This document shows positions 1-64,000 of a DNA stretch of 64,000 bases, in pieces. Source of the DNA: Listeria innocua (GTDB lineage: Bacteria > Bacillota > Bacilli > Lactobacillales > Listeriaceae); contig NZ_CP117229.1 of NCBI RefSeq assembly GCF_028596125.1, positions 604,001-668,000 on the forward strand. Direction: 5' to 3'. Position 1 is the first letter of the stretch. Each line of letters begins with the position of its first letter. The notes beneath the pieces were generated by a model that was not told where the DNA came from, made no database searches, and saw nothing but the letters and a program-made list of their open reading frames with translations. The translations under genes and the position numbers were made by a program.

Positions 1-189
1 GTCACTTGTACTTGGTTGACCTAACAGCCCATTTAAATAGCTTTTTAACACTGGGTCGGGAATGTTGACAATATCTTGCGCAGCCTTGATACCAATGTTT
101 TCTTCTGCTGAAACATTAGCTGAAAACGGTATAATAAATGGAGATACTAAAAGAGCGCATAAGCCAATTTTGATTCCCATTCTTCGCAT
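1..189 (-). CDS. internalin-like surface protein, N-terminal fragment
   Basis: Only the first 63 codons lie in the window; the gene runs off the left edge. The start is clear: GGAGG at 199-203 lies about 9 nt before the ATG at 189. The product begins with basic residues (MRRMGIKIG), a hydrophobic core and a VSAEE-type signal-peptidase site near residue 28. The mature start (IVNIPDPVLKSYLNGLLG) resembles the N-terminal cap of Listeria internalins, where an 'IFPDxxLAxxL'-like helix precedes the leucine-rich repeats. Position next to an azoreductase matches the LPXTG internalin lmo0610 as I remember it. The repeats and anchor are outside the window, so the class is inferred from the signal peptide, cap and context. 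Confidence 0.75.
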   Translation of the reverse strand, partial: MRRMGIKIGLCALLVSPFIIPFSANVSAEENIGIKAAQDIVNIPDPVLKSYLNGLLGQPSTSD

Positions 190-248
190 TAATTTATTCC
201 TCCTCTAAGCAATATTTGTTTTATAATACCATATGGATTCTTAAAACA

Positions 249-274
249 ATTCCACTAATATGAGTGTTTTAAAC
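249..274 (-). promoter_or_regulatory. candidate sigma-B promoter for the internalin-like gene
   Basis: On the minus strand GTTTAA (269-274), a 14-nt spacer and TGGAAT (249-254) resemble the sigma-B consensus GTTTAA-N12..15-GGGWAW, about 60 nt upstream of the ATG at 189. The -10 has one deviation. The homologous gene is reported to be sigma-B dependent (recalled), which supports the assignment. Confidence 0.4.
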
Positions 275-310
275 CCTGAATATGTCGATATTGTGAAAAA
301 TGAGACTAAA

Positions 311-349
311 AAATAACCGTAACAGAGGTTTCCTCCGTTACGGTTATTT
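311..349. terminator. bidirectional intrinsic terminator
   Basis: AAATAACCGTAAC pairs with GTTACGGTTATTT, flanked by A/T runs on both sides. It lies just downstream of the azoreductase gene (minus strand). It could also stop readthrough from the other direction. Confidence 0.8.
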
Positions 350-353
350 AAAA

Positions 354-980
354 TTAAAAGATTTTTGCTAATTCAGCTGCTTCTTTTGCACCAGCAGAAA
401 TAATGTCTTTTGCTTGATCGGGTTTTGCGTTGTGACCTTCTACAATGACCATTTCTGGTTCAGAGATGCCGAAGTGAGCTAAAACATTTTTAACATAGTT
501 TAAGGACATTTCAAAGCTTTGCAGTGGGCCATCGGAATAAATACCGCCGCGAGCATTAAGTAAGGCGATTTTTTTATCTGTTACTAATCCAATTGGACCG
601 TTTGCTGTATATTTGAAAGTTTTTCCAGCTTGATTTAAATAGAATAAGTAAGTTAAAAATTGTGCTGGGATACTGAAGTTCCAAAGTGGGAACGCCATAA
701 CGATTTTATCAGCAGCTAAAAATTGATCTAAATACCCATTTGCAATATCAGCTAATCGTTTTTCTTCCGGGGTTAAAGTCTCACCAGCTACTTCTTTATG
801 TAATCCACTCATCATTGTTACATCATAATAAGGTAGATCCGCTTCGAATAAATCTAGTTCTGTTACATTATCGTCCGGATGGGACTTTTTGTATTCAGCT
901 AGGAAAATTTCGTATAGTGCCACGCTGACTGAGCGTTCGGCAGGTAAACCATTTGCTTTTATGAAAAGTACGTTTGTCAT
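354..980 (-). CDS. azoR: FMN-dependent NADH-azoreductase
   Basis: A 208-residue flavodoxin-fold enzyme of the AzoR / 'acyl carrier protein phosphodiesterase' family, the usual length. Family features visible are the N-terminal FIKAN-GLPAERSVS phosphate-binding loop for FMN, the MAFPLWNFSIPAQF segment around residues 94-108 that contacts the isoalloxazine ring, and the LLNARGGIYSDGP loop near residue 140. Known members reduce azo bonds and quinones by two-electron transfer and are cytosolic homodimers. It is divergent from the MarR/oxidoreductase pair at 1161, a common arrangement for redox-stress genes, so the MarR protein may also act on this gene (inference). A GGAGGCAAG-type ribosome site precedes the ATG at 980. 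Confidence 0.9.
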   Translation of the reverse strand: MTNVLFIKANGLPAERSVSVALYEIFLAEYKKSHPDDNVTELDLFEADLPYYDVTMMSGLHKEVAGETLTPEEKRLADIANGYLDQFLAADKIVMAFPLWNFSIPAQFLTYLFYLNQAGKTFKYTANGPIGLVTDKKIALLNARGGIYSDGPLQSFEMSLNYVKNVLAHFGISEPEMVIVEGHNAKPDQAKDIISAGAKEAAELAKIF

Positions 981-1092
981 TACATCTTGCCTCCATTTTT
1001 TTTGAATTATCTATTAAGTGTAGCTCATTTTGGCTATTAACGGCAAGTATATTGCTTACAAAAAATTAGCCACTAATATTTGAGCAGATATT

Positions 1093-1149
1093 TTGTGATT
1101 TAAAAAAGGAAGCGTATAATAGTTGATATATCATTTGACATGTCAACTA
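1093..1149 (+). promoter_or_regulatory. promoter with palindromic MarR-type operator
   Basis: TTGTGA (1093-1098), a 16-nt spacer and TATAAT (1115-1120) form a sigma-A promoter. Just downstream lies a perfect 12-bp palindrome TTGACATGTCAA (1135-1146), nested in a wider AGTTGA...TCAACT pair (1121-1126 / 1144-1149). Its placement over the transcription start fits autorepression by the MarR protein encoded next. Confidence 0.6.
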
Positions 1150-1160
1150 TGGAGGTGGAA

Positions 1161-1604
1161 ATGCTGGAACCATGTACGAAACGTTCAGAACTGCTTTACC
1201 GGATGCATTTGTTATCTAAAGAAATAAGTCATGTATTTGAACAACAGACGAATATGAGTTTTACGAAAGTAGAGATTTTATTTCATATTAAACAAACGCC
1301 TGGTCAAAGTCAGAACAGATTAAAAGAAAAGCTGTATATTGATTCAGCAAGTATTACCCGTCATTTGAAGCGCATGGAAGAGCAAGGGCTTATCGTTCGT
1401 AAAAAGCAAGATGAGAATAAACGCTATACGTATTTATTTTTAACACCAGCTGGCGAGGCGGAATTAACTTCCTTACTTACGGAAAAAGAAAAATTCCAAA
1501 CTGGGGCTTTAGAAGGATTTTCTGAGGATGAAGTCAGTGCCTTACTTAAATCAGTCACAAAAATGATGAATAATGTAGAGAAATTGGAGGAGAAGTTAAA
1601 ATGA
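1161..1604 (+). CDS. MarR-family transcriptional regulator
   Basis: 147 residues starting at the ATG at 1161, chosen because GGAGG (1151-1155) lies 5 nt upstream. The earlier ATGs at 1140 and 1149 overlap the operator or ribosome site. The winged helix-turn-helix is plain: TKVEILFHIKQTPGQSQNRLKEKL, then SASITRHLKRMEEQGLIVRK (recognition helix) and a wing with DENKRYTYLFLTPAG. MarR proteins are dimeric repressors released by phenolic ligands or thiol oxidation. It overlaps the oxidoreductase gene by 4 nt (ATGA), so the two are translationally coupled and probably co-regulated. The palindrome directly upstream suggests autoregulation. Confidence 0.9.
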   Translation: MLEPCTKRSELLYRMHLLSKEISHVFEQQTNMSFTKVEILFHIKQTPGQSQNRLKEKLYIDSASITRHLKRMEEQGLIVRKKQDENKRYTYLFLTPAGEAELTSLLTEKEKFQTGALEGFSEDEVSALLKSVTKMMNNVEKLEEKLK

Positions 1605-2542
1605 AAGCAGTTGTAATTGAAAATTATGGTGGTAAAGAAGAGTTAAAAGAAAAAGAAGTAGCAATGCCAAAAGCGGGTAAAAACCAAGTCATTGTAAAAG
1701 AAGTAGCAACATCCATTAATCCGATTGATTGGAAGCTTCGTGAAGGATACTTAAAACAAATGATGGACTGGGAATTCCCAATTATTTTAGGTTGGGATGT
1801 AGCAGGTGTTATTTCTGAAGTTGGTGAAGGCGTGACTGATTGGAAAGTCGGCGATGAAGTATTTGCTCGTCCTGAAACAACGCGTTTTGGTACGTATGCT
1901 GAATATACAGCAGTAGATGATCACTTACTTGCACCTCTTCCAGAAGGTATTAGTTTTGAAGAAGCTGCATCTATTCCACTTGCAGGTTTAACAGCATGGC
2001 AAGCATTATTTGATCACGCAAAACTTCAAAAAGGTGAAAAAGTCTTGATTCATGCTGGTGCTGGCGGCGTTGGAACACTTGCGATTCAACTTGCAAAATA
2101 TGCTGGAGCAGAAGTTATCACAACAGCTAGTGCGAAAAATCATGAACTACTTAAATCACTAGGAGCAGATCAAGTCATTGATTATAAAGAAGTGAATTTT
2201 AAAGACGTACTTTCAGACATCGATGTTGTTTTTGATACAATGGGTGGTCAAATCGAAACTGATAGCTATGATGTATTAAAAGAAGGAACAGGTCGTTTAG
2301 TAAGTATCGTTGGTATTTCAAATGAAGACCGTGCGAAAGAAAAAAACGTAACTGCGAATGGAATTTGGCTTCAACCAAACGGCGAACAACTGAAAAAATT
2401 AGGTGAACTACTTGCAAATAAAACAGTGAAACCAATCGTTGGCGCAACTTTCCCATTCTCTGAAAAAGGTGTTTTCGATGCACATGCATTAAGTGAAACT
2501 CACCATGCAGTTGGAAAAATAGTAATTTCTTTTAATAAATAA
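1601..2542 (+). CDS. NADP-dependent quinone/zinc-type oxidoreductase (MDR superfamily)
   Basis: 313 residues of the medium-chain dehydrogenase/reductase superfamily, quinone oxidoreductase branch. The GroES-like catalytic domain (about 1-125; VATSINPIDWKLREG, GWDVAGVI.EVG) is followed by the Rossmann domain with IHAGAGGVGTLAIQLAK (about 146-162). No zinc-ligand cysteines are seen, which fits the zinc-free quinone-reductase type. Likely role is NADPH-dependent reduction of quinones or reactive enones in the cytosol. It shares an operon with the MarR gene (4-nt overlap) and ends at an intrinsic terminator. The true substrate cannot be deduced. Confidence 0.88.
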   Translation: MKAVVIENYGGKEELKEKEVAMPKAGKNQVIVKEVATSINPIDWKLREGYLKQMMDWEFPIILGWDVAGVISEVGEGVTDWKVGDEVFARPETTRFGTYAEYTAVDDHLLAPLPEGISFEEAASIPLAGLTAWQALFDHAKLQKGEKVLIHAGAGGVGTLAIQLAKYAGAEVITTASAKNHELLKSLGADQVIDYKEVNFKDVLSDIDVVFDTMGGQIETDSYDVLKEGTGRLVSIVGISNEDRAKEKNVTANGIWLQPNGEQLKKLGELLANKTVKPIVGATFPFSEKGVFDAHALSETHHAVGKIVISFNK

Positions 2543-2551
2543 GATTTTTGG

Positions 2552-2581
2552 AAAGCTAGATGCTGTCATCTAGCTTTTTTT
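2552..2581 (+). terminator. intrinsic terminator
   Basis: AAAGCTAGATG...CATCTAGCTTTTTTT hairpin with a T run, directly after the oxidoreductase stop. Confidence 0.85.
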
Positions 2582-2586
2582 GCTGT

Positions 2587-2615
2587 TTGCGTGCGTAGAA
2601 TGGATAGGCTATAAT
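2587..2615 (+). promoter_or_regulatory. sigma-A promoter of the acetyltransferase gene
   Basis: TTGCGT (2587-2592), 17-nt spacer and TATAAT (2610-2615), just ahead of an AAAGGTGGTG ribosome site and the ATG at 2637. Confidence 0.6.
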
Positions 2616-2636
2616 AGCAAAAAAGGTGGTGTCTAA

Positions 2637-3170
2637 ATGGAAACTAGAGAGCTTAAGAACGGACAAATAATGACGATTAGAGAGGCTACAAAAGAGGATG
2701 CGAGCAATATTGTTACTTATCTGAATGAAGTAGCAGGTGAGACTGATTATTTATCCTTTGGGAAAGGCGAGTTTTCATTTAGCGTAGAAGAAGAAGCGGA
2801 ATACATAGAAGAAGGGGCTAAAAACCCGGGCTCTATTATGTTATTAAGTTTTATTGAAGATGAACTTGCAAGTGTTTCTCAACTTATCGGCCATACAAAA
2901 AAGCGAGAATTACATACATGTGAGCTGACTATTTCTACCCGAAAGAAATTTTGGGGTTTAGGGATAGGGACACTTATTATGGAGGGATTAATAAAACATG
3001 CTAAAAAAACCGAGCGTTTAAAACTCGTTTACTTAGAAGCTGTTTCTGAAAACAAGCGAGCAATTAATTTGTACAAAAAGTTCGGATTTATTGAAGCTGG
3101 TGAGATTCCAGCATTAATGCAAGTGGAAGGACGGTATTTGGACGTAACAATGATGTACTTAGTTCTTTAA
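2637..3170 (+). CDS. GNAT-family N-acetyltransferase
   Basis: 177 residues with the GNAT fold. The acetyl-CoA pyrophosphate loop motif appears as KFWGLGIGTLIMEGLIKHA (R/Q-x-x-G-x-G/A type, about residues 103-121), preceded by the beta-strand LTISTRKKF. It is followed by LVYLEAVSENKRAINLYKKFGF, the usual motif B with the conserved Asn and Tyr. The N-terminal REATKEDASNIVTYLNEV is typical of RimI/RimJ-like members. Substrate unknown. It has its own promoter and ends with a 4-nt tail-to-tail overlap with the small gene on the other strand. Confidence 0.85.
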   Translation: METRELKNGQIMTIREATKEDASNIVTYLNEVAGETDYLSFGKGEFSFSVEEEAEYIEEGAKNPGSIMLLSFIEDELASVSQLIGHTKKRELHTCELTISTRKKFWGLGIGTLIMEGLIKHAKKTERLKLVYLEAVSENKRAINLYKKFGFIEAGEIPALMQVEGRYLDVTMMYLVL

Positions 3171-3412
3171 TCCTCTACAAGAAAGGCGAGGTCATTAGCT
3201 ACTTCTATATCACTAAGTTGTTTAGCAACAATATCCGCTCCAGTATTAAGAAAAATAGCCATTTGACTAAGGACGCGAAGGCTAATATCAGAAGTGCGAA
3301 TATCTTTATCAATAAGTTTTTGCAAAGTACCTTCTTTTAAGCGAGTATTTGATTCAATATCATTGGTAGTAATATGTTTATTTGCTAACAATTGTTCAAT
3401 CGGATGCATCAT
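3167..3412 (-). CDS. small HTH-like protein of unknown function
   Basis: 81 residues, no family recognised with certainty. The segment TTNDIESNTRLKEGTLQKLIDKDIRTSDISLRVLSQMAIFL reads like the first helices of an XRE/lambda-type helix-turn-helix, followed by an acidic tail. An AGGTGAT ribosome site stands in front of the ATG at 3412. Expression is from the minus strand, and the stop overlaps the acetyltransferase stop. It could be a DNA-binding protein or a fragment of a larger fold; the assignment rests only on pattern. Confidence 0.65.
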   Translation of the reverse strand: MMHPIEQLLANKHITTNDIESNTRLKEGTLQKLIDKDIRTSDISLRVLSQMAIFLNTGADIVAKQLSDIEVANDLAFLVED

Positions 3413-3516
3413 ATCACCTCTTTTCGAATAGTTAACTTTATGAATTAATTATAACTAAATTTGCTTCGTTGATAAACTATAAAGCCTTGAAAATTGAACA
3501 AAAAAGGGAGAAGCAA

Positions 3517-5268
3517 ATGAAAGATTTAAAAGACAGTTTGAAAATTTTATATCAATTTAAGACAGATTACCTAAAAGTAACATTGTTGTTGACGATCTTG
3601 CAGGCATTTGTGATTGGGCCTTTTATTTATTATTTCTTTTTCTTTATTCTTCGAGTTATCGGAGTGCCAGGGATTACAGACGCCAATCTCGGAGAAGTTT
3701 TTTCGAGTCCTGTTGCCGTTATTATGCTGCTGATTTTAGCTTTACTCATTTTACTATTTGTATATTATGAACTGGGTTTCTTTATAATGATGGCCATTTA
3801 TCAATTGCGGGGAGAAAGCTATACCGTATTTAAAATCATACAAAGGCTCAATGTAAAAGCGAAATACTTTCTTAGTTATCAAGCGATTTATTTTCTGCTA
3901 TATTTCTTTTTACTTTTGCCAATTGCAGGATTATCTTTACCAATTACGATAACAGAAAACCTCTATTTGCCGCATTTTATTACAGATGAATTAATGAAAA
4001 CGACGACAGGCACGTGGCTATATGTTATTGCAATTGCGATTATTTTCTATATTAGCGCGAGACTCGTATTCGCATTACCATATTTTATTGAAGATAAATC
4101 ACTCAAAATAAGTGGAGCTATCCGGAAAAGTTGGAAATTCTCGCAAAAGCATTTATTTTTTATGTTACTAAAATGGGTTTTAATAATTGTTGTGATTGGC
4201 TTTTTAGTATCGATTATCGCGACGATTATTATGTTACCGCTTCTCTTAGTAGAAAAAATAACTCCAGGAATTGCGGTGGTTATAGCTGGTATTACTTTAA
4301 CCATACTGCAAGTGATAGGTTTCTTTGCCGCTGGGATTTTTCAAGGAATTATTGCGCAATTATTAGTGAAGAATGCCTTTGCTATTGAAGGACAACACGC
4401 TCCTGTCGCACGCAACCAGTTTCCGCATAAAAAGAGATTTATTATTGTTGCGATAATCGTTTTCATTATTTTTAGTGGTTTTAATATTTTTACAGTAAAT
4501 GCGACTTTATATGAACCTAATACGAAAATAATAGCCCATCGTGGTGATACAATGAATGCTGTTGAAAATACGGTGGAAGCCATTGAATCAGCTGCAAAGT
4601 CCGGGGCGGATTATAGTGAAATTGATATTCAAGAAACCAAAGATCATCAGTTTGTTGTTTTCCATGATATGACATTGAGAAGACTTGCTGGCAGTTCTAA
4701 GCGAGTAGCAGATATGACTTTAAAAGAGTTGCAGCAAACTAAAGTGAAGAGTGGCGACTATTCATCTCATATAGCTTCTTTTGATGAAATTATCAAGACA
4801 GCGAAAAAGAATAAGATAGATTTACTCGTGGAAGTGAAGTTGCACGGCGGGGAATCGAGCGATATGGTAGAACGACTTGTCACATTGTTAAAGAAAGAAA
4901 AAGTAACTGATAAATATCTTGTTCAGTCGCTCAACCAGCCTGTTATAGAGGAAATCGAAAAAGCAGATCCGTCACTAAAAACTGGAATCATCCTAGCGCT
5001 TAATATCGGGAATTTGCCAAAGACATCAGCAGATTTTATTGTCTTAGAGGATTTCTCTATTAATAAGCGATTACTAACGCAAGCCAAACAAAATGATAAA
5101 ATGGTGTTTGTCTGGACTGTTAATAAAGAAAAATTAATGCAAATGTATTTGCGGAAAAATGTAGATGGGATTATTACAAACTATCCTAAAAAAGCAATCG
5201 AACTTAGAGAATCTTTTAATGAAAATGATTCTTTGCGAAGTCGTATCGAGAATAGGTTAGGATTTTAA
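3517..5268 (+). CDS. membrane-anchored glycerophosphodiester phosphodiesterase
   Basis: 583 residues. The ATG at 3517 is chosen because AAAGGGAG lies 7 nt upstream; an earlier in-frame ATG at 3469 has no ribosome site. The first 320 or so residues carry about eight hydrophobic segments (the 'GDPD membrane domain'). The C-terminal third is a GP-PDE TIM barrel with IIAHRGDTMNAVENTVEAI, EIDIQETKDHQFVVFHDMTL and a later LLVEVKLHG. These supply the His, Glu-x-Asp and His residues that bind the metal and cleave glycerophosphodiesters. Known relatives act on deacylated phospholipids or on teichoic-acid glycerophosphate. The catalytic domain follows the last membrane segment, so it probably faces outside. 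Confidence 0.88.
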   Translation: MKDLKDSLKILYQFKTDYLKVTLLLTILQAFVIGPFIYYFFFFILRVIGVPGITDANLGEVFSSPVAVIMLLILALLILLFVYYELGFFIMMAIYQLRGESYTVFKIIQRLNVKAKYFLSYQAIYFLLYFFLLLPIAGLSLPITITENLYLPHFITDELMKTTTGTWLYVIAIAIIFYISARLVFALPYFIEDKSLKISGAIRKSWKFSQKHLFFMLLKWVLIIVVIGFLVSIIATIIMLPLLLVEKITPGIAVVIAGITLTILQVIGFFAAGIFQGIIAQLLVKNAFAIEGQHAPVARNQFPHKKRFIIVAIIVFIIFSGFNIFTVNATLYEPNTKIIAHRGDTMNAVENTVEAIESAAKSGADYSEIDIQETKDHQFVVFHDMTLRRLAGSSKRVADMTLKELQQTKVKSGDYSSHIASFDEIIKTAKKNKIDLLVEVKLHGGESSDMVERLVTLLKKEKVTDKYLVQSLNQPVIEEIEKADPSLKTGIILALNIGNLPKTSADFIVLEDFSINKRLLTQAKQNDKMVFVWTVNKEKLMQMYLRKNVDGIITNYPKKAIELRESFNENDSLRSRIENRLGF

Positions 5269-5277
5269 ATAAAAAGA

Positions 5278-5310
5278 GCCGCAAACAGTGATTGTTTGCG
5301 GCCGATTTTT
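5278..5310. terminator. intrinsic terminator between convergent genes
   Basis: GCCGCAAACA pairs with TGTTTGCGGC (5278-5302), with A-rich and T-rich flanks, so it can serve both the phosphodiesterase and the lipoprotein gene. Confidence 0.85.
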
Positions 5311-5810
5311 TATTTTAATTCAAATGATTTTTTGACTGTGTTTTTGCTGAAGCTGATTAATTCTTTGGCTTCTACGTCTACTTTATTTTGCGTATCTTGT
5401 AGCTTATAGTAATCGGTTATTTCTAAAGTAGCTCCAGGTTGAACATCTTTGTCTACACCGCCCATGCCGCCATCAGCGGATACGGTTGTTTCTAATTGTG
5501 TCCCATTTTGGAAAACTTGTTGATCGATGGCTACCATAAAGGAAGTATTTTCTTTACTGTTATTTGTGAATTTTGTTTTGACTGCAATTGCGTCATTTCC
5601 AGCATAGTCTTTTACTACTTCAGAGCTAAGGATTTCTACTTTATAATCGCCAAGTGTATTTGGATCTGTTTTCTTTTTTTCTTTCGTCTCTGCTTTTGCT
5701 GTTTCTTTTTTCTCTGTACTTACTTTATCTTCTGTCCCACCACATGCAGTTAGGGCTAGGGCAAAAGTTATAATCCCCATTAATAGTAAAACGCGTTTTA
5801 AATTTTTCAT
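5310..5810 (-). CDS. secreted lipoprotein with DUF4352/DUF5067-like beta domain
   Basis: 166 residues. The N-terminus MKNLKRVLLLMGIITFALAL is followed by the lipobox LTACG, with the lipidated Cys at residue 23. A Lys/Glu-rich linker (about 28-50) follows. The remainder, LGDYKVEILSSEVVKDYAGNDAIAVKTKFTNNS through TLEITDYYKLQ, has the immunoglobulin-like strand pattern of the DUF4352/DUF5067 (telokin-like) families common in Firmicute lipoproteins. It is exported and tethered to the outer face of the membrane. No enzyme motif is seen. It is monocistronic as far as visible, and the neighbouring kinase is transcribed in the same direction but separately. Confidence 0.82.
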   Translation of the reverse strand: MKNLKRVLLLMGIITFALALTACGGTEDKVSTEKKETAKAETKEKKKTDPNTLGDYKVEILSSEVVKDYAGNDAIAVKTKFTNNSKENTSFMVAIDQQVFQNGTQLETTVSADGGMGGVDKDVQPGATLEITDYYKLQDTQNKVDVEAKELISFSKNTVKKSFELK

Positions 5811-5889
5811 TTTCTTCTCTCCTTCTTAATTTATCTGTATCTATTACACCATGCGGAGATAAGAAAAGTCCTATGCACCGGGCATAGGA

Positions 5890-7041
5890 CTAAGAAAAGA
5901 TTTCTGTATAAATTCCATAAATCATAATACAAACAAAAATATATACGACAATACCAACTTTTCTTGTTCCTTTAGAAGAGGACTTAAGTAAAGGTAATTT
6001 GGACCAGATGCCGCATAAATTAGTAAATATAATGAAAGCAGGGAATATCAAGAAAAAATTAGCGAAAAAGTTTTCGATGTTATTCATTTTAACGCCTTCT
6101 GTTGGTGGGGTAAATAATCCAAATGCCATGAAAATATAGCCTAATACTGCAACTACCATTTTCCAAGTATGACCAGTTCTAAAGCCGGGAATATGTTTAT
6201 ACCAGGGAATAAAATCTTTTTCGTATTCATCTGTTGAAGTTGCCCAGTTTATTTCGTCCGCGCTGTCTTCTATGGTAGCGAAGTCGCTTAAGTCTGTTAA
6301 TTCGGAAACAAAGGTAGGTCCAAGCGAATCATTTTTAATAGCGGTTCGGAATTCTTGGATGGTTTGGAAACGTTGCTCTGGGTCGAAGGATGCTGCTTGC
6401 ATGGCGATTTTTTCTAGAGAAGTAGCTGTTTCTTTGTCAGGTAAATTATTTTTTCCACGTAAAAGTTCAAGCATAAGGACGCCGATGCTATAAATATCTG
6501 AACGAGCGTCGGTTTGCGAGTAGCCATATTGCTCAGGAGCAGCGTACCCGATCGTCCCGAGATTGACTGTATCTTGATTTTTTCCTACTTCAAAAACACG
6601 AGATGCATCAAAATCAATTAATTTTAAAACGCCATCACTGGAAATCATAATATTGGACGGTTTTATATCACGATGGATAATTGCGTTTGTATGAAGTTCC
6701 ATCAGTGCGTCAGAAAGCATCAACATCAGTCGTGTCACTTCATCAGCATCAAAGGGCGCATTTACTTTCATTAAGTCAGCTAAGTTTTTCCCGTTGATAT
6801 ATTCTTCATATACAATCAGTTCGCTGCCATTTGGAATCATCACTTCAATTTTGGGTAAATAGTTACTTGATAATTTTTTAAGTTCCTCTAGTACTGGAGC
6901 GAAACTAATAGGGATTATTTTACGAACTAATAATTCGCCTGTTGCGGTATTACGCGTTAGTACGGCAGGATTTTCTTTGTTATTTAGATTATCTAATTCT
7001 TTATATTGTTCTTCTATAAAAGCAAGCGTCATTTCTCCCAT
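5890..7041 (-). CDS. Ser/Thr protein kinase with C-terminal membrane segments
   Basis: 383 residues. The N-terminal 250 are a Hanks-type kinase: Lys41 in LLVRKII as the ATP lysine, HRDIKPSN at 123-130 as catalytic loop, and SDIYSIGVLMLELLRG as helix F. The metal-binding motif is DFD (143-145) instead of DFG, and the activation segment ends GTIGYAAPEQYG. A glycine-rich loop is not obvious. Three hydrophobic segments near 295-315, 333-352 and 363-381 anchor it in the membrane, and there are no PASTA repeats, unlike the housekeeping PrkA kinase. It is divergent from the small protein at 7147 and probably signals inside the cell; targets unknown. Confidence 0.9.
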   Translation of the reverse strand: MGEMTLAFIEEQYKELDNLNNKENPAVLTRNTATGELLVRKIIPISFAPVLEELKKLSSNYLPKIEVMIPNGSELIVYEEYINGKNLADLMKVNAPFDADEVTRLMLMLSDALMELHTNAIIHRDIKPSNIMISSDGVLKLIDFDASRVFEVGKNQDTVNLGTIGYAAPEQYGYSQTDARSDIYSIGVLMLELLRGKNNLPDKETATSLEKIAMQAASFDPEQRFQTIQEFRTAIKNDSLGPTFVSELTDLSDFATIEDSADEINWATSTDEYEKDFIPWYKHIPGFRTGHTWKMVVAVLGYIFMAFGLFTPPTEGVKMNNIENFFANFFLIFPAFIIFTNLCGIWSKLPLLKSSSKGTRKVGIVVYIFVCIMIYGIYTEIFS

Positions 7042-7111
7042 TTTCTAAAATCCCTTCTACACTTTATAGTGAAATTATAGCATGAAGCATAGTAGTCGGG
7101 TACTTATTTCG

Positions 7112-7120
7112 TGATATAAT
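7112..7120 (+). promoter_or_regulatory. extended -10 promoter
   Basis: TGATATAAT (TG-N-TATAAT) precedes the gene at 7147. No good -35 is seen, consistent with an extended -10 promoter. Confidence 0.5.
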
Positions 7121-7146
7121 AAAAAAAACAATCGGGGGTGTGCCTT

Positions 7147-7602
7147 ATGGATGGGGAAAAAGAGACAAGTAAATTACTTCATGAATTAAAAAAAGCGACA
7201 AATCTACGCCAGGTTTTAGATGAAAACGAGGCGGAATTTAAATCAAGTGAAATGGTTACATATTTAAAAGAGTTATTAGTAGAGAAAAAATTAACAAAAG
7301 CTAGCGTCATTCGTGCGGCAAGACTCCATGAAACATATGGTTATCAGATTTTCAGTGGAGTTAGAAGACCTTCTCGCGACCGGACTATCGCGCTTTCTTT
7401 TGGTTTTAAGCTTTCAGGTCATGAAGCGAGTCGATTACTAAAATATACGGAATATCCACCTTTATATGCGAAAAACCGCCGAGATGCTATTATTATTTTT
7501 GCACTGGATCATGGTTATACTTTAGATCAAACCAACGATTCTTTATATGATTTGGAAGAAGCGCTTATTGAAACTTTCAAAGAGGAAAAACCGCTTATTT
7601 AG
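7147..7602 (+). CDS. helix-turn-helix-like protein divergent from the kinase
   Basis: 151 residues, taking the ATG at 7147 because GGGGGTG (7133-7139) lies 7 nt upstream; the upstream GTG at 7138 overlaps that site. The central part (LTKASVIRAARLHETYGYQIFSGVRRPSRDRTIALSFGFKLSGHEASRLLK) resembles an XRE-like helix-turn-helix: helix 2 with VIRAARLHETY, helix 3 with YQIFSGVRRPSRDR. The C-terminal acidic helix follows. It is not assigned to a named family with confidence. Pairing with a Ser/Thr kinase suggests it could be the kinase's regulator or substrate (inference). Confidence 0.75.
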   Translation: MDGEKETSKLLHELKKATNLRQVLDENEAEFKSSEMVTYLKELLVEKKLTKASVIRAARLHETYGYQIFSGVRRPSRDRTIALSFGFKLSGHEASRLLKYTEYPPLYAKNRRDAIIIFALDHGYTLDQTNDSLYDLEEALIETFKEEKPLI

Positions 7603-7626
7603 ATTAATCTAGAAATCAGGTATAAT
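7598..7626 (+). promoter_or_regulatory. promoter overlapping a 12-bp palindrome
   Basis: TTTAGA (7598-7603), 17-nt spacer and TATAAT (7621-7626). The perfect palindrome TAGATTAATCTA (7600-7611) covers the -35, so it may be an operator; the cognate regulator is unknown. Confidence 0.5.
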
Positions 7627-7657
7627 AAAGAAAGACTTACTTGATTGGAGACTAGTT

Positions 7658-8050
7658 ATGATAAATAAACAATTGATTTTACAAGCAGCAACTAGTGAAA
7701 AAAACGCTGGTGATTTCCCGAAAGTTATACAAGGTTTTAAGGAATTAGGTATTATAAAATATCAGTTTTTAGTTCAAAAAGGCGTTTATGTATTTTGGGA
7801 TGAACAGGATAATATGGTAGAAGCCCAGTTAAATGGCGTTGCTATGCCTGTTTCTAAGGAAAGTTCAGCAGAAAAATTACGCGAGGCAATAAAACAAGCA
7901 CAAGCGGGACGGATAGATTTTGAGAAATTTATTGAATTAGCAGGTTTGGCAGGAATCGAACTGTGGGAAGCCGATTTAACTGCAATGAAAGTGAGGTATA
8001 TAGATAAGGCTAGTGAGAATTTGGTGATTGAACCCATTCCTGGCATTTGA
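7658..8050 (+). CDS. DUF1398 family protein
   Basis: 130 residues, full length for DUF1398. Family signatures visible are KNAGDFPKVIQGFKELGIIKYQF near the start, FWDEQDNM, and the C-terminal block GRIDFEKFIELAGLAGIELWEADLTAMKVRYIDKASENLVIEPIP. The biochemical role of the family is unknown; members are small soluble cytosolic proteins. A TTGGAG ribosome site precedes the ATG. It is followed by an intrinsic terminator, so it is probably transcribed alone from the TATAAT promoter upstream. Confidence 0.85.
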   Translation: MINKQLILQAATSEKNAGDFPKVIQGFKELGIIKYQFLVQKGVYVFWDEQDNMVEAQLNGVAMPVSKESSAEKLREAIKQAQAGRIDFEKFIELAGLAGIELWEADLTAMKVRYIDKASENLVIEPIPGI

Positions 8051-8054
8051 ATTC

Positions 8055-8083
8055 AAAAGACAATAATTTATTGTCTTTTTTTA
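8055..8083 (+). terminator. intrinsic terminator
   Basis: AAAAGACAATAA pairs with TTATTGTCTTTT, followed by a T run, after the DUF1398 gene. Confidence 0.8.
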
Positions 8084-8145
8084 GTACTTTTAAAAATTGG
8101 GAAATATGTTAAGCTGAAAAAGGTGAAAGAAGAGAGGTAACGAAA

Positions 8146-8886
8146 ATGGATATGATAACATACTTTCTAATAGCGCTTAGTACGAGTGTTGTGGGGAGCT
8201 TTTTAGGTATTGGTGGCGGAGTAATACTTTTGCCGATTTTACTACTAATGGGCGTTTCTCAAGGAACTGCGGCTTTTAGTTCTGCGCTGACGGTTTTCAC
8301 GATGGCGATTTTTACTTGTAGTATTTATTATAAACGGAAGCAAGGAAACGTAGGATTAGCACTAAAAATTGCTATAACGAGTATTCCAACTACTTTTCTT
8401 GGTGCAATCGTGAACCAAATGCTGCCAGAAGCGGTTTATCGTTTTATGTATGGTGCCTTAATCGTGATTTTATTACTTCTGATGGTTTGGAAAAAGAAAC
8501 GCAATAATGAAAAACCTCATTTTTTAAGCAAATATCGGATAATGCCTTATTTATTTGGGGTAATTATTGGGTTTTTAGCTGGTTTATTTGGAATCGGTGG
8601 CGGGCCAATCGTTATACCAATTTTATTACTTATTTTTATGCTAAATCAAAAGACTGCCTCTGCGACTTCAAGTTATGTGACGCTACTTACTTCTCTTGCA
8701 AGTATCGGCTCCTACGCGATTGTTGGTGGAAGTGACTTTTCGATTGGTATTTATATGATACCTGGGGCAATTTTAGGCGCGCTTATTGGAACAAGGTTAA
8801 ATAAACTTTTGGATGAAAAATGGATTGCTATTCTGTTTAATATTTTGCTAATAGCCCTTTTTGTTTTAAATTTAATTAGAATTTAA
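8146..8886 (+). CDS. TauE/SafE family sulfite/organosulfonate exporter-type permease
   Basis: 246 residues with about eight transmembrane segments arranged as two inverted halves. Each half carries the family glycine motif: GSFLGIGGGVILLPILLLMG (residues 16-35) and GLFGIGGGPIVIPILLL near 150-166. The family (formerly DUF81) moves sulfite, sulfoacetate or similar anions across the cytoplasmic membrane. The substrate here cannot be told from sequence. Ribosome site AGAGAGGT precedes the ATG, and an intrinsic terminator follows, separating it from the small genes downstream. Confidence 0.88.
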   Translation: MDMITYFLIALSTSVVGSFLGIGGGVILLPILLLMGVSQGTAAFSSALTVFTMAIFTCSIYYKRKQGNVGLALKIAITSIPTTFLGAIVNQMLPEAVYRFMYGALIVILLLLMVWKKKRNNEKPHFLSKYRIMPYLFGVIIGFLAGLFGIGGGPIVIPILLLIFMLNQKTASATSSYVTLLTSLASIGSYAIVGGSDFSIGIYMIPGAILGALIGTRLNKLLDEKWIAILFNILLIALFVLNLIRI

Positions 8887-8892
8887 CGAATT

Positions 8893-8920
8893 ACAAGCTA
8901 TGAAAATTAGCTTGTTTTTT
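8893..8920 (+). terminator. intrinsic terminator
   Basis: ACAAGCTA pairs with TAGCTTGT, followed by TTTTT. Confidence 0.8.
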
Positions 8921-8966
8921 GTTGTGACGCTATTTTATGTTAAGCTTAGAAGGAGTAGGAGGGGTT

Positions 8967-9248
8967 ATGATGAAAAGGAACTGGCAAGACTTTGTTGCAT
9001 TTTTACTAACAATCCTAACTGTAACTTGGATAATTTTAACTTGGGGATTACATATTTCAGATATTGTACCGGGAGGAGAAAAAGGCATCTTTTATCAATT
9101 AATTCCACTTTTTTTAGGAGTTATTTCGACAATCAGTGTTTTTTTCGTGAAAGAAAAATTGGTGAAATGGATTTTGCTTGGTTTTAATATTTTATTACTC
9201 ATTTTAATTTATTTTGTATACCATATTGGGGAAATAGGGATATTGTAA
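8967..9248 (+). CDS. small integral membrane protein, unknown function
   Basis: 93 residues from the ATG at 8967, chosen for the AGGAGGGG site 3-9 nt upstream (the ATG at 8970 is equally possible). Three hydrophobic segments are seen: FVAFLLTILTVTWIILTWGL, FYQLIPLFLGVISTISVFFV and WILLGFNILLLILIYFVYHI. No family recognised. It lies 15 nt ahead of the next small gene in the same direction, so the two are probably co-transcribed. Confidence 0.75.
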   Translation: MMKRNWQDFVAFLLTILTVTWIILTWGLHISDIVPGGEKGIFYQLIPLFLGVISTISVFFVKEKLVKWILLGFNILLLILIYFVYHIGEIGIL

Positions 9249-9263
9249 GCGGGGGTTGATAGG

Positions 9264-9530
9264 ATGGATGAGCCAACGGAAGCGGTAATCTATCAAATTT
9301 TATCTAAAACAGAAGAAAAAAACGCGACGATGGATCACTTAGTTTTTGAAATGATGCAATTTCCGGGAGCTGCCGCATTTACGAAAAATGAATTACTTCT
9401 TGGCGTCTACTGGTTAGAAACATTTAATTATATTTTTCGGAGCACAGAAGATCATACGACAAGATATTTTCGAACAACAAAAGGCCACGAAAAATTAGCA
9501 GAATTAGAACTTAAAAAAAGAAAGGCTTGA
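9264..9530 (+). CDS. small winged-helix-like protein, unknown function
   Basis: 88 residues. The pattern AVIYQILSKTEEKNATMDHLVFEMMQF ... FTKNELLLGVYWLETFNYIFR ... TTRYFRTTKGHEKLAELELKK reads as helix-helix-recognition helix-wing, like a small winged-helix (PadR/MarR-style) fold. This is a guess from periodicity rather than a family match. The start is supported by a GGGGGTTGATAGG ribosome region. The stop codon lies inside the bidirectional terminator that also serves the acetyltransferase on the opposite strand. It follows the small membrane protein gene and may act with it. Confidence 0.7.
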   Translation: MDEPTEAVIYQILSKTEEKNATMDHLVFEMMQFPGAAAFTKNELLLGVYWLETFNYIFRSTEDHTTRYFRTTKGHEKLAELELKKRKA

Positions 9531-9559
9531 ATTCCTAAAAAATAGGTATTCAAGCCTTT
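9522..9559. terminator. bidirectional terminator overlapping a stop codon
   Basis: AAAGGCTTGAAT pairs with ATTCAAGCCTTT. The left arm includes the last codons of the gene ending at 9530, so coding and terminator functions overlap. Confidence 0.85.
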
Positions 9560-9561
9560 CT

Positions 9562-9993
9562 TTATATATATTTTGCCATAGTGATGTCGGTATTTTTGAA
9601 ACCAACTTTATCGTACAATTTAATGGCGGTTTGGTTATGGGCGAAAACGTGGAGTTCGATTTTAGTGATGCCCATTTCTTTTGCAAGAACATCTAGCGCT
9701 TCAAGTGTTTTTGTACCAAAACCTTTACCTCGAAATGTTTCGAAAATCACAAAATCATAAATGAAAGCATGTTTTTCATCGACATGGAACCATAAATAAC
9801 CGATTTTTTGGTCAGTGAAAATGCTATAGAGGTGCTCATTTGGTGTAGTAATTCCGTCAAAAAGTAATTTGTTGAAAGAAGCTTTTGAATTGGTTAAGGC
9901 TTCCTCTTTGGACCATGTGCCGGCTGCTATTTTTTCTGCGGCATAGTCTGGAATTGCGGTAGTTAAAAAATCTTCTAAATCAGAAGTAGTCAT
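9562..9993 (-). CDS. GNAT-family N-acetyltransferase
   Basis: 143 residues. The GNAT core is clear: IGYLWFHVDEKHAFIYDFVIFETFRGKGFGTKTLEAL carries the acetyl-CoA loop (R-G-K-G-F-G), followed by ITKIELHVFAHNQTAIKLYDKVGF (motif B with Asn and Tyr). The C-terminus NTDITMAKYI is typical of the RimI-like group. Target unknown. It stands 36 nt downstream of the SGNH hydrolase gene on the same strand, so the two may share a transcript. It ends at the bidirectional terminator. Confidence 0.86.
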   Translation of the reverse strand: MTTSDLEDFLTTAIPDYAAEKIAAGTWSKEEALTNSKASFNKLLFDGITTPNEHLYSIFTDQKIGYLWFHVDEKHAFIYDFVIFETFRGKGFGTKTLEALDVLAKEMGITKIELHVFAHNQTAIKLYDKVGFKNTDITMAKYI

Positions 9994-10029
9994 TTTTTGT
10001 AAATGTAAGATAGGGTTTCCTCCTTTTAT

Positions 10030-10731
10030 TTATGCTCGGTGAAAACTTGCATATTGGATGAATTTACGTGACATTTTAATATGGCCCGCTTCATTCGGAT
10101 GAATGCCATCAGCGCAAAGTAAATCCTCATAGTGGAATTCGGCAAGAAAACTATCACGAATATCAATAAGATGGCTACCTGTTTCGGCTGCAATTCGTGA
10201 AATAGCATTGCTGTATCTTTCCTGCCAGCGATAAATCATCTCGACATCGCCACCCAAAAAGTGGAGAATATTTTCTTTGCTTAGGCCACTACGCGTAATG
10301 AAATCGAAATAACGTTTAGCATGAAGGGGAGGCAGGGTCATTAAAATTGGTTTAATATCTAATTTTTTAAGGCGTGCAATCATTTCAAGTAGTTGCGTTT
10401 CAAAAATGTCTAAAGGCGTGCTTGGAATGTGTTCTTTATCTGGATTTTCAGACACTTCTGCCCAATTGAAATCACAGTCATTTCCGCCAAATTCGATGAT
10501 GGCAATGTCATTTGTTGCGTCTTTTTCCAAGTCTTTTGTTAGAATTTCGTGGCCTTTTGTTATCGTCCGACCCATTGTGGAATGATTTTGAAAAGTCAGG
10601 CCAAGTTTTTCAGATGCTCGTTTAATGCAGTTGTTTTTAAGCAAAGTATAGCGGTTTTTTTCTGGATTGAAAAGAACGCCTTTCATAATACTATCGCCCC
10701 AAACACCAACTGACTGAATGGTTTTCTTCAT
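10030..10731 (-). CDS. SGNH/GDSL-family lipase/esterase
   Basis: 233 residues from the ATG at 10731, preferred because AAAGGAG lies 8 nt upstream (an in-frame ATG at 10749 precedes the ribosome site). The SGNH blocks are visible: VWGDSIMKG (block I, nucleophile Ser), FGGNDCDFNW (block III, oxyanion Asn) and DGIHPNEAGH (block V, Asp-x-x-His). No signal peptide is seen, so it is probably cytosolic. Members hydrolyse esters of lipids, sugars or cell-wall polymers; the substrate is unknown. It lies downstream of a minus-strand membrane protein gene but is separated from it by a terminator. Confidence 0.87.
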   Translation of the reverse strand: MKKTIQSVGVWGDSIMKGVLFNPEKNRYTLLKNNCIKRASEKLGLTFQNHSTMGRTITKGHEILTKDLEKDATNDIAIIEFGGNDCDFNWAEVSENPDKEHIPSTPLDIFETQLLEMIARLKKLDIKPILMTLPPLHAKRYFDFITRSGLSKENILHFLGGDVEMIYRWQERYSNAISRIAAETGSHLIDIRDSFLAEFHYEDLLCADGIHPNEAGHIKMSRKFIQYASFHRA

Positions 10732-10770
10732 AATCATCACTCCTTTCATTTATCATACCATAAAAAAAGC

Positions 10771-10808
10771 AAAAGACGCGCTTTGTATCTCTAAAAAACG
10801 CGTCTTTT
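10771..10808. terminator. intrinsic terminator with long loop
   Basis: AAAAGACGCG pairs with CGCGTCTTTT around an 18-nt loop, with A/T runs outside. It lies between the membrane protein gene and the SGNH gene (both minus). Confidence 0.75.
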
Positions 10809-10813
10809 ACTTT

Positions 10814-12493
10814 TTAATTTGTAGCTTTGTATAAATAGATTTTCCAGTAAGATGCTTTGTTATTAAATGCTTTTTCGAAGGTTAGTCCAATCTCAGAAGC
10901 GTTGTCGATTGGAACGGCAGACAAGATATATTCGCCGCCAACAGCTTTAAATGCATCTATATTAAAGTCTAGTTTTTTAATATGTTTTTTCGAATCTTTG
11001 CCGAAATCGTAGTTTTTCCCTAACTCGGCAGAAAATAAATAACAACGATTTCCCCAGTTATCATAATAATCTTCTAGAACGGGGCTTTTGTCTAGTTCGC
11101 CAGCGATGATTTTTCGAAAGGCTCTTTTATAAGCAAGTGGGTAAGAATTAACGTAGCCATCCACAGTGTAAAAGCCATTTTCTTGGGAAACAGACGGATG
11201 CAGGCCAATGCTACCAACGCGGTAACTTGATTGCGGTTTACCAATGTAATTTTTTATTTCTGTAAATTGCTCCGTCGCATAAAATTGATTGATGCTAGGT
11301 GAGCCATTTCCAGTCCGGTAGTAAATCTCAGAATTATTCGCGAAAACGACGACAAGTTGCAACACAATTGCTAAATAAGCTAATTTTCGCCACCAATTTC
11401 CTTTTTTGATTAAATAAACGATTGCGATTGCGAATAAACCATAAAATAAAAACGGTTGTAAAAAGTGAAAACGTGAAAAATTAAAAGTCCGCATAATTTC
11501 TACATTTTCTTTGATCCAGTTCCAGCCACGATACCACCAAAAACCGTACCAAAATGATAAAAATAAATTAAACCCAAATAGCCATAAAAACAGTTTTTCT
11601 TTGACCCATTCTCGTTTAATAATGATTAATACAAGAACGAGAAGCAATATCGGCAAAATAACAAATCCAGCTAGAGCCTGATCGTGTGTGTGTCCTACAA
11701 TGAAATTTTTAATACTAAGTCGAATGGAACTTAAAAGTGATAAATCTGGCAAACTAAATTCGCTTCTTGAATCTGGTTTTGGGTGTAGGAACATCGCATA
11801 AATAAAACGATAATTTACTAGCGCATATAATAAGCCCATGTACACCATACTGAGTAAAAAGCGAATATTGACTTGTTTTTTCTTAATAACATCATATAAC
11901 CAGATACAGCCAACCATTACTAAAAAGAAACAAAATCCTAATATTAAACTAGAATAAAATGGGAGCAGTGTCAGTATAACTACATTCCAGATTCGCCGCT
12001 TGTTATTTCTAATGTTTAAAAACGCCCACAAAGCAAGTGGCATCCCTAGCGTACTGAGCATACCTGATGGCCAAAAAGGCGTCAGTGCAAAAGCTAAAGA
12101 AACAAAATAAAGCGGTACGAGATATTTTTTATCTTTAATGAGATAATCCCTTGCCCATAAAAACAATCCTAAAAATGCAAATACACGTGTAATCAACTGG
12201 CTCACCGCAAACGCAATAGGTGTACTGAAAATCATATAAAGCCAATCAATTCCAACAAATTCTGAATCAAATGAATCTCTTGGGACACTATCATCCATTA
12301 TCTGATCAATATTTGCTGTTCCAACTTTTGCTGTATAATCCCCGCTATCCAAAACCATTTTGTACCACGTCACATTGGAATCTAAATTATCATGTATCCT
12401 CACGTGACTATTCCCGCCAAGAATAAACAATGGAGCGACATAAATTACCAATAAGAGTACTGCAATAATTAGCCACTTATGCTTTTTCCACAT
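10814..12493 (-). CDS. polytopic membrane protein, YfhO/GT-C-like (DUF6044-type)
   Basis: 559 residues with a dozen or so transmembrane helices and a C-terminal soluble tail of about 150 residues. After the first helix there is a short loop with HDNLDSN, resembling the first extracytoplasmic loop of GT-C glycosyltransferases and YfhO-type proteins that carries acidic catalytic residues. A second loop has FVGIDWLYMIFSTP. Such proteins use polyprenyl-phosphate sugars outside the membrane to decorate teichoic acids or lipids; for this one it is inference. GAGGAGAAC in front of the ATG gives the start. It is the first gene of the minus-strand group and divergent from the large LPXTG protein. Confidence 0.75.
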   Translation of the reverse strand: MWKKHKWLIIAVLLLVIYVAPLFILGGNSHVRIHDNLDSNVTWYKMVLDSGDYTAKVGTANIDQIMDDSVPRDSFDSEFVGIDWLYMIFSTPIAFAVSQLITRVFAFLGLFLWARDYLIKDKKYLVPLYFVSLAFALTPFWPSGMLSTLGMPLALWAFLNIRNNKRRIWNVVILTLLPFYSSLILGFCFFLVMVGCIWLYDVIKKKQVNIRFLLSMVYMGLLYALVNYRFIYAMFLHPKPDSRSEFSLPDLSLLSSIRLSIKNFIVGHTHDQALAGFVILPILLLVLVLIIIKREWVKEKLFLWLFGFNLFLSFWYGFWWYRGWNWIKENVEIMRTFNFSRFHFLQPFLFYGLFAIAIVYLIKKGNWWRKLAYLAIVLQLVVVFANNSEIYYRTGNGSPSINQFYATEQFTEIKNYIGKPQSSYRVGSIGLHPSVSQENGFYTVDGYVNSYPLAYKRAFRKIIAGELDKSPVLEDYYDNWGNRCYLFSAELGKNYDFGKDSKKHIKKLDFNIDAFKAVGGEYILSAVPIDNASEIGLTFEKAFNNKASYWKIYLYKATN

Positions 12494-12795
12494 AGTTCTC
12501 CTCCTTCATTATCTCTAATATATATGTACCCGAGAAAACTATTTTCAATTATACCAAAGGAAATCAGGTTTTGTTCATCAAAAAGGGTATATTTTTATCA
12601 CTTTTTTATACATAATCACACTTTAAATATGGCGGAAACGTCACAATTCTCTCTGCTATATAGGAAGTTTTGTATGATTGGCTTGTTCCAGAAAGCCATT
12701 CTGGCTAGTATGATACGTTTAAGAAAACTATTCAAGTAGAACGCATAGGTCTATTTTGAGTAATTTTAATAATGAGTAGTAAAAGGAGAATTATC
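12494..12795. other. 302-bp divergent intergenic region
   Basis: Holds the sites for two divergent genes: a sigma-B-like promoter on the + strand (12567-12590) and a short inverted repeat AGCCA-TTC-TGGCT (12694-12706). The distance between the sigma-B-like promoter and the LPXTG start is about 200 nt, leaving a long leader. No open reading frame with a ribosome site was seen in it. Confidence 0.5.
12567..12590 (+). promoter_or_regulatory. candidate sigma-B promoter upstream of the CnaB-repeat LPXTG gene
   Basis: GGTTTT (12567-12572), 12-nt spacer, GGGTAT (12585-12590). The -10 is a perfect sigma-B element. The -35 is good, but the spacing is at the short end and the gene start is 205 nt away. 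Confidence 0.4.
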
Positions 12796-15700
12796 ATGCT
12801 AAAACACAACTGGCAAAAAGTGTTCGTTGTAATGGTTGCGGTTGCGCTTGTTTTTCAACTGGTTCCATGGTCTAATATCTTCGCCGGAGCAGAAGAAAAT
12901 CAAACAAAAACAACCCAACAAGTAACTCAACCAGATAATCAAAAAGTAGCGGATGAAAACAAAACAACCGTAATACCTGACAATAAAGAGACAACTAAAA
13001 ATCTAGTTAATGGAAAGCAATTACTAAAAGGTTCCGTTGATTGGAATTTTACAAATAAAGTAACAGACGCAAACGGGAATACGAAAGAAACTTATGCACC
13101 AGGAGACTCACTCAAGTTTTCATTAAGTTTGGCAATCCCATCCTATTCAGAAGCAGTCTTGGACGAAACTTATACATTTTGGATACAAAAAGACTTCTTC
13201 CAAGGAGACAAAGTGACATTTGTTAATCCAGCAATTGATGGGTTAACGCCGAGACAAAATGTTTTTACAGATGATTCCATGAAAAACTCGATTGGCACAA
13301 AAACAATTAATGGTGTCCAGTATATTGGTTACACACTTAAATTTAATCAGAGCCCGGAAGCATTGGCAAAATATGAAGATGAGCCGCTTACTAACGCTAA
13401 ATTTGATATGTTTGCAACCATAAATACGACTACTACAACAAAAGAAGATTATCAAGCCATTGTAATTGAAGATGATAAAAATGTAGATATTAGCAAAATT
13501 GAGGTGCCCGTAACACCTCCAACTCCAGATACAGATAATGGCGTACTCACCGCCTCTAAAGCAATCGATTCTGCTTGGCGGTTAGATAAAGACACTGGAA
13601 AATATGTTAAAGTCGCTACATCGTCCACAAATTATACACCTGAAAAAGATGATCTAGTTTTCTATTATGTTTATGCCACAAACAATTCAGGGGAAAATGC
13701 CGTTTTAGAAAAAATGGTAGATGAATTACCAGCTGGTTTTTCAATTATTACGGAAGGTTCACCAGAATGGCAGGCTTTATCAACTGCATCTGGCTCTTCG
13801 CTTCAACGCGGTTGGGTTGCTTCAGCAGACCAAACAAACCTTGCCCCTGGCGCAACTAGATACGAATTACCATTTTCCCCAGCTCAGACTATCTCCAAAA
13901 ATGGTGGCGGTATTTATAGAACAATTGCAGCAAAAGTAACAGATCCAACGAAAGATTTGACTAACGTTACTAAAAGCCCGACTAAAGGCGGCGAAGGTAA
14001 ATCTGGTTCTGTAACGCCAAGTGGGAAAGATGTTTATGACATGGCAATTACGACAAAAATTAGCTCCACTTACGATAAAAACAATAAATATATTGGTGCT
14101 GTTAGTAGCACAACTACGCCCGTTTCTATATCAGAAGGAAGCACAGTTGGCGTAACATATACCGCGATTAACCAAGGGAATTATACAAAAGATGTTGTCG
14201 TTTATGCCTATGTACCAGCAGGTTATGAACTAAATAATGATACATCTGATTTCAAAAATACGAATGATAAATGGAAATACGAAACAACCGTGCCTAGTGG
14301 TGGCGGTGTGTGGAGTGATATCAAAGTTTACTCCATTACACTTTCTGGAGGCATGGCATCAGGTGCAACTGCAACTGCTACGATGTATATGAAAGCTATC
14401 GGTATGCCGGATGATGGGACTTATAGCGCAGTAGACTTTTACATGGCTGGAGAAATCGGTTCATTTTCTAACTTTAATGGTGATTCTACTTTAGACGGAG
14501 CAATTACCGATGTAGATTCGACGCCAGATATGAATCCAGGAAATGATCTGATTAGCAATGTTGATGGTTCTACTGTAAAACCTATTGATGGCTTCCAAAA
14601 AGAAAAACCACATGTTGTAAAAGAAAATGCTAAATCAACAGCTACTTTACAAGATGAAGATGACTTCGATTTTGATTATGTCACATTCATTAAAACACCA
14701 GAAGTAATTCCAACAGAAGAAAAAGTGTTTGAAAAAACACGATTATCGGCAGCTGATGCAGAAAAAACAGCGCGCAATATGATAGGTAGCGACATCATGG
14801 GTTCTGCCTTGAAAGACTATACGCCTCTTGCAGACGATGGTAGAATTACTTCACCAAAAACATATATGGTCTATGAAATGAACATTAACCCATCTGGAGT
14901 AGAAGACACACTAAATTCTTCGTTCACAGATACACTTCCAAAAGGGTTGAAAATGCTTGAATATGATATTGCTGGTTTAAATTCTAGCAATAAACACATT
15001 TATGGTTTTACAACGAACAAATTTGAAGGTACACCGAAATTCACAAATGCAGACGGGCAAGACGTTATTGTTTATCAAAAAGGCTTATATTCTGAAAAAC
15101 AAGTTTGTATCGCAAACTCCACTTTAAATGATGTTGGAGTAAGGTATTTTGGAAATAACGCGGGTAAAATGGGTGTAACTGGTTCCGTAACAAAAGATGC
15201 ACGTACACTAACCCTTAATTTTGGACAGCCGGCAGCAGACCCGATGTATAGTGAAACAAAAGCAGCTTACAAAGTGTACATGATTGTAGTTATTGACCCA
15301 GACGAAATTGACTACAGCAGCATCATGCAAAATAAAGCAACATACACTTACAACGATAAAGTTATTACTTCTTATGAAAATAGCGAAATGTACTGGGATG
15401 CTGGTGGCGGTACGGCCTATGCGAAAAAATATGTTTTAGACAATAAAACAAATGCATATATAAGTGGAAGCCAATATAATGTGGCTACTCCTGATGCAGA
15501 CGGTAATTTATCAGTTGGCTATAAAATTCGAGTAAGAAGTGCGTATGAATTCGATAAATCATCTATAAATATTGGAGACGTTATTGCTGCAGATAATTTT
15601 AAATCTATCTCTAATGTGGAAGTAAATGGTTATGAGGCAAGTCCAAGCACGGGCTTCCAAATTGACGGGGAACTTGAAAATCCTGTACCACTTGCTACGG

Positions 15701-17532
15701 GTAAGTATGCGGTAGAAGCAAAAGCAACTGCAAACACATTAGCTATCACAAATCCGGCTGATATTCCGCAAATGCAACTATATAACGTTCTTTTCAAAGT
15801 GAATTATCAAAAAGTGAAATATGGCGCGAAACTAGTTAACCAAGCAGCTGGATCAGAAGTTGCTACGGTTGTCCCGCTAAACTTAAACCTTTTGAAACAA
15901 GACGATATAAGCAAAACAGCATTGACAGGCTATGAATTCAAAGCTTATTATGCAGATGAAAATGGAAAAGCAGATTTAACGAAACCGGTCAAAGATACAA
16001 ATAGTAATGAAATTGTTATGACAGACTCATCTGGCGCAGCAAATTTCATCCCGACAGGTTATAAAACAACTTCTAAAAATCAAGACTGGAATGTAGTTCT
16101 TGTTGAAACAAAGACACCAACTGGTTATGAATCAAATGAAAATAAAGAGTATCCAGTTACAGTGAAGAGCGATGCGAATGGTAATTTATCCATTCCAACT
16201 AGCACAGAAACAGGCCTTGAAATCACCAATGATGATCACGGGGCAACAACAGCGACTATTGACAACCATGCAGACGTGAAAATGATTGATGTGAATGGCG
16301 CGAAAACTTGGACTGGTGACAAAGAAGCAGATCGTCCAGATTCCATCGAAGTACAACTTTTACAAGACGGTGTAGCATACAATAGCCCAATTACTGTAAC
16401 AAAAGCAGACGACTGGAAATACGAATTCAAAAATGTTCCAGAAACAAATGCAGATGGAACTAAATACACGTATACAGTTTTAGAAAATACAGTAGCTAAC
16501 TACACAAGTGCTGTCACAGGTCTTGATATTAACAACACATTAATCAAACCAGATGTAAAAATGATTAATCTTGACGGTCAAAAAACGTGGAAAAATGATA
16601 CAGAAAACGATCGTCCCGCATCCATCGAAATTCAATTACAACAAAATGGGCAAGATTACGGTTTCCCAGTAACAGTTACAAAAGATAACGATTGGAAATA
16701 CGAATTTAAAAACCTACCAGAAACAACCAATGATGGAGCGGCTTACAACTACACGATTGTCGAAAAAGCAGTTCCAGGCTATGAAACCAAAGTCGACGGA
16801 ATGAACGTCATCAACACGAAAATAGATGCACCAAAAACCACTGTCTCTGGTAAAAAAACATGGAAAAACGACACAGCCAAAGACCGTCCAGACTATATCG
16901 AAGTACAACTTTTACAAAATGGACAAACTTATGGTGATCCAGTCAAAGTAACGAAAGAGAGCGATTGGAAATATAGCTTCAAAGATTTACCTAAAGGCGA
17001 TGCTAACAACAACGATTATCGTTACTCTGTTGCTGAAATAGCAGTTCCAGGCTACAAAACAACCACAGATGGAATGAACTTAACCAATACAAAAGTAACC
17101 GATGAGAAAAATGTAACTACAGCGAGCGGTACAAAAACTTGGGTGGGAGACAATGAAAAAACACGTCCAGACTCCATCGAAGTACAACTTTTACAAAACG
17201 GTAAAGCTTACGGAACACCAATCAAAGTAACAGCAAAATCGAATTGGAAATACAACTTTACCAACCTTCCAGAGAAAGACAAAACAGGTGAAAAATACAG
17301 CTATACCGTATCTGAAAAACAAGTATCTGGCTATAGTGTAAAAGTAAAAGGCATGGACTTAACGAATACAAAAGTAACAAAAACGACACCAAAAGTTACA
17401 CATTCTACCAATAAACCAAGTAAAACGAAAAAATTACCTGGAACTGGTGATACGAATGGTATGTTGCTATTTGCTGGTGGATTAGTACTATTATTCTTAG
17501 GACTACACCTTAGAAGAAAAAGTACCAAATAA
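12796..17532 (+). CDS. LPXTG-anchored surface protein with CnaB repeats
   Basis: 1578 residues from the ATG at 12796 (AAAAGGAG 8 nt upstream). It has a signal peptide with a hydrophobic core VFVVMVAVALVFQLV and cleavage near FAGAEE. A long adhesin region (about 50-1030) follows, then a SpaA-like domain (TALTGYEFKAYYADENGKAD, about 1045-1150). Four CnaB repeats of about 85 residues follow, each with a KTW Lys, a Y-T-V-x-E Glu and a terminal NNT/TNT Asn, the residues that form intramolecular isopeptide bonds. The C-terminus is LPGTGDTNG, a hydrophobic helix and RRKSTK, the sortase A signal. It is covalently attached to peptidoglycan, and the rigid stalk presents the N-terminal head. Role as adhesin is inferred. 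Confidence 0.92.
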   Translation: MLKHNWQKVFVVMVAVALVFQLVPWSNIFAGAEENQTKTTQQVTQPDNQKVADENKTTVIPDNKETTKNLVNGKQLLKGSVDWNFTNKVTDANGNTKETYAPGDSLKFSLSLAIPSYSEAVLDETYTFWIQKDFFQGDKVTFVNPAIDGLTPRQNVFTDDSMKNSIGTKTINGVQYIGYTLKFNQSPEALAKYEDEPLTNAKFDMFATINTTTTTKEDYQAIVIEDDKNVDISKIEVPVTPPTPDTDNGVLTASKAIDSAWRLDKDTGKYVKVATSSTNYTPEKDDLVFYYVYATNNSGENAVLEKMVDELPAGFSIITEGSPEWQALSTASGSSLQRGWVASADQTNLAPGATRYELPFSPAQTISKNGGGIYRTIAAKVTDPTKDLTNVTKSPTKGGEGKSGSVTPSGKDVYDMAITTKISSTYDKNNKYIGAVSSTTTPVSISEGSTVGVTYTAINQGNYTKDVVVYAYVPAGYELNNDTSDFKNTNDKWKYETTVPSGGGVWSDIKVYSITLSGGMASGATATATMYMKAIGMPDDGTYSAVDFYMAGEIGSFSNFNGDSTLDGAITDVDSTPDMNPGNDLISNVDGSTVKPIDGFQKEKPHVVKENAKSTATLQDEDDFDFDYVTFIKTPEVIPTEEKVFEKTRLSAADAEKTARNMIGSDIMGSALKDYTPLADDGRITSPKTYMVYEMNINPSGVEDTLNSSFTDTLPKGLKMLEYDIAGLNSSNKHIYGFTTNKFEGTPKFTNADGQDVIVYQKGLYSEKQVCIANSTLNDVGVRYFGNNAGKMGVTGSVTKDARTLTLNFGQPAADPMYSETKAAYKVYMIVVIDPDEIDYSSIMQNKATYTYNDKVITSYENSEMYWDAGGGTAYAKKYVLDNKTNAYISGSQYNVATPDADGNLSVGYKIRVRSAYEFDKSSINIGDVIAADNFKSISNVEVNGYEASPSTGFQIDGELENPVPLATGKYAVEAKATANTLAITNPADIPQMQLYNVLFKVNYQKVKYGAKLVNQAAGSEVATVVPLNLNLLKQDDISKTALTGYEFKAYYADENGKADLTKPVKDTNSNEIVMTDSSGAANFIPTGYKTTSKNQDWNVVLVETKTPTGYESNENKEYPVTVKSDANGNLSIPTSTETGLEITNDDHGATTATIDNHADVKMIDVNGAKTWTGDKEADRPDSIEVQLLQDGVAYNSPITVTKADDWKYEFKNVPETNADGTKYTYTVLENTVANYTSAVTGLDINNTLIKPDVKMINLDGQKTWKNDTENDRPASIEIQLQQNGQDYGFPVTVTKDNDWKYEFKNLPETTNDGAAYNYTIVEKAVPGYETKVDGMNVINTKIDAPKTTVSGKKTWKNDTAKDRPDYIEVQLLQNGQTYGDPVKVTKESDWKYSFKDLPKGDANNNDYRYSVAEIAVPGYKTTTDGMNLTNTKVTDEKNVTTASGTKTWVGDNEKTRPDSIEVQLLQNGKAYGTPIKVTAKSNWKYNFTNLPEKDKTGEKYSYTVSEKQVSGYSVKVKGMDLTNTKVTKTTPKVTHSTNKPSKTKKLPGTGDTNGMLLFAGGLVLLFLGLHLRRKSTK

Positions 17533-17536
17533 AGAA

Positions 17537-17575
17537 AACAGCCGATGCGAGTAAGCTTGGGTCGGCTGTTCTTTT
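17537..17575 (+). terminator. intrinsic terminator
   Basis: AACAGCCGA pairs with TCGGCTGTT, followed by CTTTT, after the LPXTG gene. Confidence 0.75.
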
Positions 17576-17590
17576 GAATAAAGTAAAATC

Positions 17591-17596
17591 GGGTAT
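17591..17596 (+). promoter_or_regulatory. sigma-B-type -10 (GGGTAT)
   Basis: GGGTAT lies 30 nt before the next start codon. The matching -35 is weak (GTTC/TTTTG around 17568-17578). The homologous gene pair is remembered as part of the Listeria sigma-B regulon. Confidence 0.4.
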
Positions 17597-17627
17597 ACAA
17601 ATAAAAATGAAATAAGGGGGCTTCATG

Positions 17628-17903
17628 ATGAAAGAAGAGCTACTGCAAGCAATCGAAGTCGGCGAGCCAGTTTTACTTGTAACGGCAATCGGGTATATTG
17701 TAGGAATTGTGGAAACAAAAGGAGAGCTCATTCGCTTAAACGATGTGTATATCAATTGTGTTTCAGCCAGTAGAGTAAACCGTTTCAGCCGAGGCTTAGC
17801 TGTGAATGTCAATCAAGTCATCGGTATGCAACTATTAAGTAAGTCGGAGAAAGATGAAATGATTGGCGGCTGGAAGGCATATGTGGCGCCTACAGCTGGT
17901 TAA
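17628..17903 (+). CDS. small conserved hypothetical protein
   Basis: 91 residues from the ATG at 17628 (GGGGG 7 nt upstream; the adjacent ATG at 17625 is also possible). The first half, EVGEPVLLVTAIGYIVGIVETKGELIRLNDVYINCVSASRVNRFSR, alternates hydrophobic and polar residues like a small beta-barrel (Sm/KOW-like), but no family is claimed. There is no signal peptide. It is followed 42 nt later by the isochorismatase-like gene in the same direction and is likely co-expressed with it under the sigma-B-like element. Confidence 0.75.
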   Translation: MKEELLQAIEVGEPVLLVTAIGYIVGIVETKGELIRLNDVYINCVSASRVNRFSRGLAVNVNQVIGMQLLSKSEKDEMIGGWKAYVAPTAG

Positions 17904-17945
17904 GCTATGCTATAATATAAACAGCACATACGGAGGTCTGAACGA

Positions 17946-18473
17946 ATGATATTATTAGTTGTTGATACACAAAAATTAATTATGACAAATAATCTTTACA
18001 ATTTCGATTCACTGGTATCCAATATAGAACGATTAATCACCAACGCTCGGAAAAATAAAATAGAAATAATTTATGTGCGACATGACGACGGCCCTGATAC
18101 AGAACTTACAAATGGAAAAGAAGGCTTCGATATTTACGAAAAATTCCAACCAACTAAAGACGAAAGAATCTTTGATAAAACCGTAAATAGCGCTTTTAAA
18201 GGAACAGGTTTACTTGCTTATCTCAAAGAAAAAGGAACGAAGAAAATTGTAGTAGCAGGATTACAAACCGATTTTTGCATTGACGCCACGGTGAAATGTG
18301 GTTTTGAACATGGCTTCCAGATGATTGTTCCCGCCCACGCCAATTCGACGGAAGATAACCATTTTATGTCTGGTGAGAACAGTTATAAGTACTATAATGA
18401 ATGGATGTGGCCTGAGCGTTACGCGACCTGCATATCTATAGAAGAAACGATTAATGAAATGGAAAATAACTAA
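17946..18473 (+). CDS. isochorismatase-family cysteine hydrolase
   Basis: 175 residues. The catalytic triad of the family is present: Asp7 (LLVVDTQK), Lys78 (FDKTVNSAF) and Cys111 (GLQTDFCIDATV). The pattern is that of small stand-alone members (nicotinamidase/isochorismatase-like, YcaC-like) that hydrolyse C-N or ether bonds of small molecules; the true substrate is unknown. GGAGGTCTG precedes the ATG. It probably shares transcription with the small gene upstream and is closed by an intrinsic terminator. Confidence 0.88.
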   Translation: MILLVVDTQKLIMTNNLYNFDSLVSNIERLITNARKNKIEIIYVRHDDGPDTELTNGKEGFDIYEKFQPTKDERIFDKTVNSAFKGTGLLAYLKEKGTKKIVVAGLQTDFCIDATVKCGFEHGFQMIVPAHANSTEDNHFMSGENSYKYYNEWMWPERYATCISIEETINEMENN

Positions 18474-18474
18474 G

Positions 18475-18502
18475 AGAGTCTAAGCATTACGCTTAGGCTC
18501 TT
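18475..18502 (+). terminator. intrinsic terminator
   Basis: GAGTCTAAGC pairs with GCTTAGGCTC, followed by a T-rich stretch. Confidence 0.7.
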
Positions 18503-18559
18503 CCTACTTTTTTGATTTAATGGTAGAGTAAAAGGAGTGAATTTTTGCAGGAGGAAATG

Positions 18560-19264
18560 ATGATTAACTTAATTTTTGATATCGACGACACAGTTTATGA
18601 CCAACTGAAACCCTTTGAAAATGCATTTAAAGCTACTTTTGGCAAAGCGGACCACCTGAAAATCGAAAATTTATATATTAAAAGTCGATTTTATAGTGAT
18701 GAAGTGTATCGCAAGGTTGTCGGAGGAGAAATGCCTAAAGCAGAAATGCACGTTTACCGGATTACGCAGGCATTAAACGATTTTGATTACCAAATTACGA
18801 AAAAAGAAGCAGAAGCATTTCAACATACTTATGAACAAAACCAACGCAAAATTGAACTTTCACCGGGAATTAAAGAAATCCTCACCTGGGCTAAAAAGAA
18901 AAATATAACGATGGGAATCATTACGAACGGATCAAAAGAGCATCAACAACATAAAATAAATGATTTACAAATAAACGAATGGATTCCAGCTGAGCATACT
19001 TTTATTTCTGGTGGAGTAGGTATCGAAAAACCAGACAAAAAAATATTTGAGCTAGTAGAGGAACAAATCGGTATTAAGAGCGCGGAAACCTATTATATTG
19101 GCGATTCTTTCGAAAATGATGTGATTGGTTCAAAAAGTGCCGGCTGGAAATCAATTTGGCTAAACAGACGACAACATATACAACCTAACAATGCCACTTA
19201 CCAGCCAGATTATTGTATTAAAAATGAACAAGAACTAGCTGCTTTGTTGCAAGATTTATTATAA
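18560..19264 (+). CDS. HAD-family hydrolase (YjjG-like)
   Basis: 235 residues from the ATG at 18560 (GCAGGAGG 6 nt upstream; a TTG at 18545 precedes the ribosome site). HAD motifs: I, FDIDDTVYD with nucleophile Asp7 and acid/base Asp9; II, GIITNGS; III, EKPDKKIF; IV, YYIGDSFENDVIGSKSAGW. The cap is the helical C1 type between motifs I and II, as in subfamily IA nucleotidases or phosphoglycolate phosphatases. Cytosolic phosphatase of a small phosphorylated metabolite; substrate uncertain. Transcribed alone between two terminators. Confidence 0.88.
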   Translation: MINLIFDIDDTVYDQLKPFENAFKATFGKADHLKIENLYIKSRFYSDEVYRKVVGGEMPKAEMHVYRITQALNDFDYQITKKEAEAFQHTYEQNQRKIELSPGIKEILTWAKKKNITMGIITNGSKEHQQHKINDLQINEWIPAEHTFISGGVGIEKPDKKIFELVEEQIGIKSAETYYIGDSFENDVIGSKSAGWKSIWLNRRQHIQPNNATYQPDYCIKNEQELAALLQDLL

Positions 19265-19272
19265 ATACTAAA

Positions 19273-19303
19273 ATCTTTTCCTTTATTAGGAGAAGGTTTT
19301 TTT
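19273..19303 (+). terminator. intrinsic terminator
   Basis: ATCTTTTCCT pairs with AGGAGAAGGT (two G-U pairs), followed by seven T. Confidence 0.7.
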
Positions 19304-19311
19304 GTTGTAAA

Positions 19312-19340
19312 TTGACAAATTTGTTTAATAAGGATATTAT
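19312..19340 (+). promoter_or_regulatory. strong sigma-A promoter of the Rrf2 operon
   Basis: Perfect TTGACA (19312-19317), 17-nt spacer, TATTAT (19335-19340). A TTTAATTAA palindromic element close to +1 (about 19353-19362) could be the Rrf2 operator. Confidence 0.75.
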
Positions 19341-19375
19341 AGAGTCGTTAAGTCTTTAATTAAGAAGGTGAAAGT

Positions 19376-19792
19376 ATGAAATTTTCAAAAGCAACCAATT
19401 ATGCGCTACATACGATGGTTTATTTAGCAAATTTGTCTCCGGAAAAATCTGTAGGAGTGAAAGAACTTGCTACCAAGCAAAATGTTTCGCCAACGTATCT
19501 TTCTAAAGTGTTAACAATGCTTGTAAAAGCTGGTTTCGTTGAGTCAGTAACAGGTGTAAACGGCGGTTATAAATTAGCCGAACCTGCAAGCAGTATTAGT
19601 TTTTTAGATGTTATTCAAGCCATTGAAGGAAAAGGTGCTTTTTTTCACTGTGATCCTAAAAATCATAGCGAAAGTCAGCCGCACTGCTTAATCGGCGAAG
19701 TAATGAATAAGGCAGAGCAACAAATGGAAGACTATTTAAGCAAGCAAACTGTAGGTAGTATTGTCGTAGAAATTGAAAAACATCAACATTAA
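19376..19792 (+). CDS. Rrf2-family transcriptional regulator
   Basis: 138 residues of the Rrf2 family. The winged helix-turn-helix MKFSKATNYALHTMVYLANL / VGVKELATKQNVSPTYLSKVLTMLVKAGFVESVTGVNGGYKLA is intact. The sensor region has two cysteines (FFHCDPKN...PHCLIGEVM, about residues 102 and 115). The full three-Cys cluster of IscR/NsrR is not complete, so a redox or metal role is only possible. It has a strong promoter and overlaps or abuts a SAM methyltransferase gene 13 nt downstream, which is probably its target and partner. Autoregulation is usual for the family. Confidence 0.9.
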   Translation: MKFSKATNYALHTMVYLANLSPEKSVGVKELATKQNVSPTYLSKVLTMLVKAGFVESVTGVNGGYKLAEPASSISFLDVIQAIEGKGAFFHCDPKNHSESQPHCLIGEVMNKAEQQMEDYLSKQTVGSIVVEIEKHQH

Positions 19793-19805
19793 AGGAGTGC
19801 TGAAA

Positions 19806-20405
19806 ATGAATCATCATCACCACAATCACCACGGGGAAGCTGGTTTTAAGAGGAAAGTAGATTATTTGGATCGACCTGAACGGAGCGAAGTTTTAGCACC
19901 AGAGGAATTTTTACAGAGGATCCCAATGGAAAAAACAGCGAGCATTTTAGATTTAGGAGCGGGAACAGGATTTTTAACGATTCCGGCAGCGAAAAAGGTT
20001 GAAAATACCGTTTTTGCATTAGATTTAGATACGAAAATGTTGGAATTAATTGAGACGAAAGCGAAAACAGCTGAATTAGCCAATGTAAAAACATTAGAAG
20101 CGAGCATGGATGATATTCCGCTTGAAACTAGTTCGGTGGATGTTGTGCTGGCATCGCTCGTGTTACATGAAGCAGATTCTCTCGCGGATGTTTTGCGTGA
20201 AGTGAGTAGAGTTGTGAAAACTGGCGGCTACTTTGCTAGTTTGGAGTTTGATACGAAAGGAACGGATTTGAAAGGTCCCCCAATGGAAATTCAAATTTCA
20301 GCTGAGAAATTGAAGGAAGAGCTTGCGGGATTTGGATTTGAAGTAGTGCAGAACTGGGAGCTTGATGAGGGAATGTATGTGAGTATTGCGGAGAAAAAAG
20401 AATAA
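19806..20405 (+). CDS. class I SAM-dependent methyltransferase with His-rich N-terminus
   Basis: 199 residues from the ATG at 19806 (AAAGGAG 8 nt upstream). It starts MNHHHHNHHGEAGF, a natural histidine cluster able to bind metal. Motif I is LDLGAGTGFLTIPAA (about 43-57), motif II the acidic VFALDLDTKMLE, motif III MDDIPLETSSVDVVLASLVLHE; this is the UbiE/Methyltransf_11 type. The methyl acceptor is unknown; similar Rrf2-linked methyltransferases are often stress or metal/metalloid associated, which is only a suggestion here. Second gene of the Rrf2 operon; ends before a strong terminator. Confidence 0.88.
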   Translation: MNHHHHNHHGEAGFKRKVDYLDRPERSEVLAPEEFLQRIPMEKTASILDLGAGTGFLTIPAAKKVENTVFALDLDTKMLELIETKAKTAELANVKTLEASMDDIPLETSSVDVVLASLVLHEADSLADVLREVSRVVKTGGYFASLEFDTKGTDLKGPPMEIQISAEKLKEELAGFGFEVVQNWELDEGMYVSIAEKKE

Positions 20406-20411
20406 TAAAAA

Positions 20412-20462
20412 GTTCACGCCTGAAATAGCAATATAAGCTATTTTTAAGCGTGAACCTTTTTA
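20412..20462. terminator. long intrinsic terminator
   Basis: Two nested stems: GTTCACGC/GCGTGAAC and inner AAATAGC/GCTATTT, then CTTTTT. It can also terminate the tRNA transcript coming from the other side. Confidence 0.85.
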
Positions 20463-20468
20463 TATTTA

Positions 20469-20558
20469 CGGAGAAACGGGGATTCGAACCCCGGCGCGGC
20501 ATACACCGCCTAACAGATTTCGAGTCTGTCCCCTTCAGCCGGACTTGGGTATTTCTCC
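20469..20558 (-). tRNA. tRNA-Ser(CGA)
   Basis: On the minus strand a class II tRNA of 90 nt starts at 20558. The acceptor stem GGAGAAA pairs with TTTCTCC, with discriminator G. The anticodon arm ACAGA-CTCGAAA-TCTGT has anticodon CGA (complement of 20520-20522), reading UCG. A long variable arm (GGCGGTGTATGCCGC) and a T arm CGGGGTTCGAATCCCCG complete it. CCA is not encoded. No integrated element borders it. Confidence 0.96.
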
Positions 20559-20642
20559 ACTGTGACATAGAATGCCGACAAGAAGTATTGTATAATAATA
20601 TTAACAAAAATACCAGTGTTTTTTATAAAAGGAGCGTGCTAA

Positions 20643-21176
20643 ATGGAAAGAAAATTGGTTCAAGAAATAAATTTACTAGAAAATAAAAAATTGGTTATGA
20701 ATTTGAATATTGTTGCGATTGTTATTGTGCTTGTATTAACTGTTTTAGGTCTTGCTTTTTCAGGTGGTTTTGCAATTACGAATGGTTTTATGGGGATTAT
20801 TTGGATGTTTGGTGGCTATGCAGTAGCAATTGTTATTCATGAAGCCGTACACGGGATTTTCTTCAAAGCTTTTCGCCCAGAATCAAAAGTGAAATTTGGT
20901 TTTAAAAATGGGATGGCTTATGCTGGAAGCCCCGGAGCATTTTATTCGAGAGCGAAATTCTTTATTATTTCGATTGCACCATTTATCGTTCTTACGGGAT
21001 TGTTCATTTTTCTGCGTTTTCTCGGTGTGAATGAAGCAGTTCTATATTTAATTTTTGCCTTACATACATCAGGTTGTGTCGGTGATTTTTATTACTGCAT
21101 TCTTTTGATTAATCAGCCAGCTGGGATCGTTGTGGAGGATACGGATAAGGGAATTAGTTTTTATTCAGAAGGTTAA
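20643..21176 (+). CDS. DUF3267-family putative zincin membrane protease
   Basis: 177 residues with four hydrophobic segments. In the second, VAIVIHEAVHGIFFKAF gives an HExxH zinc motif (His66, Glu67, His70), the hallmark of the DUF3267 'putative zincin peptidase' family. A conserved FYSRAKFFIISIAPFIVLTG segment and a CVGDFYYCILL segment (Asp as possible third ligand) follow, as in site-2-protease-like intramembrane enzymes. Peptidase activity has not been shown for this family to my knowledge. AAAGGAG precedes the ATG. Transcribed alone between the tRNA and the aldo/keto reductase gene. Confidence 0.84.
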   Translation: MERKLVQEINLLENKKLVMNLNIVAIVIVLVLTVLGLAFSGGFAITNGFMGIIWMFGGYAVAIVIHEAVHGIFFKAFRPESKVKFGFKNGMAYAGSPGAFYSRAKFFIISIAPFIVLTGLFIFLRFLGVNEAVLYLIFALHTSGCVGDFYYCILLINQPAGIVVEDTDKGISFYSEG

Positions 21177-21240
21177 GCTTGGTAACGATTTCAACAAAGT
21201 GTTAAAATAAGGATATACTTTTAGAAAGAGGTGCTTGATT

Positions 21241-22158
21241 TTGAAACGAATAACAATTGGTAATAGCGATTTAACCGCTTCAGAAATTTCGCTAGGATGT
21301 ATGAGAATGGCAGATCTTAGTAAAGAAGAGGCGAACAAAGTAATTAACACAGCACTTGAAAACGGTATTGATTTTTTTGATCATGCTGATATTTATGGCG
21401 GCGGTAAATCAGAGGAAGTCTTTGCTGATGCAATTGATATGAATGCAACTGTTCGTGAAAAAATGATTCTTCAATCAAAATGCGGAATTCGTCAAGGATT
21501 CTTTGATTTTTCAAAAGAGCACATTATTTCTTCTGTGGAAGGTAGCTTGAAACGCCTGAAAACAGATTATTTAGATACACTATTACTTCATCGTCCGGAT
21601 ACACTTTTTGAACCAGAAGAGGTAGCAGCGGCGTTCACTGAGCTTGAAAAAAGCGGGAAAGTTCGTCATTTCGGCGTAAGTAATCAAAACCCAGGTCAAA
21701 TCGAATTACTAAAAAAATACGTGGACCAAGAATTAATTGCCAATCAACTGCAATTTAGTATTATGCATACTGGTATGATTGATACTGGTTTTAACGTAAA
21801 TATGACGATTGATCCTTCTCTTGATCGCGATGGCGGGATTTTGGAATATAGTCGCTTACATAATATGACTATCCAAGCTTGGTCTCCGTTCCAATATGGT
21901 TTCTTTGAAGGAGTTTTCTTAGATAACGATAAATTCCCTGAATTAAACAAAACAATCGATAAAATTGCTGCATACAAAGGCGTGACTAATTCGGCAATTG
22001 CGGTTGCGTGGATACAGCGTCACCCAGCAAGCTTCCAAACAGTGGTTGGTACAATGAACCCAGGAAGAATCGCTGATATTGCAAAAGCTTCTGACGTAAC
22101 ACTTAGTCGCGAAGAATGGTATGAAATTTACAGTGCGGCTGGAAACCAATTACCTTAA
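21241..22158 (+). CDS. aldo/keto reductase (YdhF-like)
   Basis: 305 residues starting at TTG 21241, chosen because GAGGTG (21228-21233) lies 7 nt upstream; the in-frame TTG at 21235 is too close. AKR family features: FFDHADIYGGGKSEEVFADAI with catalytic Asp and Tyr (about residues 44-49), LQSKCGI with Lys, and LDTLLLHRPD with His; the C-terminal half has WSPFQYGFF and the NADPH-binding VVGTMNPGRIADIAKA. It reduces aldehydes or ketones with NADPH in the cytosol; physiological substrate unknown. Monocistronic with a strong terminator. Confidence 0.9.
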   Translation: MKRITIGNSDLTASEISLGCMRMADLSKEEANKVINTALENGIDFFDHADIYGGGKSEEVFADAIDMNATVREKMILQSKCGIRQGFFDFSKEHIISSVEGSLKRLKTDYLDTLLLHRPDTLFEPEEVAAAFTELEKSGKVRHFGVSNQNPGQIELLKKYVDQELIANQLQFSIMHTGMIDTGFNVNMTIDPSLDRDGGILEYSRLHNMTIQAWSPFQYGFFEGVFLDNDKFPELNKTIDKIAAYKGVTNSAIAVAWIQRHPASFQTVVGTMNPGRIADIAKASDVTLSREEWYEIYSAAGNQLP

Positions 22159-22167
22159 TGTAAACAG

Positions 22168-22199
22168 ACACTTGGGCTTTTTGCTCAAGTGTTTTTTTA
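22168..22199 (+). terminator. intrinsic terminator
   Basis: ACACTTGGGC pairs with GCTCAAGTGT, followed by seven T. Confidence 0.85.
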
Positions 22200-22210
22200 T
22201 GTGTAATAAT

Positions 22211-22229
22211 GATAGTGAAATTCATTCTC
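22211..22229. promoter_or_regulatory. upstream Fur box (15/19)
   Basis: Matches the 19-bp Fur consensus GATAATGATAATCATTATC at 15 positions. It lies about 30 bp upstream of the -35 of frvA. Confidence 0.6.
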
Positions 22230-22256
22230 AATTAGAAATAAATTTTATCAATTAGT

Positions 22257-22285
22257 TTGATATGATTTTTAAAAAGTGCTATAAT
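22257..22285 (+). promoter_or_regulatory. sigma-A promoter of frvA
   Basis: TTGATA (22257-22262), 17-nt spacer, TATAAT (22280-22285). It would produce a leader of about 130 nt before the FrvA start codon. Confidence 0.7.
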
Positions 22286-22341
22286 AACAAGTGAGTTAAG
22301 GACGTTTCCTTTAAAAATTAATTATAATAATTATTGTTTAG

Positions 22342-22382
22342 TCTGTTTTTCGCAGTTGCGAAAGCAGATTTTTGTGTTTTTT
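22342..22382 (+). terminator. terminator-like hairpin in the frvA leader
   Basis: TCTG-TTTTTCGC-AGTT-GCGAAAG-CAGA hairpin (22342-22368), followed by a T-rich run to 22382. It stands between the promoter and the second Fur box, so it could attenuate or terminate a short leader RNA. Confidence 0.55.
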
Positions 22383-22384
22383 AG

Positions 22385-22403
22385 GGTAATGGGAATCATT
22401 ATC
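22385..22403. promoter_or_regulatory. Fur box (16/19) in front of frvA
   Basis: Matches the 19-bp Fur consensus at 16 positions (mismatches at 2, 8 and 9). It lies 20 nt before the start codon, consistent with iron-dependent repression. Confidence 0.8.
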
Positions 22404-22423
22404 ATTTGGAGAGGATGAGCATT

Positions 22424-24301
22424 ATGAAAGAATGGATGGAGCGGAATTGGCAATTTGTAACGACTGGTATTAGTGGGGTTTTAATTGTTGTCGGTAGTCT
22501 AATCGGGAATGATGTCGGTGATTTTTGGACAGCGGTGATTTTCTTGAGTGCCTTTGTTATTGGCGGATTTGAACAAGCTAAGGAAGGGATAGCGGCGACG
22601 ATTAAAACGAAAAAACTTAATGTAGAGCTTTTAATGATATTAGCGGCTACAGGGGCTTCAATTATTGGTTATTGGTTTGAAGGCGCCATACTTATTTTTA
22701 TTTTCTCAGTTAGTGGGGCATTAGAAACGTATACGACGAATAAAAGTAAGCGCGAAATCACGAAATTAATGGCTTTTCAACCGGAACGAGCTTTTCGTTT
22801 TCTTCCAAATGGTGATGTTGAAGAAGTAGCTGCAAAAGATTTGCAATTAGATGATAAAGTACTCGTTCGACCTGGAGAAAGTGTTCCAATTGATGGTGTG
22901 ATTGTTCGTGGTTCAACAACTTTGAATGAAGCAGCAATCAATGGTGAATCGGTTCCAGTTGAGAAAACTGTTGGTGCTGAAGTGTTTGGTGGGACAGTTA
23001 ATGTCAGCAGTGCTATCACCATTAAAGTAACGCAAACTTTTGATAATACGATTTTTAGCAAGATTATTCGCTTAGTAGAAACCGCCCAGAGTGAACCTTC
23101 AAAAACCGCTCGTTTTATTGAGCGATTTGAGGATGCGTATGTTAAAGCAGTATTATTATTTGTTTTAGTGATGATGTTTTTACCGCATTTTGCACTCGGT
23201 TGGTCTTGGAATGAAACTTTTTATCGCGCGATGGTTTTACTTACTGTAGCTTCTCCATGTGCGCTAGTTGCTTCGGTGACTCCAGCGACTTTAGCAGCTA
23301 TTTCTAATGGAGCACGTCACGGGATTTTATTCAAAGGCGGCGTACACTTGGAAAATTTGCGCGGTGTAAAAGCAATTGCATTTGATAAAACGGGAACTTT
23401 GACAAACGGAACACCTGAACTAACAGACCAAATATTTAAAGAACACATCGATAAACAGCAAGTAATAAATGTGGCGGCAGCAATGGAGCGGCAGTCTTTG
23501 CACCCATTAGCCGCAGCAATCACCAAAGCATTAGATATCGAAGTAACGGATAAATTAACAGAAATAGAAGTAACGGATGTGCCAGGTTGGGGAGTGCAAA
23601 CTAGCTACAAAGGCGAAACTTGGCAAGTCGGTAAAGCCGGTTATGTTGGGGCGGAAAATGCTGCCAAGTTTTCAAATGGCGCGTTTGAAAGGCTTGCTAG
23701 CGAAGGGAAAACGATTGTATATGTCGCTAAAGAAGGCGAAATCGTTGCGATGTTTGCGCTCAAAGACACTTGCCGACCTGAGGCGATTCGGACCATTCAA
23801 GCTCTAAAAGCAAAAGGTATTAAAACAATTATGGTAACAGGAGATAATGCACAAACTGGCGCTGCAATCCAAGCTGAACTTGGTATGGATAGGGTTGTTT
23901 CTGGATGTTTGCCTGAGAAAAAAGTAGATGTTTTAAAAGAACTATCGCTGACTTATGGAAGCGTGGCAATGGTTGGTGACGGGATCAATGATGCTCCAGC
24001 ACTTGCCCATGCGGCTGTTGGCATTGCGATGGGCGAGGGAACGGATATTGCAATGGAAACAGCAGATGTTGTTTTAATGAAAAATGACTTAGAGAAAATC
24101 CCGTATGCCTACACGCTATCCGAACGACTTCACTGGATTAGTTGGCAAAATATTTGTTTTGCAATTGCCGTGATTCTGCTCTTAATAACAGCGAACGTTT
24201 TTCAAGTAATCAATTTACCGTTCGGGGTTGTGGGACATGAAGGAAGCACGATTTTAGTAATTTTAAATGGACTTAGACTACTTAAGTCCAACCGGAAATA
24301 G
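22424..24301 (+). CDS. frvA: P1B-4-type metal-transporting ATPase FrvA
   Basis: 625 residues from the ATG at 22424 (GAGAGGATGA upstream). There is no N-terminal CxxC metal domain. It has transmembrane helices with the P1B-4 hallmark SPC (277-279) instead of CPC, phosphorylation site DKTGT with Asp321, NGES actuator loop, VTGDN and MVGDGINDAPALA of the P/N domains, and HEGST (605-609) in the last helix. P1B-4 pumps export Fe(II), Co or related metals; the Listeria homologue FrvA is a Fur-regulated iron (heme/ferrous) exporter needed for virulence (established for L. monocytogenes, recalled). Two Fur boxes surround its promoter here, which fits. It protects against iron excess. Confidence 0.92.
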   Translation: MKEWMERNWQFVTTGISGVLIVVGSLIGNDVGDFWTAVIFLSAFVIGGFEQAKEGIAATIKTKKLNVELLMILAATGASIIGYWFEGAILIFIFSVSGALETYTTNKSKREITKLMAFQPERAFRFLPNGDVEEVAAKDLQLDDKVLVRPGESVPIDGVIVRGSTTLNEAAINGESVPVEKTVGAEVFGGTVNVSSAITIKVTQTFDNTIFSKIIRLVETAQSEPSKTARFIERFEDAYVKAVLLFVLVMMFLPHFALGWSWNETFYRAMVLLTVASPCALVASVTPATLAAISNGARHGILFKGGVHLENLRGVKAIAFDKTGTLTNGTPELTDQIFKEHIDKQQVINVAAAMERQSLHPLAAAITKALDIEVTDKLTEIEVTDVPGWGVQTSYKGETWQVGKAGYVGAENAAKFSNGAFERLASEGKTIVYVAKEGEIVAMFALKDTCRPEAIRTIQALKAKGIKTIMVTGDNAQTGAAIQAELGMDRVVSGCLPEKKVDVLKELSLTYGSVAMVGDGINDAPALAHAAVGIAMGEGTDIAMETADVVLMKNDLEKIPYAYTLSERLHWISWQNICFAIAVILLLITANVFQVINLPFGVVGHEGSTILVILNGLRLLKSNRK

Positions 24302-24311
24302 TGATTCATTT

Positions 24312-24356
24312 GACTGCTCGTCTTTCTCTAGTCTAAGATAGATGAGCAGTTTCTTT
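24312..24356 (+). terminator. intrinsic terminator
   Basis: CTGCTCGTCT pairs with AGATAGATGAGCAG (with bulge), followed by TTTCTTTTT, after frvA. Confidence 0.7.
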
Positions 24357-24399
24357 TTAGGAAAAAAGGGGTATTGCATGATAGATTGGAGATGAGTGC

Positions 24400-25128
24400 A
24401 TGAGAAAGATTAACTGGACACAATGGATAGCGCTGTTTGTTTTTGCATCAATGGGAATTTCAGTCGTTTTTACTATCTATGAAATTTTTAACGCACCAAT
24501 AAAGCAACCAGCAACTGGACCGCATGTGACATTACGAGGGGATTATATCTTTTTATTATTTGAAATTTTACTAGGAATTTTTATTTTGTTATTGCCTTCC
24601 ATTATTGCACGACGCTTCAAATTTGAAATACCTGGACTGGTTTATATTTTATTTATTGTTTTTTTGTACGGCTCGATTTATCTTGGAACCGTTCAAAAAT
24701 TCTATTCAACCGTGCCACACTGGGATAAAATTTTACATACTTTTAGTGGGGCGATGCTCGGAGCAATTGGCTTTTCGTTCGTTAGCTTGTTAAACGCAAA
24801 TGATAAAGTAGTCATGAAACTGAAGCCTGGTTTTATCGCTGTCTTTGCATTTTGTTTTGCTGTAACGATGGGCGCTTTCTGGGAAGTGTATGAATATACT
24901 TTTGACGGGATTATGAACTTAAATATGCAACGCTACAACCTATCAAATGGTACACCACTAACTGGACGAGCAGCTCTGGAAGATACGATGACAGACATAA
25001 TTGTTGATATTATTGGCGCCTTATTCATCGTCATTGTAGGCTATTTCGCACTGAAAAAAGGTCGGCCTTGGATGGAACGCTTTGAATTCAAACGAAAAAA
25101 CTGGAAAAAAGAACCAAAGACTAAGTAA
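24400..25128 (+). CDS. YjdF/DUF2238-like integral membrane protein
   Basis: 242 residues with about six transmembrane helices. The conserved core PHWDKILHTFSGAMLGAIGFSF and AVTMGAFWEVYEYTFD, followed by the loop ALEDTMTDIIVDIIGALFIV, matches the YjdF (DUF2238) pattern, with acidic and His residues in membrane positions. Function unknown. GGAGATGAG precedes the ATG at 24400. It sits behind frvA but beyond a terminator, so co-regulation by iron is not evident. Confidence 0.78.
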   Translation: MRKINWTQWIALFVFASMGISVVFTIYEIFNAPIKQPATGPHVTLRGDYIFLLFEILLGIFILLLPSIIARRFKFEIPGLVYILFIVFLYGSIYLGTVQKFYSTVPHWDKILHTFSGAMLGAIGFSFVSLLNANDKVVMKLKPGFIAVFAFCFAVTMGAFWEVYEYTFDGIMNLNMQRYNLSNGTPLTGRAALEDTMTDIIVDIIGALFIVIVGYFALKKGRPWMERFEFKRKNWKKEPKTK

Positions 25129-25132
25129 AATC

Positions 25133-25166
25133 AAAAAAGCATTTGAGCCTACTCAGATGCTTTTTT
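25133..25166 (+). terminator. intrinsic terminator
   Basis: AAAAAGCATTTGAG pairs with CTCAGATGCTTTTTT. Confidence 0.8.
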
Positions 25167-25271
25167 AGTTGCACAAAAACGCCGACAACTTTGGGGCCAT
25201 GAAATGATTGACTGCATCTTAGAACTTTTCTACACTTAAATTGAGAAGAAAACTTTTAAAGGAGTGAGGAA

Positions 25272-25922
25272 ATGTTTTTAGATACGGGTAATTTAGAGGA
25301 AATAAAGAAAGCGCTTCAATTTCCGTTTTTTGAGGGTGTAACTACGAACCCAACCATTTTACTGAAAGAAAATCAGCCCAGAAAAACCCATATTGCTCAC
25401 ATTCCAGCAAAATTAGTATTTGTCCAAGCAGCGGGATTAACAGAAGAAGAAATTTGGGAAGACGTGCTGAGAATTCAAGAAATTAAGCCAGCTGAAGGGA
25501 CTGTTATTGGCTTGAAAATCCCTGCCCATGAAGCTGGGATAAAAGTTATTGCTACAGTTCGCGCTAAGTTTCCAGATGCGATTATTTTAGCAACGGCAAT
25601 TTTTTCATCCGAGCAAGGTTATATTGCGGCTCTTTCTGGGGCAGACTATTTAGCGCCGTATTACAATCGCATGGAAGTAAGTGGTTTAGATGCAGCGAAA
25701 ACGATAGAAGAATTGCGCTATGTTCTAGATTTACAAGGTCTTGAAGAAGTGAAAATCATGGGGGCGAGTTTTAAAAACAGCCGCCAAATTATGCAAGCAT
25801 TAGCGAGTGGGGCGGACACGGTAACGATTGGTTATGATTTATTCTTACAAATGATGAATAAACCGCTCGCACTCGAAAGCATTGAAAAGTTTAACGAACA
25901 TAATGCAGCTTTACCTAAATGA
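25272..25922 (+). CDS. transaldolase/fructose-6-phosphate aldolase-like protein
   Basis: 216 residues, the length of the small FSA/TalC branch. MFLDTGNLEEIKKAL and VTTNPTILLKE at the N-terminus, the Schiff-base lysine in VIGLKIPAHEAGIKVIATVRA (about residue 79), ATAIFSSEQGYIAALSGADYLAPYYNRM, and IMGASFKNSRQIMQALASGADTVTIGYD at the C-terminus are all in place. Family enzymes transfer dihydroxyacetone units or cleave fructose-6-phosphate. It has its own ribosome site (AAAGGAGTG) and is bracketed by terminators. A promoter was not resolved in the 100 bp upstream. Confidence 0.9.
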   Translation: MFLDTGNLEEIKKALQFPFFEGVTTNPTILLKENQPRKTHIAHIPAKLVFVQAAGLTEEEIWEDVLRIQEIKPAEGTVIGLKIPAHEAGIKVIATVRAKFPDAIILATAIFSSEQGYIAALSGADYLAPYYNRMEVSGLDAAKTIEELRYVLDLQGLEEVKIMGASFKNSRQIMQALASGADTVTIGYDLFLQMMNKPLALESIEKFNEHNAALPK

Positions 25923-25924
25923 AA

Positions 25925-25960
25925 AAAAGTAAGTATCCATGATATTGGATACTTACTTTT
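25925..25960. terminator. bidirectional terminator
   Basis: AAAAGTAAGTATCC pairs perfectly with GGATACTTACTTTT between convergent genes. Confidence 0.88.
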
Positions 25961-25961
25961 T

Positions 25962-27782
25962 TTATTTGTCTTCGTCGCGTAATGGTAGATTATTTACGTA
26001 GCTATCAGAATACTGTAAGAGTTTGCGACTTGTTTCGAATCGCTTCTTCACCTCATCTGATAGTTCTTTATTTGTTCCGTTATAGTTCGTTGCTGCTCCA
26101 GTTTCAAAGCTTTCGTCTGGCTGATACATGTAAGAATCAGTGAAATAGCTTCCTTCAGGCATAGTGTATCGTTCAGGAACATAATTGTTTGTTGAATTGA
26201 GAATATCAGTACCAAACATTATTTGATTGCCTGTATTAATACCTAATAAATTCATCACAGTTGGCATAATATCAATCTCACCGCCAACATTTTTGATTTC
26301 ACCAGGGTTTTTCATTCCTGGATAATGTAGGAAGAACGGGATACGGTAATCGTCTGCTGGATCTGCTTTAAGCTCGGTAGAACGATTGACGTATTTTTTC
26401 TGTTCTTCTGGAAGTTGATCTGTTTTGATAATATGGTGGTCTCCGTAGAAAACGACTACTGAATCCTCCCAAATGCCACTATCTTTTAATTTTTGAATGA
26501 AAGCGCCGAGTTGTTTATCCGCGTAATGAACTGCTTCAAAATAATTGCCAAGTTCTGTATCTTTTAAATCACTCGGTAAGTTGATTTCTTGCTTTTCTTC
26601 AGGGATGTTAAATGGCATATGACTACTTACACTAATTAATTGCGCATAAAATTTTTGATTGTTTTTATATTGTTTTTCTAAGATAGGGAACGCTTTGTTG
26701 TATAATACTTCATCACTTGGAGAGAAGCCAATTACGTCTTCATCGCCAAAGAATTTACGATCATAAAATTTATCAAAACCAACTGCCGGATAAAACTCAT
26801 CTCGATTATAAAAACTAGCGTCATTTGTATGGAAAGTGGACGTTGTATAATCATTTTTACCAAGTAGTCGAGGCATAGATGGAATGACCCGGTCGCCGTA
26901 AGTTTGGGTATTTGTATAGTATCCGCTCGGGAAAGTGGATGTATAAACAGACCATTCTGCGTCGGCTGTATTTGATTTAGAAACTGTTTGGAAAAACTTA
27001 TTGGAATACATTGTTTCGTTTTGTAAACTATCTAGCGTTGGAGTGATTGACTGTCCATCAATTTTAATATTTGTTAAGTTCCGCTGAAACGATTCTAATT
27101 GCACGATAATCAGGTTTTTCCCTTTCGCAGCACCAAAGTAATCAGGTTTTTCTTTTAAATCCACGCCTTTAATATCACGAACGTTTTTGGCGGTAATGTC
27201 TGCGGCTTTAACATGATCAGTTCCAGCAAGAGCAGTACTAATATTAAATGTAAAAATTCCCATCCGCTTTGCTCGTTTCGAATCGCTAATGATATTTTGT
27301 TGCATCATAAAATAAGTAAATCCGCTAAGCACAAGTAAAGTACTTAAAAACGATACGCCATAAATACGTTTAGTTAGGCGGAATGATGGAAAAACATGGC
27401 CTTTTTTTATGCTGAAGTAGAGGATAAATGGAAGTAAAATAATATCCATGATGTAAAGCCAATCAGTTCCACTAAGTAAACTAGTAGCGCTTGTTTTTAC
27501 GACACCGACTTCTCCGATAAGTGAGAAACTATGATACGTAGGAACTTCATTATAGAAGCGGGCATAAAGTACGCAAACTAACATAAGAATGCCGATAAAT
27601 AAAGACATTCCAGCATACCAATAAACGTGAGAACGAACCGGAGCAAATAAATGAATTAGCCCAAGTAATAATACGATAAACAGCAGGTCCATTCCTAGCG
27701 CCAAGAAATTGGGATCTTTAAAAATCTGGAAATAGGCAAAAGTGAACTTACTAATAATTAATAAAAAATAAAATAAAATCAA
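25962..27782 (-). CDS. lipoteichoic acid synthase-family protein (LTA primase-like)
   Basis: 606 residues from a TTG at 27782, chosen because AGAGG lies 7 nt upstream; an ATG 21 nt earlier (27803) has no ribosome site. Five N-terminal membrane helices are followed by a large extracellular sulfatase-fold domain: NLIIVQLESFQRNLTN (metal Glu), SKSNTADAEWSVYTSTFPSG with the catalytic Thr, VVVFYGDHH with the metal Asp and His, and EIDIMPTVMNLLGI. LTA synthases polymerise glycerophosphate from phosphatidylglycerol; L. monocytogenes has LtaS and the primase LtaP, and this gene is in the position of LtaP (lmo0644, recalled). The start codon choice is the main uncertainty. Confidence 0.9.
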   Translation of the reverse strand: MILFYFLLIISKFTFAYFQIFKDPNFLALGMDLLFIVLLLGLIHLFAPVRSHVYWYAGMSLFIGILMLVCVLYARFYNEVPTYHSFSLIGEVGVVKTSATSLLSGTDWLYIMDIILLPFILYFSIKKGHVFPSFRLTKRIYGVSFLSTLLVLSGFTYFMMQQNIISDSKRAKRMGIFTFNISTALAGTDHVKAADITAKNVRDIKGVDLKEKPDYFGAAKGKNLIIVQLESFQRNLTNIKIDGQSITPTLDSLQNETMYSNKFFQTVSKSNTADAEWSVYTSTFPSGYYTNTQTYGDRVIPSMPRLLGKNDYTTSTFHTNDASFYNRDEFYPAVGFDKFYDRKFFGDEDVIGFSPSDEVLYNKAFPILEKQYKNNQKFYAQLISVSSHMPFNIPEEKQEINLPSDLKDTELGNYFEAVHYADKQLGAFIQKLKDSGIWEDSVVVFYGDHHIIKTDQLPEEQKKYVNRSTELKADPADDYRIPFFLHYPGMKNPGEIKNVGGEIDIMPTVMNLLGINTGNQIMFGTDILNSTNNYVPERYTMPEGSYFTDSYMYQPDESFETGAATNYNGTNKELSDEVKKRFETSRKLLQYSDSYVNNLPLRDEDK

Positions 27783-27955
27783 TTGAATTCCTCTTTCTAG
27801 CATGCTTTGTGCCGAATACGCACAAATCCATTCTCTCTAATTTTAGCCTAATCATGCTTACAGTGCAAATCATGAAAGATGATTCAGATATATTTGGGTA
27901 ATAGGTGCTATTTTAGGAAGTTATAATTAGTTTTGTATTTTTTTTCACAATTCTA

Positions 27956-27984
27956 TTGACCTTTAAAGCGCAAAAGTATACTAT
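27956..27984 (+). promoter_or_regulatory. sigma-A promoter of the permease gene
   Basis: TTGACC (27956-27961) with TACTAT (27979-27984) at 17-nt spacing, or TATACT (27977-27982) at 15. Confidence 0.6.
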
Positions 27985-28015
27985 TTTAGAAGATCGTAAA
28001 AAGGTAGGCGACAAA

Positions 28016-29407
28016 ATGAATTCATTATTTAGAAGAAAACCGTTAGAAGATTTAATGCATAATAAAAGCGGAAGTACACATTTAAAACAAACACTCGGAC
28101 CGCTTGATTTAACCTTACTAGGGGTTGGAGCGATTGTTGGAACCGGGATTTTTATTTTACCTGGTACTGTAGCTGCGAAAAATGCTGGACCGGCGATTAT
28201 ATTTTCTTTCGTCATTGCCGCGATTGTTTGTGCGATTGCTGCGATGTGTTATTCAGAGTTTGCATCTAGTGTTCCGGTAGCAGGGAGCGCCTATACATAC
28301 GGCTATGTCGTCTTTGGCGAGTTAATCGGTTGGTTGCTAGGCTGGGCACTTATTTTAGAATACGGGCTTGCTGTGGCATCTGTTGCAAGTGGCTGGTCTT
28401 CTTATTTAAATGCTTTACTTTCAGGTTTTCATATTTCCATTCCTGAAGCAGTATCTGGGCCTTTTAATCCAGAAGTAGGTACATTTATTAATTTACCTGC
28501 AATTATTATCGTTCTCGTGATTGCTTTCTTATTAACACTTGGAATAAAAGAATCAACGCGTGTGAATACGATTATGGTAGCTATCAAGGTAGGCGTTATT
28601 TTACTTTTCTTAGTAGTTGGCGTGTTTTATGTGAAACCTGACAATTGGCAACCATTTATGCCGTTTGGGATTAGTGGCGTAATGAACGGTGCTGCGCTTG
28701 TATTCTTTGCTTATTTAGGCTTTGACGCAGTTTCCTCGGCCGCAGAAGAAGTGAAAAACCCGCAACGAACTATGCCGATTGGAATAATAGGGTCGTTACT
28801 TATTTGTACTATTTTATATGTAGCGGTTTCTGCTGTCTTAACAGGAATGGTACCATACACGGATTTAAATGTTACTGATCCAGTGGCTTATGCTTTGCAA
28901 GTGATTAATCAAGATTGGGTGGCTGGTATCGTATCACTCGGAGCTGTAGTTGGTATGATTACTGTTATTTTAGTAATGAGCTACGGGGCTACAAGATTGA
29001 TTTTTGCGATGGGGCGTGATGGTTTATTACCAAAAGTACTGGCAGAAATTAATCAAAAATATCAAACACCAGTCAAAAACACCTGGATTTTTGCATTTAT
29101 TGTGGCGATTATTAGTGGACTTGTACCCCTTGATAGATTGGCTGAATTAGTCAATATTGGAACACTCCTAGCATTTATGATGGTGTCCATTGGGATTATC
29201 TTCTTACGTAAAAATAAATCTATTCAACAATCAGGCTTCAAAGTGCCATTTTATCCTGTGTTGCCGATAATTTCGTTTTTATTATGCGCATTTCTCATAA
29301 GTCGCTTATCTGTTCACACCTGGATTCTTTGCGGGATTTGGTTTGTAATCGGATTAATTGTGTACTTTGCATATGGTAGGAAACATAGTGAGTTACTTAA
29401 AAAATAA
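28016..29407 (+). CDS. APC-family amino acid permease
   Basis: 463 residues from the ATG at 28016 (AAGGTAGG upstream; the region before it is promoter). Twelve or so transmembrane helices of the amino acid-polyamine-cation superfamily. TM1 carries LLGVGAIVGTGIFILPGTVAAKNAGPA, with the unwound GAIVGTGIF binding segment; then VAGSAYTYGYVVFGELIGWLLGWALILEY and FAYLGFDAVSSAAEEVKNPQRTMP (TM6 and following loop). It belongs to the YfnA/CAT-like branch that imports neutral or cationic amino acids with protons. The substrate is not predictable. A small hairpin (ACTTAC/GTAAGT) and the larger hairpin at 29446 follow. Confidence 0.9.
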   Translation: MNSLFRRKPLEDLMHNKSGSTHLKQTLGPLDLTLLGVGAIVGTGIFILPGTVAAKNAGPAIIFSFVIAAIVCAIAAMCYSEFASSVPVAGSAYTYGYVVFGELIGWLLGWALILEYGLAVASVASGWSSYLNALLSGFHISIPEAVSGPFNPEVGTFINLPAIIIVLVIAFLLTLGIKESTRVNTIMVAIKVGVILLFLVVGVFYVKPDNWQPFMPFGISGVMNGAALVFFAYLGFDAVSSAAEEVKNPQRTMPIGIIGSLLICTILYVAVSAVLTGMVPYTDLNVTDPVAYALQVINQDWVAGIVSLGAVVGMITVILVMSYGATRLIFAMGRDGLLPKVLAEINQKYQTPVKNTWIFAFIVAIISGLVPLDRLAELVNIGTLLAFMMVSIGIIFLRKNKSIQQSGFKVPFYPVLPIISFLLCAFLISRLSVHTWILCGIWFVIGLIVYFAYGRKHSELLKK

Positions 29408-29410
29408 TTA

Positions 29411-29433
29411 ACTTACTTTTTGTAAGTCGTTTT
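29411..29433 (+). terminator. weak intrinsic terminator
   Basis: ACTTAC-TTTTT-GTAAGT followed by CGTTTTATT; a short six-pair stem after the permease. Confidence 0.5.
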
Positions 29434-29445
29434 ATTGGTATTTGG

Positions 29446-29494
29446 ACGCTCCTTGTGTTGTAATGAATGTATTACAATAAAAGGAGCGTTTTTT
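29446..29494 (+). promoter_or_regulatory. hairpin that is both terminator and Shine-Dalgarno sequester
   Basis: ACGCTCCTT (29446-29454) pairs with AAGGAGCGT (29481-29489). An inner GTAAT/ATTAC stem (29460-29464 / 29471-29475) and five T after the outer arm complete an intrinsic terminator. The right arm is the AAGGAG ribosome site of the ATG at 29497, so folding would both stop transcription and hide the site. Confidence 0.7.
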
Positions 29495-29496
29495 AC

Positions 29497-30336
29497 ATGG
29501 TGGAAATTAGTGAAAAATTACGATTAGGCGAAGTTGTCTTAAATGTAGGTCATTTAAAAGAGATGGCAGGTTTTTATCAAGAAGTAATTGGTTTAACTTT
29601 ATTAGAAGAAAATGATCGGATTGTAAAGCTTGGAGTGCCAGGTTCGGATGAGGCGTTGCTTGTTCTTAAAAAAATAGATAATGCAGTTGTTCCAGAAGTG
29701 CCGCGGGTTGGATTGTTTCATACAGCATTTTTATTACCAAGTCGAGAAAGTTTAGCAGATGTACTCGTGCATTTAGCTCAGTCCGGTTATCCGATTGACG
29801 GAGCGGGAGACCATGCTTATAGTGAGGCGCTTTACTTACATGATATTGAAGGGAACGGCATTGAAATCTACGCAGATCGGCCGAAAAATAGTTGGATGCG
29901 TGATAGCGCTGGAAACTTACCAATGGTGACAGAGCAAGTCGATGTGGATGATTTATTAAAAATCGCAACTGGAGAACCTTTCACTGGAATGCCAAGTGGG
30001 ACAATTATCGGGCATGTACATTTACAGGTAGCTGATGCAGACAAGGCAGAGCAATTTTATAAAGAAGCGCTTGGTATGAATTTAACGACAGCAATACCAT
30101 CAGCAAGATTTTTTGCAGCAGGCGATTATCACCATCATATTGGATCAAATATGTGGGCTGGACGCAATTTGGAAAATCGTCGTGAGAATGAAGTCGGGCT
30201 AGCTTGGTTTACAATTATCACACCAGACAAAGAAGCGATAACAACGAATCTAGAGCAGCAAGGTTATGAAGTAAAACGATTTGACGAAACGATTTCAGTT
30301 ACCGATTCAAATGGAATTATGATACACTTTAAATAA
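29497..30336 (+). CDS. VOC-family dioxygenase/glyoxalase (CatE-like)
   Basis: 279 residues from the ATG at 29497; AAAGGAG (29480-29486) is its ribosome site. Two vicinal-oxygen-chelate modules: LRLGEVVLNVGHLKEMAGFYQEVIGLTLLEE (residues 8-38) with VGLFHTAFLLPSR and GNGIEIYADRP, then GTIIGHVHLQVADADKAEQFYKEALGM and a final IMIHF. The order resembles catechol 2,3-dioxygenase (CatE/YfiE) with metal ligands His and Glu. The reaction is unproven. Its ribosome site is buried in a terminator hairpin, implying conditional expression. Confidence 0.88.
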   Translation: MVEISEKLRLGEVVLNVGHLKEMAGFYQEVIGLTLLEENDRIVKLGVPGSDEALLVLKKIDNAVVPEVPRVGLFHTAFLLPSRESLADVLVHLAQSGYPIDGAGDHAYSEALYLHDIEGNGIEIYADRPKNSWMRDSAGNLPMVTEQVDVDDLLKIATGEPFTGMPSGTIIGHVHLQVADADKAEQFYKEALGMNLTTAIPSARFFAAGDYHHHIGSNMWAGRNLENRRENEVGLAWFTIITPDKEAITTNLEQQGYEVKRFDETISVTDSNGIMIHFK

Positions 30337-30342
30337 AAAAAG

Positions 30343-30379
30343 AACTGTTTAAGCGAAAAATGAGCTTAAACAGTTTTTT
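30343..30379. terminator. intrinsic terminator
   Basis: AACTGTTTAAGC pairs with GCTTAAACAGTT, followed by T4, between convergent genes. Confidence 0.85.
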
Positions 30380-30418
30380 GATGCGATAATAAGGGAAAGG
30401 TAGATTAGATTAATTATT

Positions 30419-30703
30419 TTAATGTTTACGTTGCATTGTTTTCTTGAAAAGCCAGTTGCTTGATTGGAAAAGCGTTAAAGCAATTAAAACGACGCCAATT
30501 CCAAGATTTAAATACGAAAGGGCTACGGCTGCGTTATCTGGAAATGAATTTTGCACAGTGATGAAAATAATAAAGAAACCGCTGTTTGCACAAAACGCAA
30601 TCCAAAACCAAGATAAACCACTAAGTTTACCAACTACAAAAGAAAGTCCTGAGATTATTGCTGCTAAAACAATTCCTGTAAGTATCATTGACATAAATTC
30701 CAT
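30419..30703 (-). CDS. small membrane protein, unknown function
   Basis: 94 residues from the ATG at 30703 (AAAGGAG 8 nt upstream; the ATG at 30709 is too close). Three hydrophobic segments: FMSMILTGIVLAAIISGLSFVVG, WFWIAFCANSGFFIIFITV and LNLGIGVVLIALTLFQ. A basic tail KKTMQRKH ends it, suggesting cytosolic C-terminus. No family recognised. Divergent from the corA-like gene, sharing a 97-bp AT-rich intergenic region. Confidence 0.75.
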   Translation of the reverse strand: MEFMSMILTGIVLAAIISGLSFVVGKLSGLSWFWIAFCANSGFFIIFITVQNSFPDNAAVALSYLNLGIGVVLIALTLFQSSNWLFKKTMQRKH

Positions 30704-30799
30704 TTTCATCGCTCCTTTGTCATAAATGAATTATTATTAATAATAATGTAACATAAATGAAATATTTTGTAAAGAAGTTAGAAGAAAGGAGATACACAG

Positions 30800-31750
30800 A
30801 TGATTGAATTTTTTAAAACAACAAATGAAAAAATGGAGCAATTATCCGAGTTAGAAGATGGTTGCTGGGTGAAAGTAACCGCTCCGACAGAAGATGAAAT
30901 TGAGCAATTAAGTAAAGAAATGGATGTGCCAAAACCTTATATCTTAGATGCACTCGATTCAGAGGAGCGCTCGAGAATAGAATTAAAACGAGCAGAACAA
31001 GATGTAAGACACTCCTTAGTGATTGTCGACTATCCTTATGAATCGGAGGATGAACTTGGTTACACGATGTACGAAACACTGCCAATAGGTATCGTATTAA
31101 CGAGAAAGTATCTAGTCACTATCTCTTTACGCGACTTACTAATATTAGAAGATGTTCGTACGATGAAACTAGAAACATACGATACGACGAATCATAAACA
31201 ATTTTTGTTAAAATTATTGTATGCTGTATCTTATTATTACCTCAAATACTTAAATCAAATCATCAAACAAACAAATAATTTAGAAATACAGATTAAACAG
31301 TCGATGAAAAATGAACAACTGTATGCGTTTATGGCGGTTCAGAAAAGTTTAGTATTTTTTGCAACTGCACTTCAATCGAACAAAGCAATACTCGATAAAA
31401 TGGAAGATGTGGAACATTTTATGCAACAGGAAGATAACCATGACCTGCTTAGAGATGTTATTATTGAAAATAAACAAGCAATAGCAATGACAGATACATA
31501 CACGCAAATTATTAGTGGCATGTCAGATGTGTTTTCTTCTGTCATTTCGAATAATTTGAATATCGTGATGAAGTTTTTAACATCTTTTACCATTATTTTA
31601 TCTTTACCAACTATTGTGGCGAGTGTTTACGGGATGAATATTAAGTTGCCATTTATGCACAATGAGCACGCGTTTGCATTAATTCTTTTATTTACGCTAT
31701 TAATTACAACGGGGGTAACAGTGATTTTTTGGCGTAGAAAATACTTTTAA
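30800..31750 (+). CDS. CorA-family Mg2+/divalent cation transporter
   Basis: 316 residues, the standard length. A soluble N-terminal alpha/beta funnel of about 250 residues (VKVTAPTEDEIEQLSKEMDVPKPYILDALDSEE) is followed by two transmembrane helices at the C-terminus. The signature YGMN (IVASVYGMNIKLPFM, about residues 276-290) sits at the end of TM1, and a basic WRRKYF tail follows TM2. CorA proteins form pentamers that import Mg2+ or Co2+ with gating by bound Mg2+. GAAAGGAGAT precedes the ATG. The GntR gene starts 23 nt downstream and may be in the same transcript. Confidence 0.92.
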   Translation: MIEFFKTTNEKMEQLSELEDGCWVKVTAPTEDEIEQLSKEMDVPKPYILDALDSEERSRIELKRAEQDVRHSLVIVDYPYESEDELGYTMYETLPIGIVLTRKYLVTISLRDLLILEDVRTMKLETYDTTNHKQFLLKLLYAVSYYYLKYLNQIIKQTNNLEIQIKQSMKNEQLYAFMAVQKSLVFFATALQSNKAILDKMEDVEHFMQQEDNHDLLRDVIIENKQAIAMTDTYTQIISGMSDVFSSVISNNLNIVMKFLTSFTIILSLPTIVASVYGMNIKLPFMHNEHAFALILLFTLLITTGVTVIFWRRKYF

Positions 31751-31773
31751 TATATAGAAAACGAGGGATGAGC

Positions 31774-32415
31774 ATGGAAAAACAAACATACGAAAAATTA
31801 GCATACTATACAATCAAAGAAAAAATTCTCAGCGGAAAGCTTCATGTTGGTCAACATATTTCAGAAGCGGGTATTGCAAAAGAATTATCTATTAGTCGAA
31901 CTCCTGTCAGAAAAGCAATTGCGGTTTTAGTATCCGAAGAATTAATCGAATACGAACTGAACCGGGGGGCTATTGTTATCGAAAGTAGCATGAGCGCTGG
32001 ACGTTTTATCGAACTCCTTGAAATGGCAGAAATTCTCGTCGTGCAAACAATTGAAAAATGTAAAAGTAAAAATTTAACTTATAAACCAGAACAAGGCAAT
32101 GAATTACTAAAAGAGATGAGAATCATTCAAAAAGAAGAAAATGTCGATGCTTATCTATCTTTGCTGAGTAAATGGCTGTTACAATTTGTCGCGCAACTAG
32201 CTAACAGTTATGCAGAAGATATTGTAAGGAAAATGAAGCGTGATTTCTTTAATAAAGCACAAAAAGATATTAAAATAATACCAGTGCTTTTGGAAGAAGA
32301 AACGATGGATACATTAGAACAACTAACTTTTTATATGGTAGAAAAGAAATATGACTTAGCAAAAGAGGTAATGCAAAAATTAGTGAATTTGTATATTATC
32401 CGTACATTTAGATAG
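31774..32415 (+). CDS. GntR-family transcriptional regulator
   Basis: 213 residues from the ATG at 31774 (GAGGG 6 nt upstream; the ATG at 31768 abuts the site). N-terminal winged helix of the GntR type: YEKLAYYTIKEKILSGKLHVGQHISEAGIAKELSISRTPVRKAIAVLVSEELIEYELNRGAIV. The helical C-terminal domain is FadR/FCD-like in outline. It lies 42 nt before the YhgE/Pip gene, with a paralogous GntR gene on the other side, so the two regulators probably control that membrane protein. No effector can be assigned. Confidence 0.88.
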   Translation: MEKQTYEKLAYYTIKEKILSGKLHVGQHISEAGIAKELSISRTPVRKAIAVLVSEELIEYELNRGAIVIESSMSAGRFIELLEMAEILVVQTIEKCKSKNLTYKPEQGNELLKEMRIIQKEENVDAYLSLLSKWLLQFVAQLANSYAEDIVRKMKRDFFNKAQKDIKIIPVLLEEETMDTLEQLTFYMVEKKYDLAKEVMQKLVNLYIIRTFR

Positions 32416-32456
32416 TATTTCTAAAATGATTTGCTTAAATACAGGAGGTGCTTTTG

Positions 32457-35147
32457 ATGCGGAAAGTATACGAAATATTTGTTTTAGACTGGCGCCGTCT
32501 CTTTAAAGCGCCTTTAGCTTTATTATTAGTTATTGCATTAATTATTTTGCCATCATTATATGCATGGTTTAATATTGAGGCACTTTGGGATCCTTATTCC
32601 AATACATCAGGAATCAAAGTAGCTGTTTCAATTGATGATGAAGGCGCAGAAGTAGACGTACCGGGAAAAAAGCCTCAACAAGTGAACGTTGGGGATCAGC
32701 TTAAGAAAACCCTTGAGAAAAATAAAAAACTTGGTTGGACTTTTGTTAGTGAAGAAGAAGCGAAAAAAGGCGTAAAAAGCGGAAAATATTATGCTTCGAT
32801 TCATATTCCGAAAAATTTCTCAGAGGATATGGTTTCGGTTGTAAGTGATAACGTCAAAAAACCAACAATTGATTACTCGGTTAATGAAAAAATCAATGCT
32901 ATCGCGCCAAAAATGACAGAAAGCGGAGCAACAACTATTGTAAATCAAATTAGTTCCGAGTTTGTGGGCACGGTGAGTAAGGCTGTTTTAGAAGAGTTTA
33001 ATAAAGCAGGAATTGATCTTGAAAACGAGTTACCGACAATTAGACGTTTAAAAACCAAAGTATTCCAAGTACAAGATGCTTTACCAGAACTTAAAAAAAT
33101 GGGTGCTGAGGCCGTCAAAATTGAAGCCAAATTACCTGAACTAAAAACGAAAGCAAATCAGGTTGTCGAACTAAATGAAAAAATCCCAGAACTAAATAAA
33201 GCGACAGAAAACGTTTTATTAGTAGAAGAACAGCTACCAAAAATCGATCAACTTGGTCAAGATATTCTTGTGCTCCAAAAGAAAATCCCAGAAATCAAAC
33301 AAATCGCGCAGTCAGTAAAAGAAGTAGATGAAAACTTCGGAACGATCAAAAAAACAGTCAATGACGCGGTGAATGAATCTGGTAAGGCGCTTGATGTGAT
33401 TGATACAGCGACAGCAGCGATTCCAACAGTTGAAAAAATCGCCCAAAATGGTAGTGGATATGTCGATAAAGTATCCGATTTTGCAGACGAAATTAATAAG
33501 TCATTTGATACGTTAGCACCTGCTATTAAACAAAACTTAACGCTAATGAAGCAAATGGCAGATAATATTTACCAAGTAACTGAAGCAATCAAAAATGGTT
33601 CTATCAACTCTGAACAGGCGATTTCCGAACTGAAGAAAATGGAAAACGATATTGATTCCTTACAACAAATGATTACAAAACAAACTGCAACTTTGGAAAG
33701 CTTAAATGAAACTTTACCGAATAAGCCGTTTACCGATTTAATTGCAAACTTAAAAACGATTAATAGCCAACTAGGCGCACAAAAGCAAACAATCACAAAA
33801 GTACGCACAGCACTAGAAAATGGTGAACAACCAGCTGAGGAACTTTTAAATCAATTGAATGAACAAGCCAAAAATGTTAGCGCAAAATTAGACCAAATTT
33901 TAGCAAACTATGATTCGGAAATTGTTCCAGCAATCAAAACCGGCTTAAATCAAATTCAAGGAGACTTAAAAGACAGCCAAAAATTACTACAAAACTTGCA
34001 AGCAAAAATCCCAGAAATCACTCAAGTATTGAAAGATTCCAGAGAAACACTGCAAACTGGGCAAACGTATTTAAAAGAATTTCAAGAGCGACTGCCAGAA
34101 ATCCAGAAAACTTTGGATGAAGCAACTAAGGTTATCAATACGAAACTAGATACAATTATCGCAGGTATTAACGAAGCAGCTGATTTTTATCAAAATGATT
34201 ATCCAAACGTAAAAGCTAATATCAAAAAAGCAGCCAACTTCATTCGCGATGATTTACCAGGACTCGAAAAAGAAATAAATCAAGCATCCAATCTGATCCA
34301 AGAAAAAATGCCAGAGTTCGAAAAAGCCGTTAAAATCGCAGCAAATCTTTCCAGAGAAGAACTGCCAGAATTTGAAAAAGCAATTAATAATGCCGCCAAT
34401 AAAATTACCGATTTCGATAAAAATTACGATTTGCAAAGTATTATTAAAATGCTAAGAAATGATGCCGATAAAGATAGTTCCTTTATTGCGAACCCGGTTA
34501 ATTTAAAAGAAACAAGTTACTACCCGATTCCAAACTACGGCTCGGCAAGCTCGCCATTTTATACAGCACTTTGTTTATGGGTTGGGGCGCTCTTGCTTAT
34601 CTCATTACTACGTGTTGATGTAGAGGTGCCAGCGGGGATTTTCAGCCATTACCATCGTTATTTTGGCCGATTATTAACGTTCTTATCCATCGGGTTAATG
34701 CAAGCACTTATTGTTACGCTCGGGAATATATTCTTGCTCGGTGTTTCCATCGCTGAACCCTTACTCCACGTGCTCTTTAGCATGTTTATCAGCGTGGTCT
34801 TTATGACGATTGTCTACACACTCGTTTCTTTATTTAATAACGTCGGAAAAGGTATTGCGATCATCTTGTTAGTACTACAAATTTCAGGAGCGGGCGGGAA
34901 CTTCCCAATTCAAGTCTCACCACCATTTTTCCAAGCGATTTATCCGTTCTTGCCGTTCACTTATGCCGTTAGTTTAATCCGAGAAAGTGTAGGCGGACTC
35001 TATATGCCAACTGTTTGGATTGACATGAGTGTTCTTGCTGGATTTGCCATTTTGTTCATTGCATTAGGTTTGTTACTCAAAAAACCGCTCGACAAAGTAG
35101 TACCAAAACTATCCGAAAAAGCAAAACGAAGCAAGCTTATTCACTAA
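32457..35147 (+). CDS. YhgE/Pip-domain membrane protein
   Basis: 897-residue-class protein (ORF from the ATG at 32457; AGGAGGTG 7 nt upstream). One N-terminal membrane helix (LALLLVIALIILPSLYAWFNI) leads into the YhgE/Pip N-domain with SGIKVAVSIDDEGA. A long heptad-rich region follows (about 200-660) with repeated KIPEIxxxxxxxKE and LPELEKxIxxAxN patterns. Five C-terminal helices close it (LCLWVGALLLISLL onward), an ABC-2-like permease half. The family includes phage infection protein Pip and parts of type VII/ESX-associated loci. It may extrude or bridge something at the wall; function unknown. Flanked by two GntR genes. Confidence 0.88.
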   Translation: MRKVYEIFVLDWRRLFKAPLALLLVIALIILPSLYAWFNIEALWDPYSNTSGIKVAVSIDDEGAEVDVPGKKPQQVNVGDQLKKTLEKNKKLGWTFVSEEEAKKGVKSGKYYASIHIPKNFSEDMVSVVSDNVKKPTIDYSVNEKINAIAPKMTESGATTIVNQISSEFVGTVSKAVLEEFNKAGIDLENELPTIRRLKTKVFQVQDALPELKKMGAEAVKIEAKLPELKTKANQVVELNEKIPELNKATENVLLVEEQLPKIDQLGQDILVLQKKIPEIKQIAQSVKEVDENFGTIKKTVNDAVNESGKALDVIDTATAAIPTVEKIAQNGSGYVDKVSDFADEINKSFDTLAPAIKQNLTLMKQMADNIYQVTEAIKNGSINSEQAISELKKMENDIDSLQQMITKQTATLESLNETLPNKPFTDLIANLKTINSQLGAQKQTITKVRTALENGEQPAEELLNQLNEQAKNVSAKLDQILANYDSEIVPAIKTGLNQIQGDLKDSQKLLQNLQAKIPEITQVLKDSRETLQTGQTYLKEFQERLPEIQKTLDEATKVINTKLDTIIAGINEAADFYQNDYPNVKANIKKAANFIRDDLPGLEKEINQASNLIQEKMPEFEKAVKIAANLSREELPEFEKAINNAANKITDFDKNYDLQSIIKMLRNDADKDSSFIANPVNLKETSYYPIPNYGSASSPFYTALCLWVGALLLISLLRVDVEVPAGIFSHYHRYFGRLLTFLSIGLMQALIVTLGNIFLLGVSIAEPLLHVLFSMFISVVFMTIVYTLVSLFNNVGKGIAIILLVLQISGAGGNFPIQVSPPFFQAIYPFLPFTYAVSLIRESVGGLYMPTVWIDMSVLAGFAILFIALGLLLKKPLDKVVPKLSEKAKRSKLIH

Positions 35148-35193
35148 AAATATTTCTATGATATAATTACTAGCGAATAGGGGGGCAGACTTG

Positions 35194-35841
35194 ATGGTAA
35201 ATAAATATAAAACGTTGGATAAAATGGTCTATAATTTACTTCTTGAAAAGATTAAAAAAGGCGATTTAGTCCGTAATGAGCATCTCGCTGAAGAAAAACT
35301 TGCCGCTGAATTCGGAGTTAGCCGGTCCCCACTTCGAAAAGCGATTGCTACTCTTACAGCTCAAGGCATTGTGAGCTATCACGAAAATAGTGGAGCAGTT
35401 TTAAACGATGTGCTCATTGGTTCAGACCGATACGTGCAATTAATGGATACCATCGATATTTTAGTTGATGCAGCAATAGCAAAAGTAGGGCACTTCAGTT
35501 TAGTAATGGATATAGAAAAACTACACGAACGTTTACAAGAGATGGAACGATTTTCTTATTTAACGGATGTTGAAAGTTATTTTGATGCACATCATCGTTT
35601 CATTCTTTGCTTAATTAGTTTTGCTGAAAATCCATATCAAGTGAAGATTGCAAAAGATATTTTCTTTCAAATGGTTCATTTTTCGGATGGTATTAATATT
35701 TTTAAATCAGTCGAAATTAGAGAATGGACCAATAAAAAAAGCAGCCAAATATATGAGCTACTCGCACAAGATAAAACCGAAATGGCAAGGAAGACAATTA
35801 AATCAATGTTTGCTGAACTTACAATTCAAGCGTATCGTTAA
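35194..35841 (+). CDS. GntR-family transcriptional regulator (second copy)
   Basis: 215 residues from the ATG at 35194 (GGGGGG 8 nt upstream; TTG at 35191 is an alternative). The winged helix YKTLDKMVYNLLLEKIKKGDLVRNEHLAEEKLAAEFGVSRSPLRKAIATLTAQGIVSYHENSGAVL parallels the regulator at 31774, as does the length and helical C-terminal domain. The two look like diverged paralogs bracketing the YhgE/Pip gene. It lies 46 nt after that gene and ends at the bidirectional terminator shared with the GNAT gene. Confidence 0.88.
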   Translation: MVNKYKTLDKMVYNLLLEKIKKGDLVRNEHLAEEKLAAEFGVSRSPLRKAIATLTAQGIVSYHENSGAVLNDVLIGSDRYVQLMDTIDILVDAAIAKVGHFSLVMDIEKLHERLQEMERFSYLTDVESYFDAHHRFILCLISFAENPYQVKIAKDIFFQMVHFSDGINIFKSVEIREWTNKKSSQIYELLAQDKTEMARKTIKSMFAELTIQAYR

Positions 35842-35872
35842 AAGAGCTGTCACAAAAGTGACAGCTCTTTTT
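35840..35872. terminator. bidirectional terminator
   Basis: AAAAGAGCTGTCAC pairs perfectly with GTGACAGCTCTTTT between convergent genes. The left arm contains the stop codon of the acetyltransferase. Confidence 0.9.
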
Positions 35873-36386
35873 GATATAAATTAAACCCATTCTTCTCACC
35901 AGAAAACATAAATCCATAACGCAGATACATTTGATTAAGGGCTTCGTTTGTTTTGATGCAGTCTAACCGAACAAACGGAACAGACATGTTAAGTGCCAAT
36001 TGTTCAGCAAAACTAATCATTTGTTTACTTAAAGAAATGCCACTAAAATCCCTTGATACCATTATTCGGTGTAAGTAATAAGCTGATTGTTCATGCCTAT
36101 CACCCCATAAATCTGTATCCCAGTCACTCGGCGTTTTCCTAATAATCATTACTCCAGCTAGTTTTCCATCAGCCGCTTCAAAAAGTGCAACTTCGCTAAG
36201 CTCAATCCGTTGTTCAATATTATGAACATCAAATCCATGTAAAATATCACTCCACTGGGTCGAACCCGATTCTTTTAACCAGCGCGCAGTATTTACCATT
36301 AACTCATTTATTGCTGAACGATCATTTGGCAAAGCAAAGCGGACTAGAAATTCCAGTCCGCCAGCTGTTATTTTATTTTGGTTCAT
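35850..36386 (-). CDS. GNAT-family N-acetyltransferase
   Basis: 178 residues. FLVRFALPNDRSAINELMVNTARWLKESG at the start, LAGVMIIRKTPSDWD, then YYLHRIMVSRDFSGISLSKQMISFAEQLA (acetyl-CoA loop, with Ser in place of some Gly) and FVRLDCIKTNEALNQMYLRYGF. This arrangement is like the PaiB/YkkB-type GNATs. It overlaps the 3' end of the DUF975 gene by 14 nt on the same strand and lacks a clear ribosome site, so translation is probably coupled to that gene. Substrate unknown. Confidence 0.85.
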   Translation of the reverse strand: MNQNKITAGGLEFLVRFALPNDRSAINELMVNTARWLKESGSTQWSDILHGFDVHNIEQRIELSEVALFEAADGKLAGVMIIRKTPSDWDTDLWGDRHEQSAYYLHRIMVSRDFSGISLSKQMISFAEQLALNMSVPFVRLDCIKTNEALNQMYLRYGFMFSGEKNGFNLYQKELSLL

Positions 36387-37413
36387 TATTGTCTTTTGGA
36401 GCCTCAGGAGCTTCTGGAGTCTCAGGAGTTTCTGGTACTTCTTTCGTTTCAGGAGCTTCTGGAACTTCTGGTGTTTCGGGTTCTATCGTTGTTTCAGGAG
36501 TTACTGGAGCTTCTGGTTCTACTTTTGTTTCAGGTGCTTTCGGAACTTCTGGTGTTTCAGGTTCTACCTTTGTTTCAGGTCCAAATCCCTCTGGATGAGT
36601 ATCTTCTACAAAAGGATCAGTTTCTCTTGTACCAAATGGATCAATTTCTTCTTCTACAATAACTGTTTCTTCGGTGTAAGTTCCTTCGCTTGCTGCATAT
36701 AAATCATCATAGAATACAGCGATAGAAGTGATTAGATACGGATAAACATAAAGTGAAATACCAAGTGTAAGTAACCAAGAAGCTAGTATTAATACCAGTC
36801 CACCAAATGTAGCTCCAGCAGCAAGTGCTGTAATTACTTCAGCAGGATCAGCAGTATAAGAAGTAGTAGCCATACCACCAGCAACGATTACAGTACCTGC
36901 AATTGCTACGGCTAAAGGAATTAAATACCAAAGTAAGAATGTAAGGGAAAGACCAAATAGTCTACCTTTATGCCCGTTCATCATATGGCGGCTTTCTGTA
37001 ATAGCATCAAGTGCTGAAATATTAGGATTATCGCGTAAAATAAAGAATGTTTGTGAATAGGAATATGTTTTAATAATTCCTGGTACGATTAGTAATAAGC
37101 TCCATAAGAATGTGAAAATAGAAATGAGCAAGTAAGCTAAAAACGTACGTCCAAATTGTTTAAAACCACTAAACATATAAGCAACATCTGGTTGTTCACG
37201 GCGGCTAATTGCTAAGTATACCCAAGCAACCCCCGTATAAAGTGGTCCAGTTAATAGAAATAGGGCAATCCAGCCAACAACAGGAATCCAACCAAGTACC
37301 CCTCCGCCAACGGTTTCAATTAACCATGCAAGAACAAATATCCCAATGGCAATACCCCAGTTGCCACGTAGCGACTCTTTAGCTGTCTGTTTTACTTGTG
37401 AAATAGTCATCAT
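36373..37413 (-). CDS. DUF975 membrane protein with Pro/Glu-repeat tail
   Basis: 346 residues. The start at 37413 is set by AAGGAG 8 nt upstream. Residues 1-245 have about six membrane segments of the DUF975 type (ISQVKQTAKESLRGNWGIAIGIF at the start; LLIVPGIIKTYSYSQTFFILRDNP in the middle). The last 90 residues are low-complexity repeats of ETPEVPEAPETKVEPEAP type, acidic and proline-rich, lacking a membrane anchor. Such tails form extended linkers; its side of the membrane is not known. The gene for a GNAT overlaps its end. Confidence 0.82.
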   Translation of the reverse strand: MMTISQVKQTAKESLRGNWGIAIGIFVLAWLIETVGGGVLGWIPVVGWIALFLLTGPLYTGVAWVYLAISRREQPDVAYMFSGFKQFGRTFLAYLLISIFTFLWSLLLIVPGIIKTYSYSQTFFILRDNPNISALDAITESRHMMNGHKGRLFGLSLTFLLWYLIPLAVAIAGTVIVAGGMATTSYTADPAEVITALAAGATFGGLVLILASWLLTLGISLYVYPYLITSIAVFYDDLYAASEGTYTEETVIVEEEIDPFGTRETDPFVEDTHPEGFGPETKVEPETPEVPKAPETKVEPEAPVTPETTIEPETPEVPEAPETKEVPETPETPEAPEAPKDNNEPK

Positions 37414-37600
37414 AATGAAAACTCCTTTTTAATTTATTTTTAAGTATAATAGCAAAAATACCTACTTTTAAAATAGCATACTTTTAGGCACTAATACAGC
37501 AATATGGAGCGGGATAAAAAAATGTTTAAAATAGGATTAATTTTCTAGCAATAGGGGAAAAGTAACGTTATATGATATGAATAATTTGGAGGTGGCGCAT

Positions 37601-37810
37601 ATGGCCCATGAGAGTTTAAGAGAATTAGAAGATCGATTAATTGAATTGCGACAACAATATCAAGAAGCGTTAAGCGAAACACGGGAGTTTGAAGACCCGC
37701 AACTTCAAAATGGACCAATTAATGCTGCTGAAGTAAGATTAAGTGCATTACGTCACGAAATCGCTGAAGTAGAGAAGAAAATTAAAAAAGTAGAAGGCAA
37801 TACCAAATAA
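37601..37810 (+). CDS. small coiled-coil protein, unknown function
   Basis: 69 residues from the ATG at 37601 (TTGGAGGTGG upstream; the earlier in-frame ATG at 37577 lies before the ribosome site). Sequence is almost wholly helical: ESLRELEDRLIELRQQYQEAL ... RLSALRHEIAEVEKKIKKVEG, with heptad spacing of Leu/Ile typical of a dimeric coiled coil. No enzyme motif or signal. It is followed by a strong terminator. The homologue is remembered as a stress-associated Listeria gene, but the promoter sequence here does not prove that. Confidence 0.78.
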   Translation: MAHESLRELEDRLIELRQQYQEALSETREFEDPQLQNGPINAAEVRLSALRHEIAEVEKKIKKVEGNTK

Positions 37811-37812
37811 GG

Positions 37813-37861
37813 AAAAGACGTCCTTTTGCTAATGTCATGTTAGCGAAAGGGCGTTTCTTTT
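37813..37861 (+). terminator. intrinsic terminator
   Basis: GACGTCCTTTTGCTAA pairs with TTAGCGAAAGGGCGTTTC, followed by TTTT. Confidence 0.8.
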
Positions 37862-37883
37862 ACGTAGGTTTGGAGGTATAACA

Positions 37884-38591
37884 ATGAAGCCAATTTTTGC
37901 TGTAGGAGATGTGCACGGGGAAATTACGCTTTTAGATGAGTTGTTAGAAAACTGGAATAAAGAGCAAGAACGGCTTTTGTTTGTAGGTGATTTAATTGAT
38001 CGCGGTGAAAATCCAGCGGCGGTACTTAGGCGTGTGAAAGAGCTCGCGGACGAAACCGAAGTGATCGTCTTAAAAGGCAATCATGAGCAAATGCTGCTCG
38101 ATTTTTTAGATAACCCTTCTGAAAAAATGCATTATTATTTGAGTCAAGGTGGGATGGAAACAATCCAATCTCTAATCGCTGACTCATTAGATAAAAAAAT
38201 GACGCCAGAAGGATTGGCTAAACGTGTACAGGAAGAAGCTTCTGAACTCATTGATTTCATTCGCCATTTGCCACTTTATTATGAAGAAGGTAAATATGTA
38301 TTTGTCCATGCGGGAGTAGATTTTTCTAAACCAAACTGGCATGATACGGAAGAACGTGATTTTTTCTGGATTCGCGAACCATTTTTATTCGGGAAAAATA
38401 AAACCGGGAAAGTCTTTATTTTTGGACATACTCCGGTGCAAAATTTACATAGCGATGGAAGTGCAAGAATATGGGTCTCTGAAGATAGAACCCGGCTTGA
38501 TATTGATGGTGGCGCCGTTTTTGGCGGCGAACTTCACGGAGTCGTCGTTGAAGAAAATGTAATTACAAAAAGTTTTTCCGTAAAAAAATAA
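37884..38591 (+). CDS. metallophosphoesterase (Ser/Thr protein phosphatase, PrpE/ApaH-like)
   Basis: 235 residues. All five PPP-type motifs are seen: GDVHGE (residues 8-13), GDLIDRGENP, KGNHEQMLLDFL, FVHAGVD and FIFGHTPVQN. Metal ligands Asp, His, Asp, Asn and His are complete. The insertion and overall size match the bacterial PrpE / bis(5'-nucleosyl)-tetraphosphatase branch. Could dephosphorylate proteins or Ap4A-like nucleotides; the Ser/Thr kinase at 5.9 kb is not adjacent, so partnership cannot be claimed. TTGGAGGT precedes the ATG. Confidence 0.9.
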   Translation: MKPIFAVGDVHGEITLLDELLENWNKEQERLLFVGDLIDRGENPAAVLRRVKELADETEVIVLKGNHEQMLLDFLDNPSEKMHYYLSQGGMETIQSLIADSLDKKMTPEGLAKRVQEEASELIDFIRHLPLYYEEGKYVFVHAGVDFSKPNWHDTEERDFFWIREPFLFGKNKTGKVFIFGHTPVQNLHSDGSARIWVSEDRTRLDIDGGAVFGGELHGVVVEENVITKSFSVKK

Positions 38592-38637
38592 GCATCGAAT
38601 GGGCTGTTTTTAAGAGCTCATTTGATGCTTTTTTATT
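38591..38637. terminator. intrinsic terminator
   Basis: AGCATCGAATGGGCT pairs with AGCTCATTTGATGCT, followed by T6, between convergent genes. Confidence 0.8.
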
Positions 38638-39200
38638 TAATAATACGGCGCCATAAATAAGTAAACGAGTACGCCAGTTAAGCTGACATATAGCCAAATT
38701 GGCATAGTCCAACGAACGATTTTTTTGTGTTTCTCAATTTGCATTGTCCAGCCCCACACAAGTGCAAATAGCGCTAGTGGAACAACGATTGCTGCTAAGA
38801 AACTATGTGTAATTAAAATGAAAAAGTAGATTGGTCGGATAATCCCAGTTCCGCCAAACGTAGAAGTTTCTGCTGAGAGATAATGGAACGTTAAGTAAGT
38901 TACTAAGAAGAATAAAGTTGATGTAAATGCTGCTAAAATGAAGCCACGATGCATTTTAATGTTTTTCTTTTTTATAATCGCCCAAAGTGCAATAACTAAA
39001 AATACAAAGGTAAAACTATTAAAGATGGCGTTCATTCGCGGGAAGATAGTAATGTCGAAATGTACTGCTCCTTGATACCCAATCGGTGAGAAGAAGAGTA
39101 GTAAAATCACTACAACCGCAACAAATGAAATAATCATTATCGGCCAAAAATAGTTTTTGTCTGATGTCGGTTTTGTAAGTTTTTCTTTATTGTGTTCCAT
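38637..39200 (-). CDS. DUF420 membrane protein (YozB/CtaM-like)
   Basis: 187 residues with five transmembrane segments. Conserved features of DUF420 are FFVLVTYLTFHYLSAETSTFGG, RPIYFFILITHSFLAAIVVPLALF and HKKIVRWTMPIWLYVSLTGVLVYLFM; the membrane histidines (about residues 108, 131 and 157) are typical. Relatives take part in cytochrome oxidase or heme handling in staphylococci and bacilli (CtaM); here this is by family only. It is convergent with the phosphatase gene and has its own ribosome site. Confidence 0.86.
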   Translation of the reverse strand: MEHNKEKLTKPTSDKNYFWPIMIISFVAVVVILLLFFSPIGYQGAVHFDITIFPRMNAIFNSFTFVFLVIALWAIIKKKNIKMHRGFILAAFTSTLFFLVTYLTFHYLSAETSTFGGTGIIRPIYFFILITHSFLAAIVVPLALFALVWGWTMQIEKHKKIVRWTMPIWLYVSLTGVLVYLFMAPYY

Positions 39201-39320
39201 GAAAAAAATAGCCCCCTAAATATAAAAAATTGCTGTACTTCTTTCATTATACATGACGAACATATCGGATGCGAAAGATTGAACTTTTGAGTTATAATGG
39301 GTTAGGAAAGGGTGTTTCTA

Positions 39321-39737
39321 ATGTCGATTATTGCGCGAGAACTAACAAAAGCGGAAGAAGCAGAAATTATCCGTTTAAAAGAAGAGGGCGAAGTGATGCT
39401 CGAAACTGACGGAACTCCAGAAGAGCGAATCGAAAAAATTGCCAAATATTTAAAAGATACCTCACCGGACTTCGATTTGGCGGAGGAACTTGGTTATATT
39501 TTAGGGTCTCTGTATGGAGAGGCTGTCCGTGAAAAGTATCAGTGGAGATGGCTGTTTATTTCTGAAAATGATGTAGAAGGATATGCAATTACATCAAAAG
39601 AACATGGTTATACATTAATGGCGCATGATTATTTTATGCAAGTAATTGTTCGAAATAAACCGGATAATAGTAAAAAGTTATTTGAATTAATGCCTGATAT
39701 GACAGGGAATAAGGACGGATTCCGAGTTATTGGATGA
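39321..39737 (+). CDS. conserved hypothetical protein
   Basis: 138 residues from the ATG at 39321 (AAAGGGTG upstream). Acidic, helical first half (LTKAEEAEIIRLKEEGEVMLETDGTPEERIEKIAKYLKD), then ELGYILGSLYGEAVREKYQWRWLFISENDVEGYAITSKEHGYTLMAHDYFMQVIV. It resembles small cytosolic proteins of DUF3806 type, but I cannot confirm a family. No signal peptide or metal site. It ends before a terminator and is the last conserved gene before the LPXTG cluster. Confidence 0.75.
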   Translation: MSIIARELTKAEEAEIIRLKEEGEVMLETDGTPEERIEKIAKYLKDTSPDFDLAEELGYILGSLYGEAVREKYQWRWLFISENDVEGYAITSKEHGYTLMAHDYFMQVIVRNKPDNSKKLFELMPDMTGNKDGFRVIG

Positions 39738-39776
39738 TGGGAAAAGTACGTTATTAAAATAGAAATAGATTATTAG

Positions 39777-39808
39777 AGAGAAAACATTCACGTGTTTTCT
39801 CTTTTTTT
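39777..39808 (+). terminator. intrinsic terminator
   Basis: AGAGAAAACA pairs with TGTTTTCTCT, followed by T7. Confidence 0.85.
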
Positions 39809-39844
39809 ATCGTTTATTTTTTATTTTCTTTCAAAATTAAATAA

Positions 39845-39951
39845 TAGTCACATTTTAGACATAATAACGAGGTGATTGTTCACTGTTTAGACACAATCGC
39901 CGGGAAACAAGTGATACTAATGGACTTCTGAGAAAAATCGCCATGTATAAT
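39845..39951 (+). promoter_or_regulatory. upstream region of the internalin-like gene with shared boxes
   Basis: TAGTCACATTTTAGACATAAT (39845-39865) and a diverged copy TTCACTGTTTAGACACAAT (39879-39897) precede TACTAATGGACT (39915-39926) and TATAAT (39946-39951). The first and third elements recur upstream of the LPXTG gene at 44279. Confidence 0.5.
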
Positions 39952-40023
39952 GTAATTTAGATGGTTTATTTTATGATTCTGCAACTAAAAAAACTGACAT
40001 CTAAAGAAGAAAGGAACGGATAT

Positions 40024-41814
40024 ATGATAAACAAACAACATTTTTATAAAGTAATTCAGGCTTTTATTGGGGTTCTTTTAATAGGGAGTGTTTTTATATG
40101 GCTTGGGTCAAATAATGATGTAAATGCTGAAGAACAGAGCATTACCGAACCTACACCAATAAACGAAATTTTTCCCGATGCTAAATTAGCAGAAGTAATG
40201 AGAAACTATCTTAGCAAGACGAATGTCACTGATACTGTTACGCAAGAAGAACTGAATAACATAACTATTGTAGGTGCAACTTCAACTGGGATTGAGTCGC
40301 TTGAGGGAATACAATATCTGCCAAATGTGACGACTTTTAACTTTAACGGAGAAAAAATACAGGATATTAGCTTTTTATCAAATTCTACAAAGTTAGAGAA
40401 TCTGGACCTGTCAGGGAATCCAATAAAAGATTTTAGTCCGATTGCAAACCTAACAAAATTGCACACTCTTAATTTAATGAATTGTGAGATAAGCGACATT
40501 AGTTTTATCACAAATTTAACCGAGTTGAAAAGCCTTTATCTTAGTAACAATCGCATAACTAACATAAGCCCATTAGCTAATTTAACTAAATTAGACTATT
40601 TAATTATTGAAAATAACCAAATTACTGATTTAACTCCGCTTAAAAATATGAAAAACCTCAATAATTTAGTTATAAGTGGAAATCAGATAAATGACATCAC
40701 AACAATTGCTGAATTAACGAGTTTGCAGAATTTATCTATTAGTGACAATCAAATTGTGGATATTAGCCCATTAGCTAATTTAAACAACCTAAATTCTTTA
40801 GCTATCCATAAGAATAATATTGTTGATACAAGTCCATTGGCTAATTTGACGCAATTAAAGTTTATAAACATACGAGATAATCAGATAGATGATATTACCG
40901 GATTAACTAATCTAACTAATTTAACCAATCTACATTTAGGTGGAAATGAAATATCAGATCTAACGCCACTTGCGAATTTGACTAATTTAAACCTTTTGGA
41001 TTTAACTAATAACCAAATAAGTGAGGTTATACCTTTAGCTAATTTAACGAATCTATCCAATCTTTGGTTAAATGGAAACAATATAATCGATATTAGTCCA
41101 TTGAAAGATTTAAAGGGTTTAAAAAATTTAAGTTTGTCTGATCAGCGAATACAGAAAAATCCTGAGTTGTTTAAAACCAATTTTACCTTAACTAACAATA
41201 TAAAAGATTTAGACGGCGGATTAGTTGAGATAACGGATATTAGTCATAATGGGACCTACGATAACCCGATTGTTACTTGGGAGTTGCCTAGATATGTAAA
41301 TGAAATTAGTTATAAATATACACAACATGTGCAGATTGGTAATTCTAAGACGGATTACGATGTGACGGTTACACAGCCACTTATATTACCATCGCATACT
41401 GTGAACTTTATAGTAGACGATGTTTTAAAAACAAGTTTAGAAGTAAAGGAAGAAGCGTTGATTACACAACCAGCCGCACCGAAAAAAGCAGGATACACAT
41501 TTACTGGATGGTATGACGCGAAAACAGGCGGAAACAAATGGGATTTTGAAACAGCTGAAATGCCGAGAAATGATATGACTTTATATGCGCAGTTTAGCGA
41601 AAATGAAGTTATCCCAGTTGATGAAGACGTTGATCTTATTGTTGAAGAAAGCGGACCAGTGCAAGAAAGTAATGATGACGTACCACCAGTTACTGAACCG
41701 ACAAAAAATATCGTAATGCTTCCGAAAACAGGAGACAGTAACAACATGTTATTTGTTGGATTAGGTTTGTTATTGTTCGGAACAGGGGTTGTTATTAGTA
41801 AAAAACTCCGCTAA
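40024..41814 (+). CDS. LPXTG-anchored internalin-like leucine-rich repeat protein
   Basis: 596 residues from the ATG at 40024 (AAAGGAACG upstream). Signal peptide with FIGVLLIGSVFIWLG and cleavage near VNAEEQ. The internalin cap PINEIFPDAKLAEVMRNYL is followed by about thirteen 22-residue repeats of type LxxLxxLxLxxNxIxDIxPLANLT (residues 85-375), then an Ig-like inter-repeat region. One B repeat follows (VNFIVDDVLKTSLEV ... FTGWYDAKTGGNKWDF). LPKTGDSNN, a hydrophobic helix and KKLR end it. Sortase A would link it to the wall. Internalins bind host proteins; the ligand here is unknown. From memory it corresponds to lin0661 of L. innocua. Confidence 0.93.
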   Translation: MINKQHFYKVIQAFIGVLLIGSVFIWLGSNNDVNAEEQSITEPTPINEIFPDAKLAEVMRNYLSKTNVTDTVTQEELNNITIVGATSTGIESLEGIQYLPNVTTFNFNGEKIQDISFLSNSTKLENLDLSGNPIKDFSPIANLTKLHTLNLMNCEISDISFITNLTELKSLYLSNNRITNISPLANLTKLDYLIIENNQITDLTPLKNMKNLNNLVISGNQINDITTIAELTSLQNLSISDNQIVDISPLANLNNLNSLAIHKNNIVDTSPLANLTQLKFINIRDNQIDDITGLTNLTNLTNLHLGGNEISDLTPLANLTNLNLLDLTNNQISEVIPLANLTNLSNLWLNGNNIIDISPLKDLKGLKNLSLSDQRIQKNPELFKTNFTLTNNIKDLDGGLVEITDISHNGTYDNPIVTWELPRYVNEISYKYTQHVQIGNSKTDYDVTVTQPLILPSHTVNFIVDDVLKTSLEVKEEALITQPAAPKKAGYTFTGWYDAKTGGNKWDFETAEMPRNDMTLYAQFSENEVIPVDEDVDLIVEESGPVQESNDDVPPVTEPTKNIVMLPKTGDSNNMLFVGLGLLLFGTGVVISKKLR

Positions 41815-41832
41815 AACAAGGAACAATTATTT

Positions 41833-41864
41833 AAAGAGAAAGCTTTATTGCTTTCTCTTTTTTG
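41833..41864 (+). terminator. intrinsic terminator
   Basis: AAAGAGAAAGC pairs with GCTTTCTCTTT, then T run. Confidence 0.8.
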
Positions 41865-41958
41865 TTCACTTTGAATGGTTAGCGATAATAGATATTAGCA
41901 AAATATTATGCTACAGTGAAAGAATTAATAGGCTAGTTTTAGTGAGAGGTGATAACGG

Positions 41959-42588
41959 TTGAATATAAATAAGCAAAAAGTGCAGGTTTTAAATAATTTA
42001 GTTGAGCTTTATGGTTATCAAGATTGGTGGGAAGATGACAATCGTCTTGCTGACTGGCTTTCGATGATATTAATTCAGCGTACGACAGAGAAAAATGCCA
42101 ACCAAGCTTTAGCCAATCTCGCACCTTATTTAGATTTAGATAGTTTAACCAAGATGGATACGGTGCAACTTGAAGAGTTAATCTATCCAGCAGGTTTTTA
42201 TAAGCAAAAAAGTCTTTACATTAAAGCACTTATTGAGTGGTTCGTTGGTCACGGTGCTAGTTTGGATAAATTTAAGTCTTATTCAACAGAAGATTTGCGC
42301 AAAGAACTACTAGGTATTAAAGGCGTCGGGGAAGAAACGGCCGATGCAATGTTGCTATATATTTTTGAACGTAATGTTTTTATTGCTGATTTATATGCCA
42401 GACGACTATTTACTAGATTGGGCTTTGGTGAATATAAAACGTACGAGCAAATGCGTGAAGAATTTATGCCGATAACCGAAAATATTCCACATAAACTATG
42501 TAAAGAATGGCACTCAGTCATTGATGTTCACGGGAAGCATTTTGGGAAAGACAAAAGTATGAATGAATCGTGGTTGCTAGAAAGCTAG
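41959..42588 (+). CDS. endonuclease III-like HhH-GPD protein lacking the iron-sulfur cluster
   Basis: 209 residues from a TTG at 41959 (GAGAGGTGAT upstream). The helix-hairpin-helix motif LLGIKGVGEETADAMLLYIFERNVFIADLYARRLFTRLGF includes the catalytic-type Asp (FIADLYARR), as in endonuclease III/MutY. Unlike those, the C-terminus has only one Cys (HKLCKEWHSVIDVHGKHFG) and no Cys-x6-Cys-x2-Cys-x5-Cys cluster. A role in base excision repair is likely but the substrate is unknown. The stop codon overlaps that of the Rgg-like gene on the other strand by 4 nt. Confidence 0.87.
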   Translation: MNINKQKVQVLNNLVELYGYQDWWEDDNRLADWLSMILIQRTTEKNANQALANLAPYLDLDSLTKMDTVQLEELIYPAGFYKQKSLYIKALIEWFVGHGASLDKFKSYSTEDLRKELLGIKGVGEETADAMLLYIFERNVFIADLYARRLFTRLGFGEYKTYEQMREEFMPITENIPHKLCKEWHSVIDVHGKHFGKDKSMNESWLLES

Positions 42589-43481
42589 CTCTTAACAATA
42601 TCTATACCTTTTAACCTGATAAACTGATCTAATAAAATTTCATATAAATAAGCAATTTCTTCAAAACGAAGGTCATTCATAATTTGAATGGCTTTTTTTG
42701 CTTGATTGTAACCTTCTTGGATATGATTGTTTTGCATTTTGATTAAGCCTTTTAAAAAATGGGAGATATTGCGGTAAAAGGCGCTTTCGTTATAAATGCA
42801 TAAAGAGTCTAGCAGGATAATGAGTTTATTAGCAGAGGATAGTTGACCGCGCGAAATAAACATTTCAATCGTATTAATTAAAAGTGTACATAAAACACGT
42901 CTGGCCCGGTCGTAGTTTTTATAAGGATGAATCGCCTTAATGACCTGATTTAAAAATTGAATTTGTAAATCTTCTTCAAAAAAATAGATGGAGTTAGCGC
43001 AAATCTTGAGTTCTTCAAGTGTCCACGTATCAATCGAAAACAAATACTTTTGAATAGTGCATTTATCTTTAGATGTAATAACATCTACTGTAAATTCATG
43101 ATATTTAAAAAGATGTTTGACTAATTTAATTTGCGAACGAACAAATGCTTTCCATACCTCAACTAATTCGCCATTATGTTTAGAAAGCTCGCTATATAAT
43201 AGTTCCAAACTCGCAAGGTCGTATATATTTCCTCGCTCTTGATTCATGCATAAATAATTATTCTCAGCTGATACCGACAATTCTCTGTGGATATAAAAGA
43301 ACTCATCCAAGTCCATATTCATCCGTTTTAAAATTTTTTCAAATAATGTTAGTGTGATGTCGTGCTTTCCTTTTTCAAATTCGATAGCGAAGGATTTGGA
43401 AATGATATTATCGTATAAATCTTTTTGATGTATTCCTTTTGAAGTGCGAATATCTCTCACTGTTTTTCCATACCCGACCAT
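42585..43481 (-). CDS. Rgg/GadR/MutR-family transcriptional regulator
   Basis: 298 residues. N-terminal XRE helix-turn-helix (GKTVRDIRTSKGIHQKDLYDNIISKSFAIEFEKGKHDITLTLFEKILKRM) with the 'SKSFAIEFEKG' block of Rgg proteins, then an all-helical repeat domain (about 70-298) of the tetratricopeptide-like type that binds short peptide pheromones in streptococci. AAGGAG lies 8 nt before the ATG. It sits between the two LPXTG genes and next to an orphan transposase OrfA. It is a candidate regulator of both surface genes (inference). No pheromone gene was found nearby. Confidence 0.88.
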   Translation of the reverse strand: MVGYGKTVRDIRTSKGIHQKDLYDNIISKSFAIEFEKGKHDITLTLFEKILKRMNMDLDEFFYIHRELSVSAENNYLCMNQERGNIYDLASLELLYSELSKHNGELVEVWKAFVRSQIKLVKHLFKYHEFTVDVITSKDKCTIQKYLFSIDTWTLEELKICANSIYFFEEDLQIQFLNQVIKAIHPYKNYDRARRVLCTLLINTIEMFISRGQLSSANKLIILLDSLCIYNESAFYRNISHFLKGLIKMQNNHIQEGYNQAKKAIQIMNDLRFEEIAYLYEILLDQFIRLKGIDIVKS

Positions 43482-43507
43482 TCAAGTTACTCCTTCTGTT
43501 TAAAAAT

Positions 43508-43529
43508 TTAGATGAGGGCTGCATCTAAG
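43508..43529. promoter_or_regulatory. inverted repeat upstream of the Rgg-like gene
   Basis: TTTAGATG and CATCTAAG with a 7-nt centre lie 27 nt before the Rgg-like start codon; possible operator. Confidence 0.4.
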
Positions 43530-43715
43530 AGGTGTGCCAAGGAGTTTAACAGCCATTTTACTTTTAAATCGTAGCATAGAAAATTGGGCGGAAGAAGTCC
43601 TATTTTTAGGACTTTATGAAAAAATGTTAGTAAAACTTGATATATTAGAAATGAAAAAAACAGATCTATTTGCATCTTTTTTTATGATATTTAACAAGAG
43701 AAAGAAGGAAGTTTT

Positions 43716-43997
43716 ATGGCTAAAGCAAAATATGACGAGAATTTTAAAAAAAGTTTGGTTGCTTTATATCGCAGAGGGAAAACGAAGCATAGTATCTGTC
43801 AGGAATTTAGTGTCCCTAATTCAACTTTTGGAAAATGGGTAAAAAAATTTAATAATGATGATAATATTGAATCGAACGAAATCTTAAATATCTTGCAAGC
43901 GCAGGAACTTAAAAAACAACGAGTACTACTTGAGGAAGAGTTATCTATTTTGACAGAAGCGATTGCGGTTTTTGAAAATCCGCCTAGTAACGATTGA
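43716..43997 (+). CDS. orphan IS3-type transposase OrfA (HTH_Tnp_1)
   Basis: 93 residues. The N-terminus AKYDENFKKSLVALYRRGKTKHSICQEFSVPNSTFGKWVKKF is the helix-turn-helix of IS3-family OrfA, followed by a leucine-zipper-like tail (LNILQAQELKKQRVLLEEELSILTEAIAVF). No OrfB (integrase DDE) reading frame, frameshift signal or terminal inverted repeats are seen, and the gene ends with its own terminator. It is a relic or a domesticated DNA-binding protein. GAAGGAAG precedes the ATG. Confidence 0.82.
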   Translation: MAKAKYDENFKKSLVALYRRGKTKHSICQEFSVPNSTFGKWVKKFNNDDNIESNEILNILQAQELKKQRVLLEEELSILTEAIAVFENPPSND

Positions 43998-44036
43998 ATT
44001 TTGTGTTGAGATGAAAGTGGTTATACCGAAATCAAG

Positions 44037-44084
44037 AAAAGCAGTTATTCTCTTAATTTTAAATAGAGGATAGCTGTTTTTTTT
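44037..44084 (+). terminator. intrinsic terminator
   Basis: AAAAGCAGTTATTCTC pairs with GAGGATAGCTGTTTT (one bulge), followed by T8, after the orphan OrfA. Confidence 0.75.
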
Positions 44085-44131
44085 ATTTTTAAATAGAAAA
44101 TGTTGTCTTTGGGATACTTTTTGTTGATTTT

Positions 44132-44196
44132 TAGTCACATTTCAGATGGAATTGCTTATATTAATGGACTGAAACGGACCTCATTGTAGGTATAAT
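44132..44196 (+). promoter_or_regulatory. upstream region of the second LPXTG gene with shared boxes
   Basis: TAGTCACATTTCAGA (44132-44146), TATTAATGGACT (44159-44170) and TATAAT (44191-44196). The first two match elements before the internalin-like gene at 40024, and TGGACT to TATAAT spacing is 20 here and 19 there. Confidence 0.5.
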
Positions 44197-44278
44197 TGTT
44201 CTTAGTTAGATACAAGGATACGCAAGAAAACGGGGGAAATTGAGGCAGATAAACCATACTACAAAGTAGGAGATGTAT

Positions 44279-46768
44279 TTGAAGAAAATTTTACATATTG
44301 TTATCGCGCTTAGTGTAATTTGTTCGATAATTTTAGTGCCGGTGGATTGGCCCGCAAAAGCAGACGGTAATAATAAGAGAGATGATCTCATTAAATCTGT
44401 CGGTTTTTATAAATCAGATGGTCAAAACGTAATGGCGAAGGAAAACTATAATGAAAAGCTCAATTATTTTTTAGAGGTAGCTTTTGGAGGGAATTCTTTC
44501 CAAAAAGGGGACTACTTTAATATTACTTTATCATCTGATACTTTACTCTATACAGAGAAAGCCTATGATTTGAAAGTGGATGTTGACCCAACAGCGGTAA
44601 CTAACGAACAAGTAGTTGGTAAGGTTACTGTAGAAAAAATTAATGGCTCGCCCACATTGCACTTTGTTTTTACAGAAGATTCAGAGTCCTTTTTTATGAA
44701 AAACTTTGATGCGAATTTTAAAATACAGGTGATGCCGGCTCATGGCGATAAAAACGTTATTAACCTTTCTTACAGTGGAGCTGCGAAAAATTTTAAAAAT
44801 ATTGGGACGAGCAGTGTAGAATTGAACGTAAATATGGCAAGTGACTGGCCACCAGTTGGAATAAAAGATTTTACTAAAAAAAGCGGTGATTTATACCATG
44901 CGATTTTAGTATATGAAAAGCCTAGTAGCAAAGTGAATTACGAAACAGAAATTTTAGTATCGTATCCGCTTTTTGAAAAACGCATTCCGCTTGGAAATGT
45001 GCAAAATATTAAAATTGAAGTTTGGGACGAAGCGAAGGAGATTTATAGAATTGGTGTTGCAGGGGTGGATTACGGAACGATTACATACGATGTTGGAACT
45101 CCATTTGTAGGCGGTCCTATTTTCCAAATGAATTGTACTATTCCGTTCAAAGGTATTTCTACTAAAACTCGTGTTAGTTTCGATATTGATACGAATGTGG
45201 ACGGGAAACCTGGAACAACAGATCCATACTTGGTTAGTCTTTCTTCTGTATCATCGGCTACAAAGTCATTAGAATTCTATCCAGTGAATAATGCTGATAC
45301 GAAAATGACAGCTGCTTTTTTTGGGAAAGTAACGACGCGTTTTGAGGATGAGTTAGGCAATCCGGTTACTTTTAATGATTATAGTACGGTAACAACACCG
45401 GGAAAAGTCAATCAAGATGGTAAATTTGAAATAGCGGAACCTTTTTTACATAATTCCGTGCAAAACGTGGATAAACATGCCTATGATTCCCTTTTGAATA
45501 CTAATAAATATAAATTATTAGAGATAACTTCTCCTAATAAACTATCTGAAACAGCGGATAATTTAAGTATTCAAATAAAGCAAGGCTACCAAAATGATGT
45601 TTTATACAAAATAAAAGCACTCCAAAAACCTGTCATTAGCGCACTTCCTGAAATCGAATATAGTAAAACAGTAAACCGGACAATGGAAGAGTTTTTGGAA
45701 GATGTGGAAGCAAAAACAGATATTCCAGCTGATATAAAATGTGATTTAACGAATGTGAAATGGGGTGTTCCGGGCGACTATCCAGTTCTTATTACCGCGG
45801 TAAATGAGGATAATCAAGCAGCAGACCCAGTTCCTGTAACGATTAAGATTTCCAAAAATCCCGCACCGGTTATAACGGTAGACCCAGAAATAATCTATGA
45901 TAAAACAGTGACGAAAGATGAGAGCACATTACTAAATGAAGTAAATGCGCGAACAAATGATGGTTCGACGATTACTTCTAATATAAACGACAAAGTAAAA
46001 TGGGGCGTGCCAGGCGATTATGAAGTTACGTTGAATGCGGTAAATGAAGACGGCGTAGCAGCGGAAGCGAAAACATTTATCGTTCGTATTTTAAAAAGTC
46101 CAGCGCCAATAATCACTGTGGATCCCGAAATAACGTACCCGAAAACAGTAACTAAAACGGAAGCTGAACTCCTTCAAGCAGTAAATGCGCAAACAAATGA
46201 TGGTTCACCGCTTGTTTCTGATATGAATGATAAAGTAAAATGGGGTGTGCCAGGCGATTATGAAGTTACGTTGAACGCGGTAAATGAAGACGGCGTGGCA
46301 GCGGAAGCGAAAACATTTATCGTCCGTATTTTAAAAAGTCCAGCGCCAATAATCACTGTGGATCCAGAAGTAACCTATGATTCCACGATAATAAAAAATG
46401 AAACAGAGCTATTAAAAGATGTCCGCGCAGAGACTAATGATAACTCAGCTATTACTTCCGATGCTCCAGATAAAGTGAAATGGCAAACGCCGGGAAGCTA
46501 TACTGTGACACTGAATGCGGTAAATGAAGATGGAGTCCCAGCTGATCCAGTAACGTTTATCGTGCATATTGTAGAAGCGAAAAAAGCGCCAATTGTTATA
46601 GAAGAAAATCCAGCTGAGACGCCTACTAAGCCTAGTAAGCAAAAACCCAAAGAGAAAATTGTTATCAAGAAAACAACGAAACTCCCGAGGACAGGGGATA
46701 CACAATCGAAAGCTATCTTAGGTGGGGTTCTTTGTTTGGGAGCATGGTTCTTAGTTAGAAAGAAATAG
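44279..46768 (+). CDS. LPXTG-anchored adhesin-like surface protein with Ig-like repeats
   Basis: 829 residues from a TTG at 44279; AGGAG (44268-44272) is 6 nt upstream, while the ATG at 44273 abuts that site. Signal peptide KKILHIVIALSVICSIILVP with cleavage near KADGNN. A roughly 420-residue head (SGDLYHAILVYEKPSSKVNYE and similar, Cna-A/SdrD-like beta-rich) follows. Then four repeats of about 80 residues (TVDPEIxYxKTVTK ... VKWGVPGDYEVTLNAVNEDG) and LPRTGDTQS with a hydrophobic helix and RKK. Sortase-anchored; adhesion role inferred. From memory it matches lin0665 of L. innocua. Confidence 0.9.
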   Translation: MKKILHIVIALSVICSIILVPVDWPAKADGNNKRDDLIKSVGFYKSDGQNVMAKENYNEKLNYFLEVAFGGNSFQKGDYFNITLSSDTLLYTEKAYDLKVDVDPTAVTNEQVVGKVTVEKINGSPTLHFVFTEDSESFFMKNFDANFKIQVMPAHGDKNVINLSYSGAAKNFKNIGTSSVELNVNMASDWPPVGIKDFTKKSGDLYHAILVYEKPSSKVNYETEILVSYPLFEKRIPLGNVQNIKIEVWDEAKEIYRIGVAGVDYGTITYDVGTPFVGGPIFQMNCTIPFKGISTKTRVSFDIDTNVDGKPGTTDPYLVSLSSVSSATKSLEFYPVNNADTKMTAAFFGKVTTRFEDELGNPVTFNDYSTVTTPGKVNQDGKFEIAEPFLHNSVQNVDKHAYDSLLNTNKYKLLEITSPNKLSETADNLSIQIKQGYQNDVLYKIKALQKPVISALPEIEYSKTVNRTMEEFLEDVEAKTDIPADIKCDLTNVKWGVPGDYPVLITAVNEDNQAADPVPVTIKISKNPAPVITVDPEIIYDKTVTKDESTLLNEVNARTNDGSTITSNINDKVKWGVPGDYEVTLNAVNEDGVAAEAKTFIVRILKSPAPIITVDPEITYPKTVTKTEAELLQAVNAQTNDGSPLVSDMNDKVKWGVPGDYEVTLNAVNEDGVAAEAKTFIVRILKSPAPIITVDPEVTYDSTIIKNETELLKDVRAETNDNSAITSDAPDKVKWQTPGSYTVTLNAVNEDGVPADPVTFIVHIVEAKKAPIVIEENPAETPTKPSKQKPKEKIVIKKTTKLPRTGDTQSKAILGGVLCLGAWFLVRKK
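45624..46576 (+). repeat. four tandem 240-bp coding repeats
   Basis: Units begin near 45624, 45857, 46097 and 46337. Units 2 to 4 share long stretches; the junction regions at 46017-46130 and 46257-46370 are nearly identical over about 110 bp. Repeat number is likely variable between strains through recombination. Confidence 0.8.
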
Positions 46769-46775
46769 CAAGAAC

Positions 46776-46809
46776 AAAAAAACTTAAGTGAATCCACTTA
46801 AGTTTTTTT
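46776..46809. terminator. bidirectional terminator
   Basis: AAAAAACTTAAGTG pairs perfectly with CACTTAAGTTTTTT between convergent genes. Confidence 0.88.
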
Positions 46810-46819
46810 GAGTTATTTA

Positions 46820-47137
46820 TTAAACTTCATCATATGCTTCTAAGGCAACAGGTAGGGCGCTTATAACAGTATTTCCTACAGCCGGTAAACCAACGAGAAT
46901 GGCGCTAATAATCTCCTCACGCGTCGCACCGTTTGTCTTTGCCATTGTTACATGGAAAGGTAGTCCGCTTTCTAGGCGGGTGGCGGCCATAACGGCAATA
47001 TAAGCTAGTTCTTCTGTTTTTTTATCGAGTTTACTTACGATATCTAGTTTATGTACGGTTTCCATCCAGGCAGAGTGTACTTCGGGAGCTTCTTTTGCAA
47101 ATACCTCAAATGATTTACTTACTTTCATCGAACTCAT
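46820..47137 (-). CDS. carboxymuconolactone decarboxylase-family protein
   Basis: 105 residues, single CMD domain: FAKEAPEVHSAWMETVHKLDIVSKLDKKTEELAYIAVMAATRLESGLPFHVTMAKTNGATREEIISAILVG. The helix normally carrying the AhpD-type Cys-x-x-Cys lacks both cysteines (AATRLESGLPFH instead), so peroxidase activity of the AhpD kind is unlikely. It keeps the general fold and His. Trimeric or hexameric cytosolic protein by family; substrate unknown. Good ribosome site (AGGAGATG) before the ATG at 47137. Confidence 0.87.
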   Translation of the reverse strand: MSSMKVSKSFEVFAKEAPEVHSAWMETVHKLDIVSKLDKKTEELAYIAVMAATRLESGLPFHVTMAKTNGATREEIISAILVGLPAVGNTVISALPVALEAYDEV

Positions 47138-47157
47138 CTCCTAACTTTTATTATAAT

Positions 47158-47187
47158 AAAAAACCGCCCAGTGTTTGGGCGGTTTTC
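47158..47187 (-). terminator. intrinsic terminator
   Basis: AAAACCGCCCA pairs with TGGGCGGTTTT. Located between the pdxK end and the CMD gene. Confidence 0.85.
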
Positions 47188-47190
47188 GTA

Positions 47191-48006
47191 TTATCTATTT
47201 TCGGCTTTATTATAAGCACCATGCCAAACAGGACCGATGAATTCGTTTAGGGCAAATCCACCTTTGATAGCTGCTGTGACAAAGTCTTTTGCTTTTGCGA
47301 CAGCTTCTTCAACCGTTAAACCTTTTGCAAGTCCGGCTGTGATTGCTGCTGCGAAAGTACAACCCGCGCCGTGATTGTGGCTTGGAGAGATTTTTTCTAC
47401 TTCATAAACAGTAAATTCTTTACCATCGTATAGTAAATCAATTGCTTTATCGCTTTCTAGGGCTTTTCCGCCTTTGATAACTACGTATTTAGCACCTAAT
47501 TCGATGATTTTTTTCGCTGCTTTTTTCATATCATCTAATGTAGTTAATTTGCCAAGACCGGATAATTGGCCTGCTTCGAATAGGTTTGGTGTTGTGATTG
47601 TTGCTTTTGGAAGCAGTAGGTCGCGGATAGCTTCGGCGTTTTCTGGTTGGATTAATTCGTCTTCGCCTTTACAAACCATAACTGGGTCGATTACGACATT
47701 TTTTAAATCATATTTATCGATGGCTTCACGAGTTGCTTTAATGATGTCGATTGAACCAAGCATTCCTGTTTTCATTGCGTCAACAGGGCCGCCAGAAAGG
47801 ATTGTTTTTAGTTGTTCACGAACAAGTTGCGCATCAATTGGAGTAACGCCGTGCGCCCAGTTGTTGTCTGGATCCATTGTAACAATAGTTGTGATTGCGC
47901 TAAAACCATAAGTGCCGTATTCTTCAAACGTTTTTAAGTCTGCTTGTAAGCCAGCTCCACCACTTGAATCAGATCCTGCAATAGTTAATGTTTTTTTGAT
48001 TGTCAT
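47191..48006 (-). CDS. pdxK: pyridoxal kinase / hydroxymethylpyrimidine kinase (PdxK, ThiD family)
   Basis: 271 residues. ThiD-fold ribokinase motifs: LTIAGSDSSGGAGLQADLKTF (substrate loop, residues 6-26), DAMKTGMLGS, VVIDPVMVCKGEDELI, ITTPNLFEAGQLSG and HNHGAGCTFAAAITAGLAKG with the catalytic Cys/Asp-region glycine loop. The closest remembered match is B. subtilis PdxK rather than a dedicated ThiD: TIVTMDPDNNWAHGV and VMVCKG agree. It phosphorylates pyridoxal/pyridoxine or the thiamin pyrimidine with ATP. It is 25 nt upstream-linked with the HAD phosphatase on the same strand, a likely operon. Confidence 0.9.
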   Translation of the reverse strand: MTIKKTLTIAGSDSSGGAGLQADLKTFEEYGTYGFSAITTIVTMDPDNNWAHGVTPIDAQLVREQLKTILSGGPVDAMKTGMLGSIDIIKATREAIDKYDLKNVVIDPVMVCKGEDELIQPENAEAIRDLLLPKATITTPNLFEAGQLSGLGKLTTLDDMKKAAKKIIELGAKYVVIKGGKALESDKAIDLLYDGKEFTVYEVEKISPSHNHGAGCTFAAAITAGLAKGLTVEEAVAKAKDFVTAAIKGGFALNEFIGPVWHGAYNKAENR

Positions 48007-48031
48007 TAGTGTTTCCTCCTAAAAATAAACT

Positions 48032-48898
48032 TTAGTCATTTGTTTCTAACATTTTATAAATGGCTGCTGCAACGCCGTGTTCATCATTGGAAAGTGTTAC
48101 ATGTTCTGCTAATTCTTTGACTTCTTCTTCGCCGTTACCCATGGCTACACTATAACCAGCCATTTTTAACATCGAAATATCATTCATATTATCTCCAATT
48201 GCAAAAGTTTCATCAAGTGTAACGCCTAATTTTTCTACATAATATTGTAAAGAAATACCTTTTTGTGCTTCGCGGTGCGTGATTTCAATATTATCGGAAA
48301 AAGAAGATGTTACAGATAGTTCGGATTCTTTTTCTAATTTTTGTTTCGCTTTTGCAAGAATGTCTTTATCAGAAGAGAAGGAAATAAATTTAAGAATCGT
48401 TAAATCTTTATTGCCTAAAATACGTTCTACATCAGGAATTTCGTGAACGTCTTTTGATTCAAAGCGTTCTTCTACTTTATCCATAATAGTTTCTGCTGGA
48501 ACGTCTGGGTGGATACGTTTGTGCATTTCAATCATAAATTCTTTGCCACGAGCTTTGTCTGTTGTGATAGGGCCCATGTCAGTGAAGAATTCTGTATACA
48601 TTCCAAGTTCTGTCAAGGTATTATAAGTGTTGCGCGCTAAGTTTCTATCAATCGGATGTTGCAAAATTATTTTGCCGTGTTCATCGCGAATTTCCGCACC
48701 GTTCATACAAATAGCTGGTGCATATAAATTAGCTTTATTAATTAACCCCATTGCATCGTCATACATACGCCCAGTACAAAGAACGAAATGAATTCCTTTG
48801 GCGCGGGCTTTTTCGATTGCCTCGACGTTTTCTTGTGCAATCTCGATATCAGAGTTAAGTAATGTGCCATCCATGTCTGAAGCAATAACTTTAATCAT
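48032..48898 (-). CDS. Cof-type HAD phosphatase (YidA-like)
   Basis: 288 residues. HAD motif I IASDMDGTLLNSD (nucleophile Asp near residue 8), motif II VLCTGRMYDDA, motif III Lys and motif IV FAIGDNMNDISMLKMAGYSVAMGNGEEEVKELA; the large C2 cap lies between II and III. Cof/YidA-like enzymes dephosphorylate sugar phosphates or cofactor intermediates, among them pyridoxal phosphate. Being directly upstream of and 25 nt from pdxK on the same strand, a role in vitamin B6 balance is attractive but unproven. AGGAATTT-type ribosome site before the ATG. Confidence 0.9.
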   Translation of the reverse strand: MIKVIASDMDGTLLNSDIEIAQENVEAIEKARAKGIHFVLCTGRMYDDAMGLINKANLYAPAICMNGAEIRDEHGKIILQHPIDRNLARNTYNTLTELGMYTEFFTDMGPITTDKARGKEFMIEMHKRIHPDVPAETIMDKVEERFESKDVHEIPDVERILGNKDLTILKFISFSSDKDILAKAKQKLEKESELSVTSSFSDNIEITHREAQKGISLQYYVEKLGVTLDETFAIGDNMNDISMLKMAGYSVAMGNGEEEVKELAEHVTLSNDEHGVAAAIYKMLETND

Positions 48899-49071
48899 AA
48901 TATTAAATTCCTCCCCAATTTTACCTACCTCACTAGAATATCATTTTTTTAAGAAAAATGCACAAAAGGTAGCTGCGCGTAGTTTTTTGGGAGATGCGAT
49001 TACTTTACTATATTTCTGTCTTTCATTTGGTTATAATGGATAAGAATAAAACGTGGATTGGATGTGTCAGG

Positions 49072-49635
49072 ATGAAGACAGAACTAGAAAAGATGATTGC
49101 AGGAGAAATGTATAATCCTAGCGACAGAGAACTTGTACACGGAAGAAGTCGTGCGCGTAAGTTCTGCAGAGAGATTAACGATACAATGGATTCTGAGTCT
49201 CGTAAAAGCGTGCTTAAGCGTCTATTCGGCGGAACAAAAGAAAATGTTTACGTCGAACCAGATTTTCGCGTAGATTATGGTTCTAATATTTATGTTGGCG
49301 AAAATTTCTACGCTAATTTTGATTGTGTGATTTTAGACGTTTGTGAAGTACATATTGGTGATAATTGTATGATGGCGCCAGGTGTTCATATTTATACGGC
49401 AACGCATCCCCTTGATCCAGTAGAACGTAATAGTGGGCTAGAGCTTGGTAAACCAGTTGAAATTGGCGATAATGTTTGGATTGGCGGTCGGGCAATTATT
49501 AATCCGGGCGTGAAACTTGGAAATAATGTCGTGGTTGCTTCAGGCGCAGTTGTAACGAAAAGCTTCCCCGATAATGTCGTCGTTGCCGGTAACCCAGCGC
49601 GCGTTATTAAAACAATTGAGGTTGAGGAAAAATGA
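49072..49635 (+). CDS. maltose O-acetyltransferase-like hexapeptide-repeat acyltransferase
   Basis: 187 residues from the ATG at 49072. [37 protein letters not shown] matches the Mac domain. Left-handed beta-helix hexapeptides follow: [49 protein letters not shown] with catalytic His, and [44 protein letters not shown]. These enzymes acetylate sugars using acetyl-CoA as homotrimers. Ribosome site is weak; upstream in-frame codons back to 48994 look like promoter (TATAAT at 49033-49038). It overlaps the next gene by 4 nt, so both are coupled. Confidence 0.9.
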
Positions 49636-49895
49636 TTATTGCAGATTCAAAGATTTTTGAACAAATGGAAAGTGAATTAGCGAAAGCAAAAGCAGCAACA
49701 ACAAAAGCAAGTCAAGATAAGCATTTGCATGGCTTGATGCTTCTTGTTCAACTTGCAAAAACGGGCGAGGAAAGAAGCGAAGAAGTGACGAATGTCTCAA
49801 TTCCAACTTCTGAACCAGCTCAAATCACAAGTATGGATGGGAAGAAAATAGAGTTAGAAGACGGCGCGAATGGAGACTCGTTGCTTGATTTTTAG
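49632..49895 (+). CDS. DUF5327 (YwdI-like) small protein
   Basis: 87 residues. Helical first part ([37 protein letters not shown]), then an acidic tail ending [11 protein letters not shown]. Resembles the DUF5327/YwdI family of B. subtilis, where the gene also lies beside ywdK-type DUF423 genes; the same order is seen here (DUF423 follows 9 nt later). Function unknown. Its ATG overlaps the acetyltransferase stop (ATGA). Confidence 0.8.
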
Positions 49896-49904
49896 GGGGT
49901 AACT

Positions 49905-50282
49905 ATGAAGAAAACAATTATTACTGGAGCCATTTTTGCAGGGTTAGCAGTTTTACTTGGAGCTTTTGGGGCGCATGCTTTAAAAGACGTACTTGGAAGT
50001 TATGCGAGTACTTGGGAAACCGGCGTTCAGTATCAAATGTTTCACGCAGTTGGCATTTTAATCGTTGGAATATTAATGGAAAAACAAGCTAGCCGGCTTT
50101 ACGCTTGGGCAGCAATTTTATTTTCAATCGGAATTGTCTTTTTCTCGGGTAGTTTATATGTGTTAAGTATTTCCAAAGTATCCATTTTAGGTGCGATTAC
50201 GCCTATCGGTGGCGTTTGCTTTGTCGTCGGTTGGTTCTTGCTAATTTTAGGGGTATCAAGAAGAACGATGAGCAGATATTAA
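49905..50282 (+). CDS. DUF423 (YwdK-like) membrane protein
   Basis: 125 residues with four transmembrane helices. DUF423 signatures: AIFAGLAVLLGAFGAHALKDVLGSYASTWETGVQYQMFHAVGILIVGIL and FFSGSLYVLSISKVSILGAITPIGGVCFVVGWFLLILG. Function unknown; present in most Firmicutes. GGGGGT is the ribosome site. It is the third gene of the operon with the acetyltransferase and DUF5327 genes, closed by a terminator. Confidence 0.88.
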   Translation: MKKTIITGAIFAGLAVLLGAFGAHALKDVLGSYASTWETGVQYQMFHAVGILIVGILMEKQASRLYAWAAILFSIGIVFFSGSLYVLSISKVSILGAITPIGGVCFVVGWFLLILGVSRRTMSRY

Positions 50283-50286
50283 TTAA

Positions 50287-50336
50287 AAAATGATCGTCTT
50301 TTCGCACTATTTTACGTGGAAGACGATTGTTTTTTC
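50287..50336 (+). terminator. intrinsic terminator
   Basis: ATGATCGTCTT pairs with AAGACGATTGT, followed by T6. Confidence 0.8.
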
Positions 50337-50395
50337 TTATTAGCGAATAAGTGCTAAAATAAAGGAATCATAATTTATAAGGAGACAGCAATTAC

Positions 50396-51331
50396 ATGAC
50401 TTATGCACTTGAAATAAAAGGGTTAAGAAAAATTTATTCCACTGGAGTCGAAGCGTTACGCGGTGTTGATTTAACGGTAGAAGAAGGGGACTTTTATGCA
50501 CTGCTTGGTCCTAATGGTGCTGGGAAATCCACGACTATCGGCATTATCACCTCACTTGTCAATAAAACATCAGGTGAAGTGAGCGTTTTTGGCTATGATT
50601 TAGATAAAGATATTGTTCGGGCAAAACAACAAATCGGGCTTGTGCCGCAAGAATTCAACTTCAATCCATTCGAAACGGTTCAGCAAATCGTTGTTAACCA
50701 AGCTGGATACTATGGTGTTTCTCGTAAGGAAGCCATTAAACGTAGTGAGAAATATTTAAAGCAATCGAATTTGTGGGAGAAACGGAATGAACGTGCGCGG
50801 ATGCTTTCAGGTGGGATGAAACGTCGCTTGATGATTGCGCGTGCTCTCATGCATGAACCGAAGTTGCTCATTTTAGATGAACCAACTGCTGGTGTGGATA
50901 TTGAGCTTAGACGTGAGATGTGGACGTTTTTAAGAGAGTTGAATGAAAGTGGTACGACGATTATTTTGACGACGCATTATTTAGAAGAAGCAGAGATGCT
51001 TTGTCGTAATATCGGTATTATTCAATCTGGGGAGTTGATTGAAAATACCAGCATGAAATCACTACTTTCTAAATTACAGTTTGAAACGTTTATTTTTGAT
51101 TTAGAACCGTATGAGGGAACTTTCGAAATTACGGGCTATAATCATGTTTTTGAAGATAAACAAACGTTATCTGTTGAGGTCGAACGAAATCAAGGGGTCA
51201 ATCATATCTTTGAACAATTAAGCGAACACGGCATTAAAGTGCTTTCAATGCGTAATAAATCGAATCGCCTGGAAGAACTATTTTTGAAAATTACAGAAGA
51301 AAAACATCAAGTGGGGGAGAAACATGTTTAA
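50396..51331 (+). CDS. ABC transporter ATP-binding protein
   Basis: 311 residues. Walker A LLGPNGAGKSTTIG (residues 36-49), Q loop VPQEFNFNPF, signature LSGGMKRRLMIARAL, Walker B LLILDEPTAGVD, H loop ILTTHYLEEAEM. The extra C-terminal 80 residues (SMKSLLSKLQFETFIFDLEPYEGTFE) are typical of DrrA/NodI/YadG-type exporters. It overlaps the permease gene by 8 nt, so both make one exporter. Substrate is unknown; such exporters move drugs, polysaccharides or lipids. Ribosome site AAGGAGA. Confidence 0.92.
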   Translation: MTYALEIKGLRKIYSTGVEALRGVDLTVEEGDFYALLGPNGAGKSTTIGIITSLVNKTSGEVSVFGYDLDKDIVRAKQQIGLVPQEFNFNPFETVQQIVVNQAGYYGVSRKEAIKRSEKYLKQSNLWEKRNERARMLSGGMKRRLMIARALMHEPKLLILDEPTAGVDIELRREMWTFLRELNESGTTIILTTHYLEEAEMLCRNIGIIQSGELIENTSMKSLLSKLQFETFIFDLEPYEGTFEITGYNHVFEDKQTLSVEVERNQGVNHIFEQLSEHGIKVLSMRNKSNRLEELFLKITEEKHQVGEKHV

Positions 51332-52094
51332 TCTATATTTTACAGCGTTAAAAAGTTTAGCGGCGAAAGAAACCAACCGCTATATGCGAATTTGGGTGCA
51401 GACACTCGTGCCGCCAGTTATCACGACTTCGCTTTATTTTATTATTTTCGGAAAAATGATTGGTAGCCGCATTGGGGATATGAATGGCTTTTCCTATATG
51501 GAGTATATCGTTCCTGGGCTGATTATGATGTCTGTTATTACGAGTTCTTACGCCAACGTATCGTCTTCCTTTTTCTCGCAGAAGTTTCAGAAAAATATTG
51601 AAGAAATTCTTGTTGCGCCAGTGCCAACACATATCATTATTTGGGGCTTTTTGATTGGCGGGATTGGTAGAAGTGTTCTAGTGGGAGCACTTGTTACGCT
51701 TATTTCGATGGTGTTTGTGCCGATTCACATTCATTCTTGGACGATTGGTATTATTACCTTTTTAATGACAGCAATTTTATTTTCACTTGCGGGACTTATT
51801 AATGGGATTTTCGCTAGATCATTTGACGATGTATCCATTGTTCCAACTTTTGTATTACAACCGTTAACGTATCTAGGTGGCGTATTTTACGCGATTTCGA
51901 TGTTACCGCCAATCTGGCAAGCAATTTCTAAAGTGAACCCGATTGTCTATATGATTTCCGGATTCCGCTACGGTTTCCTAGGAGTTACAGATGTACCAGT
52001 AGTAATTTCTTTATCCATTCTTGTTGTATTTAGTGTCGTTCTGTACTCGATTTGTTGGTATTTAATCAATAAAGGACGAGGACTCAGAAGTTAA
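51324..52094 (+). CDS. ABC-2-type transporter permease
   Basis: 256 residues, six transmembrane helices, YadH/NodJ type. VPPVITTSLYFIIFGKMIG is the first helix; the conserved ABC-2 segment around DDVSIVPTFVLQPLTYLGGVFYAISMLPPIWQAISKVNPIVYMISGFRYGFLG is well kept. It assembles with the ATPase encoded directly upstream (8-nt overlap), two subunits each, to export an unknown compound. An intrinsic terminator follows. Confidence 0.9.
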   Translation: MFNLYFTALKSLAAKETNRYMRIWVQTLVPPVITTSLYFIIFGKMIGSRIGDMNGFSYMEYIVPGLIMMSVITSSYANVSSSFFSQKFQKNIEEILVAPVPTHIIIWGFLIGGIGRSVLVGALVTLISMVFVPIHIHSWTIGIITFLMTAILFSLAGLINGIFARSFDDVSIVPTFVLQPLTYLGGVFYAISMLPPIWQAISKVNPIVYMISGFRYGFLGVTDVPVVISLSILVVFSVVLYSICWYLINKGRGLRS

Positions 52095-52106
52095 TAGAAA
52101 TTGTTT

Positions 52107-52139
52107 AAAGAGAGAGCGGGTTTCCGTTCTCTTTTTTTT
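52107..52139 (+). terminator. intrinsic terminator
   Basis: AGAGAGCGG pairs with CCGTTCTCT, followed by T8, after the ABC exporter. Confidence 0.85.
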
Positions 52140-52177
52140 CATGTTTACTACAATTCTTTTTCAATTTGATGTTAAAC

Positions 52178-52202
52178 GTTTTAGCGTAAAACAGGAGGGA
52201 AA
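52178..52202 (+). promoter_or_regulatory. sigma-B promoter
   Basis: GTTTTA (52178-52183), 13-nt spacer, GGGAAA (52197-52202): a near-perfect sigma-B promoter, with the expected start near 52210, just before the small membrane protein and SDR genes. Confidence 0.75.
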
Positions 52203-52227
52203 ACATAAAGTAATGGGGGGAATGAAA

Positions 52228-52344
52228 ATGGGAAATAAAAAAGTGAAGCGAAAACTTAGCGCTAATATTTGGTGGATACTTATATTGGCCATTTTAATAA
52301 TTTTCGTAGCCTATCTAGTAATGGGTTACGTTGCAAAAATATAG
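52228..52344 (+). CDS. 38-residue single-span membrane protein
   Basis: Small gene with GGGGGG (52215-52220) 7 nt before the ATG at 52228. Upstream ATGs at 52213 and 52222 are possible, but the sigma-B start near 52210 makes them almost leaderless. The product is a basic N-terminus (GNKKVKRKLSANIW) followed by one hydrophobic helix (WWILILAILIIFVAYLVMGY) and VAKI. No family known. It is the first gene of a sigma-B operon, with the SDR gene starting 11 nt after its stop, so probably a stress-response membrane peptide. Confidence 0.75.
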   Translation: MGNKKVKRKLSANIWWILILAILIIFVAYLVMGYVAKI

Positions 52345-52355
52345 GAGGTTTTATG

Positions 52356-53237
52356 ATGAATAAAGAAAATCCATTAAACAAATACCATACGGGAAAATTT
52401 GAAAAACAACGGCAAGATTATCCAGGTCTTCAAAGTAAAATGACACCTGTGCCAGATACGGGCGAATCAAGTTATCAAGGTGCGAACAAATTAACCGGAA
52501 AAAAAGCCTTTGTAACAGGGGGCGACTCGGGAATTGGTCGAGCTGCGGTTATTGCCTACGCTAGAGAAGGTGCTGATGTCGCGATAAATTATCATCCGGA
52601 TGAAGAAGTAGATGCACAGGAAGTTAAAGCGATTGTTGAGGAAGCTGGACAGAAATGCGTCTTACTACCAGGTGATTTACGAAAAGAAGGTTTAGCGAAA
52701 GAGTTAGTGAAAAAAGCATATAACGAGTTAGGTGGACTAGATATTCTAGTGCTAAATGCTGGACTACAGCAATATCAATTAGATATTCAAAAACTTCCAG
52801 CTGAACAATTACGTGACACATTTGAAGTGAATGTTTTCTCTGTTGTGTTCGCAATTCAAGAAGCACTTAATTACTTAAAAGCAGGAGCAAGTATCATTTT
52901 AACGTCCTCCATTCAAGGCGTTAAACCAAGCGCTCATCTCGTTGACTATGCAATGACAAAAAGTAGTTTGATTTCATTAACGAAAAGTTTAGCTGCTCAA
53001 CTAGGTGAAAAAGGAATTCGTATTAATGCAATTGCACCAGGTCCAATTTGGACAGCGCTACAAATTTCTGGAGGGCAACCACAAGAAAGTATTCCAGAAT
53101 TTGGTCAAAATCAGCCACTTGGACGAGCAGGTCAACCAGCGGAACTTGCGAGCGCTTATGTGCTGCTAGCATCAGATGAAGCAAGTTATACGACTGGGCA
53201 AGTATACGGAATTACTGGCGGTGCTCCTATTAATTAA
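52356..53237 (+). CDS. short-chain dehydrogenase/reductase, general-stress type
   Basis: 293 residues; AGGAGG (52343-52348) sets the ATG at 52356 (52353 is adjacent). An N-terminal extension (NPLNKYHTGKFEKQRQDYPGLQSKM) typical of YhdF/YhxC general stress SDRs precedes the Rossmann fold KAFVTGGDSGIGRAAVIAYAREGADVAI. The catalytic Ser-Tyr-Lys set lies in ILTSSIQGVKPSAHLVDYAMTKSSL, with LNAG(L) and APGPIWTAL in place. NAD(P)H-dependent oxidoreductase of unknown substrate. Transcribed from the sigma-B promoter with the small membrane peptide and the 58-residue gene. Confidence 0.92.
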   Translation: MNKENPLNKYHTGKFEKQRQDYPGLQSKMTPVPDTGESSYQGANKLTGKKAFVTGGDSGIGRAAVIAYAREGADVAINYHPDEEVDAQEVKAIVEEAGQKCVLLPGDLRKEGLAKELVKKAYNELGGLDILVLNAGLQQYQLDIQKLPAEQLRDTFEVNVFSVVFAIQEALNYLKAGASIILTSSIQGVKPSAHLVDYAMTKSSLISLTKSLAAQLGEKGIRINAIAPGPIWTALQISGGQPQESIPEFGQNQPLGRAGQPAELASAYVLLASDEASYTTGQVYGITGGAPIN

Positions 53238-53254
53238 AAGCGAGGTGAGAGGTC

Positions 53255-53431
53255 GTGCCGTGGACAAAAAATGATTATCCTGATTCGTGGAAAAATCTAA
53301 GAAAGACCGAACGCGAAAAAGCAATTGAAATCGGCAACGCGCTATTAAAAGATGGCTACTCAGAAAGCCGCGCCATCCCAATTGCCACTTCAAAAGCAGA
53401 AGAATGGTATAAAAATCATAAGGAATCGTAA
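53255..53431 (+). CDS. 58-residue conserved protein (DUF2188-like)
   Basis: Short gene starting with GTG at 53255 behind GAGGTGAGAGG. The product (PWTKNDYPDSWKNLRKTERE ... AIPIATSKAEEWYKNH) is a small soluble basic protein, with the layout of ChaB/DUF2188-type stress proteins: P-W-T/N-K-N-D-Y-P at the start and an Arg-Ala-Ile-P-I-A-T-S-K block at the end. It follows the SDR gene by 17 nt and ends before a terminator, so it should be part of the same sigma-B operon. Function unknown. Confidence 0.82.
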   Translation: MPWTKNDYPDSWKNLRKTEREKAIEIGNALLKDGYSESRAIPIATSKAEEWYKNHKES

Positions 53432-53443
53432 TGTTAAACTAAA

Positions 53444-53495
53444 AAAACACTTGAAACGCTAGGCTTTAAGTCTACTGTTTCAAGTGTTTTAATTT
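53444..53495 (+). terminator. intrinsic terminator
   Basis: AAAACACTTGAAAC pairs with GTTTCAAGTGTTTT, followed by AATTTT. Confidence 0.85.
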
Positions 53496-53554
53496 TGATA
53501 AAAGAAGTGTACTATTTAAATTAAGAGAGATGATGACAACGAGGAGGAACTTTT

Positions 53555-54163
53555 ATGAATAAAAGAAGATGGATTTTCAGCACTGTGGTTGCAGCTTTCC
53601 TATTGATTATCGGAGGATATTTAATTTATCAACAGATGAAACCAAAACCGTTCACCGAAGTAGTGGCAGAAGCTAAAATCGACGGTTATGAGAGTGGGGA
53701 TGAACTAGAAAACGCTAGTAATGTCATCGTAACAGGTCAACTAGAAAAGCGCGGAGATTCAATAATAGAGCGAGCTTCAGATGATGCTGTGATAGGTGTA
53801 TCTAGAATGTCCACTTTTAAAATAGCTCAAGTTTTAAAAAATGAAACGAATGACAATTTAGCAAAAGAAATGATAATCCCTGTTTATGAAAATGAAGGTT
53901 ACGATGCCAAAACGAATACGACATACCATATCGCTGGCTATACAAAAATGGAAAAAGAAGAAAAATACCTGTTGTTGTTGCAAAAAGATTCAGAAGATGA
54001 CTATTATGTCCCGACAGCAGTTGTTTTCGGAAAAATAAATCTTGATCCTAATAAAAGAAATAAATTATTTCCTAAAAACAGCGACACAGAAGCAGCGGTC
54101 AATCAAGTACAAGCCGAAGTTTTAAAAAATCTTGAAAATGAAATCGAGCGAGAAGACAAATAA
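53555..54163 (+). CDS. membrane-anchored extracytoplasmic protein, unknown function
   Basis: 202 residues with one N-terminal hydrophobic anchor (WIFSTVVAAFLLIIGGYLIYQQM) and no cysteine lipobox, so it stays tethered with the rest outside. The outer part (FTEVVAEAKIDGYESGDELENASNVIVTGQLEKRGDS ... AGYTKMEKEEKYLLLLQKD) has beta-strand patterns. No family is recognised with confidence. GAGGAGGAA precedes the ATG. It borders the RNA-rich segment to the right. Confidence 0.8.
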   Translation: MNKRRWIFSTVVAAFLLIIGGYLIYQQMKPKPFTEVVAEAKIDGYESGDELENASNVIVTGQLEKRGDSIIERASDDAVIGVSRMSTFKIAQVLKNETNDNLAKEMIIPVYENEGYDAKTNTTYHIAGYTKMEKEEKYLLLLQKDSEDDYYVPTAVVFGKINLDPNKRNKLFPKNSDTEAAVNQVQAEVLKNLENEIEREDK

Positions 54164-54219
54164 TTTTGTTCTGTTGCATTTTAGTTAAATTCGTCATCTA
54201 ATTTTAATACAAAAAAAGG

Positions 54220-54243
54220 GTTTGGATTGGGTGAGATGGGTAT
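54220..54243 (+). promoter_or_regulatory. candidate sigma-B promoter
   Basis: GTTTGG (54220-54225), 12-nt spacer, GGGTAT (54238-54243); GGTTT plus GGGTAT matches the sigma-B consensus. There is no protein gene behind it but there is a terminator 90-120 nt downstream. Confidence 0.6.
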
Positions 54244-54249
54244 TATATA

Positions 54250-54371
54250 ACCATAAGCAATGACAATGCCATTACTTTTTCTCCCTTTTTTGTAGTGGAT
54301 TGTCTTTACTTACCTTAAACTCCCTTTTATACTTTTAGCGGTTGTTAGCAGCCACTAGGAGTATTTTTTTT
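54250..54371 (+). ncRNA. candidate sigma-B-dependent small RNA (Rli33-1-like)
   Basis: Transcript of about 120 nt from the sigma-B promoter to a strong intrinsic terminator: a 15-bp stem (54330-54344 with 54349-54363; one C-A mismatch, four G-U pairs), TTAG loop, then eight T. It contains two unpaired pyrimidine stretches with CUCCC (54291-54295 and 54320-54324), complementary to Shine-Dalgarno sequences. In L. monocytogenes an LhrC-family RNA, Rli33-1, is reported from the corresponding interval and is sigma-B dependent (recalled), so this may be its counterpart. No start codon with ribosome site is seen. Confidence 0.65.
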
Positions 54372-54560
54372 GGAAATATATTTGCTATGTTGAGGGGCAG
54401 AAAAGTGTAGTAGATAAAATCTTCTCAGAATTGAGTGGAATAAAGAACTAAAAGTACATTGAACACGAATAGAAAAACGGAATATTAATCTAAATACTAT
54501 TTACCAAGAATACATGGGACACTTAAGCTTTAAGAATTGCTAACAAATTAATAAGAACTA

Positions 54561-54733
54561 GTAATAAAAACACCTCGGACAAGGGAAAGTTCGAGGTGTT
54601 TTTGCATTTACTAATATTTGTAAATGCCACTGGGAATTCAAGTAAACAAAACATATGGGTGTTTGGGAAATCACCACTTCAAAAATATATCATTGCTTGA
54701 ATCTAATAGGCTGCAATGTAGTATAAATCACAC
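54561..54733 (-). repeat. diverged direct repeat, copy 1
   Basis: About 170 bp resembling 56990-57163. Conserved blocks are the terminator stem, GTGGCATTTA, and the promoter block ATTTATACTACATT (minus strand). The spacer between blocks varies, so selection acts on an RNA rather than on a protein. Confidence 0.8.
54565..54714 (-). ncRNA. LhrC-family-like small RNA, copy 1
   Basis: Minus-strand RNA of about 150 nt. A TATACT -10 (complement of 54720-54725) precedes the estimated start near 54714. It has three UCCC motifs: UUUCCCAAAC, AUUCCCAGUGG, and UUUCCC in the loop of the terminator AACACCTCG...CGAGGTGTTTTTA. An internal hairpin GCATTTAC/GTAAATGC is present. Several UCCC motifs, one in the terminator loop, are the known LhrC architecture; these bind Shine-Dalgarno regions of mRNAs such as lapB, tcsA and oppA in L. 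monocytogenes. No ORF covers it. Ends are estimates. Confidence 0.7.
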
Positions 54734-54955
54734 ACTAAAAGAACCTTAACGGAATCAATAATAAATACGTTTTATTCCAAAATGTACTAGACATAAAATG
54801 TATTTCTGTATTTCTTGCAGTGTATCATTTATAACACTAAATAATAACCAATCATAAATACCATGTTACTATGCGTTTGTGCATAATTCATTACAAAATA
54901 AGTAGGTTCTATTCTACAAGTAAAAGCAAAATAAACTAGAGAGCGAAGGGAAAAG

Positions 54956-55837
54956 ATGAAGAAATGGTTGTTTGTTTTTTTATGTGTTTGTTTTCTTAGC
55001 CAATGTTTAAGCAGAACAGTATTTGCGGAAGAGTCTGATCAAAAGATTGCCTATTTATACCAAAAAGGGATAGCAGAGGGAAAGATAGCGAGTAAACTAT
55101 ATCCTTATGATGCGTTTAAAGAAAATTATGAAACAAACCAGGTTACCTATTCAGCACTGAAAGATGAATTTAATACAAGTGATTCTTATGACGAATGGTT
55201 TTCTGAAAGTTATAATTATGGTGCTTTTCCTGATGGAGAGGGGCATGCGAATTCTGAGTTGAAAATAGAACAACGAAGTACTACTTCTAACGGAAACAGG
55301 TTGAAAGCAGCAATCCAAAAAGGAGACATACTAATAGTTGGTGGTGGAGCCGGGCATGCAGCAATTGCAACAACTGATAATTATATTTTAGAAATGTCTG
55401 GGAGCCAAAATTTTGCAAGTTGGTTCATAGGTGGGATTTCAAATAATAACCACCAATTCACTAAACAAAACTGGATTTTTGGTACATCCAATGAACAAGG
55501 TGCTTCATCTGCTCCACACATTGCGAAATGGATTCAATTATGGCGAATGCCAAACCAAGCGATGGCTAAGCAGTGTGCAGACTATGCAGACGCCAAATTT
55601 TGGAGTAGTACACATAGTTATACTAAAAATCGCCATATTACTTATAGGCTTACTTCTGGAACACTCACAACGGATCCTAATTACTGCTCGAAAATGGTAT
55701 TCCAATCCTTTTACTTTGGAAGCGGATCTGCAAATGTAATACAAGGATTTTCTGCGGCTTTAACAAGTATTCTTCCAAACGCTTTACCTAATCTATTTAC
55801 GAATAATTTTAAACCTTATAAAGTTGGAACCTATTAA
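54956..55837 (+). CDS. secreted permuted papain-fold (YiiX/NlpC-like) protein
   Basis: 293 residues. Signal peptide KKWLFVFLCVCFLSQCLSRTVFA, then a mature protein. GDILIVGGGAGHAAIATTDNYILEMSGS gives His134 and Glu146; the nucleophile is later, NYCSKMVFQSFYF with Cys244. That order (His-Glu before Cys) is the circularly permuted NlpC/P60 layout of YiiX/YaeF-like enzymes, which cleave amide or ester bonds. A role on peptidoglycan or lipids outside the cell is possible. AAGGGA precedes the ATG at 54956. It lies between the two LhrC-like RNAs. Confidence 0.75.
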   Translation: MKKWLFVFLCVCFLSQCLSRTVFAEESDQKIAYLYQKGIAEGKIASKLYPYDAFKENYETNQVTYSALKDEFNTSDSYDEWFSESYNYGAFPDGEGHANSELKIEQRSTTSNGNRLKAAIQKGDILIVGGGAGHAAIATTDNYILEMSGSQNFASWFIGGISNNNHQFTKQNWIFGTSNEQGASSAPHIAKWIQLWRMPNQAMAKQCADYADAKFWSSTHSYTKNRHITYRLTSGTLTTDPNYCSKMVFQSFYFGSGSANVIQGFSAALTSILPNALPNLFTNNFKPYKVGTY

Positions 55838-55872
55838 ATATCATAGGTAAATAATTGGAAAGAGTGATAAAA

Positions 55873-56301
55873 ATGAACAAAAATATAGGAAGAACTACAG
55901 AGTTTTGTTTAGGCTTATGTGGGGGGATATTTGGAATTTTAGCGGCAACTACTATGTTGGGATTTACGATACCAGATATAGGTGATATAGATTTTAGTTA
56001 TTGGTTGTTATCCATTTTATTAACGAGCATATTTTCCATTTCTGGAGTAGTAGGTTCTTTGTTTGTTCGTAAGCACCATCTACTTGGAGGTGTTTTAATG
56101 CTCGGTGCTGCAATCGGTGGAGTACTGTCACAAAATATGTTTTTTATTATGTATTTAGCTTTTCCACTCCTCTTGATTGGTGGATTAGTAGCACTTATTC
56201 GAGGGGGAGAGTTTTTAAAACTATTTAGTATGTGGTGGTTTTATATCGTTTTAGCATTATCTATCTTTGTTCCACTTTTACTTTTCCGGGGATATTACTG
56301 A
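55873..56301 (+). CDS. four-helix small membrane protein (DUF4064-like)
   Basis: 142 residues from the ATG at 55873 (the upstream TTG at 55855 lies before the GGAAAGAG ribosome-like stretch). Four hydrophobic segments: FCLGLCGGIFGILAATTMLGFTI, WLLSILLTSIFSISGVVGSLFV, GGVLMLGAAIGGVLSQNMFFIMYLAFPLLLIGG and WWFYIVLALSIFVPLLLF. The layout resembles DUF4064 but that is not certain. It follows the secreted enzyme gene by 35 nt and precedes another small membrane gene by 19 nt, forming a compact unit. Confidence 0.75.
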   Translation: MNKNIGRTTEFCLGLCGGIFGILAATTMLGFTIPDIGDIDFSYWLLSILLTSIFSISGVVGSLFVRKHHLLGGVLMLGAAIGGVLSQNMFFIMYLAFPLLLIGGLVALIRGGEFLKLFSMWWFYIVLALSIFVPLLLFRGYY

Positions 56302-56320
56302 GAAGTGGAGGAAAGAAAAT

Positions 56321-56692
56321 ATGAATAAAAGATATTATACTGCTCTAATGGTTTTATCGTGTTTTAATATTCTCTGGTTGTTGTCATTTATTTTCGCTAC
56401 AGGTAGGGGGATTGGCATTAAACTAGATGATAATCAATTACCGGGCTATATAATTATTGGTTTATGTTTGTGTATACTTACTTATGCGTATTTTGTAAAT
56501 CGCATACAGCTTCGTAAAATAATGATTGCTAGTTTAGCCTTATTAGACGCTTTGTTTATGTTTCTAGCATGGGAGAACCAAAACATAATTAATTTTAATG
56601 AGGGAATGTTTGTATTTATTATTCCTATCTATTTTTTGTTATTTATATGTATTTTTTGCATAATTGATTTTTATTTAAGTTTAAAGAGGTGA
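56321..56692 (+). CDS. small polytopic membrane protein, unknown function
   Basis: 123 residues from the ATG at 56321 (GGAGGA 8 nt upstream; earlier in-frame codons run inside the previous gene). Four hydrophobic segments: YYTALMVLSCFNILWLLSFIFAT, GYIIIGLCLCILTYAYFV, IMIASLALLDALFMFLAW and FVFIIPIYFLLFICIFCIIDFYL. No family identified. The last gene of the group starting at 54956. An 18-codon open frame starts 5 nt later, see the next entry. Confidence 0.7.
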   Translation: MNKRYYTALMVLSCFNILWLLSFIFATGRGIGIKLDDNQLPGYIIIGLCLCILTYAYFVNRIQLRKIMIASLALLDALFMFLAWENQNIINFNEGMFVFIIPIYFLLFICIFCIIDFYLSLKR

Positions 56693-56699
56693 TTTAAGT

Positions 56700-56807
56700 T
56701 TGAGTAATTTTAACATACTGGGAACATTGATGTTAATAGCTGTTTTAACTTTTTAGTCCTTTTTCCACTCAATAAAAGAATATATGTTTAAAAAAATGTA
56801 CTATTAG
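56700..56807 (+). pseudogene. possible remnant of a small membrane protein gene
   Basis: A TTG at 56700 behind AGAGGTGAT opens SNFNILGTLMLIAVLTF, closed by TAG at 56754-56756. The same frame continues as SFFHSIKEYMFKKMYY to a second stop near 56807. It looks like a one-span membrane protein broken by a stop, but may be a chance reading or a genuine 18-residue peptide. Confidence 0.3.
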
Positions 56808-56989
56808 ATGAAGGCTATTTTTAGTTGTGGAACATGCGATGTTACAGAGGTTAGAGGTACACAGTTGAGGAAATAAATGGGTTTATTATAGCAAGTGAAT
56901 ACTTAAAATATTTTGAAATAAAACAAGTGCTTTTGTTAGTGAGCCTTTTTTATGCAAAAGAAGAAAAGAAAACAACTTAGTAAAAGATA

Positions 56990-57163
56990 GTAATAAAAAC
57001 ACCTCGGACAAGGGAAAGTTCGAGGTGTTCGGCATTTACTGATATTTATAAATGCCACTGGGGATTTTCTAAGTGAACAAAGATATGGATATTTGGGAAA
57101 GCATCCACTTTCAGAATTTATCACAGATAGAGGCGTTTAAATTGTAATGTAGTATAAATCATA
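56990..57163 (-). repeat. diverged direct repeat, copy 2
   Basis: About 170 bp matching 54561-54733: the same terminator stem and loop, the CAGTGGCATTTA region and the TTTATACTACATT promoter block. The region between promoter and first UCCC motif is much diverged. Confidence 0.8.
56993..57145 (-). ncRNA. LhrC-family-like small RNA, copy 2
   Basis: Same plan as the copy at 54565: TATACT -10 (complement of 57151-57156), start estimated near 57145. UCCC motifs lie in UUUCCCAAAUA, AUCCCCAGUGG and in the terminator loop (UUUCCCUUGUC) inside ACACCTCG/CGAGGTGT. The -10 and terminator are more conserved than the body. It flanks the opposite side of the YiiX-like and membrane protein genes. Ends are estimated from promoter and terminator positions. 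Confidence 0.7.
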
Positions 57164-57434
57164 CAATGAAAGACGTTCTTATAAAAACGGCATTCATTTA
57201 TACATACCACTAATTACTTTGAAAGATTAAATTGTATCTATTTTTTAATTAATTTTTAGGAACTACGAGAAGCTTTATAATTTAAAAGCGTTTTATTCGT
57301 GGATTTTTAAGAAATGGATTTTTGGCCATTAGTGAGTTTTAAGACCTGTGTCATTAGTCCTAATTTTGTTTGTGAGTTGAAATGTGTCTATTTTATGAAT
57401 CTTTTAATTTTAACCTTGTGCAAAATACAAGTGG

Positions 57435-57447
57435 CGTATATCCTTAG
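57435..57447 (+). promoter_or_regulatory. conserved CGTATATCCTTAG motif before DUF805 gene 1
   Basis: The same motif (CGTATATTCTTAG, 57990-58002) stands 46-47 nt before the start codon of both DUF805 genes; it probably includes the -10 of their promoters. Confidence 0.45.
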
Positions 57448-57481
57448 TGCTATAACTAAATTTAATTACACAGGGGGAAAT

Positions 57482-57892
57482 ATGGGGTTTTTAGAAGCTT
57501 ATAAGTCATTTTGGAAGAATTATGTGAATTTTAGTGGTCGTGCACCAGGTTCTGCATATTGGTATGTAGTGGTTTGGAACCTGATGATTATTGTACCTCT
57601 TCGTGTTATGGCAGCTATTTTTGGCGCTTCATCAATGATAGATGGGGTTGGCTTTGCTGGAATCGTAGTTATGTTCTTTCTTGTTGGTCTACGGTGGTTG
57701 TACTGGTTGGCTACTATAGTCCCACTAACGAGCCTTATTGTAAGACGACTACATGACACTGGGAAAAGTGGCTATCTTGCTTTCCTTGCTTTAATTCCAG
57801 TCGTTGGATCCATTATTATTATAATATTTATGTGTTTTGAAAGTGATGGACCAAACCAATATGGAGATGTCTATCATAAATCAGAGGTTTAA
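57482..57892 (+). CDS. DUF805 membrane protein, copy 1
   Basis: 136 residues from the ATG at 57482 (AGGGGGA upstream; the long in-frame extension to 57314 has no ribosome site). DUF805 pattern: MGFLEAYKSFWKNYVNFSGRAPGSAYWYV at the start, three to four membrane helices, then the conserved IVRRLHDTGKSGYLAFLALIPVVGSIIIIIFMCFESDGPNQYG. Function of the family unknown; often in stress or phage-shock-like contexts. A close paralog follows 143 bp downstream with related upstream sequence. Confidence 0.88.
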   Translation: MGFLEAYKSFWKNYVNFSGRAPGSAYWYVVVWNLMIIVPLRVMAAIFGASSMIDGVGFAGIVVMFFLVGLRWLYWLATIVPLTSLIVRRLHDTGKSGYLAFLALIPVVGSIIIIIFMCFESDGPNQYGDVYHKSEV

Positions 57893-57989
57893 AAGAAAAA
57901 CGAGCTAAAACTAACACTTAACTTTTTTATAGATTTATATGTGGATTTTATGAATATTTATATGAAAAGTTTATTTAAGTAAGTGCGGA

Positions 57990-58002
57990 CGTATATTCTT
58001 AG
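57990..58002 (+). promoter_or_regulatory. conserved CGTATATTCTTAG motif before DUF805 gene 2
   Basis: Second copy of the motif seen at 57435-57447, at the same distance from the start codon. Confidence 0.45.
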
Positions 58003-58035
58003 AAGAACAGTAAATTTTTATACATAGGAGGAAAT

Positions 58036-58458
58036 ATGGGATTTTTAGAAGCTTATAAATCATTTTGGAAAAATTACGTTAACTTTAGTGGGCGAGCTCC
58101 GCGGTCAGCGTATTGGTATGTGGTAGTTTGGAATGTTATTATTTTTGCAGTATTATACTTTTTAGCTTTTGTTTTTGGCATTTCTATATTTATGGAAAGT
58201 GCTCTTGGGGGAACGGGTATTGCGAGTAGTGGTGGGGCGCTCTTTATGATGGTTCTTATATTGCTATATTTACTAGCAGTATTACTTCCTACAATTAGCC
58301 TGATGGTTCGGCGTTTACATGATTCAGGGAAAAGTGGTTTATACTTATTGCTTGATTTAATTCCGTTTGTTGGTAGCATTATTATGCTTGTCTTTATGTG
58401 TCTTGAAAGTGATGGACCAAACCAATACGGTGATTTAGATAGTGAATTTGATATTTAA
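58036..58458 (+). CDS. DUF805 membrane protein, copy 2
   Basis: 140 residues starting at the ATG at 58036 (TAGGAGGAA upstream). The first 29 residues differ from copy 1 by a single residue (Arg for Gly) and the C-terminal block MVRRLHDSGKSGLYLLLDLIPFVGSIIMLVFMCLESDGPNQYGD is also shared, while the middle membrane region diverged. A tandem duplication including about 90 bp of upstream sequence explains the pair. Ends at a strong bidirectional terminator. Confidence 0.9.
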   Translation: MGFLEAYKSFWKNYVNFSGRAPRSAYWYVVVWNVIIFAVLYFLAFVFGISIFMESALGGTGIASSGGALFMMVLILLYLLAVLLPTISLMVRRLHDSGKSGLYLLLDLIPFVGSIIMLVFMCLESDGPNQYGDLDSEFDI

Positions 58459-58465
58459 ATATTAA

Positions 58466-58500
58466 AAACGAGCTAGAAATTAATTCTAGCTCGTTTTTTT
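58466..58500. terminator. bidirectional terminator
   Basis: ACGAGCTAGAA pairs perfectly with TTCTAGCTCGT, with A and T runs outside; it separates DUF805 copy 2 from the minus-strand mogR unit. Confidence 0.9.
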
Positions 58501-58708
58501 AATGGATTCCTTCGCTTACAAGGAACCAATTCACTTGATTTGTATTGATAAAGTAAGTTAAGTCATATTTCGTTAACTCGATACATTTTTCGTTAAAAAG
58601 GTTTTTTAGGTCTGCTTTGGATAATTCGTGGATGCTGATGTTATTAATTTTTGCGTCGTCATCTAGACGAATTGATTCACCATTTACTGTATAAATCTCG
58701 ATATACAT
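58499..58708 (-). CDS. small conserved protein co-transcribed with mogR
   Basis: 69 residues (YIEIYTVNGESIRLDDDAKINNISIHELSKADLKNLF ... YFINTNQVNWFLVSEGIH). It looks like a small beta-alpha-beta fold; no family recognised. AAAGGGGTG precedes the ATG at 58708. It starts 20 nt after the mogR stop on the same strand and its stop borders the terminator, so mogR and this gene form one transcript. A link to flagellar control is possible but not shown. Confidence 0.8.
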   Translation of the reverse strand: MYIEIYTVNGESIRLDDDAKINNISIHELSKADLKNLFNEKCIELTKYDLTYFINTNQVNWFLVSEGIH

Positions 58709-58728
58709 CGTAACACCCCTTTCATAAC

Positions 58729-59649
58729 TTACATTTGCTTATAATTTTCTTTGAAAACACCTAGTTGGTTAAGTGTTACAACGAGTTGCTGACTGAAAAG
58801 TGGCAGCGCTTGGATCTGGTCTAAGTCGCTTGCATAAGCAAAATCAGCTACTTGTAGTACTAGTGTATGGAACGAGTCTGTCATTGTTTCATTTTGTTGT
58901 TTTAAGTAGGAGTTTTCTTGTTCCAACTCTTGATATTTTGTTTGAAGATCTTGATATTTTTTGTCGAGTTCTTCTTTTTGTACTGCAAGGGAAGAGAGTG
59001 AGTAGATGCTTTTAAGTAAGTCATATACGTTATTTTCTTCACCTTGATTTTCGCTTAAAAGTTGAACATTGCTTTTGACGCCGGAAAGTAGATCGACTAG
59101 ATTTTTTTCGCGTGATTTGTCGTAGCTGATTTGTTCTTTGATGGAGGTTGGCGCTTTAAATTCAGCTGGAACAACTTTTCCGAAAATGTTGGTTTTTTCT
59201 TTTTTAGTATTCTTTTGTGTTTTTCTTTTTCTCCCTGGCTTGTTTTTCGGAATATCTTCTACTTGGATAAGCTCTTTTTTTAGTTTGTAATAGGTGTTTT
59301 GTAGTTGGCTTGGTGTCTTTGGAAAAATCCGCAAGTCGTTTAGGCTAAGCATTTCAGAAATATCAAGGACCTTCATATCTTCTAAAATAGCAATTTGGTA
59401 ACATGCAGAAAGTAGTTCTAATTCGATTTTTAACCAACTAATATTGGAATGCATATATTTTTCGATTCCACCGTGTTCTTCAACGGCTTGATAAAATTCA
59501 GTGAGTAATTGGTAGATTTCTTCGGCAGTTTGTTCGTTAATGCCAGCTTCTGAAGCCATTTTTTTAATTTCAGTAGCAGATGAATTCCCCGGCTCATCTA
59601 CTTGTTTTTTGATTTCTTGAAGTAATTTTCTTATTTCTGATTTAGGCAT
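58729..59649 (-). CDS. mogR: motility gene repressor MogR
   Basis: 306 residues, the known length of MogR. Recognised by the N-terminal PKSEIRKLLQEIKKQVDEPG, the HSNISWLKIELELLSACYQIAILEDMKVLDISEMLSLNDLRIFPKTPSQLQNTYYKLKKEL DNA-binding region (about 66-130), the basic linker NKPGRKRKTQKNTKKEK and the coiled coil EELDKKYQDLQTKYQELEQENSYLKQQNETM near 235-265. MogR represses flagellar genes by binding TTTT-N5-AAAA minor-groove sites and is relieved by GmaR (established in L. monocytogenes). The flagellar operon lies divergently next to it, with such a site in between. A distant sigma-B promoter inside fliQ/fliR can also transcribe it. Confidence 0.97.
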   Translation of the reverse strand: MPKSEIRKLLQEIKKQVDEPGNSSATEIKKMASEAGINEQTAEEIYQLLTEFYQAVEEHGGIEKYMHSNISWLKIELELLSACYQIAILEDMKVLDISEMLSLNDLRIFPKTPSQLQNTYYKLKKELIQVEDIPKNKPGRKRKTQKNTKKEKTNIFGKVVPAEFKAPTSIKEQISYDKSREKNLVDLLSGVKSNVQLLSENQGEENNVYDLLKSIYSLSSLAVQKEELDKKYQDLQTKYQELEQENSYLKQQNETMTDSFHTLVLQVADFAYASDLDQIQALPLFSQQLVVTLNQLGVFKENYKQM

Positions 59650-59871
59650 ACAATCACATACCTCTCTATCCTATAGTATTATTGATTTTCTGTTTATTTT
59701 TATAATAACAATATATGTTAGTTGTGTAAAGGGAACGCGAGTAGGTCAAAAGGATTGGGTATGAAGAACCTTTTTTTAAGTTAAATAGAAAAATATAAAT
59801 CGAATAATGAGAAGTTTTCCTTTGATACAGCTGTTACGCTGGCTGTTTTTTTATTTTTACACACAATTTCA

Positions 59872-59884
59872 TTTTTAAAAAAAA
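59872..59884. promoter_or_regulatory. MogR operator TTTT-N5-AAAA
   Basis: TTTTTAAAAAAAA is a perfect TTTT-N5-AAAA site, the established MogR recognition sequence, about 140 bp upstream of the first flagellar gene. Confidence 0.7.
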
Positions 59885-59956
59885 GTATAGATTTTTTCTG
59901 GATTTGGTGTAAAATTTTATATTGCAGTTACAAAAAACACTTTATTGATATATATT

Positions 59957-59984
59957 TTGAAAAAATGATTTATTTTTGTAATCT
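59957..59984 (+). promoter_or_regulatory. candidate flagellar operon promoter
   Basis: TTGAAA (59957-59962), 16-nt spacer, TAATCT (59979-59984). It overlaps a one-mismatch MogR site (59953-59965), which fits repression. Confidence 0.35.
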
Positions 59985-60020
59985 GATGAAGGGAGTGAAA
60001 GGTGAATTTACCTTACTTGA

Positions 60021-60335
60021 ATGGAATATTTTTTATCACTTTTAAAAATTATTGTACTTTTAGCAGTACTTGCTGGAATTTCTTATTTTTTAGTTAAGAA
60101 AAATAAGCAAGCGAATCGCACGAGAAAAAGCGAAAATGACCTAATAAAGTTGAAAGACACTCTCTTAATCTCTCATCAGTTACGTGCAGTTCTTCTGGAG
60201 GCAGACGGGGAAAAGGTGCTGGCTATTATTTCTAACAATGATATTCGAACGGTGTCATTAAAAGGAAATAATATCCAAAATGAGGCACTTTTCCGAGAAT
60301 TACTTTTGAAAGAGGAGACTAAGGAAAATGCGTAA
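60021..60335 (+). CDS. FliO-like flagellar membrane protein
   Basis: 104 residues: one N-terminal membrane helix (FLSLLKIIVLLAVLAGISYFLV), a basic stretch KKNKQANRTRK and a small beta domain (LIKLKDTLLISHQLRAVLLEADGEKVLAIISNNDIRTVSLKG), the layout of FliO. Position directly before fliP is that of fliO in other flagellar operons. It overlaps fliP by 8 nt. The ATG at 60021 is forced by an in-frame stop directly before it, yet the strong ribosome site GAAGGGAG is 25 nt upstream, and an out-of-frame GTG at 60002 is better placed to it. Confidence 0.85.
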   Translation: MEYFLSLLKIIVLLAVLAGISYFLVKKNKQANRTRKSENDLIKLKDTLLISHQLRAVLLEADGEKVLAIISNNDIRTVSLKGNNIQNEALFRELLLKEETKENA

Positions 60336-61095
60336 AATAGCTTCTAGACGAGTATTTCAAGTATCTTTTGTTGTTATTTTTGCAATTTCATTGGTTTTCT
60401 TTTGGCCCGGCGTGAATGTTCATGCGGAGAGTTGGCTTGATTCTCTTGGTGTAAATGGGACAGACGGGGTTAATTCTAGTGTTGCCCTCTTTGTTTTAGT
60501 CACGGTTCTTTCGTTGTCTGCATCGATTGTATTAATGTTCACACACTTTACTTACTGTATTATTGTCCTCGGCTTAACCAGGCAAGGACTTGGTGCAACT
60601 AACTTACCGCCCAATCAAGTGCTTGTAGGGCTGGCGTTATTTTTATCTTTGTTTATGATGCAACCTTTAATTACAGCTTGGTATGACGATGTATATAAGC
60701 CTTCGCAAAAAGAAGAGTGGAGTGCGTCAAAAGTTTGGGACGAAACACAACCACTTCTAACAAAATATGTTGCAGAAAATACATATAAGCATGATATTAA
60801 CATGATGTTGAAAGCAGAAGGAGAAGACCCGGTTACAAAAAAAGAAGATGCACCTCTTATGGCCTTAATGCCTGCTTTTATTTTGACACAGATTACCCAA
60901 GGATTTTTAACTGGGATGTTTATATACTTGGCGTTTATTTTTATAGATTTAATTGTTAGTACGCTACTTATGTATCTTGGGATGATGATGGTGCCGCCGA
61001 TGACCATTAGCTTACCATTTAAGATTCTTGTTTTTATTTTCATTGGCGGATATGGATTGATTACCAACATGATTTTTCAAACAATTCACTTTTAA
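60328..61095 (+). CDS. fliP: flagellar export apparatus protein FliP
   Basis: 255 residues with a signal peptide-like start (VVIFAISLVFFWPGVNVHAES), typical for FliP, then four transmembrane helices. Family blocks: SASIVLMFTHFTYCIIVLGLTRQGLGATNLPPNQVLVGLALFLSLFMMQPL (FliP signature 1) and LMALMPAFILTQITQGFLTGMFIYLAFIFIDLIVSTLLMYLGMMMVPPMTISLPFKILVFI (signature 2). FliP is a core of the type III flagellar export gate with FliQ and FliR. Start overlaps the FliO-like gene; fliQ follows after 12 nt. Confidence 0.96.
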   Translation: MRKIASRRVFQVSFVVIFAISLVFFWPGVNVHAESWLDSLGVNGTDGVNSSVALFVLVTVLSLSASIVLMFTHFTYCIIVLGLTRQGLGATNLPPNQVLVGLALFLSLFMMQPLITAWYDDVYKPSQKEEWSASKVWDETQPLLTKYVAENTYKHDINMMLKAEGEDPVTKKEDAPLMALMPAFILTQITQGFLTGMFIYLAFIFIDLIVSTLLMYLGMMMVPPMTISLPFKILVFIFIGGYGLITNMIFQTIHF

Positions 61096-61107
61096 GGGAG
61101 TAGCAAA

Positions 61108-61380
61108 ATGAATTTAACGCCGATTACGCAAATTTTTCAAGATTTTTTCTATAGTGGGCTGGCGCTTATTTTGCCGGTGTCGCTCATTTGTATCGTGGTC
61201 GTGATTGTGGTAGCGATTTTGATGGCGATGATGCAAATTCAAGACCAATCGCTGACGTTTTTACCGAAGATTATTGCTTTTGTAGTGGCGCTCTTTATTC
61301 TTGGACCGTGGATGTTTGAACACATGACGGATTTATTTGTAGGAATCTTTTCCAAATTACCCCTGATGATTAGGGTGTAA
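61108..61380 (+). CDS. fliQ: flagellar export apparatus protein FliQ
   Basis: 90 residues, two transmembrane helices: LALILPVSLICIVVVIVVAILMAMMQIQDQSLTFLPKIIAFVVALFILGPWMFEHMTDLF. The IQDQSLTFLPK loop is the FliQ signature. Part of the FliPQR export gate in the cytoplasmic membrane. AAGGGAG precedes the ATG. A sigma-B promoter for the antisense mogR RNA lies at the end of this gene and the start of fliR, on the other strand. Confidence 0.96.
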   Translation: MNLTPITQIFQDFFYSGLALILPVSLICIVVVIVVAILMAMMQIQDQSLTFLPKIIAFVVALFILGPWMFEHMTDLFVGIFSKLPLMIRV

Positions 61381-61382
61381 AC
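61357..61382 (-). promoter_or_regulatory. sigma-B promoter (P1) of the long mogR transcript
   Basis: On the minus strand GTTTAC (61377-61382), 14-nt spacer, GGGTAA (61357-61362), embedded in the fliQ/fliR junction. The start would be near 61350, 1.7 kb before mogR, agreeing with the known leader length in L. monocytogenes. Confidence 0.8.
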
Positions 61383-62144
61383 ATGGAGTTTGAATTTTTC
61401 CTTGCTGTAGTGATTGTTTTCAGCCGAGTTGCCAGTTTTTTATTTTTCTTTCCGCTTTTAAAAGGACGTAACATTCCGAACAGTGTCAAAGTTGTTTTTG
61501 GGATGGCGATCTCTATTCCAGTTGCGACAGGGGTCGATGTTTCTGGTATTACGACATTACCTGATTTGCTACTCCGGGTAACGTCTGAAGTGGTATTTGG
61601 ATTAGCGCTGGCGAAATTGGTGGAAATCATTGCGGTAATTCCAAAAATGGCTGGTTTTATGATTGATTATGATTTAGGATTTTCGCAAGTAAACTTGATT
61701 GATCCGTCTTACGGGACGCAAAACTCGATTACAGCTGCGATTTTAGATACTTTCTTTGTCGTGATATTCTTGTCACTTCAAGGTATGGATTACTTAATTT
61801 ATTACTTAATGAAATCGTTTGAATTTACGGCTTCGGTTTCGATTTTATTTGAAAAAGGGTTTATTGATTTGCTGCTCGGGACGCTTGGTTTTGCGCTCGC
61901 ATCAGCGGTTTCGATTGCACTTCCGATTATGGGTAGTATTTTTATCGTTAATATCATTCTTGCTTTTATCTCTAAGAGCGCTCCGCAAATCAATATTTTT
62001 ATGAATGCGTTTATTATAAAAATTACGTTTGGGATTTTCATCCTTGCGTGCGCAGTTCCTATCTTGAGTACAGTTTTTAAAAATTTGACAGATGAGATGA
62101 TTCAACAATATGTGTCGTTTTTTGATTATTTACTGAAAAAATAG
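61383..62144 (+). CDS. fliR: flagellar export apparatus protein FliR
   Basis: 253 residues with about six transmembrane helices. FliR features: VIVFSRVASFLFFFPLLKGRNIPNSVKVVFGMAISI, then GLALAKLVEIIAVIPKMAGFMIDYDLGFSQVNLIDPSYGTQNSITAAILDTFFVVIFLSLQG and ISKSAPQINIFMNAFIIKI. It completes the FliPQR gate. It starts 3 nt after fliQ with no strong ribosome site, so translation is probably coupled. flhB follows after 15 nt. Confidence 0.95.
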   Translation: MEFEFFLAVVIVFSRVASFLFFFPLLKGRNIPNSVKVVFGMAISIPVATGVDVSGITTLPDLLLRVTSEVVFGLALAKLVEIIAVIPKMAGFMIDYDLGFSQVNLIDPSYGTQNSITAAILDTFFVVIFLSLQGMDYLIYYLMKSFEFTASVSILFEKGFIDLLLGTLGFALASAVSIALPIMGSIFIVNIILAFISKSAPQINIFMNAFIIKITFGIFILACAVPILSTVFKNLTDEMIQQYVSFFDYLLKK

Positions 62145-62159
62145 GGAGGAGAAAAAAGC

Positions 62160-63206
62160 TTGGCGAAGGATAATAAGACGGAAAAAGCAACGCCGCGCCG
62201 CATTAAGAAAGCTCGAAACGAAGGTAATGTGGCGAAAAGTAAAGAACTTAATAATGCTTTTTCACTGCTGATTGTAGCTGGGCTTCTTTATTTTTTTGGA
62301 GAAATGTTTATTAAAAACACGATCCAAGCATTTGTTGCTCTTTTAAAACAGCCGCCGAAGCTTGCTAGCATGGAAAGTTATAGTTTGTTTTATTTAATGG
62401 AATTTGGCAAAGTGCTAATGCCTGTCATGGTGATGGTAGTTATTTTCGGTTTAATGAACTACGGGGTGCAGGTCGGGATCTTGTTTTCCGCAAAGGCTGT
62501 GAAACCTCAGTTCAAACGACTGAATCCGGCGAACTATTTTAAGCGTGTGTTTAGTGTCAAGGGGATTGTCGAAGTTGTTAAAGCATTACTTCTAATCACA
62601 TTACTTTCTTATGTGGCTTACATTGGCTTTCGGGATCACTTAGATACACTCATTAGTTACACTGGACAAAATTGGCTCTACTCACTCAGTCAAATTTTCG
62701 CTTTATTTAAAAATGAATTTCTAGCTTTATTCCTAGTAATCGCGGTAATTGGGCTGCTCGACTTCTTTTACCAACGCTACGATTATAAAAAAGGTTTGCG
62801 GATGTCAAAGCAAGAAATTAAAGATGAAATGAAGGATTCGGAAGGGCGCCCGGAAGTGAAGCAACGCCAACGAAGCATTGCACGGGGACTTCTCCAAGGT
62901 TCGATTACGAAAAAAATGGCGGACGCAACTTTTGTCGTTAATAATCCGACGCATATCTCGGTCGTGATGCGTTATGACAAAACAAAAGACCATGCGCCCA
63001 AATTGCTCGTTAAAGGGGAAGATGAGCTGGCACTGTTTATAAGACAGGTGGCGGATACGGACGGGGTACCGATGATTACAAATAGACAACTGGCGCGAAG
63101 TATTTACTATACGACGAATCCAGATGAATACATACAAGAAGATTTATATAAAGATGTTATTGAAGTGATGAAAGAATTGATGGACGCAGACAAAATCAAG
63201 TTCTAA
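62160..63206 (+). CDS. flhB: flagellar export switch protein FlhB
   Basis: 348 residues beginning at a TTG at 62160; AGGGAGGAG lies 10 nt upstream and AKDNKTEKATPRRIKKARNEGNVAKSKEL is the standard FlhB start. Four membrane helices follow, then the cytosolic FlhB-C domain with the autocleavage site NPTH (Asn262-Pro263-Thr264-His265) in FVVNNPTHISVVMRYD. Cleavage there switches export from rod/hook to filament substrates. The linker KQEIKDEMKDSEGRPEVKQRQRS is conserved. Full length. flhA starts 46 nt downstream. Confidence 0.97.
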   Translation: MAKDNKTEKATPRRIKKARNEGNVAKSKELNNAFSLLIVAGLLYFFGEMFIKNTIQAFVALLKQPPKLASMESYSLFYLMEFGKVLMPVMVMVVIFGLMNYGVQVGILFSAKAVKPQFKRLNPANYFKRVFSVKGIVEVVKALLLITLLSYVAYIGFRDHLDTLISYTGQNWLYSLSQIFALFKNEFLALFLVIAVIGLLDFFYQRYDYKKGLRMSKQEIKDEMKDSEGRPEVKQRQRSIARGLLQGSITKKMADATFVVNNPTHISVVMRYDKTKDHAPKLLVKGEDELALFIRQVADTDGVPMITNRQLARSIYYTTNPDEYIQEDLYKDVIEVMKELMDADKIKF

Positions 63207-63252
63207 CAACATATGAGCGACCTTTCTAAACTTAGAAAAGGCAGGTTTCAAA

Positions 63253-64000
63253 ATGGGGAATTTAGGTGCTATAAAAAAATATTTTGCTATCTTGATTGCG
63301 GTCTCGTTTGTTATTGCACTTATTGTGCCATTACCTCCATTTGTGTTGGATTTAGTGCTTGTGACGATCTTGGCGTTCTCAGTGTTAGTTTACATGCGTG
63401 CCACATCAATTAAAGATTGGAATGAATTGAAGTCATTTCCGTCTTTACTACTTTTGATGGGGATATTTCGTGTTTCGATTAATATTTCTACGACGAGGGC
63501 GATTTTAACTACAGGAGATCCGGGACAAGTAATTAAACAGTTCGGGAACTTTGTTATTGGCAGTAATTTTGTTGTTGGGATTGTAATTTTTATTATTCTA
63601 ATCGTCTTTCAGTTTATTGTGGCAAATGGTTCATCCCGGACAGCTGAAGTTGCTGCCAGATTTACGCTTGATGCTTTACCTGGTAAACAAATGGCGATTG
63701 ATGCGGATCTGAATCAACGTTTGATTACAGAGCCGGAAGCGAAAGAAAAACGCGCTTACTTGAATATGGAAACCGAATTTTACGGGGCAATGGACGGAGC
63801 TGGGAAATTTGTAAAAGGGGACGTTCTTTTTACCGTTTTGCTAGCTGTTGTTAATATCGTTTTTGGTTTAATTGTCGGAATGGTTCAAGGCGGACTGTCA
63901 TTCGGAGAGGCTGCGGTTAAATATACGGAGTTAACTATCGGGGACGGTATCGTGAGCCAAATCGGTTCACTACTAATGGCAATGTCAGCCGGGGTCATTG
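63253..64000 (+). CDS. flhA: flagellar export protein FlhA, N-terminal part
   Basis: The reading frame starts at the ATG at 63253 (AAAAGGCAGG upstream) and runs off the right edge, giving 249 residues of a protein usually about 690 long. Seen are MGNLGAIKKYFAILIAVSFV, the membrane helices, FPSLLLLMGIFRVSINISTTRAIL, and the FHIPEP signature block EVAARFTLDALPGKQMAIDADLNQRLI with the GAMDGAGKFVKGD loop that precedes the next helices. FlhA forms the nonameric export ring. The frame starting at 63213 in another phase is not used. Confidence 0.96.
   Translation, partial: MGNLGAIKKYFAILIAVSFVIALIVPLPPFVLDLVLVTILAFSVLVYMRATSIKDWNELKSFPSLLLLMGIFRVSINISTTRAILTTGDPGQVIKQFGNFVIGSNFVVGIVIFIILIVFQFIVANGSSRTAEVAARFTLDALPGKQMAIDADLNQRLITEPEAKEKRAYLNMETEFYGAMDGAGKFVKGDVLFTVLLAVVNIVFGLIVGMVQGGLSFGEAAVKYTELTIGDGIVSQIGSLLMAMSAGVI

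Follow-up and report, generated by a model that had tools for sequence, protein, structure and literature searches.

A known sigma-B-dependent LhrC-family sRNA and a candidate duplicated C-rich sRNA on the opposite strand at the rli33 locus of Listeria innocua

In a 64,000-nucleotide stretch of the Listeria innocua genome (the window), the rli33 locus is in part known and in part a probable new variant on an LhrC-like theme. The known part is Rli33-1 on the plus strand; the minus strand, we think it fairly likely, encodes a second sRNA of the anti-Shine-Dalgarno type that is convergent with Rli33-1 and duplicated here around a gene cassette. This second gene would lie opposite the downstream portion of Rli33 as annotated (532 nt), in antisense orientation. 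The sequence, its conservation and copy number, its predicted structure, and the predicted exposure of its motifs were read directly, and by these the minus-strand pair looks like an overlooked regulator beside a known stress RNA, though as a candidate only. All three RNA elements of the original prediction are present in the sequence, each on the strand that had been assigned to it.

The plus-strand RNA is Rli33-1, an already known sigma-B-dependent sRNA; the prediction had its LhrC-family kind right, but the RNA is not new. Everything tested for Rli33-1 was found: a match to Rfam RF01469 (rli33) at 54269-54740 on the plus strand (113.1 bits, above the gathering threshold), a sigma-B promoter, two UCCC motifs, and a terminator-like hairpin of its own. 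Two CUCCC motifs do stand, as predicted, behind a sigma-B-like promoter seen in the sequence (GTTTGG-N12-GGGTAT, 54220..54243, plus strand), and GGGTAT followed by a CUCCC leader recurs in 15 of the 17 genus loci tested. A sigma-B-dependent promoter is reported for rli33 (PMC8066629) and sigma-B-dependent expression for rli33-1 (PMC8079631), and Rli33-1 deletion mutants are described as attenuated (PMC8079631, PMC3179153). The sRNA, with putative ends, would span 54252..54370 on the plus strand and folds with a z score of −5.9; the CUCCC at 54281-54285 forms a hairpin loop, that at 54320-54324 is single-stranded, and both are unpaired in the predicted ensemble.

Two diverged minus-strand RNA genes with three UCCC motifs each had also been proposed. 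The motifs and the terminator-loop site are as described, but sequence similarity makes the pair two copies of a single family and not two independent RNAs. R1 (~54562..54714, minus strand) and R2 (~56991..57145, minus strand), both supported by a family model, BLAST, and folding, are 80.3% identical over 188 columns (54742-54559 against 57173-56988), the similarity reaching, with edges as drawn by BLAST, from ~17 nt upstream of TATACT through to the terminator. The UCCC motifs begin on the minus strand at 54668, 54635, and 54586 in R1 and at 57098, 57064, and 57015 in R2, and the terminator-like loop of R1, ACUUUCCCUUGU, holds the third. The fold z scores are −4.7 (R1) and −5.1 (R2), and the candidate RNA has three predicted hairpins and a length of ~150 nt that depends on a putative 5' end.

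Immediately upstream lies a 19-nt −10-like block that is exact in 7/7 copies of the family in the genus (TGATTTATACTACATTGCA at R1, 54712..54730, minus strand, with TATACT at 54725-54720; TGATTTATACTACATTACA at R2, 57143..57161, minus strand, with TATACT at 57156-57151). In the copy alignment no conserved −35 element was found upstream of this block and no sigma-B motif was seen by eye. LhrC-family expression depends on LisRK or sigma-B, and for LisR, PMC4132741 gives the consensus as not known. Of the proposal that the RNAs have different promoters, half is borne out: the sigma-B promoter is clear, and for the minus strand the −10-like block is the one promoter element that is conserved. A promoter scan, which returned 23 sites against 23.4 expected by chance, missed the R1 block altogether; near R2 it listed one 9-of-12 site, whose TATGAT (57163-57158) overlaps the block without coinciding with it. 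A simple terminator scan of 53000-58500 gave zero sites, Rli33-1 included, where 2.6 were expected by chance. The minus-strand U-run after the terminator hairpin is an unbroken T5 in the R1 and R2 copies and is interrupted in G016, G017, and G018. A promoter shared by a regulon was rejected, as across the 25 genus genomes the −10-like block has, besides the seven copies, only two matches, each with 2 mismatches. A coding reading was rejected by inspection, the short minus-strand open reading frames over R1 and R2 not lying in one shared frame, and a leader or riboswitch is unlikely because the open reading frames 3' of the RNA that have family or orthologue support are on the opposite strand.

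The DNA in which the RNAs lie, on either side of three protein genes, had been called otherwise gene-poor, which is only loosely true, since a YiiX-like gene and two membrane-protein open reading frames, all on the plus strand, occupy 54956-56692 between the two copies. The first (54956..55837) encodes a YiiX/LnsA-like, candidate permuted-papain protein that matches NCBIfam NF041769 (LnsA) with an E value of 1.5e-7 and 31.2 bits (cut-off 225), and had zero matches in a Pfam search. Small membrane protein 1 (55873..56301) is DUF4064-like (PF13273, E 1.2e-4, under the gathering threshold). For small membrane protein 2 (56321..56692), an open reading frame, the Pfam and NCBIfam searches found no family at E≤0.001, and a HisKA_7TM match was weak (E 0.12, under the cut-off).

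Of 25 genomes of the genus searched with the family model, 5, this one included, carry one or two strong copies each, 7 in all (160.7-191.2 bits). R2 scores 189.7 bits and R1 160.7 bits, the latter against a model built partly from R1 itself, and of the two, R2 more closely resembles the RNA that other Listeria have as a single copy. Weak matches of 28.2-30.8 bits in G022, G008, G002 (two), and G003 were rejected by eye, because they resemble common terminators or the ends of coding regions and lack the three-motif layout. All seven copies are oriented against Rli33-1. Five adjoin it (R1 of the window, R1 of G019, and the copies in G016, G017, and G018), and in both the window and G019 the R2 copy lies ~2.5-2.6 kb beyond that position. 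As R1 and R2 flank the cassette, and as a U-run is found at the R1 hairpin on the plus strand as well, the block might be a repeat left by cassette insertion, or the terminator or 3' region of neighboring plus-strand genes, with no RNA function; we regard this as very unlikely, since single copies without the cassette retain every UCCC motif and conservation extends across both the loops and the −10-like block.

The question of strand is raised by Rfam, which represents Rli33 as one 532-nt RNA, on the plus strand here, and whose model scores the region on that strand. In G016-G018 the candidate RNA sits within the region matched by this model, and in relatives it runs antisense to the downstream portion of that 532-nt RNA. 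The blocks could be the downstream part of a long plus-strand Rli33, to which the hairpins and G-rich loops would belong, and the minus-strand reading an accident of complementarity. Folding strength does not, in these predictions, tell the two strands apart: the plus strand folds equally well, with consensus z scores of −7.5 (minus) and −7.4 (plus). However, of 194 ungapped cells 192 can pair when read on the minus strand and 172 when the same pairs are read on the plus strand, though the structure behind this count came from the minus strand; the G-U changes agree with the minus strand. The terminator stem contains one compensatory A-U/U-A change; hairpin A alone (columns 1-90) gives weak support (z −1.7, with 21/300 shuffles as good). 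Against a long plus-strand RNA there are also the hairpin that Rli33-1 has of its own, the absence of a plus-strand U-run at the terminator hairpin in the five R2-type copies (it is present at R1), and the end of the conserved block at a −10-like element that faces the minus strand. R2, moreover, is 2.6 kb from Rli33-1 and so cannot belong to a 532-nt RNA made from the Rli33-1 promoter. We consider the long plus-strand reading unlikely and favor the minus-strand sRNA.

The UCCC motifs of this candidate sRNA are kept in the loop of hairpin A, the linker, and the terminator loop in 7/7 copies. None of the 11 core motif columns varies across the seven copies, against 27 of the 114 columns of the structured part, when the linker motif is counted as CCC only (its preceding base is T or C). 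The hypergeometric P value is 0.044, or 0.014 within the 58 unpaired columns and 0.15 for R1 against R2 alone; motif conservation is above chance, but modestly so. The mean unpaired probability of the motifs in the seven copies is 0.69-0.98 in loop A and the linker and 1.00 in the terminator loop, and in a comparison set of Rli33-1, rli22, and five lhrC it is 0.76-1.00. A UCCC triple is not rare on the minus strand of the window, which has 214 TCCC and 11 consecutive triples inside 110 nt, and alone is not decisive. With the stricter TTCCC or TCCCC, overlapping matches included, there are four minus-strand triples, of which two are R1 and R2 and two are one spot near 52.2 kb; the plus strand has one, made of overlapping matches.

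From these data we infer transcription, strand, target pairing, effect, and history for the minus-strand RNA. Most likely it would act in trans as a ~150-nt anti-Shine-Dalgarno RNA whose three UCCC sites prevent translation by binding G-rich ribosome sites, with LhrC4 on lapB as a precedent; repression of oppA, tcsA, or lapB through base pairing is a mark of the LhrC family. R2 probably occupies the ancestral position, ahead of the DUF805 genes. R1 is probably a diverged copy; it shares the interval from Rli33-1 to R2 with the YiiX-like gene and the two membrane-protein genes. Evidence on targets was weak and is not relied on. In this genome the count of AAGGGAAA-N2-12-ATG is 35 and that of the reversed control 25, and clear enrichment of complementary ribosome sites near ATG was not found. 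Near-locus genes, a small post hoc set, ranked 1, 2, 12, 23, 25, 26, 30, and 35 in pairing energy among 67 window genes that were called by script, at least one with a misplaced start. The first DUF805 gene at this position has AGGAGGAAAU in G018 and G019 and the better-pairing AGGGGGAAAU in the window.

It is conceivable, if rather improbable, that Rli33-1 and the minus-strand RNA form a convergent regulatory pair. Their matched ends are ~15-21 nt apart in L057, L058, and L059, and sigma-B-driven read-through past the Rli33-1 terminator would yield the 532-nt Rli33, which contains an exact complement of the minus-strand RNA. General stress would then turn on one C-rich sRNA and sponge away its neighbor, and R2, beyond the cassette and out of reach, would escape this read-through in cis. 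If an LhrC-like RNA is encoded opposite the Rli33 interval, data on the long Rli33 and on mutants of the whole interval would need reinterpretation, and the LhrC-type C-rich sRNAs of Listeria, which the literature drawn on here puts at seven, would gain a member. The pair would also be a natural test of the number of UCCC sites that an sRNA requires.

LhrC1-5 (RF00616) is the closest comparison. The minus-strand RNA carries its UCCC motifs in loop A, linker, and terminator loop, as in the three-site arrangement reported for LhrC1-5 (PMC4132741), which within the family are alone in having the terminator-loop site, and is likewise multicopy, with two copies in the window beside five LhrC copies in the same genome. 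However, it is ~150 rather than ~110 nt long, has an extra hairpin before the terminator and another promoter, for the most part has UUUCCC as its loop motif and AUUCCC or AUCCCC as its linker motif where LhrC1-5 has CUCCC, and lacks the ATAAGC 5' end common to the five LhrC copies and Rli33-1. The LhrC likeness in the prediction held for the placement of the three motifs, but sequence homology to LhrC1-5 was not found. The LhrC covariance-model check that it had proposed gave zero matches to the minus-strand RNAs at E≤10 (150 of 580 first-look candidates scored), and LhrC was absent at R1 and R2 among the matches listed in an Rfam search at E≤1, a list that omits one overlapping match of the same clan. 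By sequence, homology is at background, a weak test that does not discriminate as a refutation, since the accepted member Rli33-1 scores 19.1 bits (E 3.35) with the same model; Rli22 scores 26.9 bits. A true LhrC paralogue that switched strand and gained a hairpin, as opposed to an independent look-alike, would suit the three-site arrangement and the position beside an LhrC member. With filters off over four loci, the minus-strand family model does place the five LhrC copies (10.7-21.2 bits) and rli22 (9.4-21.2 bits taken together) among its 25 matches, but below another match elsewhere of 24.2 bits. With the silent LhrC model and the missing ATAAGC, we give paralogy a low probability.

Rli22 (RF01457), present in this genome at ~C2:30452-30560, is also a C-rich LhrC-family sRNA, but has two UCCC motifs, a terminator loop without one, and another locus. 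From Rli33-1 the minus-strand RNA differs in strand, in having three motifs rather than two, in its terminator-loop motif, and in showing no sigma-B motif. In the available main text of the LhrC and rli33 literature, no description of a minus-strand LhrC-like RNA at the rli33 locus was found. The names rli33-2 and rli33-3 are published transcript names at this locus (PMC8079631, PMC5689173), and the 2017 source pooled overlapping sRNAs whatever their orientation; rli33-2 or rli33-3 may be the minus-strand transcript.

All three RNA candidates of the original prediction are present in the sequence as described. The one on the + strand, expected to have a sigma-B-like promoter and two CUCCC motifs, was borne out and is the already known Rli33-1 (54252-54370), which carries CUCCC in a hairpin loop and in the linker and ends in a terminator-like hairpin. 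The sigma-B consensus is GTTT/GGGTAT, and 15 of 17 loci tested, one locus per genome, had a GGGTAT -10 with the Rli33-1 leader after it; the exceptions were those of G004 and G010. The Rfam family rli33 (RF01469; gathering score, 46) matched the + strand at 54269-54740 (113.1 bits) and 56911-57133 (116.4 bits), and among the 25 genus genomes 17 had rli33 matches at an E value of ≤0.001, above the cutoff in 10. Records of the apathogenic species L. farberi, L. cossartiae, and L. marthii (L029, L030, and L031) also carry Rli33-1; all three differ from the window, the L. farberi record, for example, being 91 to 94% identical to it in two large common blocks. Their carriage of Rli33-1 contrasts with a 2011 review that describes L. 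innocua and other apathogenic Listeria as lacking rli33-1 (PMC3179153).

The minus-strand candidates, R1 (~54562-54714) and R2 (~56991-57145), are 80.3% identical, with block edges ~17 nt upstream of TATACT and at the terminator. Further copies occur once each in G016, G017, and G018 and twice in G019; the single copies are closer to R2 (89 to 92%) than to R1 (76 to 78%). A family model of 155 positions, made from an alignment of these seven copies in which the G016 and G017 rows start a few bases late, recovered the same seven from the 25 genus genomes at 160.7 to 191.2 bits. Five more matches, at 28.2 to 30.8 bits, were taken as chance after their sequences were read. All seven copies are oriented against Rli33-1, and five adjoin it; in the window and in G019, R2 lies ~2.5 to 2.6 kb beyond it.

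The gene order in G016 and G017 is Rli33-1, the minus-strand RNA, a 33-residue open reading frame (ORF), DUF805, and MogR, and G018 differs only in having no such ORF, whereas the window and G019 have Rli33-1, R1, the YiiX-like gene, two membrane protein genes, R2, two DUF805 genes, and MogR. These orders identify R2 as the shared copy, and R1 lies with the YiiX-like and membrane protein genes, which were presumably inserted. The DUF805 membrane protein genes, in tandem in the window (57482-57892 and 58036-58458), number one or two at this locus, depending on the genome. The hydrophobic 33-residue ORF (MSNFNIMGSL...; L058:1723-1821 and L057:1765-1857) has a TTG start after a good ribosome site, with only a shortened remnant in the window (56700-56747). 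The 532-nt rli33 model matches a region in G016 and G017 whose 3' part encloses this ORF, and so a small membrane peptide gene may be contained within Rfam rli33. The YiiX-like protein (54956-55837), proposed in the original prediction to be secreted, had matches in 14 of the 25 genomes, and the G019 copy (L034) has three stops reported within the matched stretch. Its sole NCBIfam match at an E value of ≤0.1, far below the cutoff, was to LnsA, which functions in lipoprotein N-acylation; proteins of the LnsA and YiiX types belong to the permuted papains. The mogR genes of the L. marthii record (L031:8001-9080) and G015 (L061:4225-5304) each matched in three separate pieces, as if interrupted.

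Several features argue for transcription of these RNAs from the minus strand. A conserved 19-nt -10-like element containing TATACT, at the upstream block edge, is exact in all seven copies; the U-run 3' of the minus-strand terminator is continuous in R1 and R2 copies and interrupted in G016 to G018; and the R2-type copies have no + strand U-run. One-sided changes stay paired as G-U on the minus strand, where 192 of 194 cells pair, compared with 172 of 194 when those pairs are read on the + strand; this count uses the structure derived on the minus strand. Folding energy did not distinguish the strands (z, -7.5 for minus and -7.4 for +), and columns 1 to 90, from which the second hairpin and terminator are removed, gave a z of only -1.7. 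Against minus-strand transcription, no -35 is conserved among the copies. The promoter scan yielded sites at chance level (23 versus 23.4 expected), listing none at R1; its one entry at R2 (57185-57158) is a 9-of-12 site with a TATGAT that overlaps the -10-like element. The terminator scan found nothing, Rli33-1's own terminator included. For these reasons we infer minus-strand transcription rather than treat it as observed. The promoter, if real, may need an activator; compared by eye, it is unlike the lhrC promoters and unlike a sigma-B site.

In the predicted consensus, UCCC lies in the loop of hairpin A and in the linker after it; next come a second hairpin, which lacks the motif, and a terminator hairpin, whose loop holds UUUCCC. 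As originally proposed, each RNA thus has three UCCC motifs, one in the terminator loop; all three are kept in 7/7 copies, with predicted unpaired probabilities of 0.69 to 1.00. Across the seven copies, 0 of 11 core motif columns vary (the linker being entered as CCC only), compared with 27/114 in the structured part and 27/38 in the leader. This invariance has a P value of 0.044 against the structured part and 0.014 among unpaired columns; from R1 and R2 alone, P is 0.15. Both sides changed in one consensus base pair.

UCCC is described as characteristic of translation-blocking sRNAs in low-GC bacteria, and LhrC4 can use each of the corresponding three positions to bind the G-rich ribosome site of lapB, with the linker contributing least (PMC4132741). 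By analogy, the minus-strand RNA most likely works as LhrC4 does on lapB, and its three UCCC sites would bind G-rich ribosome sites. Support for individual targets is poor: AAGGGAAA-N2-12-ATG has 35 matches in the window's own genome versus 25 for the reversed control. The YiiX-like gene, with AAGGGAAAAG before its ATG, is one of the 35 and ranks only 12th of 67 by duplex energy, behind a 58-residue ORF at 53255 (first) and DUF805a at 57482 (second). The minus-strand RNAs may pair with neighboring genes. The first DUF805 gene reads AGGAGGAAAU here in G018 and G019 and AGGGGGAAAU in the window; this comparison covers the first gene only, and the second DUF805 gene of G019 is the closer relative of DUF805a.

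Rli33-1 is described as a sigma-B-dependent member of the LhrC family, which has seven members, located in the lmo0671-lmo0672 interval and first detected as part of a longer Rli33 (PMC8079631). The names rli33-2 and rli33-3 are also in print (PMC8079631 and PMC5689173), and a 2017 study merged overlapping sRNAs irrespective of orientation, and so the minus-strand transcript may already be listed. Table 1 of PMC3911899 has no lmo0671-lmo0672 entry among its nine new antisense RNAs. The genome of the window (C2:604001-668000; 2.89 Mb) contains five LhrC copies above the cutoff, and rli22 lies at about C2:30452-30560; these RNA families, together with the named relatives, mark it as a Listeria. 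The suggestion that the minus-strand RNAs are of the LhrC type held in part. The LhrC covariance model gave no match to them at an E value of ≤10 among the 150 candidates scored of 580, a weak test since Rli33-1 itself reached an E value of only 3.35. The minus-strand RNA shares the motif features of LhrC but differs in hairpin number, predicted length, and homology; we regard it as LhrC-like in anatomy and not as an LhrC member.
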